Positions 1-33,382 of a DNA stretch of 33,382 nt are shown one piece after another. The notes below the pieces were generated by a model. That model saw only the letters and a program-made list of their open reading frames with translations, was not told where the DNA came from and searched no databases. The position numbers and the translations under genes are program-made. Position 1 is the first letter of the stretch, and the number at the start of each line of letters is the position of its first letter. The stretch spans positions 1 through 33,382 of the forward strand of contig DUVX01000094.1 of the NCBI GenBank assembly GCA_012840855.1, in the 5' to 3' direction. This DNA comes from Bacillota bacterium. Its GTDB lineage: Bacteria > Bacillota > Dethiobacteria > DTU022.

Positions 1-74
1 GCCATTAGCTCAGCTGGTAGAGCACCTGACTCTTAATCAGGGTGTCCCGGGTTCGAAACCTGGATGGCCCACCA
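1..74 (+). tRNA. tRNA-Lys (anticodon CTT), 5' end truncated by ~2 nt at window edge, CCA encoded
   Basis: Cloverleaf readable: acceptor (GG)GCCAT / ATGGCCC, anticodon loop ctCTTaa in CTGACTCTTAATCAG, T-arm CCGGGTTCGAAACCTGG, terminal ACCA. Confidence 0.95.
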
Positions 75-86
75 GTAGAAATGTTT

Positions 87-126
87 AAGCGGCAGGAAGG
101 CAAGCCTTCTGCCGCTTTGTCTTTTT
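87..126 (+). terminator. Rho-independent terminator downstream of tRNA-Lys
   Basis: aagcggcaggaagg-caag-ccttctgccgctt stem (one bulge) followed by tttgtcttttt. Confidence 0.85.
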
Positions 127-233
127 GCAAAAAAGAGCAACCCGGTTTGCGTGGTATAATGGGCAGTCTAACATCCCAATAATTATATTAAGGATCAGCC
201 CCTTCAGTCGGCCGGGAATAAATAATGTCCCGC

Positions 234-3200
234 TTACCTCAATAACATTTTTAAAAAATCAATTGCCTTCCGCCGGTTCAAAAGTTCATGGCAAAATTGG
301 TTCCGATAGTGACGAAGGCACCCATAGCAGCTGGTGTCCGCCTCATTACCGCCACAATCGCATCGTTCTAACCGGAGCAGTGCTGAATCTAACATCTTTT
401 TCAGGTTGCCTGTTTGAGCAATGCGGTGCGCATGGCCGGCACCGCCTGGAACATCGTCGAAAATAACTATAGCCGGCCTGGCCTGATTACCATCAAGGTG
501 ATAAAGTACGCCGTCCAGATCCTGTCTTTCAATATCCAATGCCTCACTGCACCCCTCCAACAAGGCGTAAAGCAGTGAATACCAGAATCCCCTATCTCCG
601 TTTTGGTACCCTTCGAAAATCAACAGGGCTAAATCGGTTTCAAACTCATGACCCAAAGAATAACCCCCATAAAGGGTCCCGTCGCATTTCCCGCCCCAGC
701 TTTGAGTATGATGTCCTGATACATTTTCATCCCCAATGAGAGTATATCCGCATCTGGTGCATATCTTAAATTTTCTTTTACCAGCATTATTGATAATCGC
801 CAATTTCCCATGGGTTGCGGAGGTAACCGCAAGAGTCATATCTTTTAATTGAACCCTAACCTTGTTGCTCGTGCTGGCATCCCCTGAATAATAGATGCGG
901 GTAGCATAAGTCTTTTCCGGCCTACGCTCACCAGGTGTAGCAGGCGCTTCCCAGCTAGCAATGAATCCATAATCAGGAACGATAAAAGTACCTCTGTTGC
1001 TTCCCGTCAGCGTATTTCCGCAATTGGCACATTGTCCTAATGACTGGTTGAATTCCGCTCTACTTCGTGTATAACTTTGACAATAGTCACAGATAGCATA
1101 GTGAAACCTTTCCCACTCCCAGCCACCTCCATCCTGCATTTTGGGAGAACGCTTGATATAACGGCTGGTCCATAGCTTTCCCCCGGCTACCACTTCACTG
1201 CTCGGAGCATACTCGGAAAGTGCAATCCGTAAGTCTCTTTGCAGCTCAAGGCGCTGCGCTTCTTCGCCATGATGAGTCAAAAGTAGCTCTACCACATCAA
1301 CAGGAAAACCGTACTTGGGAATGACATTGCGGCTAGATAAAAAATCTAGTAAAGGTTTCCTTTTTAGTGTCCGGATCAGTCTTAAAATATAATCGGAAGG
1401 TCTCTGCTCCCGTATGTGTTTATCCATAACCTGCTGCAACTGTTCAATATCTTTTACTATTTCCCGGTAAGCTTTCGCTAGAACTCCTTTCTCATTGTCT
1501 AACAGACCGTCTACCCAACCCCAGTTATCGATCTGTAATTTCTCGCGCAACTCCGGTGGCACAATGCGAATAAGAGACCTTTTTATATAATCAGGTTTTT
1601 GCTCGATGAAAGCCTGGAGGAGTACCGGCCCGGGCGGATCCGACAAAAAGAAGTTCGCGACTTTGCCAAATTTGTCTGCATGTCGCTTCCAGAAAGCCGC
1701 CAAAACCACTGCGTATAGATGCCGCCGCACTACCTTTTCATTAGCTATTTTAAAATAGGGCACTCCTATTTTACCAGCAACCATGCGCCACGGCTCCGCA
1801 AAATGGTTAAGGTCGTGAGAACGGCGTTGGGCAAAGGTCAGGGTAAAGGCAGTCGAGTCGGTGCGCCGGCCAGCGCGGCCAGCTCTTTGAACGTAATTAG
1901 CAGCGGAGGGAGGCACATTTCGCATGAATACCGCTTCTAACTCACCTACATCGACTCCCAGTTCAAAGGTGGTAGAACAGCTTAAAATGTTGACCTTGCC
2001 GCCAATAAAATCGGCCTGCAAGCCCGCCGCAGCTTGTCCAGTTAGCTGGGCGGTATGCTCTTCAGTTCTTGCCGCAAGGGGTAGTGTTTCTTTATAAAGC
2101 CTGCGATAATGGTTTTCAGCAAGGACGATATCCGGGTCACAATCCTCTAGGGTACCATCGCACCGGTAGCTGGGACAGGTTCCCCTGATATTGTGCAGTG
2201 TAATGCTGTGGCATTTGTTGCAGCGAAACCAGATAATTTCTTTATTGATTATTCCGGGCTGCAATTCCCAGAAATTATACCTGACCCTGTAAGCGGCTCC
2301 TTCCCCCTGGATATGATCCTGTACAAAGATATCTTTCCAGCAACTATGTGGGTTTTCAAGGGCGAGAGAACTATCCCAAAGACGCCGCAATGCAGTACGA
2401 CAATCATCAACGGAGATAGGGGCACCAATTTTATTTACAAGACGAGTCAGGTAGTCTAGTCGCGCGTTCATTCTCCCGCTGGCGGCGGAGCTCCAGCTAA
2501 AAATACCCTTTTTGCGTACAGCTTTATGTTCACGGAAATAGTACTCCCTGTTACGCGGTTGAAAAAAAACATCCGACGGCGCAGCATTGTCAGGAAACAG
2601 GACTGCTCCCTTCATCCTTAAGGTGTCAAGCAATACTTGAAAGAGTGTCCATACTTCATCACCTGATAAATTCCAAGGCGGACGCATCATAGCTGGAGGT
2701 GCAACCCAATGAGCCGGTTTCACAAGTGCAAAACCAAGTAGGCCCAGCCCTTCCAGGCTTAGTCTTCGATCAAAGCCCAAAAGTTCATACATAAGCCACT
2801 TCCAGATTTCATTGGTCTGCTCTTGATCACTCATTTCGGGAAAGAGGTTCAGCTCTTTAACTTTTCGCTGTAAAGGCCCAACCAGGTCTTGCAAATGCCA
2901 TTTATTCCCAATGACTTCGTTGCTGTGTTCCCTCAAAACCCTTATGATCAAGTTGCGCCGCAAAATCTGCAAGTAAGTCCGGTTGAAGTAAGGAGCAAAA
3001 AAAGCTGCATCCTGCCTGCTGTCCGAAAAAACCAACAACTTGCGGGCAGCTTCAAGCTGTAAGCCGCTTTCTCTGACTGATGGAGCCCGGGTACTGCTCC
3101 ATCCACCGTGTTTTTCTATTCGTTCATTCCGCGGATATTCGATCATCTTGGGCCTTATTTGCTGATAAAGAGAGGTGGCAAGTACACTGGCAGCTGCATC

Positions 3201-5102
3201 GGTACCCACGGAAAAACGCCTGAGCATCCCGTGGGGGGAAAACCGGCCACAAACGTGGCAGGTGGTCACTTTACCGGCCTTGGAAGGAAGGAGATATACC
3301 TCCTGAAAGGACGGTTTTTCGCAGCGGCACTGGAATAACAAAACATTACACTTGTCAATCTTGCCGCAACTAGCGCAAAGCTTATATCGTTCCAGATTGG
3401 CCAAATTATCGGCTGCGCTCTGAAATCCCACCTCTTCGTCTTCATCCAGCTCTTCCACTATTTCCGTATCTGCAGGCAGCAAATAGGTTGCCGATTGCCG
3501 ATCATCTTTCGGTTGGACAAAATAGTTTCCATCCTTTAAAAACTGAATTTCGCCAACTAGGTAAACGGCGCCGCACCCATGGCAAATAGCCAGCTCTACA
3601 ACCTGGTATTCAGCATCGGACTGCTTAACTTTTTCATGTCGCGCTAAAAAAAGCTGCTTTTGCGGTGCTAAACTGAGATAAGTCCCTTCTATAGCCCGGA
3701 CAAAGACGTGGTATCTTGCCGGTAACAAAGCTTGATCTTCTACACCTGAACGCGCCTTTACGGCCAGATTCACCAGTGCCGCCACCAGTCTGGCCGCACG
3801 CAGGTCCCCTGAATATTCTGGAAAAATATCGGCAGCCGCCTCGACAAGGTAGCGTGGTTCCTTCTCCAACTGTTTCTGCAGTTGAATTAAGTTAAGGTCA
3901 CCCTTTAAAACCTCGTAAATAAATAGAGAACTTCCGCGCTTAACCCCACATTTCGACTTCGCTTCTTTGAGAACTGAAACGGGGATTCCAGCCTTTTTCC
4001 CGCTTTCTATCAGTTGGTGAAGGATAGTGTCATCAGCGAAACCTCGGTCAACGATAGACTGCCAGTTAAGGTATACTTCCGGGTTGGGCCGCCCCCAGCC
4101 TCGCTTTTCCGGGGCCACCTTACGTCGTATAGCTCCAATTATGTCCTTATCAGTAAAAGTCTCTCCAAAGAGACGATTGGCAAACAAAGCCACACCACCA
4201 TAATCCTCCTCCCCCTGACCCAATGTAGCGCTTGTAGCTATACAGCGGAGCCTACCTGCTTCGCTATTCGCAACCCGGTCCTTTAACCTACGCAATAGCA
4301 TGGCAATTTCAATACCTTTTGCTCCAGTATAGGTGTGGACTTCATCGAGAACTAGAAAACGCCATCTGCTGGCATAAGGACCGTCAAAGAAAACATTATC
4401 CTGGGGCCTCAGTAAAAGGTACTCAAGCATTGCGTAATTTGTAAGCAGGATATGAGGCGGTTGGTCCCACATTTGTTCCCGCGAAATCATTTCGTTAGGT
4501 AAGGGCTCCTGCTTAAACATCTTCCTGTACAGATCTGCAGCTGCCTTTTGTTTCTTTTCCGTTTCTCCGGTGTATCGCCCGAATGTTATCTCTGGGCAGT
4601 TAGACAGCAACTTTCTCAATCGGCCTAGCTGATCGTTGGCCAGAGCGTTCATTGGATAAAGTAGTAGCGCCCGCACACCCTCGTTAAGTTTACCCTGTTC
4701 TTTTTGCTTTAAAAGGTGGTTAAGTATTGGAATCATAAATATCTCAGTTTTACCGCTGCCCGTACCTGTAGCCACGACAATATTGCGTTTGCCAGAGATA
4801 ATTTTACGTATTGCCATTTCTTGATGCCGATAAAGCGGCCTTTCCAGAGGCAGCGATTCGCTCGCCAAGAGCCTGAAGCTGTCGACCATTAGCCCCTCGT
4901 CAATTAAGTCATGCAAGGTAATATCCCCCATGAAGGGTGGTGTAGCCTCCAGGATCGGCCCCTTGACAAAACGTCCGGGCCTATACAGTTCCTGACGAAA
5001 CATTTTTCGCAAGCCTTCGTCACGAAGATGGAAAGTTGTGTCCAGGTAGTTTAGGTAACTGCGGTTTATTGCTTCAGTAGCTTTTATAGGATCTATACTC
5101 AC
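234..5102 (-). CDS. Giant DEAD/DEAH-box (DEVH) helicase with C-terminal DUF1998/MZB-type Cys4 module; DruE-like/defence-associated helicase
   Basis: 1622 aa; Walker A ATGTGSGKTE, motif II DEVH, SATL, motif VI VQRAGRAGRR; several CxxC knuckles; C-terminal DDVPGGAGHAHR...CDCGGNEADTSCYGCLRHYRNQFCH typical of DUF1998 helicases. GTG start with AAAGGAGG SD 7 nt upstream. Confidence 0.9.
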   Translation of the reverse strand: MSIDPIKATEAINRSYLNYLDTTFHLRDEGLRKMFRQELYRPGRFVKGPILEATPPFMGDITLHDLIDEGLMVDSFRLLASESLPLERPLYRHQEMAIRKIISGKRNIVVATGTGSGKTEIFMIPILNHLLKQKEQGKLNEGVRALLLYPMNALANDQLGRLRKLLSNCPEITFGRYTGETEKKQKAAADLYRKMFKQEPLPNEMISREQMWDQPPHILLTNYAMLEYLLLRPQDNVFFDGPYASRWRFLVLDEVHTYTGAKGIEIAMLLRRLKDRVANSEAGRLRCIATSATLGQGEEDYGGVALFANRLFGETFTDKDIIGAIRRKVAPEKRGWGRPNPEVYLNWQSIVDRGFADDTILHQLIESGKKAGIPVSVLKEAKSKCGVKRGSSLFIYEVLKGDLNLIQLQKQLEKEPRYLVEAAADIFPEYSGDLRAARLVAALVNLAVKARSGVEDQALLPARYHVFVRAIEGTYLSLAPQKQLFLARHEKVKQSDAEYQVVELAICHGCGAVYLVGEIQFLKDGNYFVQPKDDRQSATYLLPADTEIVEELDEDEEVGFQSAADNLANLERYKLCASCGKIDKCNVLLFQCRCEKPSFQEVYLLPSKAGKVTTCHVCGRFSPHGMLRRFSVGTDAAASVLATSLYQQIRPKMIEYPRNERIEKHGGWSSTRAPSVRESGLQLEAARKLLVFSDSRQDAAFFAPYFNRTYLQILRRNLIIRVLREHSNEVIGNKWHLQDLVGPLQRKVKELNLFPEMSDQEQTNEIWKWLMYELLGFDRRLSLEGLGLLGFALVKPAHWVAPPAMMRPPWNLSGDEVWTLFQVLLDTLRMKGAVLFPDNAAPSDVFFQPRNREYYFREHKAVRKKGIFSWSSAASGRMNARLDYLTRLVNKIGAPISVDDCRTALRRLWDSSLALENPHSCWKDIFVQDHIQGEGAAYRVRYNFWELQPGIINKEIIWFRCNKCHSITLHNIRGTCPSYRCDGTLEDCDPDIVLAENHYRRLYKETLPLAARTEEHTAQLTGQAAAGLQADFIGGKVNILSCSTTFELGVDVGELEAVFMRNVPPSAANYVQRAGRAGRRTDSTAFTLTFAQRRSHDLNHFAEPWRMVAGKIGVPYFKIANEKVVRRHLYAVVLAAFWKRHADKFGKVANFFLSDPPGPVLLQAFIEQKPDYIKRSLIRIVPPELREKLQIDNWGWVDGLLDNEKGVLAKAYREIVKDIEQLQQVMDKHIREQRPSDYILRLIRTLKRKPLLDFLSSRNVIPKYGFPVDVVELLLTHHGEEAQRLELQRDLRIALSEYAPSSEVVAGGKLWTSRYIKRSPKMQDGGGWEWERFHYAICDYCQSYTRSRAEFNQSLGQCANCGNTLTGSNRGTFIVPDYGFIASWEAPATPGERRPEKTYATRIYYSGDASTSNKVRVQLKDMTLAVTSATHGKLAIINNAGKRKFKICTRCGYTLIGDENVSGHHTQSWGGKCDGTLYGGYSLGHEFETDLALLIFEGYQNGDRGFWYSLLYALLEGCSEALDIERQDLDGVLYHLDGNQARPAIVIFDDVPGGAGHAHRIAQTGNLKKMLDSALLRLERCDCGGNEADTSCYGCLRHYRNQFCHELLNRRKAIDFLKMLLR

Positions 5103-8100
5103 GATAATCCTCCTTTCTTTTATAAAATCCGGCTTGTGACATCAACTGAATCCACTTCTTCTCCTGAGCCAGCAATTTTAATGCGAGTCCTTGGATATCT
5201 TTACGGGCTTCCGGTAGATCATCACCTAAATTTGCGCTCTTACTGTCAAACAACGGAATCCATTTTATGATCGGTAGGGCGTTGCTTACCTTCTGTAACC
5301 AGGGCCAAATATCCCATATCACCATCAATCTGGCTTTAATTGTACTGTAATTGGGAATAAAGCTCTTACATGAGGGGCTTTCCAGTATGCTGGAATGTTT
5401 GTACCAGGCTGCCGTGTTGGGTAAAAGTTTTCCACAGCCCGTACACAGAGCTCCGCTTTTAAGTTTTATGGTGATTTTTTTCTGGGCTGCATCAAATTCC
5501 AGCCTGGCTTCCTTACTGGTACCATCGGCCAACTGAAATGTGAAGAAGGCTTCATTGCGCCCTTCTTGTAAAGCTTTCACAATACTAACTCCATTGGAAG
5601 CACTAAGTAGAATGTCGTGCTGAAAATCTTTTGCCTCAGCAAGTTTCATTGTGGCAATATCACAACCGCCTAGCTGCATGGCCAGTCTGGTCTCGTTATC
5701 CAGGTAAAAATATAGGGGAGCCGGCTCGGGGATTACAGAGTAAATGTACGCAGCAGGCTCTGTCAGCGCCTTTATCCCAATCCAATGGGATACTTTTTTC
5801 TGAGCTGTAACAGTCGCCTGAAATAAACCGCTCACCCCAGTCGATGTTCTGCAGGATGAGTAAAACCAATCTCGCTTTTTTCTGCCGATAATCTTAATTT
5901 TGATGGGCAAGCCGTCTCCGCCGCCAGAGACCTTACCGCGAACCTGTAGTTTGTTGTCATCCAGCCACCGGGCCTCCCACCACGTTATATTAACAGGAGT
6001 ATCCAAAATCTCAGCTACAGCAATGTTAGTGACATTACCGGGGAAAACCGGCTTAGTATGGCTTGAGCTCCAGGGATCAATCAGGGCAAACTCCAGTACA
6101 TAAGATCCCGCGGGGAGTTCTTCCGCCTTAACCCTAATATCCATTTTACTTACCCCATCTGGAATAGGAAATTGTTTCACGGGTTCTAACCAGGGCCTAT
6201 TTTTGTCCCATAATCTTAACGTCCTACTCCCTGCCTTACCGAGATCCCTCCAGGATACAGCTAGATAACGCATCCCTTTTGATTTTTTTTGCCTGAAAGC
6301 AATGTCTTCAACTGTCCATGCTGCCCTTACCCGGAACAGCAAGCTATTTGCAATAATTTCATTAGTTTCCCGGCTCCTGATAGCTAAGCGAAAAGACGGC
6401 AACCCTGATCTGGCTTTCAGGGTATCGGTAAAAGGCAGCAAATTAAATTGAACCAATCCCTGTTTTATTTCTGCCTCGTACTTTTGTTCTGTTCCCTCTA
6501 TGAAAAGCTGGATGCATCCTTTCAAATAAAAGGGTACAGCGATAAAAAGGCACAGCTTTTCTGCATCGCTCCAATCGCCAATCCATATTTCACCAACGCC
6601 CTGGGACCAGAGGGCATGCAAACCATCACTTAGCCCTTCAATGCGCCAGCGAAGCCTAGGCACTTCAATGGATAGCGGCAAGGTAACAAGTACGTTTCCA
6701 CTTGTGCTCCAGCTCAGTTTGCCACTCACATAGCCAGCTGACTGCTCTGTTGATACCATAAATTTATTATTCAGCACTTTTTGCAGCTTTGCCGGTGAAT
6801 TCACCTGGAAGGAAAAACCCTTTGGGCAGCGTACAGAAAGCTCAACGGGCTTTTTTTCTCCATCAGGGATATATAGAGCAGACGAAAAAACTGATTCAAA
6901 CTCGGATATAAAAATAACATCAAAGCGATATTTATGTTTTTCTGGGCTCAACAGAGTAACCGTGTAGCGGCCGCATGGTTCTTCCCCCAGCAGTGAGGCC
7001 TGATCTAAGGGCAAACTTAGCGCAAGTTCATCTTGCTCCGGCAAAACCAGCTCACTCAGTAAGCATTTCTTTTCTTCTCCCGGATAACCGGCCCTGGGCC
7101 TGGAATAAACCTTCCATTCATCCATCCCATCGCACACTTCTTGGGGCAAAAGAACCATTACACTACCCTTCAGATAAAGAGGATTGTTATCATCAACTAC
7201 TACACCAGCGATCCTTTGACCCTCCAGGCGTGGGGTCATCAGCGCATCTTCACTTAAAGTAAAACTATGTCCTACTCCTTCTTTATCTACGATGCATAAC
7301 AGGTCTTCATTAATTGTTTTCAAATCTACCAGCTGCAAGCGGCAGGGTTCAGATAACTGGGCAGAGTTTTCTTCTAAGGGCCTGACCATTGGCCTTATAT
7401 AGTAGCCCATCGGCAAAAGAAACCAAACTCTCTCACGTAACAGGGGCTCACCTGACACCACGCTGCCGTATTCATCAAAGATCAAAAAGGGTAGGCCATT
7501 AATGGATATGGGTATTTGCCAGGTCCGCAGTACTTCATTACCCAAGCCTAAGGTCAATTCAATTGTACCGCCCAGTTGAGAAACGGGGAAAATAGCCGGT
7601 TCGCTTTCACCAAGATCTGCTTCCTGTAAATAAACTTTCAAGGGGTGCCTTACTATTTTCCTTTCATCAGTAATATGACTTATTTCTACCCAGGCTTCGT
7701 TTAAACCGGATAATTTAAACCTTTGCCGGGGCAGGTAAATGCAAGGGCTGCCAGCCCGATCAAGCTTTAGTTCCGGGGATAGTATCCTTGTCCTGGTCAA
7801 ACCTTGAGCAACACTTATGCCGGTTGATTTGGACTGCCGGTCATCCCACCACCGAAAAAAAGCATCTACCACCCTTGATGGCAGCGACTGGCCAGTACTC
7901 ATGGGGAGAGCTTTCCCGGCCATCGTTTGAGCAGTCAAAAGTACAGACTCATAGAGCCATTCCCCAGCCCATTCCTTACCGTAGAGGATAAAGCGTCGGA
8001 TCGGCTTGTCCAGGTAGAGAAGGGGCCTGGATACGCTTTGTAGCGCGCTTTCGCTCCTTAAGAACTCCCTTGTTTTTTCTTCACATAGTGATTTTAGTTT

Positions 8101-10023
8101 GCGAAACAGAGTGAGCAGCTCCTCCAGGCTGTGAGCCTGCAATTCATCAGTAAAGCCTTGCTCCTCTTCTACAGTCAGTTCGCGCTGCAGCTCTTTAATG
8201 CGGCTGCGCCTCAAACGTATTTGACTTAATAGCTCAGCCCCGCGCTGCAAGTCACCATCTCCCAGTATGCAGAGAGCTTGATCTAGTTTGTTGATTTTTT
8301 CTTGAATATTCTCTCTTTCAGCCTCCAGCCCATTCAATTCTTCTTTGTAGTCGCCGAGCCTCGATTCAGCTTCTTCAGCTTGCTGTTTTTTATCAAAGGC
8401 TTCGTTAATAGACCTTTGAACATAGCTCAATGTTTTTTCCAAATTTTCTCCATCCAGATCAAGGCTACCAGGTGTAAACGTAGCCGCAGTTTCAGCTACG
8501 CTTTGTTTCCAGGTTCTAAGGCGTTTTTCTGCTTTGGTTAGCCGATCTGTTATATCAAGATATTCCGCATATTCTTTGCACAGTGTATTCACTATAGCCT
8601 TTATTTCTCCGGACGGTTTACCCCAAAAGGACACCCCAGGGGTATATAAATTTCCTGCCAGTCGGTAAACTTTTGCTCTTAGTTCGGACATTGGAAGCTG
8701 CAATTGAACAAATTCCTGCGTTATAATTTTAAGCCGCCTTGCCCGTTGTGTCGCTAGCCTGTTATCGAGCAGACAGCGATGCCAGGCAAGCCCCAAGAGA
8801 GTAAGTCCAGCGGCCGGTATAAGCCATAGAATTGGCCGAGATGGTAGCACAACAGAGAAAATAGCCCCGGCGATAAGCAATGGTAAACTGGGCCAAAAAA
8901 GTAAACTTAACCGGACCGGTTTAGGGTCAATGCTTGATATTTCTTTTTCTTTTTCCGACAGCCTGTCCCACAACTTGGCGCCTTCATCCAAACTGGCAAG
9001 CAGTTCAACCCAACAGATTTCCTCTAGCATGGCTTCGAACTGATCAGGGTCGGATCGCTCTGCTTCCATTTCTCTGAGACAACACTGCAGTTTTTCGATA
9101 CTCCACTGGCTCTTTTCCCAAAGGCAGGTTATACTTTTTTCTACTTCAGACAGCTCTTCTCTATACACCCGCATTAGTTCTTCGACGTCCCCCGCCGCCC
9201 TGACAATCAAGCTATCTTCCTGATCATAGTTTTCAATGGCTCCTAAGCATTCCGAAATTTGCTCATTTATTGTTGTTTGTTTTGATTGAATGACCGCCAG
9301 TTCCATCAGCAATCTTTTCCGTGTTTTTTCGTAGTCATCGGGAAGCTCTACAGCAAGCCCCTGCAAGAAACCAAGCTGCCTTTGCAATTCATAATCTTCT
9401 TTTTTAATTTTTAACAGTTTCTCAACCCGAGCTTGTTTTTTTTGCAATTGAATCTGTTCTTCTTTTAACTTTTGATTAACCCTGACAAGCTTATGGTTTT
9501 TATTTTCCAATGCCCTCAAATCAGACAGGTATGCTTTGACATCATCCTTATCGATTAAGTCCCCCATAACGACAGGCTGAATTAACTGATCGAAATACTC
9601 ATACAAACAACTCTGGGGTATGCCGCCGTGCAACAAAATGTTGGCAACATATTTGTGGGCTTCAGGGATTTCAATGACAGGTTTTTGCCGCTGCTTTAAA
9701 AAATCAATGAATTTTTGCCCTACCCTAGTCTGCCAGTTTGGTTCATTTAAACCAACAAAATCAGCCAGCGTGGTCCAATAATCACCTTCATTGTAAAAGT
9801 GAATTCCATGGCCCACCAGGTAACAGGCCAGGGTAGCAGGAGTGTTTTCTGTTAAATACTTAACTCCTTGAGGAAGGTTGTCCTTTAAGCGCTCCTTGAC
9901 TAGCGCGCTCAGTTTTAAAACTTCCTCTTTGCTAAGTTCAATTTGGCCGATAAACTCTACCCTGCCGACAGGCTCAACCAGCGCTTTTTCACATTCAATC
10001 AAGCTTGAGCAATTATTTAGCAT
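5074..10023 (-). CDS. Giant uncharacterised protein (~1649 aa): N-terminal globular domain, coiled coil, TM hairpin, second coiled coil, beta-rich region, C-terminal CxxC...C zinc-knuckle-like motif; partner of the helicase
   Basis: ORF track runs 5074..10074, but AGGTGA SD sits immediately upstream of the second Met (10023). Two hydrophobic helices (LSLLFWPSLPLLIAGAIFSVVL / ILWLIPAAGLTLLGLAW) between K/E/L-rich heptad regions; CTGCGKLLPNTAAWYKHSSILESPSC near C-terminus. 29-nt overlap with downstream helicase. Confidence 0.8.
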   Translation of the reverse strand: MLNNCSSLIECEKALVEPVGRVEFIGQIELSKEEVLKLSALVKERLKDNLPQGVKYLTENTPATLACYLVGHGIHFYNEGDYWTTLADFVGLNEPNWQTRVGQKFIDFLKQRQKPVIEIPEAHKYVANILLHGGIPQSCLYEYFDQLIQPVVMGDLIDKDDVKAYLSDLRALENKNHKLVRVNQKLKEEQIQLQKKQARVEKLLKIKKEDYELQRQLGFLQGLAVELPDDYEKTRKRLLMELAVIQSKQTTINEQISECLGAIENYDQEDSLIVRAAGDVEELMRVYREELSEVEKSITCLWEKSQWSIEKLQCCLREMEAERSDPDQFEAMLEEICWVELLASLDEGAKLWDRLSEKEKEISSIDPKPVRLSLLFWPSLPLLIAGAIFSVVLPSRPILWLIPAAGLTLLGLAWHRCLLDNRLATQRARRLKIITQEFVQLQLPMSELRAKVYRLAGNLYTPGVSFWGKPSGEIKAIVNTLCKEYAEYLDITDRLTKAEKRLRTWKQSVAETAATFTPGSLDLDGENLEKTLSYVQRSINEAFDKKQQAEEAESRLGDYKEELNGLEAERENIQEKINKLDQALCILGDGDLQRGAELLSQIRLRRSRIKELQRELTVEEEQGFTDELQAHSLEELLTLFRKLKSLCEEKTREFLRSESALQSVSRPLLYLDKPIRRFILYGKEWAGEWLYESVLLTAQTMAGKALPMSTGQSLPSRVVDAFFRWWDDRQSKSTGISVAQGLTRTRILSPELKLDRAGSPCIYLPRQRFKLSGLNEAWVEISHITDERKIVRHPLKVYLQEADLGESEPAIFPVSQLGGTIELTLGLGNEVLRTWQIPISINGLPFLIFDEYGSVVSGEPLLRERVWFLLPMGYYIRPMVRPLEENSAQLSEPCRLQLVDLKTINEDLLCIVDKEGVGHSFTLSEDALMTPRLEGQRIAGVVVDDNNPLYLKGSVMVLLPQEVCDGMDEWKVYSRPRAGYPGEEKKCLLSELVLPEQDELALSLPLDQASLLGEEPCGRYTVTLLSPEKHKYRFDVIFISEFESVFSSALYIPDGEKKPVELSVRCPKGFSFQVNSPAKLQKVLNNKFMVSTEQSAGYVSGKLSWSTSGNVLVTLPLSIEVPRLRWRIEGLSDGLHALWSQGVGEIWIGDWSDAEKLCLFIAVPFYLKGCIQLFIEGTEQKYEAEIKQGLVQFNLLPFTDTLKARSGLPSFRLAIRSRETNEIIANSLLFRVRAAWTVEDIAFRQKKSKGMRYLAVSWRDLGKAGSRTLRLWDKNRPWLEPVKQFPIPDGVSKMDIRVKAEELPAGSYVLEFALIDPWSSSHTKPVFPGNVTNIAVAEILDTPVNITWWEARWLDDNKLQVRGKVSGGGDGLPIKIKIIGRKKRDWFYSSCRTSTGVSGLFQATVTAQKKVSHWIGIKALTEPAAYIYSVIPEPAPLYFYLDNETRLAMQLGGCDIATMKLAEAKDFQHDILLSASNGVSIVKALQEGRNEAFFTFQLADGTSKEARLEFDAAQKKITIKLKSGALCTGCGKLLPNTAAWYKHSSILESPSCKSFIPNYSTIKARLMVIWDIWPWLQKVSNALPIIKWIPLFDSKSANLGDDLPEARKDIQGLALKLLAQEKKWIQLMSQAGFYKRKEDYREYRSYKSY

Positions 10024-10027
10024 ACGC

Positions 10028-10251
10028 TCACCTACCGTTCGCTTTTTTCCTGTTCTGGGCAAGTCTAAAAGCATCCCTGGGGGTAACGTACAGTTGCTGT
10101 TTATTGTAATACGGGATTTTGAACAAAACGGGGTTCTTCTTTTTCGTAGACGTCAGTGTGCTCAGCAACTGCTCTTCAGCTTCTTCAGGAGACAGTTACC
10201 CCAATATTCAATCTGCATCATTTTCGACTCTATAATACCAAGTTGCGCCAT
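10028..10251 (-). pseudogene. Possible frameshifted small ORF (~74 aa if repaired) upstream of the two-giant-gene operon
   Basis: Minus strand encodes MAQLGIIESKMMQIEYWGN in one frame and LSPEEAEEQLLSTLTSTKKKNPVLFKIPYYNKQQLYVTPRDAFRLAQNRKKANGR* in another; one inserted base near 10195 would join them. TGA lies inside the SD of the next gene. Confidence 0.45.
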
Positions 10252-10298
10252 AATTTGCAAAATAACAGTCGATTAACTGCACTTCAGTAGCCAAAATA

Positions 10299-10334
10299 AT
10301 GTCATAACACACGTTATATTGTAAAGAATGACAT
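10299..10334 (-). promoter_or_regulatory. Candidate palindromic operator/promoter upstream of the two-giant-gene operon
   Basis: Nested inverted repeats: ATGTCAT...ATGACAT outer arms and ATAAC-acac-GTTAT inner palindrome; minus strand contains TTTACA-18-CATTAT. Confidence 0.35.
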
Positions 10335-10566
10335 GAACAGGTTTAAAGGGAGATGGCAATCGACCATCTTGGCTTACCTGGCTGCAACCGTAGCGGAACT
10401 GTAGGGAAAAACGTTAAAAGTGATTTTACTTTACTGTGCAAAAGTAAATGTTATATTTTCATGGCGACCTCCGCCGCACTTCTTGTCGCATCTACTATTT
10501 ATCCAATCACAGCTATCCCTTCACCCGCACGACTGATCATGCGCAAATTTTTACCTTGGATATGTA

Positions 10567-11670
10567 TTAAAGAGTGTAGGAGTGCACCTTGATATCACGG
10601 CGTGCCAGCTCATTAAAAAAGTAATCCTGATCAATCGCCCCTTCCGCTTCGGGGGCGAAGACACCGCGACCTTTAATTTTACCCTGCGCCATCATATAGG
10701 CACCGATGCTCAGGGGGATACCGGTCAACCTTTTCATATGGTCCACCAGAAGATAGGTAATCCTTACGCTTTTGCCTTTTTTCATTCCTGTAATATCAAC
10801 CCGGGCACCCATAAAATTTTTGCCCCTGTCGGAGGGAAAATAGGGCAATGCTTTTTTAAGGATTGCGCCAAGAAGCTGTTTCCCGGCAACGGTGGAAGTA
10901 AGGCCTAGCCTGGCCATCGCTTTCGCCAGAATGCTTAAATAGTTTTCCGTCAGCCCCCCTTTCAAGGACACCTCCCTGATCCCCTTCAGGTAGCGGGGCA
11001 GGGTTAACGGCTCCGGGTGTCCCAGGTGATAGGTCACTACCCGGCCCAGCGGTGGCAAAAACTCAACCACCTCCCTTCCTGTTCCGGCCCTGATCTGCTG
11101 CGATCTTCCCTCCTGAAAGGAAGTGATCATCCCGCTAAAGATATGAATCGTATGCAAGATTACAGCAAGACCTTCGGAGTCCCCGGCGCTGCCAGCCCAG
11201 TATGCTTTGACAGAATTAACCTTCTCCAGCTCATCATAGCCCTTGCGGGCCAGCAAATTGGTGATCCCGGGGGAAAGGCCGAGCCCTGTCAGGATCTTTC
11301 GCCCTTCTGCTACAGCCCTGTGATCCAAAGGCAGCACTCCCTCCACAGCGTCGTGATCATCGCAGATGCTGATATAATCTACACCGGCATCGAGGGCGGC
11401 CTCCGCCACGCCCCTTTCAAAAAGGTAGAACGGCCCCATGGCACCCGCTGCCACATCATGACCCTTTATCGCCTCCACCAGCTCACCATGCACCCTAGCG
11501 TCGACCCTGCGGACCACAACGCGGCGGTCCCCCAGCGCAGCAGCCAGCCTCCATGCCGCCTCCGTGTTAATGTCGGCAATGGTCACCTGCCCTACATCCG
11601 TATTCCCGATCAGGTCCTTCACCGCCTCGGCGCCCATATCCCCGGCGCCGCCTAACACAATTACTTTCAT
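10567..11670 (-). CDS. Saccharopine dehydrogenase-like / saccharopine-reductase family protein
   Basis: 367 aa; N-terminal Rossmann VIVLGGAGDMGAEAVKDL, internal GLGLSPGITNLLARKG motif typical of this family. Confidence 0.85.
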   Translation of the reverse strand: MKVIVLGGAGDMGAEAVKDLIGNTDVGQVTIADINTEAAWRLAAALGDRRVVVRRVDARVHGELVEAIKGHDVAAGAMGPFYLFERGVAEAALDAGVDYISICDDHDAVEGVLPLDHRAVAEGRKILTGLGLSPGITNLLARKGYDELEKVNSVKAYWAGSAGDSEGLAVILHTIHIFSGMITSFQEGRSQQIRAGTGREVVEFLPPLGRVVTYHLGHPEPLTLPRYLKGIREVSLKGGLTENYLSILAKAMARLGLTSTVAGKQLLGAILKKALPYFPSDRGKNFMGARVDITGMKKGKSVRITYLLVDHMKRLTGIPLSIGAYMMAQGKIKGRGVFAPEAEGAIDQDYFFNELARRDIKVHSYTL

Positions 11671-11842
11671 CTATCTGCTACCCCTTTCTTAATCCGATTC
11701 GCCCTATCCCCGCCTACACCGTTTTCGGAATAGTTAATCATTCATAGAACTATATATATGACAGGCATCTTCCTGCTATGTTCGCAGCTAGATGTCTCCG
11801 ATTACGGCGCTTCATCAGATCAATTTGGGGAGGAGAAAAAAG

Positions 11843-12232
11843 ATGGCTGTTTTTGAAAGCACCGAAAAGATGTACGAGGTTCTTGGTGAACTTTTCCGAT
11901 CTTTGTTGGGTCACCCCGTAGTGGGAGAAAAATTTCTTCAGTCCGGTATCACCATCAAGTTCACTATCGACCGGCCCGATGGTCAAATCTGGCTCTGCAG
12001 GGATGGCCAGATTATCTGCGGGGATCATGACGAGAAACCTACTGTGGAGATGACCCTGAGCGGGGATACCTGCCACCAGTTCTGGCTGCAAGAGATCAAA
12101 ATGCCGGTAGCCCTGGCCAAGGGCGCGATCAAGGCAAAGGGGCCGATGCCCAAGGTGCTCAACCTGCTGCCGTTGTTGAAACCCGCCTACGAGATATATC
12201 CCGACATCGCCAAAAAACACGGGGTCATCTAG
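11843..12232 (+). CDS. SCP2 sterol-binding domain protein
   Basis: ORF 11792..12232; GGGGAGGAG SD supports internal ATG at 11843 (MAVFESTEKMYEVLGELF...). Sequence matches SCP2 style (ITIKFTIDRPDGQIWLCRDGQIICGDHDEKPTVEMTLSGDTCHQFWLQEIKMPVALAKGAIKAKGPMPKVLNLLPLLKPAYEIYPD). Confidence 0.8.
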   Translation: MAVFESTEKMYEVLGELFRSLLGHPVVGEKFLQSGITIKFTIDRPDGQIWLCRDGQIICGDHDEKPTVEMTLSGDTCHQFWLQEIKMPVALAKGAIKAKGPMPKVLNLLPLLKPAYEIYPDIAKKHGVI

Positions 12233-12262
12233 GTGACACCGGCCAAAAGGAGGTAGGAAACA

Positions 12263-12934
12263 GTGGAAAGGCCCTTGAAACAGTTTGCTGAGGATCGCAA
12301 GGCGGCGGTAAAGATAGCCGCCCGGCTCTTGCTGGCTTCGGCTACCACGACGCCGCGGGTCGGCGGCGTGGGCGAGTGTACCGTCCAGATCATCGATGAT
12401 GAATGTGATATCGAAGAACTTTGCCAGGCCGTGGAGGATATGGCCGATGACAACAAAAACTGGCAGTTCTTCAAACGCGATGCCATGATGATGCGGGATG
12501 CCGACGCCCTGCTACTGCTCACCTCTCTGCGCAGCAAGAACGACCCGGCGGATATCAACTGCAATATGTGCGGACACCTGACCTGCGATAATCAGCGGGA
12601 AGCGGCGAGACTGCCAGAGGAAAAAAATATCGCCTTCCCCGGGCCTCTGTGCATCTTCAGAGCAAACAATATCGCTTATGCCCTCGATGGAGTGATCTCG
12701 CTGGCCAGGAATCTGGGGATCGATTATGGGGTCTTCTGGTCGGCGGGGGCCGCGGCAATGAGAACAAAGCTGCTCCCGCGGGGGACCGGGCTAGCCCTGG
12801 CGGTAGCGATCTCTGTTACTGAAAAAAGCCCCTTCCGTGACATCCCCAAAAAATATGATGCGATCAACGAGCGCACCATGACCGATCGGATTATCAAGCG
12901 CCTTTGGCCGCAGTTTCGATCGATCTACAGTTAA
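12263..12934 (+). CDS. DUF2148 (ferredoxin-like) domain protein, copy 1
   Basis: 223 aa, GTG start with AAAGGAGG; Cys cluster CNMCGHLTC...C plus DUF2148-like C-terminal half (GIDYGVFWSAGAAAMRTKLLPRGTGLALAVAISV). Confidence 0.75.
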   Translation: MERPLKQFAEDRKAAVKIAARLLLASATTTPRVGGVGECTVQIIDDECDIEELCQAVEDMADDNKNWQFFKRDAMMMRDADALLLLTSLRSKNDPADINCNMCGHLTCDNQREAARLPEEKNIAFPGPLCIFRANNIAYALDGVISLARNLGIDYGVFWSAGAAAMRTKLLPRGTGLALAVAISVTEKSPFRDIPKKYDAINERTMTDRIIKRLWPQFRSIYS

Positions 12935-12965
12935 GGGCAGAGCTGCCCGGTAAAGGAGGAATAGT

Positions 12966-13616
12966 ATGGCTATCCGCAATATGGAGGAGCTGGTCCAGAG
13001 CGGCCTCGACCGCGCTATCGAGCTAATCGTCCTCGCCGCTCACAACAGTTACCGTTTTGATGCACGTAACACCCTGAAAATCATCTCCGTCGGCAAGGAA
13101 GAGATGGAGGAGATCGCCCAGTTTGCCTATTCCATGGCTGATATGTCGCCCCTTACGGCAAGAGATGGACGGCATGTTGTCGAGTTGATCAAAGAGCCCT
13201 GCGCCCTGCTCATCTTCGGAGACAGCAGAAAGTCTCCCTTCAACTACAACTGCGGCGCCTGCGGCTACCGCACCTGTAAGGAGCTGAACCGGGCTGAGCC
13301 CACCGAGTCGCTGCTGGCGGAAGGGCCGAGCTGTCAGTTTAAAAATCTAAACCTGAACATAGCGGTCAGCGCTGCAGCGACGATGGCCTGGCGCCTGGGG
13401 CTTCACAACCGCGTCTTCAGCACCCTCGCTTTTGGGGCCCGCGCCCTGGAGATAATCGAGGGTGTTGATATCGTGACCACCCTTTCTGTAAGTGCCGCTA
13501 AAAAGGACCCCTATTTTGACCGTCATCAGTTCTGGACTGATGAACACTGGGATGAAATCTTTGAGAAAGAGTTCCCCACCTATACCAGGGGCTTTATCGG
13601 CGCCATCGAGGACTAG
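12966..13616 (+). CDS. DUF2148 (ferredoxin-like) domain protein, copy 2
   Basis: 216 aa; CGACGYRTCKEL...C, same overall layout as the preceding ORF; AAGGAGG SD. Confidence 0.75.
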   Translation: MAIRNMEELVQSGLDRAIELIVLAAHNSYRFDARNTLKIISVGKEEMEEIAQFAYSMADMSPLTARDGRHVVELIKEPCALLIFGDSRKSPFNYNCGACGYRTCKELNRAEPTESLLAEGPSCQFKNLNLNIAVSAAATMAWRLGLHNRVFSTLAFGARALEIIEGVDIVTTLSVSAAKKDPYFDRHQFWTDEHWDEIFEKEFPTYTRGFIGAIED

Positions 13617-13645
13617 GCAAAAGAATAGAAGAAAGGAGAGCTTCC

Positions 13646-15256
13646 ATGAGCAAGGCTCATCTGAATCAGGTTATCGCTTCCCATTTTGTAGAGATCAAGG
13701 CGGACGAGTCGCCCGACAAACCTATCTTTATCTTCGAAAAGGGCAGTAACGGCGAAGATCTGATCACCTTTAAGGATCTTCACATAAATGCAAACAAGAT
13801 CGCCCGCTGGTTTATCGATAACGATATCGGCAAGGGCGATTATTTCGCCATCTATATGCGCAACCATCCTGAATTTATCTATGCCCTGCTGGGAGGCATC
13901 GTTGTCGGAGCTATTGCGGTACCCATAGACCCCCGCTACAGGGGAGAGCGACTCAAATTCATCATCAACAACAGCTCCGCCAAGGCGGTTCTCTGCTCGG
14001 GGGAATGCCTTGCCGATCTTGAAGCGGCAGCTCATGAACTACCCACCGTTAAAGCGATCGCGGTGGTTTACTATCCCGAGCAGGGGATCGACCCTTCCGC
14101 CAAATACGAAGCTTTGAACGAAACTCTGGAACAGGACAACTGGAAAAGGGTGGCGCAACAGATCATGGATGTCCGCCACCCCATGCAGATCATCTATACC
14201 TCCGGGACCACCGGTGATCCGAAGGGCGTCTTGATCCGGAACAACCGCACCGGCCTTTATAGCATCATCACCCAGATCGTCTGGAAATATAAGCCGCAGG
14301 ATATCCTCTACTCGGGGCTTTCCTTCGCCCACGGCAACGCCCAGGCGGTGACCCTCTTCCCGGCCCTCTACACGGGGACAAAGGCGGTCTTCAGCCAGCG
14401 CTTTACCAAAAGCAGGATCTGGGAGATCTGCCGCAAGTACGGCTGCACCACCTTCTCCCTGCTCGGCGGCATGATGGCTGCGATCTACAACGAACCGCCC
14501 CGGCCCGACGATAGAGATAATCCCGTAAAAACGGTGATCAGCGCCGGCACCCCGAGGCCGATCTGGGAGGCCTTCGAAAAACGCTTCGACGTAAAAATAC
14601 TGGAATGGTACGGCTCCGTGGAGGGGGGGTTCGCCTATAAGCCCCCCGGCAGGGGGCCGATCGGTTCCTTCGGTAAGGGGATACCCGGAGTTATGGAGCT
14701 CAAGGTGGTGGACGAGTCGGACCGGGAAGTCAAAGCGGGGGTTACTGGAGAGCTGATTTTCCGCATGCTCAAAGGTGAGACCAAGGTCGATTACCTCGGC
14801 CTGCCCGTAGCATCGAAGGAGAAGACGGCAGGCGGCTGGCTTCGCACCGGGGATATGGTTCACCGCGACGAGAAAGGCTGGTTTTACTTCGATCACCGCA
14901 AAGGCAGCGAGCTGCGCCGGGCTGGCGAATTTATCCAGCCCGAGTATGTGGAGAAGATTATCGGCGAGCACCCTGACGTGGGCGAAGTCTCTGTTTATGG
15001 CATCACCGCCGCCTCCGGAGCACCCGGTGAAAGCGATCTGGTAGCAGCGATCAGCCCCCTGGAAGGGAAAACGATCGACCCCGCCGCCATCTATAAAAGA
15101 TGCAAAGAAGAGCTCACCGCCAACTTCATCCCCACCTATCTGCAGGTACTGGATGAGCTACCCAAAACAATATCCGAAAAACCGCTGGACCGGGTTCTAA
15201 GAGAAAAATTCAGCAGAAAAGGTGAGGGGATCTACAAGGTCGATGATTACCTGTAA
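13646..15256 (+). CDS. AMP-binding acyl-CoA synthetase/ligase (CaiC-like)
   Basis: 536 aa; P-loop IIYTSGTTGDPKG, WYGSVEGG, GWLRTGDMVHRDEKGWFYFDHRKGSELRRAGEFI; AAGGAGA SD. Confidence 0.92.
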   Translation: MSKAHLNQVIASHFVEIKADESPDKPIFIFEKGSNGEDLITFKDLHINANKIARWFIDNDIGKGDYFAIYMRNHPEFIYALLGGIVVGAIAVPIDPRYRGERLKFIINNSSAKAVLCSGECLADLEAAAHELPTVKAIAVVYYPEQGIDPSAKYEALNETLEQDNWKRVAQQIMDVRHPMQIIYTSGTTGDPKGVLIRNNRTGLYSIITQIVWKYKPQDILYSGLSFAHGNAQAVTLFPALYTGTKAVFSQRFTKSRIWEICRKYGCTTFSLLGGMMAAIYNEPPRPDDRDNPVKTVISAGTPRPIWEAFEKRFDVKILEWYGSVEGGFAYKPPGRGPIGSFGKGIPGVMELKVVDESDREVKAGVTGELIFRMLKGETKVDYLGLPVASKEKTAGGWLRTGDMVHRDEKGWFYFDHRKGSELRRAGEFIQPEYVEKIIGEHPDVGEVSVYGITAASGAPGESDLVAAISPLEGKTIDPAAIYKRCKEELTANFIPTYLQVLDELPKTISEKPLDRVLREKFSRKGEGIYKVDDYL

Positions 15257-15306
15257 CCGCCCCGTACAATCAAATTTCTGATCAATAAGGAGTGGATTAA
15301 ATAATC

Positions 15307-16527
15307 ATGAGCTACCTGGAATTGAATCTGGATGTTACTGAAGAGCAGATCATGTTCAGGGACACTGTCCGCAAATTTGCCATTGAAACTCTGCGGCCGG
15401 CCAGCATCAAACTCGATGCAATGACCCCCGCGGAAGCAATTGCGCCAGGTTCCCTTCTATGGGATGTTTTAAAAAGCTCTTACAGGCTGGGGCTGCATAA
15501 GATCCTGATACCCGAGGAATACGGCGGCCTCGGCCTCTCTCCTCTGGAGCTGAGCCTCGTTGTGGAAGAGATGGGCTACGGCTCCCCCGGCCTGAGCATC
15601 GCTTTAGGGCTGTGCTCCTTCCCCGCCTTTCTGGCCTCGATGGTGCCCACAGATACCCTCATCGAGAAAATTCTGGTCCCCTATTGCGAGGATACCGAAG
15701 CGGAGATCATCGGCTGCTGGGCCATCACGGAGCCGGACCACGGTTCGGACGCTCTGGCTGTGGGTAGCGCCCAGTTTGCCGATCCCCGCACTGCCGGGAA
15801 ATGCCGCGCTCACCGGGAGAACGATGAATGGGTGATCAACGGGCAGAAATCTGCCTGGGTCTCCCTGGGCACCATCGCCACCCACGCCATGGTCTACCTG
15901 ACCATCGACCCGACGATGGGTATGGCCGGTGGCGGCATCTGCCTGGTTCCCCTTAACCTGCCCGGCGTATCCCGGGGCAAACCGCTGGATAAAATGGGGC
16001 AAAGAGATCTCAACCAGGGCGAGATCTACTTCGACAATGTGAGGGTGCCCCAGGATTACATGTTCGTGGATCAGGAAAGCTACGCCGCTATTACCGATAT
16101 CACCCTGGCCACATGCAACGCGTACATGTCCGCCGCCTTTACCGGAGCAGCCCGGGCAGCCTACGAGGAGGCGCTGCGCTATTCCAAAGAGAGAGTCCAG
16201 GGGGGGAAGCTGCTCTTCGAGCACCAACATGTGCGCTACAAGCTCTTCCACATGTTCAAAACAATCGAGGCCTGCCGCGCTCTTTCACGCGCTGCCCTCA
16301 ACTACAATCTTAGCAATACACCTCCGGCCACCGAATACTCCGTGGCCGCCAAGATCTTCTGCACCGACGCCGCCTTTCAGATCGCCAGCGATGCCGTCCA
16401 GATTTTCGGCGGAAACGGCGTCGCCAAAGAATACGTCATCGAAAAACTCTTCCGCGACGCCCGCGCCTCCATGATCGAGGACGGCTCCAACGACAGCCTG
16501 GCCATCTTCTCCAGTGAAAAACTATAA
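15307..16527 (+). CDS. Acyl-CoA dehydrogenase family protein
   Basis: 406 aa; IPEEYGGLGLSPLELSLVVEEMGYG, WAITEPDHGSD, QIFGGNGVAKEYVIEKLFRDARASMIEDGS. Confidence 0.92.
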   Translation: MSYLELNLDVTEEQIMFRDTVRKFAIETLRPASIKLDAMTPAEAIAPGSLLWDVLKSSYRLGLHKILIPEEYGGLGLSPLELSLVVEEMGYGSPGLSIALGLCSFPAFLASMVPTDTLIEKILVPYCEDTEAEIIGCWAITEPDHGSDALAVGSAQFADPRTAGKCRAHRENDEWVINGQKSAWVSLGTIATHAMVYLTIDPTMGMAGGGICLVPLNLPGVSRGKPLDKMGQRDLNQGEIYFDNVRVPQDYMFVDQESYAAITDITLATCNAYMSAAFTGAARAAYEEALRYSKERVQGGKLLFEHQHVRYKLFHMFKTIEACRALSRAALNYNLSNTPPATEYSVAAKIFCTDAAFQIASDAVQIFGGNGVAKEYVIEKLFRDARASMIEDGSNDSLAIFSSEKL

Positions 16528-16551
16528 ATATCTCTGCCGGAGGGACAATTG

Positions 16552-17784
16552 ATGGGTACTGTATTTGTAATCGGTGTGGGGATGACCCCGTTCGGCAAGT
16601 TTTTAAAACGCTCGGTAAAGGATCTGGCCGCTGAAGCCCTTGCCGCCGCTTTGAAAGACGCCGGATTGGAAAGCAATGAACTGGAAGCCGCCTACGTTTC
16701 CAATTCCTTCTGGGGTATGTTCAGTGGACAGCATTCCATTCGCGGCCAGGTGATGCTACACCCCCTGGGCATCAAAGAGATCCCGATCATCAATACCGAG
16801 AACGCCTGTGCCGGTGCCTCCACAGCGCTGAACCTGGCTTACACCGCGATCAAAGCCGGGCAGCATGATCTGGTGCTGGCCCTGGGAGCGGAAAAGATCA
16901 GCCACACCGACAAGATGCTCTCTTTTCGCTCCTACGCCTCCTGCCTCGATGTGGAGGAATTTCCAAACAAGATCGAGGGGCTGATACAGCAAGTCGAGGC
17001 GCTGCCCCTGGAGATACCGGAAGGTTCCGGAGCCGGCGGCGGACGCAGTATCTTCATGGATATCTACGCGCTAGCTGCCCGCTGGCATATGAGCCGCTTT
17101 GGGAGCACTCAGCGCCAGCTGGCGGTGATCTCCGCCAAGAATCACGAGCATGGTTTTTTAAACCCCTTCGCCCAGTACCGTATGAAGATGAGCGTAGAAG
17201 AGGTGCTTCAGGATAAACCGATCGCCTATCCTTTTACCCGCTCCATGTGCTCGCCGGTGGGCGATGGAGCGGCGGCTGCGATTGTCTGCTCCGAAAGGTT
17301 TCTCGCCAAAAGAGGCCAGAGCCGCGCCGTTGAAATAGCGGCCTCCGCCCTCGGCACCGGAAGGGAAAGGCCGCTGGAAGAAGATCATATCGGGCAGAAA
17401 ATCGCCCAAAAGGCCTATACAGCTGCCGGCGTAACGCCTGAGGAAATTGACCTGGCCGAGGTTCACGATGCCACCGCTTTTGGAGAACTTTTGCAGACAG
17501 AGGTGCTGGGATTCTGCGCCCCGGGGGAGGGCGGCCTGCTCGCCGAGTCGGGAGCGACCAGGCTGGGGGGAAGGATCCCGGTAAACGTCTCCGGCGGGCT
17601 GGAATGCCGCGGCCATCCCATCGGTGCCTCGGGGCTGGCCATGGTCCACGAAGTAGTCACCCAGCTGCGCGGTGAAGCCGGGCCCAGGCAGGTAGCTGGG
17701 GCCAGGATCGGCCTTACCGAAAACGGCGGCGGCTTCATCGGCACCGAAGAAGCCGCCGCAGCGGTGCACATCTTTAAAATATAA
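16552..17784 (+). CDS. Thiolase family protein (SCPx/acetyl-CoA acetyltransferase type)
   Basis: ~410 aa; NTENACAGASTALNLA active-site Cys region, VHDATAFGEL, SGGLECRGHPIGASG; GGAGG SD 8 nt before ATG. Confidence 0.92.
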   Translation: MGTVFVIGVGMTPFGKFLKRSVKDLAAEALAAALKDAGLESNELEAAYVSNSFWGMFSGQHSIRGQVMLHPLGIKEIPIINTENACAGASTALNLAYTAIKAGQHDLVLALGAEKISHTDKMLSFRSYASCLDVEEFPNKIEGLIQQVEALPLEIPEGSGAGGGRSIFMDIYALAARWHMSRFGSTQRQLAVISAKNHEHGFLNPFAQYRMKMSVEEVLQDKPIAYPFTRSMCSPVGDGAAAAIVCSERFLAKRGQSRAVEIAASALGTGRERPLEEDHIGQKIAQKAYTAAGVTPEEIDLAEVHDATAFGELLQTEVLGFCAPGEGGLLAESGATRLGGRIPVNVSGGLECRGHPIGASGLAMVHEVVTQLRGEAGPRQVAGARIGLTENGGGFIGTEEAAAAVHIFKI

Positions 17785-17814
17785 AGCGAGCACCCGCCCG
17801 GCAGACTCAAGCCC

Positions 17815-17852
17815 AACCCCGGAAAGGTTTTCTTTCCGGGGTTATTTCTTTT
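17815..17852 (+). terminator. Rho-independent terminator after the thiolase gene
   Basis: aaCCCCGGAAAG-gtttt-CTTTCCGGGGtt perfect stem followed by atttctttt. Confidence 0.93.
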
Positions 17853-17974
17853 CGCCAGCAGCACGGTGACCCCGAAAGAGGCTGTTACGGGAGGAAAATT
17901 TTATAGCTTACAGGACGCCCCCGCCGTGATATTATTGGGTTGGACTTAATTACATACTAATGAGGTGCTCTGCG

Positions 17975-19771
17975 ATGACCGGAAGATATGAAAAGATTAT
18001 AAGATTTGGCAAATCATCTTTGGCGAAACTTATTTACAGCCTGCGCCGCTTCCCGGAAACCCTGCTCATCTGTGTCGCTACCGTAACGGTGCTCATAATT
18101 TTAAACCACGGGGGGATGGACTCCGGGGGCGGGCCTTTCGTCACCCTGGATTCCGGTGAATTTTTAACGCGCCTGGCTGCGGCGCTGGCCCTAGGTGTAC
18201 CGCTTTCACTCTGCCTTAAACTTATCTTTGAAAGGGGCGCCTTTTCGAAGATAGCATCCAGAGTGCTCGTCTATATCGCCGCCGCCGGCGGCCTGGTGCT
18301 CTACTACTTTTACCTGCTCCAGGATTTCGAGATGGTCTCCCTTTCACGTTACGGCGCCGTCACCCTGGCCCTCTACCTGGCCTTCACCTTTATCCCCTAT
18401 TTCTACCGCCGGCAAAACTACGAACTCTACGTGATCAAGCTCTTCATCAGTTTTCTGATCACCTACCTTTTCGCCACCGTCCTCTTCGGGGGCATTTCTG
18501 CCATCCTGGCGACGATTAGCTATCTTTTTTCCGCCCCCATCTCCAGTAATATCTACTTCGATATCTGGCTCATCGCCGGCGGTATCTTTGCACCGGCCTT
18601 CTTCCTCGCCGGTATCCCCCGTAGCGATGAGGATATCCAGGCGGAAAGCTACCCTAAGGTGATCGCAATCCTGCTGAGCTATATCGTCATGCCGCTGATC
18701 CTCGCCTACAGCGCCATCCTTTACATTTACTTTATTAAAATATTGGTAACACAGCAGTGGCCCGATCTCATGGTTTCTCACCTGGTCCTCTGGTATGCCC
18801 TCATCAGCACCCTGGTACTCTTCGCCATCTATCCCCGGCGCAGCGAAAACCGGTGGAACGAAGCGTTCGTCGCTCATTTCCCTAAAGTGATCCTGCCGCT
18901 GTTGGCGATGATGTTTGCAGCCATGGGGATACGGATCAGCGCCTACGGCATCACCGAAAACAGGTACTTCGTGCTTCTGGCGGGGCTGTGGGTTACCGGG
19001 GCCATGCTCTACCTGATCCTTTCGAAAAAGCCGCGCCATATCTTCCTGCCTGCCTCACTGGCCCTCGTGGCGGTGCTCTCGGTTTTTGGTCCCTGGAGCA
19101 GCTATTCCCTCTCCGTGCGCAGCCAGAACCGGCACTTTGAAAAGATCGCTACGGAGCATAATCTGCTCCGGGAAGGGCAGATCGCCGTTGCCGCTGGCAC
19201 CACGGTGCCCGAGGCGGCGCAGGGAGAGCTGAGCTCGATCATCCTCTATTTCGATCAATCCCATGATCTGGCCCTGCTCCGGGCGCTGCCGGAGAATTTC
19301 GAGATCGATCAGATGGAGGCTCTTTTCGGTTTCCCGCTCCGCCAGTACGATTTCCCCGAAGATGAAGAGATCTATTTTCGTCACGCCCTCGACTACACTA
19401 AAATGTACTGGGATATCTCCGGCTACGACTATTTCGTGCAGCTATCCTCGGAGGAGCAGAGCTACCGCACCGGTGAGCTGGAGCTAGCCTACTTTCCCGA
19501 AGAGCAAAAACTAATAATCATGCAGCGGGGTGAAACGATCTACTCGCAAGATCTCACCGCCATCGCGGAAAAAATACACCGGGAAAACGCCGGGGAAGAA
19601 TATGTGGTATCGAAAGAGAAGATGACCCATACGGAGAGCACGAAAGATCTGGAGCTGTGCTATACCTTCAGCACTATCGGAGGCTGGGAAAAAAGATCTG
19701 CCGACGAGATCAATATCGACTATCTGGAGCTCTATCTTTTTGTAGGCCTGAAAGGGGCGGAACCGCAGTAG
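17975..19771 (+). CDS. DUF4153 family multi-pass membrane protein
   Basis: ORF 17960..19771; GAGGTG SD favours the Met at 17975. Many TM helices in the N-terminal two-thirds and a soluble C-terminal domain resembling DUF4153 proteins. Confidence 0.75.
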   Translation: MTGRYEKIIRFGKSSLAKLIYSLRRFPETLLICVATVTVLIILNHGGMDSGGGPFVTLDSGEFLTRLAAALALGVPLSLCLKLIFERGAFSKIASRVLVYIAAAGGLVLYYFYLLQDFEMVSLSRYGAVTLALYLAFTFIPYFYRRQNYELYVIKLFISFLITYLFATVLFGGISAILATISYLFSAPISSNIYFDIWLIAGGIFAPAFFLAGIPRSDEDIQAESYPKVIAILLSYIVMPLILAYSAILYIYFIKILVTQQWPDLMVSHLVLWYALISTLVLFAIYPRRSENRWNEAFVAHFPKVILPLLAMMFAAMGIRISAYGITENRYFVLLAGLWVTGAMLYLILSKKPRHIFLPASLALVAVLSVFGPWSSYSLSVRSQNRHFEKIATEHNLLREGQIAVAAGTTVPEAAQGELSSIILYFDQSHDLALLRALPENFEIDQMEALFGFPLRQYDFPEDEEIYFRHALDYTKMYWDISGYDYFVQLSSEEQSYRTGELELAYFPEEQKLIIMQRGETIYSQDLTAIAEKIHRENAGEEYVVSKEKMTHTESTKDLELCYTFSTIGGWEKRSADEINIDYLELYLFVGLKGAEPQ

Positions 19772-19813
19772 GGGTATGGTAAAGGCTAGCGGGTAAAGTA
19801 GTGCTCGGGGCCC

Positions 19814-22237
19814 TTACAACTCCACGACGTTCCCGCCCAGCAGAGCGGCTGTGCCCGGATCGCAGGTGGTGATGATCAACTGCTTCTCGCGGGCGAATTC
19901 TTGCAGTACGGCAGCGGCCTGCGCCTTTCTCTCCGGATCGAGGTAGACCAGGGGATCATCCATAACCATGAAACCGCCGGCGCCGGCAAGGAGGTATTCG
20001 GCCGCAGCCAGCCGCAGCGCCAGTGCCACCCCACCGGCTGTACCGGTGGAGAGCAGCTCCACAGGCAGCGCGCCTCCCGCTGCCCGGATGATACTGCCCG
20101 GAACAACGCCCGCCATCTCCGCTGCCCGGTAGCGGCCGCCCGTTACCGGGCCGAGATAGCGGCCAAAAGAACGGGCCAGCGGCTCGTACGTCTCGCCATC
20201 CAGCTCTTCTTTTAACGCCCGGAACTCAGCCTCTACAACAGTGAGCGCCCGGGCCTCTTCCCTGAGCCGATCAAATTTTTCCCGGCTCGCAGTGAAAGCC
20301 TCTTCCAGATCTTCCGAGCTCTCCTCCGGCAGCGTCTCTCTTACCCGGACCAGCTCAAGTTTCAACCCGGTTAATCTATCTGTAAGGCTTTTTTTCAGAT
20401 CATCCAGCTTTTGCAGCGCAGCCATGAACTCCTCAGCGGAAGCGTAGCCCTCCGGCAGAGGAGCCAGTTCCTTAAGCTCTGCGGTGATCTGCCCGGCTCT
20501 TCTTTCCAGTTCGCCCAGCTCTTCAGCCAGCTTTTCGGGGGTGCCGTGTTCTTCAGTCCATACTGTAATCTTCTGCCTTTCCTGATCAAGCGTGCTCCCG
20601 TCCGCAGCGATGGTACTGCTCAGGTCGTTAATCTCCTCCTGAATTTCTCTGAGACTGCGCACCTCTTTTTCTTCCGGCAACGCTGCCACCTCCCGCTCCA
20701 GCGCGGAGAAGTCAATCTCCCCCAAAAGGTCGCTCAGCCGATCCTGCAGACTTTTCTGTTCCTGCCGAAGACTCTCGCGCCTGCTGAAGGCGGCTTCGGC
20801 CGCCGCGATATCCGGCACTGCCAGCGACTTCAACTTCTCTTCTATCAATTTTTCCGCCCGCTCGATCTCGCCGAGCAGGCTTTCGACATCGCCCTCGCCC
20901 GATTGAATCTCCAGGGTCCAGTCGTCGCTCTCTAAGATCAGGCGGCCCGCTCCCTCGAAGAGGCCCTCCTGCTCTATTCTCCTACTTTCAGCCTGCTCTA
21001 GACCCGAAGTTATCCTCAGCTCGAGCGGTTTGCGCGCGGTAAGACGCGCCTTCAGTTTCATCGCTTCCACACGGGTCCTGCACTCGCCCGCCCGTCTCCG
21101 CCATTCTTTCAGATCGCGCAGCTCATCCCGGCCTACCGGAGCCAACCCGGCAGATTCCTTCTCGTTTTCGCCCATCTTGCGGCGCAACGGCCGGGCCTTT
21201 TCTAGCAGTTCGCGCTTCTGCCGCGCAGCCCGCTGCTCTTCTGACCTAGCAAGTTCTTTTTGAAGGGAGGCAAGCTTCTTTCGATCCGCCTCCAGGCTTC
21301 CAGACAGCTGGTCGACCCTGCCTATGGTTTTGGGCCAATCAACGATCACCTTTCTCAAGGCTGCTGTTTTCACTTCAACCGTCTCCAGTTGCGGCTCCAG
21401 GACGCTGCGCCGCCGGACATCTTTTTCCAAAAGTTTCATTTTTGTCAGCCGCCCCGCCGCTCCAGCCTCTTTTTCGGCTGTCTCCGCCAGCTCCCCGGCC
21501 AAATCGTCAACCCGTTTCTCCAACTCCCTGGCCTGCTGCAACCGCCGCCGCAACCTTTCGCTCTCATAGTACGCCGCCAGCAGCCGCCCCTTCCTTCGCT
21601 CGTAGGGGTGGTCGATGCCGCGGTTGTTCTTGGGGCCGTCCCTGACCGGATCCCAGTTGCTCAAAAGATCCTTCAAAGCCTCCGCAATGGCTTTCTCCAG
21701 CTTTTCCACCGAAACCCCGCCGGCCTCGATGACCGTCCGCCGCAGGATTCCCGCTACCGTTTGCACTGCCTCGTCGTCCTCGCGCAGGCTCTCCAGGGTG
21801 CGCTCCATCTCATCCTGTCGGGCAAAAAGCACCGCCTGGTAGGTGCCCCTCCCGTAGGAGAGCGCCTGCTGCAGCCGCTCCCGGACCGCGGCGGGGTTGT
21901 TGATCTCAGCGCCGCTCTCCAGCAGCAGCTGCGCCTCCCTAATCTCTCCCCAGGAGCAGCTGTAGGTGCAGCACTCCTCATCGCCGCAGCGGTAGCGCAG
22001 CCTTACCCGAGCGGTGTCGCCGCCGGGATGGGGCAGGCACCGCCCCAGGAATTCTTTCCAATCCCGCGAACTTTTCCTCACATCGGGGGGCAAAAATAGA
22101 ACGGCGAAGAGAGCGTTGACCAAAGTGCTCTTGCCGGCCTCGTTGGGGCCGAGGAGTACATTCAACCCCGGCTCGAAGCGATAGAGCGCCTCCTTAACGC
22201 CGCCGAAGGGGTTCAATTGAAGTTCTTCGATGATCAT
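19814..22237 (-). CDS. SMC/Rad50-like AAA ATPase (YhaN/SbcC-like)
   Basis: 807 aa; Walker A LLGPNEAGKSTLVNALF, long coiled coil, signature LSTGTAGGVALALRLA, Walker B GFMVMDDPLVYLD. Confidence 0.88.
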   Translation of the reverse strand: MIIEELQLNPFGGVKEALYRFEPGLNVLLGPNEAGKSTLVNALFAVLFLPPDVRKSSRDWKEFLGRCLPHPGGDTARVRLRYRCGDEECCTYSCSWGEIREAQLLLESGAEINNPAAVRERLQQALSYGRGTYQAVLFARQDEMERTLESLREDDEAVQTVAGILRRTVIEAGGVSVEKLEKAIAEALKDLLSNWDPVRDGPKNNRGIDHPYERRKGRLLAAYYESERLRRRLQQARELEKRVDDLAGELAETAEKEAGAAGRLTKMKLLEKDVRRRSVLEPQLETVEVKTAALRKVIVDWPKTIGRVDQLSGSLEADRKKLASLQKELARSEEQRAARQKRELLEKARPLRRKMGENEKESAGLAPVGRDELRDLKEWRRRAGECRTRVEAMKLKARLTARKPLELRITSGLEQAESRRIEQEGLFEGAGRLILESDDWTLEIQSGEGDVESLLGEIERAEKLIEEKLKSLAVPDIAAAEAAFSRRESLRQEQKSLQDRLSDLLGEIDFSALEREVAALPEEKEVRSLREIQEEINDLSSTIAADGSTLDQERQKITVWTEEHGTPEKLAEELGELERRAGQITAELKELAPLPEGYASAEEFMAALQKLDDLKKSLTDRLTGLKLELVRVRETLPEESSEDLEEAFTASREKFDRLREEARALTVVEAEFRALKEELDGETYEPLARSFGRYLGPVTGGRYRAAEMAGVVPGSIIRAAGGALPVELLSTGTAGGVALALRLAAAEYLLAGAGGFMVMDDPLVYLDPERKAQAAAVLQEFAREKQLIITTCDPGTAALLGGNVVEL

Positions 22238-23361
22238 TTTTTCACCTCACCGATCAGCCGATAGGCCAGCTGCAGCGCGGCGGGGTCGTCCTTCTTCGCC
22301 AGCCGCGACAGCAGGCGCTGCGGAAAGGATCCGGCAGAGAAATGGGTATCGATCAGCTCCGCCGACAGCTCCACCGCCAGGGTGCTGTCATCCTCTTCTA
22401 AGTAAAGCAGGTTCGAACGAAGCTCGTCGAACCAGAGGCGGCGGGAACGGTATCTCTCCTCCGGTAAAAAACCGGCCAGGCTCAGCTTCACCAAGGCCCG
22501 TCTGCCGGCCTGCCGCAGCTCCTCCGCAAGATTATCCAGATCGGCTTCTCCTTGAAGCTGCCGTGATAGATCCATGAAGCGATAGGAACCGGTGGAAAGA
22601 GCGCAGCATTCGGCCTGCCCCCCCTCGTCAAGGGTAATGACCCAGGCACTGCCTCCATGGCGGCAATCGAAACCGTCGGGCTCGGGCGTGCCGCTGAAGC
22701 AAAAACCCGCTCCCTGTACCCGGTCCAGATCGGGATAGCGCACATGAGTATGCCCTAGGCACCAGTGGTGCAAGCCAAGGGCGAGCAGCTCTTCCTCATC
22801 CATGGGGAAATACTGCTCTTCCGGATCGGGCGAGATCCCCCGCACGGTGCCATGAGCCACACCGATGTGCCATTTTGCCGGGGGGCGTTCCGCCAGCTCG
22901 CGGATCCAGCTGAGCCTGTTTTCCCGGGATCGCTTCCGGTGGCAGGGCGCGGGGTAGAGCACCGCATCGATGCCGTAATCCTGAAGCCGTAAGGGTGCCG
23001 TGTCGGTCAGTAAAAGCAGCGAGTCCGGAGCCAGCTCGCGCATCTCCTTCCAGAGGCCTCCAAAGCCGTCGTCGTAATCGTGGTTGCCCGGCAGGATGGC
23101 GACACAGCCACCCTGGAAACGGGAGAGCGCCTCCACCGCCCAGACGACAGCCTCCGGAGGCATCTGGGCCCGGTGAAAAAGGTCCCCCGCCACCACAAAA
23201 AGCTGGCACTGCGCTTCATTGGCCTGCTCCACCAGCCGCTCAAGCGTCTCATAGCGTGCCTCGATGAGCCGCCGGCGCACCCCTTCGGGATAGGGGCGGT
23301 TGCCGAAGGTCATCCCCAGATGTAGATCAGCGGTATGAAATATCTTTAAAGTGATCTTCAA
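22234..23361 (-). CDS. Metallophosphoesterase / DNA repair exonuclease (YhaO/SbcD-like)
   Basis: 375 aa; FHTADLHLGMTFG, VAGDLFHRAQ, LPGNHDYDDGF, GVAHG, CLGHTHVRY phosphoesterase motifs; ATGA overlap with the downstream ATPase gene. Confidence 0.9.
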   Translation of the reverse strand: MKITLKIFHTADLHLGMTFGNRPYPEGVRRRLIEARYETLERLVEQANEAQCQLFVVAGDLFHRAQMPPEAVVWAVEALSRFQGGCVAILPGNHDYDDGFGGLWKEMRELAPDSLLLLTDTAPLRLQDYGIDAVLYPAPCHRKRSRENRLSWIRELAERPPAKWHIGVAHGTVRGISPDPEEQYFPMDEEELLALGLHHWCLGHTHVRYPDLDRVQGAGFCFSGTPEPDGFDCRHGGSAWVITLDEGGQAECCALSTGSYRFMDLSRQLQGEADLDNLAEELRQAGRRALVKLSLAGFLPEERYRSRRLWFDELRSNLLYLEEDDSTLAVELSAELIDTHFSAGSFPQRLLSRLAKKDDPAALQLAYRLIGEVKK

Positions 23362-23428
23362 CTCCCCATTTCACTGATAACTTTGACTAACAGAGACCGC
23401 CAGGCTCCCTGTTAAGGCGCAGGTAGCG

Positions 23429-24931
23429 CTACTTGCCGCCCTCCGCCCAGCCCCGCGCCCTTTCCACCGCCCGCAGCCAATTGCGGCAAAGATTTTCGCG
23501 CTCCGCTGCTGCCATCTGCGGCCGGAAGGAAGCATCCTCACGCCATTTCTCCGCCAGGATAGCACGATCGGGCCATACTCCCACCGCCAGGCCGGCCAGA
23601 TAAGCGGCCCCCAGGGCGGTGGTCTCCAGCGTGGCGGAGCGCCGCACTACCGTATCGGCCACGTCCGCCTGAAACTGCAGCAGCAGATCCATCACCCCGG
23701 CGCCACCATCGATCCTCATCTCGCTGAAGGGAATCCCCGCCTCCCGACTCATGATCTTCAGCACATCGCAGGTCTGGTAAGCCATCGCCTCGACCACGGC
23801 CCGCGCCAGGTGAGCCCGCGTTGTCCCCCGGGTGAGGCCGACGATAAGGCCGCGGGCATAGGGATCCCAGTAAGGAGCGCCGAGCCCCACGAAGGCCGGC
23901 ACCAGGTAGACCCCGCCGTTATCTTCCACCTGCGCCGCCAGCGGGCCCGTCTCCGAGGCGTGATCGATGATCTGCAGCCCATCGCGCAGCCACTGGATCG
24001 CCGCGCCGGTGATAAAGATGCTGCCCTCGAGGGCATAGTCAACAGCGTCGCCGATCCCCCAGGCTATCGTCGTCAGCAGCCCCGCTTCCGAGCGGATCGC
24101 CCTGGAACCGGTATTCATCAGCAAGAAGGAGCCGGTCCCGTAGGTGTTCTTTACCATCCCCGGCTCGAAGCAGGCCTGGCCAAAAAGGGCGGCCTGCTGA
24201 TCGCCGGCGATCCCCCCTACCGGCACTGAAACTCCCATGAAGGCGGCGGGATCGGTCTCGCCGTAGATGACGCTGCTGGCCATCACCTGCGGCAGAATCT
24301 CTTTCGGAACCCCCATGATCTCCAGAAGTTGCCCGTCCCATTCCAGCGTATGAATGTTGAAAAGAAGCGTACGCGAAGCGTTGGAGTAATCGGTGGCGTG
24401 GACTCTCCCCCCGGTAAGCCGGTAGAGCAGGTAGCTGTCGATCGTCCCGCAGAGCAGCTCGCCGGAGCCAGCCGCCTCCCGGACGGTGGGCAGGTTTTCC
24501 AGAGCCCAGCGGATCTTCGTCCCGGTAAAATAGGGATCCAGGACCAATCCCGTTTTTTCCTGAAAAAGCTCCAGGTGGCCTTCATCTTTTAATTTCTGGC
24601 AGAGCGGCGCCGTGCGGCGGCACTGCCAGACAATGGCGTTCGCCAGCGGCTTGCCGCTGGAGCGCTCCCAGAAGACCACCGTTTCCCGCTGATTGGTGAT
24701 CCCGATAGCCGAAATCCCGGCGGCTTTCACTCCCGCTTTTTCGAGGGCTTCTTTCACCGCCGCCAGGGTAGAGGTCCAGATCTCCTCCGGATCGTGCTCG
24801 ACCCAACCCGGCTGGGGATAGTACTGGCGATGCTCCCGGGAAGCCCGCCCCAGGGGTAGCCCCTGTTCATCCCAGAGGATCGCCGTGGTACCGGTAGTGC
24901 CCTGATCGATCGATAATATCCGTGCTGTGAT
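23429..24931 (-). CDS. glpK: Glycerol kinase with no canonical start codon (open frame extends upstream to an ATC at the expected Met position)
   Basis: ORF track begins at an internal GTG (24757), but homologous N-terminal sequence continues upstream in frame: (I)TARILSIDQGTTGTTAILWDEQGLPLGRASREHRQYYPQPGWVEHDPEEIWTSTLAAVKEA.... FGGY kinase motifs GITNQRETVVFWERSSGKPLANAIVWQCRRT, GLTRGTTRAHLARAVVEAMAYQT. Confidence 0.88.
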   Translation of the reverse strand: MTARILSIDQGTTGTTAILWDEQGLPLGRASREHRQYYPQPGWVEHDPEEIWTSTLAAVKEALEKAGVKAAGISAIGITNQRETVVFWERSSGKPLANAIVWQCRRTAPLCQKLKDEGHLELFQEKTGLVLDPYFTGTKIRWALENLPTVREAAGSGELLCGTIDSYLLYRLTGGRVHATDYSNASRTLLFNIHTLEWDGQLLEIMGVPKEILPQVMASSVIYGETDPAAFMGVSVPVGGIAGDQQAALFGQACFEPGMVKNTYGTGSFLLMNTGSRAIRSEAGLLTTIAWGIGDAVDYALEGSIFITGAAIQWLRDGLQIIDHASETGPLAAQVEDNGGVYLVPAFVGLGAPYWDPYARGLIVGLTRGTTRAHLARAVVEAMAYQTCDVLKIMSREAGIPFSEMRIDGGAGVMDLLLQFQADVADTVVRRSATLETTALGAAYLAGLAVGVWPDRAILAEKWREDASFRPQMAAAERENLCRNWLRAVERARGWAEGGK

Positions 24932-24952
24932 GATGATCGCCTCCTTGACTGC

Positions 24953-25702
24953 CTAGGCATACTGCCGCATAAACCGCGCCGTATTCTCGAAAACTATCTC
25001 CTTATCAAAATCAAGTGTGGCCACATGGTAAGAGTTATCGAGCCAAATAAGCTCTTTTTCGGATGAACCGATATGCTCCAGGATATAGGGGGCATTGGAG
25101 GGATGGACCACGTGATCATCCCGCGCTGCCAGAATTAGCGCCGGCTGTTTGATCCCGGGGAGCTCCTCCTTCACCATAGCACAAAGTTTCAGCAGCTCTC
25201 CCAGCGCCGGAAGCGGCACCTTGTCGTAAGAAAGCTCCACCACCGAGGGATCCTTGATGTCGCTGCCCACACCGGGCACAGTTTTCACGATCCTGCGCAA
25301 CAGTGGAAAAAGGATAAGCTTGGGATCTTTCATGAACACAGGCCCGCAGATCGGCACCACACCCTTGATCGTATCGGGATGGCTGTAGGCAAGGTGCAGC
25401 GCCAGCGTTGCCCCCATGGAGAGACCGGCGACGAATACCGTCTTGCACTTGTTCTTGATTTCCTCCAGCCCCGCCTCCGCCGAATCGATCCAGTCCTGGT
25501 AGCTGTTATCGAACATATCCTCCACCCGCGTGCCGTGTCCTTTCAGCCGCGGCCCCACCACGGTGAACCCCTGGGCGGCAAGATACTCTCCCATCGGCCG
25601 CATGCTCGAGGGGTTCCCTGTAAACCCATGCACCAGCAGACAGCCCACCTCACCTCCTGGAAAAACAAAAGGCTCTGCGCCAGCGATTACCGGACCTTCC
25701 AT
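24953..25702 (-). CDS. Alpha/beta hydrolase (carboxylesterase / monoacylglycerol-lipase-like)
   Basis: Likely start MEGPVIAGAEPF at 25702 with AAAGGAGG SD (ORF track starts at 25870); VHGFTGNPSSM, GLSMGATLAL nucleophile elbow, DDHVVHPSNA, NSYHVATLD. Confidence 0.87.
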   Translation of the reverse strand: MEGPVIAGAEPFVFPGGEVGCLLVHGFTGNPSSMRPMGEYLAAQGFTVVGPRLKGHGTRVEDMFDNSYQDWIDSAEAGLEEIKNKCKTVFVAGLSMGATLALHLAYSHPDTIKGVVPICGPVFMKDPKLILFPLLRRIVKTVPGVGSDIKDPSVVELSYDKVPLPALGELLKLCAMVKEELPGIKQPALILAARDDHVVHPSNAPYILEHIGSSEKELIWLDNSYHVATLDFDKEIVFENTARFMRQYA

Positions 25703-25970
25703 CGATGACAACCTCCTTTTAGCTAAAACTTTAACTTTACCAGCAAATAGCGCCCCGCCCCAACTGCATAGCGAATATATTTGTGGATCCACTACATTAT
25801 AATTGCTTTTTCCTGTATATATTTCTTGATTATTGGCATAACTCCTGCCCGGCGGAAGCATGCCGTTCATTTTTTAAGGTCTCTTTTTCCGATTGCTACG
25901 GCGGTTGGCCTTCCTTGATCAGGTCGCAACCAAAGTATGGCCGCCCTCCACCGCGTTGAAGCAATTGTGA

Positions 25971-25999
25971 TTGATTTTTAGCCCTTTTCAGGGTAATAT
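25971..25999 (+). promoter_or_regulatory. Candidate sigma-A-type promoter for tRNA-Arg
   Basis: TTGATT - 17 nt - TAATAT, ending about 10 nt before the tRNA 5' end. Confidence 0.5.
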
Positions 26000-26009
26000 A
26001 AGGGTGCGC

Positions 26010-26085
26010 GCGCCTGTAGCTCAGGGGATAGAGCAGTGGACTTCTAATCCACTGGCCGGGGGTTCGAATCCTCCCAGGCGCGCCA
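26010..26085 (+). tRNA. tRNA-Arg (anticodon TCT), CCA encoded
   Basis: Acceptor GCGCCTG / CAGGCGC, anticodon arm GTGGActTCTaaTCCAC, T-arm with GGTTCGAATC, terminal GCCA. Confidence 0.95.
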
Positions 26086-26106
26086 TTATTTTTGTATCCT
26101 GTAAAA

Positions 26107-26304
26107 TTAAGGCTTATAACTGTTTAGAAACTCTGATGGAGTAAGAACTTCGAGGCGGGCAATAGCCAAATTGGCAAAATCTTTGTCTCCAATTACCAAA
26201 ACATCCACATCGGAAGCAATCGCAGAAACAATAATGGGTATGTCTTTCTCATCATTAAATTATTCGTAACCCCACGCTTTCTTCTTTAACTGCCAAGTGA
26301 TCCA
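26107..26304 (-). pseudogene. Remnant of a PIN-domain (VapC-like) nuclease
   Basis: Minus-strand frame reads ...KKKAWGYE*FNDEKDIPIIVSAIASDVDVLVIGDKDFANLAIARLEVLTPSEFLNSYKP*; PIN-like D-x-x-I..A....D.LVTGDKDF signature, in-frame TAA, N-terminal half missing. Confidence 0.7.
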
Positions 26305-26327
26305 ACATGGGAAATCAAAAAGATCCA

Positions 26328-26594
26328 CTAAAAGTGTTTCAAAATGTTGTGACGCCCAACGTCAAGCAATATAATCATTTTATCGCCCTCGTAGTGCCAA
26401 ATGATACGGATATCCATGTTGACGCTGCACTCAAACAGATCAGTTGTTCCCTGTATACGCTTGGTGCGCAAAGATGGGTGTGCAGGGTTTTCCGCCATAA
26501 GTTCCAGCTTATGTGCCAGTTGTCTTTTTTCTTTATCAGCCAGCGATCTATAATGCTTTTGAAAACGGTTCGTAAAGGTGAATTGATAGGCCAT
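26328..26594 (-). CDS. RelE/ParE-superfamily toxin
   Basis: 88 aa; FTNRFQKHYRSLADKEKRQLAHKLELMAENPAHPSLRTKRIQG...FECSVNMDIRIIWHYEGDKMIILLDVGRHNIL; starts directly after the antitoxin stop codon. Confidence 0.85.
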   Translation of the reverse strand: MAYQFTFTNRFQKHYRSLADKEKRQLAHKLELMAENPAHPSLRTKRIQGTTDLFECSVNMDIRIIWHYEGDKMIILLDVGRHNILKHF

Positions 26595-26855
26595 TCAGTT
26601 TTCCTCCAGCTTTGTGAACAGCGCGTCAATCTTGTCAAAGACAGGCTGTTTGCCGGAGGCTAACTTTGCTTTTGTTTCCTCGATTTCGTCTTTGAGTTCG
26701 TCAAGATATTTTTTCGGATAAACGGACACGGGCATTATGCAAATAACACCATCCTTTTCAAAGATCTCCAGTTTATCCCCTTCGGATAGGCCCAGTTTTT
26801 CAACAAGCTCTTTTGGGATGGTGATTTGGGATTTAGGGCGTAATTCGGCCAGCAT
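26595..26855 (-). CDS. AbrB/MazE (SpoVT-type swapped-hairpin) antitoxin
   Basis: 86 aa; LRPKSQITIPKELVEKLGLSEGDKLEIFEKDGVICIMPV is a classical AbrB-like N-terminus. Confidence 0.87.
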   Translation of the reverse strand: MLAELRPKSQITIPKELVEKLGLSEGDKLEIFEKDGVICIMPVSVYPKKYLDELKDEIEETKAKLASGKQPVFDKIDALFTKLEEN

Positions 26856-26929
26856 TTGTGATCATCCCCATTCCTTAGGTTGGAATTTACTACTTTCCTA
26901 CCAAGAGTATACCCCGTTTTCACAAAAAG

Positions 26930-27157
26930 TCAACCTGTCAAAGAAGCTATTGCAACAACTGCGCTGATGTCCGACCAATCCGATATGTCACATTCACCGG
27001 ATTTATTTCTCCCAACAGCAACAACTTTTCCATCTGATCTGATTCCTACAGGTAAAGTGACGAACCTTGTACCACAAGGGTTTTCAAGGTTATGCATGCT
27101 TCCCCAAACAACTCGTAAATCAATTAATTGCCAAACAGGAGACCAATAGGAGACCAT
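26930..27157 (-). pseudogene. RCC1-repeat protein remnant
   Basis: GIRSDGKVVAVGRNKSGECDISDWSDISAVVAIA is a single RCC1-like repeat, too short to form a propeller. Confidence 0.6.
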
Positions 27158-27346
27158 CTTCCATGCTCATTGAAAGGCCCTTTGCCTTCTTCTGCAGGCC
27201 CAGCTATTATTATTTCCCTCGAGACAGTTCGTAAAAAAGAATGTATCCCTGTTTAAACTCTTATTCGGGCTTATTCGCCAGGTTGACACGAGGGACTAGC
27301 CATTGTTAGGATTATCCTTAAGGGAAAGTTTGCTCTCTCTTTAATA

Positions 27347-27487
27347 TTAGATAAAGGATGATTGACGTATAACCACAGCAGGTTCAAATTTTTCTTTTTT
27401 GAGGCTTTGCCGGAGTTCAAGTTCTTCTATTTGCTTAAAAACCCAAAGCTCAGACCCACAAGCGCCCAAAATAAATGAGCTCCGTTT
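27347..27487 (-). pseudogene. Possible short gene tail of unknown family
   Basis: Open minus-strand frame KRSSFILGACGSELWVFKQIEELELRQSLKKEKFEPAVVIRQSSFI* without an ATG; protein-like composition. Confidence 0.25.
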
Positions 27488-27563
27488 CTATTCACAAGCC
27501 GTTTTTAGTTGGCATTTCTGTGCCTAAGAGATAGTTCAGGCATCGCACTATAAGGTACCAGGG

Positions 27564-29876
27564 GTGAAACTTTTGAGCTTACTAAAAAACAATTATCAGC
27601 TTTTGTTAAAAAACCTTCCGGATGCCTTCGCAGATCATCAGTTGCTCCCTTACACGCAAAATAAGCCGGCAGACTGCGCGCTTTTAGATGTTAACCCCGC
27701 TTTTGAAAAACTAACCGGGTTAAAGAAAAAAAATATTATTGGAAAAAAAGTAACAGAGCTGGCCCCAGTAGCAGGGTTATACCCGCCAGACCTGATGCTA
27801 TTATTTTGCCAAGCTGCTTCTACCGGTAAAACATTACGCGTCAAGCGATACATTAAGCCTTTTAACAGTCACTACGAAATTATTGCCTATGGTAAGGGAA
27901 ACCAACGTTTTGCAGTTATCTTTCACAATACATCCTCACAAAAAAAACTGGGCAGGCTACCGAAAAGGCTAAACCTGACTGCCAGAGAAAAATACCTTAA
28001 TGTCATCCTTTCCAACACGCCTGCACTGGTCTTTTCTTATAAATATATCGGCAGAAAAAGAAAATACAGCTATATCAATCAGAATATTTACCATCTGTTG
28101 GGCTTCCAACCACAGGAGATAATCGCGGATCCCGATCTATGGATTAGCCGCATTCACCCCGATGATATTAACCGGGTCAGGGCCATTCCCGAAAAGCTAA
28201 AAAAAGAGGAACTTGTCCAAGTCGAATATCGGTTTAATTGCAAAAAAAACCTTTGCCACTGGCTCCACGAAAAACATAGAAATGTTACCCTCGGTGGAGG
28301 CAAAAATGAAATAGTAGCAGTAGGTTGGGATATCACCAGGCGGAAACACGCAAAACAGCTTATCGAAGCAAGGGCAAATCTTTTGTCATACTCCCAGGAT
28401 CATACCCTGGAAGAAATAATGCAAAAAGCTTTGGACGAGATAGGCGTTGTTGTTAACAGCCCCCTCGGTTTTTTTCATTTTTTGAGCGGCGATAAAAAAA
28501 CACTTACCCTCAAAGCCTGGTCCACTGCCACCCTTGAAACCTTTTGCAATATGGGCAGCAAACAGGGGATGCAATATGACACAGCTGCTGCTGGTGTCTG
28601 GGTAGAATGTTTGCACAAATGTCAGCCAGTTGTCCATAACGATTATGCTTCTTTGCCCCACCGTAAGGGACTACCGCCGGGCCATGCTAAAATCACACGT
28701 GAATTGGTGGTGCCGATTATGCGCCAGAATGAAATTGTTGCGGTGCTGGGTGTAGGCAACAAGCCAGTCGATTACGTAGAAGAAGACGTTGATGCCGTTT
28801 CATATTTGGCAGATGTAGCATATTCAATAGTTCTTCACAAACAATCAGCGGAAAGAATCCGCCGCCTTAGCTATCATGATGGACTAACCGGACTCTACAA
28901 CCGGACCTTTTTAGAGGAAGAGATGAAAAGGTTAGATATTGCAAGAAAGTCGCCCCTTAGCCTTGTTCTTGCAGACTTAAATAGCCTTAAGCTTGTTAAC
29001 GACATTTTTGGACATAAAACAGGCGATGAACTTATAAAAACCGCCGCTAGAGTTCTGAAAGACTCCTGCCGCAAAAAAGATATCCTCGGACGTTGGGGCG
29101 GCGATGAATTTGTCATCCTTCTGCCGTTCACAACTGCAGAGGACGCAAAGAAGCTGTGCAACAGGATCAAACACAATTGTCAAAATGTTCACATTAAAAA
29201 TATACCGCTATCTATAGCTTTTGGCCTCGCCGCCCGGGAGAATATAAACACTTCCATAGAGGAAATGCTACAAGAAGCTGATACTCTCATGTACAAACAT
29301 AAATTCTTCGAAAGTAAAAATGTAAGAAACGCTATCGTTGAAAGCCTTTTAAAAGCACTTTGGAAAAAAAGTTTCGAAACTGAAGAGCATACCCGCCGGA
29401 TGCTTGCAGTAGGCCTGAAATTTGGTAAGACATTAAAGTTGCCGGATGTAGAGTTAAGCCGATTGGAGCTACTAATCAAATTGCATGATATCGGGAAAAT
29501 CAATATTTCGAGGGGAATCTTAACTAAAAAGGGAACCTTAACCGCTCAGGAGTGGAAGATAATAAAGAAACATCCAGAAACAGGTTTCAAAATTGCCCGA
29601 TCCACGAAAGAATTTGCCCATATAGCTGAAGATATTTTAGCGCACCATGAGCATTGGGATGGCACCGGTTACCCACAGGGTTTAAAAGGGGAGGAAATTC
29701 CCTTTTTGGCGCGCGTTTTAGCCATTATTGACGCCCATGATGTCATGGTTAACGGAAGGCCGTACAAAGAAAAACTGCAACTTGCTCAATCCGCCCAAGA
29801 AATTATGCAATGTGCAGGAACGCAATTTGATCCCACGCTAGCTAAGGTGTTTGTCAAACAAGTTCTGAAAATGTAA
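27564..29876 (+). CDS. PAS-PAS-GAF-GGDEF-HD-GYP cyclic-di-GMP turnover/sensor protein
   Basis: 770 aa; DGLTGLYNRTFLEEEM, GRWGGDEFVILL, then EEHTRRM...HDIGKINI...HPETGFKI...HHEHWDGTGYPQGLKGEEIPFLARVLAIIDAHD. Confidence 0.92.
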   Translation: MKLLSLLKNNYQLLLKNLPDAFADHQLLPYTQNKPADCALLDVNPAFEKLTGLKKKNIIGKKVTELAPVAGLYPPDLMLLFCQAASTGKTLRVKRYIKPFNSHYEIIAYGKGNQRFAVIFHNTSSQKKLGRLPKRLNLTAREKYLNVILSNTPALVFSYKYIGRKRKYSYINQNIYHLLGFQPQEIIADPDLWISRIHPDDINRVRAIPEKLKKEELVQVEYRFNCKKNLCHWLHEKHRNVTLGGGKNEIVAVGWDITRRKHAKQLIEARANLLSYSQDHTLEEIMQKALDEIGVVVNSPLGFFHFLSGDKKTLTLKAWSTATLETFCNMGSKQGMQYDTAAAGVWVECLHKCQPVVHNDYASLPHRKGLPPGHAKITRELVVPIMRQNEIVAVLGVGNKPVDYVEEDVDAVSYLADVAYSIVLHKQSAERIRRLSYHDGLTGLYNRTFLEEEMKRLDIARKSPLSLVLADLNSLKLVNDIFGHKTGDELIKTAARVLKDSCRKKDILGRWGGDEFVILLPFTTAEDAKKLCNRIKHNCQNVHIKNIPLSIAFGLAARENINTSIEEMLQEADTLMYKHKFFESKNVRNAIVESLLKALWKKSFETEEHTRRMLAVGLKFGKTLKLPDVELSRLELLIKLHDIGKINISRGILTKKGTLTAQEWKIIKKHPETGFKIARSTKEFAHIAEDILAHHEHWDGTGYPQGLKGEEIPFLARVLAIIDAHDVMVNGRPYKEKLQLAQSAQEIMQCAGTQFDPTLAKVFVKQVLKM

Positions 29877-29950
29877 GCAATCACTACACCCTTCTTTTCT
29901 TTGTTTTGGTATCCCCACTATTTGCTTATATCCATTCTGGTACCGCTCCA

Positions 29951-30619
29951 TTAACTATCTTTTAAATCTACATAGAGCGACCCATCGGTGGCCAGCGAGG
30001 CCAAAAATACCCGGGAAATATCATCTATCCCCAGTTCCTTCAACTTGTTATCCAACCAGCTGCGATCGAGATTGTTTTCCTGAAGGTTCTCCTGCAACAC
30101 TACCCCATCGCTGATTATGACAGAGGAAAGGCCCTCGTACCCGGTGGGCACGTTCAGATCCCCGGGGGTCAGCGCTCTGCATTGTGATTTTTTGATCACG
30201 CTTATTTTACCGTCTATTTCCAGGAGGGCGAATTCCACGTCACCAAGGTTGCTGATCCCCTTGTTTCTCAGGGCCGCCAGCACTTCCTCAATATTGTAAT
30301 GCATTTTAGTGATATTTTTTTCTATAAGCTTGCCGTTCCTGATGAAAATCACCGGTTTGCCCTCCAGCAGTAACCGGGCAGTACGGTTTTTTATAGCGAT
30401 CCTGTCGGCCAGCAAGTCTACAGCGGTGATCGCCAGGGGCGCCATAAAGATCTCCAGATCTTGCTTCGGATCAGTAATATAGCTGGTGAGCAGGCCGGCG
30501 ATCATATTCACTGTAAGAAAATCAAAGTAGTTTAATTGGGAAATGGATTTGCGCCCGCTAAGGCGCAGAAGAACAAGCGCAAAAATAAAGGACCCCAATG
30601 ATCGTTTAAATATGGACAA
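29951..30619 (-). CDS. DUF421 (YetF-like) membrane protein
   Basis: 222 aa; N-terminal TM region, FDFLTVNMIAG, RLLLEGKPVIFIRNGKLIEKNITKMHYNIEEVLAALRNKGISNLGDVEFALLEIDGKISVI; probable TTG start with GGGAGG SD. Confidence 0.88.
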   Translation of the reverse strand: MSIFKRSLGSFIFALVLLRLSGRKSISQLNYFDFLTVNMIAGLLTSYITDPKQDLEIFMAPLAITAVDLLADRIAIKNRTARLLLEGKPVIFIRNGKLIEKNITKMHYNIEEVLAALRNKGISNLGDVEFALLEIDGKISVIKKSQCRALTPGDLNVPTGYEGLSSVIISDGVVLQENLQENNLDRSWLDNKLKELGIDDISRVFLASLATDGSLYVDLKDS

Positions 30620-30865
30620 GAAGATAACCTCCCTGTCCTTATTAATCCCCCTTTAGCCTTTTCAATTCGGTTTTAATCAAAAGGATTTCCACGGCCCCAG
30701 GCGTTGAGCTTTGTTGAAATTTGCAAGTTAAAAAAGGCTCAAACTGCTTCTTGATGAGCTATCAAAATATGTTTGCCCTTATGGGTGAGGCGATGCTGGA
30801 GGATAAAGGATGGAGCCCGCTCTTGGAATCAGCTGGGCCTGTTTAGCTGAATCGGAAGCTGTACA

Positions 30866-30907
30866 AAAGCCCCGGGATACCGCTCCTTGGCGGCCCCCCG
30901 GGGCTTT
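30866..30907 (-). terminator. Terminator downstream of the LeuA-family gene
   Basis: AAAGCCCCGGG ... CCCGGGGCTTT 11-bp stem containing an inner CCGC/GCGG hairpin; T run on the minus strand. Confidence 0.75.
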
Positions 30908-30951
30908 ATCGTACCGGACATATTCACGGGCAGTCCATGCCAGATGCTACT

Positions 30952-32190
30952 TTAGTTGTTTTCGCTTTCTCTTTCTACCGAATCCATAATGGCAAGAAAC
31001 TCTTCCTCCGTCAGAAGGCCATGTTTCTCCTCAGCCTTATCCTTGATTTTGTATATGGCTTTCAGCATGTCATCCCGGCTCAGCTTCATCGGGCGACCCA
31101 CCTTTTCCAGCCACAGCTCCACCGAGTCAGCGCCGCTGCCCTTACCCAAAACCACCTGCGGCTTCTCCTGTCCCACCAGATCCCACTTAAACGGGAATAG
31201 CTCCAGCGGTTTGTGGTCGATGCAGTTCTTAAACCAGCTTGCAATAATTCCAGCCTCAATATGGAATATCCCGTCACCGATTATCGCCCTGTTGGGAGGC
31301 GCAGTTATGCCCGTGATCTCTTCCATCATTTTGGCAGTATCATATATTTTGTTGTACTTGATACCGATATCAATATTGTACATGGTCAGCAAAGCCATAA
31401 CCAGCTCTTCGTAAGCGGTGTTGCCACACCGTTCACCTATACCGGAAATAGTCGTATGGGCTACTTCCACACCGGATGCCAGCGCCAGGAGGGTATTCGC
31501 TGTACCTAGACCAAAGTCATTATGGAAATGAGCTTCAAGCGGCTTCTTGATCCGCTCCCTGATTTTCTTCACCAGGTAGGGTATGGCATGAGGAGAGAGC
31601 CCCCCAAAGGTATCAACCAGGGCCAAAGCATCCATATGACCTTCAGTAGCGACCCTTTCTAAGAGGTTGATCACCCAATCGATATTAGCCCTGCTGGCAT
31701 CTATGGGGAAAAACACTGTATACAAATTATTTTCTTTAGCATACTGTGTCGCCTCAATGGAAAGGTTTATCGCTTTTTCTAACGACCAGCCGTAAGCGTT
31801 TTTAATGATATGCTCACTGGAGGGTATCTCAATTACAATTCCAGTTACGCCGCAATCTACAGCTCTTTTAACATCGTCGACCATGCATCTCCCAAAAGCA
31901 AATATTTCCGGGCCGAGATTGCGTTTGACTATCTCCTTAATCGCCTTCTCATCTGTTTTTGATACAGCCGGCATGCCGGCTTCAATTCGATGCACCCCCA
32001 TCTCAGCAAGCCGTTCTGCAATCCGCAGCTTTTGATCGAAATTAAAAATTAACCCGGCCTGCTGTTCACCATCCCGTAATGTAACATCATGTATTTTTAT
32101 CTTTTCCGGATATTCAAATCCTTCTGTTACCTCATCGGAATAGTTCCATGGGCTTACGAACCAGTCTTTAGTTTCCCACACAAATATCAT
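30952..32190 (-). CDS. DRE-TIM family acyltransferase (isopropylmalate/homocitrate synthase-like)
   Basis: IKIHDVTLRDGEQQAGLIFNFDQKLRIAERLAEMGVHRIEAGMPAVS, EAHFHNDFGLGTANTLLALASGVEVAHTTISGIGERCGNTAYEEL. ORF open to 32271; ATG at 32190 (or GTG at 32181) is the more conventional start. Confidence 0.88.
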   Translation of the reverse strand: MIFVWETKDWFVSPWNYSDEVTEGFEYPEKIKIHDVTLRDGEQQAGLIFNFDQKLRIAERLAEMGVHRIEAGMPAVSKTDEKAIKEIVKRNLGPEIFAFGRCMVDDVKRAVDCGVTGIVIEIPSSEHIIKNAYGWSLEKAINLSIEATQYAKENNLYTVFFPIDASRANIDWVINLLERVATEGHMDALALVDTFGGLSPHAIPYLVKKIRERIKKPLEAHFHNDFGLGTANTLLALASGVEVAHTTISGIGERCGNTAYEELVMALLTMYNIDIGIKYNKIYDTAKMMEEITGITAPPNRAIIGDGIFHIEAGIIASWFKNCIDHKPLELFPFKWDLVGQEKPQVVLGKGSGADSVELWLEKVGRPMKLSRDDMLKAIYKIKDKAEEKHGLLTEEEFLAIMDSVERESENN

Positions 32191-32321
32191 CCTTTCGGCA
32201 TCGACTGCTTTATAATGTTTGCATTTCATTGTGCAGCACTTGCAGCATCCGATAATATGGCTAACCGGCAATGACCCTGCAAATCACATCAAGTTTTAAG
32301 GGGGTATTTAGCTGCTAATTA

Positions 32322-32345
32322 AGGGCTACCGTATTTAGCGGCTAC
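32322..32345. repeat. Inverted-repeat copy A (agggctaccgtatttagcggctac)
   Basis: AGGGCTACCGTA(ttt)AGCGGC; its inverse occurs at 33253..33272. Confidence 0.6.
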
Positions 32346-32370
32346 TTATTCGATAGGTTTAACTTTTGAA

Positions 32371-33216
32371 TTACATTGACTGAAGTTTTTCAAGGAACTT
32401 CAGGGTGATTTCATTAAACCTATCCGCTTCGTGATAGAAAAGGTAGTGGCTGCTTTCAAACTTGTGGAGCTCATGATAGGTTTTAATTTCCCTGTCGTAG
32501 ATTTCCCAGAGTTTCTCTCCGTACAGCGGCGATTGATACAGGATCACCGGAACCGTTATTTTACTAAGCTGTGGCAGGTTGTTAGTCAAATTATAATCGA
32601 TCTGCAGTTCAATCCCCGCCCATGGAAAGAACATTTCGCAGTCCTCCGCGAAATTCTTCTCATCCTCAGGGTCCAGCTCGGGCGGCAGGTTAGCGTCTTT
32701 GTTAGCCGGCCCAAATGCTGTATTCAAGTGCATCCCTTCCGGACCTTTCAACCATGCCCAATAATTCTTTTTCATTTGGCGAACCTTGTAACCTTTGTTG
32801 GGATGGATGTTCCAGTCGCCGTCATTCATCATATGAATATGCGAGTCCAGAATGCCGATAGCTTTCAGCTTATGGTCCTTGAACAACTTAGAATACTGAA
32901 CAGCTGTGCCCCCGCCACAGGACCAGCCTATAAGGACCACGTTCTCAAGCTCAAGGTAGTCGATCAGGTTCTTAATGTCGGTGGCATGGCCCGTTAAGTT
33001 GTTCCCAACAAGCGGCGCCGAGGACATCCCGTAACCCCTGGGGTCAAACGAGACAACCCGATATTTTTCCGCAATCACCGGGATGTTTTTGCAAAAGTAG
33101 CGTGTGGATGAGGCGAATCCAGGCGCAAAGATAACCGTAAGAGGGCCGCTTCCGCGACTTTCGTAATAGATATGAGCACCGTCAGGTGTATTGAACCAGT
33201 CTTGCTTAACTGTCAT
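32371..33216 (-). CDS. Alpha/beta hydrolase fold protein
   Basis: 281 aa; DGAHIYYESRGSGPLTVIFAPGFASSTRYF, FDPRGYGMSSAP, LIGWSCGGGTAVQYS nucleophile elbow, KFESSHYLFYHEADRFNEITLKFLEKL. Confidence 0.9.
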   Translation of the reverse strand: MTVKQDWFNTPDGAHIYYESRGSGPLTVIFAPGFASSTRYFCKNIPVIAEKYRVVSFDPRGYGMSSAPLVGNNLTGHATDIKNLIDYLELENVVLIGWSCGGGTAVQYSKLFKDHKLKAIGILDSHIHMMNDGDWNIHPNKGYKVRQMKKNYWAWLKGPEGMHLNTAFGPANKDANLPPELDPEDEKNFAEDCEMFFPWAGIELQIDYNLTNNLPQLSKITVPVILYQSPLYGEKLWEIYDREIKTYHELHKFESSHYLFYHEADRFNEITLKFLEKLQSM

Positions 33217-33252
33217 GCAATTTACGCTCCTTAAATGTTTTGATTTTAAATA

Positions 33253-33272
33253 TGCCGCTTTACGGTAGCCCT
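33253..33272. repeat. Inverted-repeat copy B (tgccgctttacggtagccct)
   Basis: Reverse complement AGGGCTACCGTAAAGCGGCA shares 12 contiguous bases plus AGCGGC with copy A. Confidence 0.6.
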
Positions 33273-33356
33273 AGTACATCCATCTATAGCGGTAGCACAG
33301 TGGCGTGCTTTGTTTCCATTCAACGCCCCGCTTTAATAACCACCCCCTTCGCTGAA

Positions 33357-33382
33357 CTAGTTAAAGTACTCCTCCAGCTCTA
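33357..33382 (-). CDS. Possible 3' end of a CDS running in from the window edge (...ELEEYFN*)
   Basis: Minus strand gag ctg gag gag tac ttt aac tag; very short, open at the edge only. Confidence 0.25.

What the first reader, a model, noticed from the sequence alone, without database searches (positions are those of the whole stretch)
234..10023. Two-giant-gene putative defence locus next to tRNA-Lys: TM/coiled-coil protein plus DUF1998 helicase
Seen: two overlapping (29 nt) minus-strand genes of ~1649 and 1622 aa, the second an intact DEVH helicase with a C-terminal Cys4 module, on the 3' side of a tRNA gene and visibly AT-richer than the metabolic genes from 11 kb on. Established: DUF1998 helicases are hallmark subunits of DISARM (DrmA/DrmB) and Druantia (DruE); type III Druantia is a two-gene DruH-DruE module in that order. 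Inference: this is a Druantia-III-like or sister anti-phage system. The large partner has features (TM hairpin between coiled coils) I do not associate with characterised subunits, so it may be a new subtype.
Basis: partly seen in the sequence, partly recalled or inferred. Interest (0 to 1): 0.85.

Follow-up and report, generated by a model that had tools for sequence, protein, structure and literature searches.

The report
Membrane-hairpin variant of Druantia defence pair
Two giant neighbouring bacterial genes form a two-protein anti-phage system related to a known one called Druantia type III, but the likely phage-sensing partner belongs to a family that the standard PADLOC detection models miss and, in this lineage, carries a long coiled-coil arm with a probable membrane anchor.

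Summary
Two minus-strand genes overlap by 29 nt: a 1649-aa protein (5074-10023) and an intact 1622-aa DEVH/DUF1998 helicase (234-5102), beside a tRNA-Lys cut by the contig end. The helicase is a DruE (PADLOC DruE1 E=2e-192), distinct from the genome's own MrfA-like helicase. No PADLOC, Pfam or PHROG model recognises the partner, yet a homologous gene lies directly upstream of DruE in 70 of 75 related loci with room to show it. The family includes mycobacterial pairs that match published mutant residues of the tested M. smegmatis 'type III Druantia'. Profile-profile comparison links it to E. coli DruH (97%, E=2.5e-11; reversed and shuffled controls fail). So this is a Druantia III-like (probably 'III-B') DruH-DruE pair without a C-terminal nuclease on DruE. 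The unusual part is a ~500-aa coiled-coil insertion between the DruH-like N-terminal domain and the Ig-like domains, with a transmembrane hairpin conserved in about eight lineages and absent from M. smegmatis-type and E. coli DruH. Best reading: a membrane-tethered, phage-sensing DruH licenses a DNA helicase. Anti-phage activity of this pair and membrane insertion are inferred, not shown. A new variant of a known kind.

The parts
234..5102 (-). druE-like gene, 1622 aa SF2 (YprA family) DEVH helicase with DUF1998/MZB, no C-terminal nuclease domain (27 aa after the last Cys motif)
4215..4829 (-). DruE RecA1/DEAD domain (residues 92-296)
   Evidence: Pfam PF00270 E=3e-25
1863..2072 (-). DruE Helicase_C stretch (residues 1011-1080), running into motif VI QRAGRAGRR (1072-1080)
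   Evidence: Pfam PF00271 E=2.6e-9
315..569 (-). DruE DUF1998/MZB zinc-binding domain with Cys4
   Evidence: Pfam PF09369 E=4.8e-14
5109..5114 (-). Shine-Dalgarno-like AGGAGG of druE, inside the upstream gene
   Evidence: sequence
5074..10023 (-). druH-like gene, 1649 aa (ORF open to 10074), upstream of and overlapping druE by 29 nt
9565..10023 (-). N-terminal helical domain (residues 18-170 of P0002), aligned with the N-terminus of E. coli DruH; HGGIP motif
   Evidence: hhalign; pLDDT mostly above 90; alignment
7990..9564 (-). coiled-coil insertion (residues 171-695), about 37 aa in most family members outside this clade and absent in E. coli DruH
8779..8904 (-). predicted transmembrane hairpin (residues 391-432) flanked by basic residues
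5734..7773 (-). tandem Ig/FN3-like beta-sandwich region (about residues 768-1447)
   Evidence: model m570a7b7f75a9, Foldseek matches to multi-Ig/FN3 proteins
5368..5445 (-). C-terminal C2HC zinc-finger-like motif CTGCGKLLPNTAAWYKHSSILESPSC (residues 1544-1569)
   Evidence: sequence; similar motif in G074, L055, L057/L067 and shorter forms in L039, L042, L121
1..73 (+). 3' part of tRNA-Lys (anticodon CTT), cut by the contig end
   Evidence: sequence

Best explanation
This is a two-component DruH-DruE (Druantia type III-like, probably 'III-B') anti-phage pair with a probably membrane-tethered variant of DruH. The DruH-like protein would sense infection through its Ig-like domains, probably by binding a phage structural protein. 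Its coiled-coil arm and TM hairpin would hold it at the inner membrane, with both ends in the cytosol. On activation it would license DruE, a DUF1998 (probably 3'-5') helicase, to engage phage replication intermediates and block replication. DruE lacks the PLD nuclease of E. coli DruE, so cutting, if any, must come from DruH or host nucleases. Shown here: the gene pair, conserved pairing, intact helicase motifs, homology to DruH, family match to mycobacterial pairs of the tested type, and the conserved hairpin. Inferred: anti-phage activity of this copy, the trigger, membrane insertion and the order of events.
For: DruE identity: PADLOC DruE1 640 bits, DruE3 548; the tree places it in a two-gene clade apart from E. 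coli III-A, ARMADA and type I. Pairing: 70 of 75 DruE loci with room have the partner family (one of the 70, L070, is a minus-strand hit that is probably spurious); about 12 of those were outside the HMM's training set; 13 of 14 partner hits in a phylum sample sit beside DruE, the 14th at a contig edge. Link to a tested system: a mycobacterial DruE of 1668 aa has K119, A292, R823, A1016 and C1516 at the published positions, and one partner matches 6 of 11 published DruH residues at one constant offset (shuffled p=0.004) (PMC13316683); window partner vs such a partner E=6e-11. Homology to E. coli DruH: hhalign 97.3%, E=2.5e-11, score 108.7 vs 16.6 reversed and at most 14.7 shuffled. Ig-like string fits the Ig-like domains reported for DruH (PMC13192584). 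Hairpin: 0 of 300 shuffles in the window protein, same place in about eight lineages. Patchy presence.
Against: PADLOC's DruH models do not hit this protein, though they do hit E. coli DruH. DruE lacks the III-A nuclease. Some family members stand without DruE (G074). The hairpin rests on hydropathy, and the N-part model is of low confidence there. Foldseek did not list DruH itself. No attachment repeat, and no other defence gene was recognised among the window genes scanned.
Confidence: 0.8

Rival explanations
1. An ordinary soluble Druantia III-B pair: the hydrophobic hairpin is a buried hinge or elbow of the coiled coil, not a membrane anchor.
For: Hairpin absent in close relatives with the same insertion (L056, L128); coiled-coil elbows exist in SMC-type proteins, which head the Foldseek matches of the N part.
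Against: Two charge-free segments of about 17 residues with basic flanks recur at one place in about eight lineages.
Confidence: 0.35
2. A DNA-repair or genome-maintenance pair (MrfA-like) rather than phage defence.
For: YprA/MrfA relatives act in repair (PMC12458937); the coiled-coil region resembles Rad50/SMC arms.
Against: The genome has a separate MrfA-like helicase; the pair is patchy and falls with DruE; a phage carries the same kind of gene pair.
Confidence: 0.08
3. A system of its own that shares DruE by gene shuffling, with the partner only coincidentally like DruH.
For: No significant direct match to E. coli DruH by phmmer or the family HMM; PADLOC DruH models fail.
Against: Co-linear profile alignment over about 700 columns with clean controls; same gene order, overlap and overlapping size range.
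Confidence: 0.12

Closest known systems
M. smegmatis type III Druantia (MSMEG_1253 DruH 1132 aa, MSMEG_1254 DruE 1667 aa; PMC13316683)
   Same: Gene order with overlap, two components, DUF1998 helicase of similar length; partner family inferred from residue positions in near relatives
   Different: Comparable mycobacterial partners are about 1100-1145 aa with no coiled-coil insertion and no TM hairpin
E. coli Druantia III-A (DruH PDB 9tud, DruE 2104 aa; PMC13192584)
   Same: DruH-DruE order; remote DruH homology; DUF1998 helicase
   Different: E. coli DruE carries PLD domains; its DruH is recognised by PADLOC and has no coiled-coil or TM insertion
Druantia III-B / III-like branch of Bell et al. 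2025 (PMC12458937)
   Same: DruE-like helicase, most often no nuclease domain
   Different: Their representative GIH50614.1 was not available here, so identity of the branch is likely but untested; the words transmembrane and DruH do not occur in the paper's main text
ARMADA and Druantia types I/II
   Same: YprA-family helicase with DUF1998
   Different: Need BrxHII/PglX-like genes or DruA-D/DruMFG, none recognised here

Membership tests
Druantia (any type) | DruE helicase (SF2 with DUF1998) | tested here: met
Druantia type III | two-gene module with a large DruH-type gene directly upstream of druE | tested here: met
Druantia type III | partner recognised by existing DruH models (PADLOC DruH3) | tested here: not met
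Druantia type III | partner homologous to DruH (YjiT/STY4851 family) | tested here: met
   remote, by profile-profile comparison with controls
Druantia type III-A | DruE with C-terminal PLD nuclease | tested here: not met
   27 aa after the DUF1998 Cys4
Druantia type III-B (Bell et al.) | DruE in the III-B branch, usually without nuclease | tested here: inconclusive
Druantia | anti-phage activity | not testable with these tools
   shown for M. smegmatis by others (PMC13316683), not for this copy
DISARM | DrmA with separate DrmB, plus methyltransferase | tested here: not met
   single fused helicase; only weak DrmA matches
[quoted passage not shown]
   no such gene among the window genes scanned; the contig ends just beyond druE
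MrfA/YprA housekeeping helicase | about 750-aa DUF1998 helicase of the repair branch | tested here: not met
   separate copy at G000:C162; tree

The most novel reading that the evidence does not exclude
A membrane-anchored Druantia: DruH is tethered to the inner membrane by a hairpin at the end or elbow of a long coiled-coil arm, so that infection is sensed, and DruE recruited, at the site of phage DNA entry or particle assembly rather than in the cytosol.
Probability: 0.4. Interest if true: 0.65.

Novelty: new variant of a known kind. Interest (0 to 1): 0.5.

Why it matters
The two-gene DruH-DruE branch is present in about 9% of sampled genomes of the window's phylum and also occurs in Actinomycetota, Chloroflexota, Bacteroidota and a Ruminococcus phage, yet its DruH half is missed by PADLOC's DruH models. 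Linking it to E. coli DruH and to mycobacterial pairs like the tested one gives one framework for a much larger set of systems. A membrane-hairpin subgroup would make it directly testable where Druantia senses infection, and comparing DruE proteins with and without nuclease domains would test where DNA cutting comes from.

Tried and rejected
Direct phmmer and family-HMM searches of E. coli DruH against the partner family gave nothing significant; only profile-profile comparison did. Foldseek of the N part gave no match better than E=0.03, headed by coiled-coil proteins. Foldseek of the C part gave multi-Ig/FN3 proteins with low TM-scores and not 9tud among the listed matches; whether 9tud is in that library (entries to 8 April 2026) was not established. 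Plasmid tblastn with P0002 gave no match. Scans of viral contigs failed four times because the machine gave no answer. An attachment repeat of the tRNA-Lys 3' end was sought and not found. Direct comparison with the M. smegmatis MSMEG_1253/1254 sequences was not possible; published residue positions in near relatives were used instead. The first relatives tried (L081, L084, L088) did not show the match, and L155-L157 were then chosen by DruE length.

Full report
What is there. The window is one whole contig (G000:C25) of a fragmented 1.88-Mb genome, 92% complete. Two minus-strand genes fill 234-10023. The downstream gene is a 1622-aa helicase with all key motifs (GTGSGKT, DEVH, TSATLG, QRAGRAGRR) and a C-terminal Cys4; Pfam finds DEAD, Helicase_C and MZB/DUF1998. 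The tRNA-Lys at 1-73 is cut by the contig end.

The helicase. PADLOC's best match is DruE1 (E=2e-192), then DruE3 and DruE2. The best solved relatives are 9tu7 and 9wae, well above YprA/MrfA. The genome has a second, MrfA-like DUF1998 helicase elsewhere, so this is not the housekeeping copy. In a tree of 93 helicases it lies in a strongly supported group of 12, mostly from Bacillota metagenomes, inside a large two-gene clade, away from E. coli III-A, ARMADA and type I (FastTree, several long reference branches, so the deep order is unsure). DruE ends 27 residues after the Cys4, so it has no C-terminal nuclease.

The partner. It matches nothing in PADLOC, Pfam or PHROGs. A scan of reference genomes with the DruE alignment gave 80 loci. 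In 70 of the 75 with room, a member of the partner family was found, nearly always directly upstream of DruE; one of the 70 (L070) is a minus-strand hit and probably spurious, two (L133, L094) lie further upstream, and about 12 were not used to build the HMM. In a separate sample of 299 genomes of the phylum, 26 carry the family (the sample includes the window's genome and two relatives seen before), and 13 of 14 inspected have DruE beside it, the 14th at a contig edge. None of the three other same-genus genomes has it, and nine relatives show no such pair beside the neighbouring saccharopine-dehydrogenase-like gene; some of those contigs end close by. The pattern is patchy, as expected of transferred defence genes.

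Link to tested systems. M. smegmatis 'type III Druantia' was shown to block phages, with mutated residues listed (PMC13316683). In Mycobacterium genomes chosen for a similar DruE length, one DruE of 1668 aa (published: 1667) has K119, A292, R823, A1016 and C1516 at exactly the published positions, and a partner of 1145 aa matches 6 of 11 published DruH residues at one constant offset (p=0.004 against shuffles). Earlier, less similar relatives did not show this. The window partner matches such a partner at E=6e-11. This makes common family membership very likely, not certain.

Link to E. coli DruH. Direct searches fail, but profile-profile comparison of ten DruH-type sequences with 67 partner sequences gives 97.3%, E=2.5e-11, score 108.7, co-linear over about 700 columns. 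The reversed profile scores 16.6 and ten column-shuffled profiles at most 14.7. Subfamilies taken alone score lower (48%, 6%, below 1%), as expected of remote homology, so the link leans on the deep combined profile. The predicted C-terminal part is a string of Ig/FN3-like sandwiches, in line with the Ig-like domains reported for DruH (PMC13192584).

The unusual part. Between the N-terminal domain and the Ig-like region the window protein has about 525 extra residues, mostly coiled coil; most members outside its clade have about 37. Inside it sits a hydrophobic hairpin (residues 391-432), flanked by basic residues. It recurs at the same place in about eight lineages and is matched by 0 or 1 of 300 shuffles in all but one of them (13 of 300 for L055). 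On the DruE tree it is concentrated in one group of ten, needing at least three to four changes; one apparent absence (L225) is a truncated protein. Comparable mycobacterial and E. coli partners lack it. By the positive-inside rule both ends would be cytosolic.

How it probably works. By analogy with E. coli and M. smegmatis, DruH senses a phage structural or late protein and DruE acts on phage DNA intermediates (PMC13192584, PMC13316683). Here DruE lacks a nuclease, so cutting must come from DruH (E. coli DruH dimers nick DNA) or host enzymes. The hairpin would place sensing at the membrane. These steps are inferred.

Limits. Anti-phage activity, membrane insertion and trigger are untested. 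Bell et al. (PMC12458937) had already noted a Druantia III-like branch, most often without nuclease; that this is the same branch is likely but untested. Viral contig scans did not run. Low GC is not decisive because 26-33 kb is equally AT-rich.

Noticed in passing
L235:3245-10668 (Ruminococcus phage NatCom_28274, PV036439.1): A phage genome carries a DruH-like (916 aa, HMM E=3.5e-74) plus DruE-like pair between endolysin and exonuclease genes: a phage-borne copy of this kind of pair.
   Followed up: partly
L038:4473-9278 (G074); L040/L041 (G071): Partner-family proteins with the coiled-coil and hairpin architecture (intact in G074) and no DruE found next to them or, in G074, anywhere in a 75%-complete genome: possibly orphan sensors.
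   Followed up: partly
L043:6273-9353 (G124): The DruH-like N-terminal domain (39% to P0002 17-120) is fused to a BrxH/SngC-like helicase in one protein.
   Followed up: no
L064:5933-9973: Ktedonosporobacter DruH-like protein with a C-terminal domain matching PADLOC MzaA (E=8e-56).
   Followed up: no
L039:5750-9628: A homologue of the window partner matches PADLOC candidate family C3a139 'HKD+Snf2' over its full length (E=5e-52), so the family had been seen as an unnamed candidate.
   Followed up: no
L049, L050, L127, L129, L133: Cyanobacterial DruE of about 2100 aa preceded by two genes (about 790-970 aa and 310 aa); the larger one in L133 matches the partner HMM (6e-24): a three-gene form.
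   Followed up: partly
window 19814-23361: Rad50/SbcC-like ATPase (807 aa) next to an SbcD/Mre11-like nuclease (375 aa).
   Followed up: no
G001:C293: A same-genus genome has a fragment of a different DruE (51% identity) filling a 1.5-kb contig.
   Followed up: no
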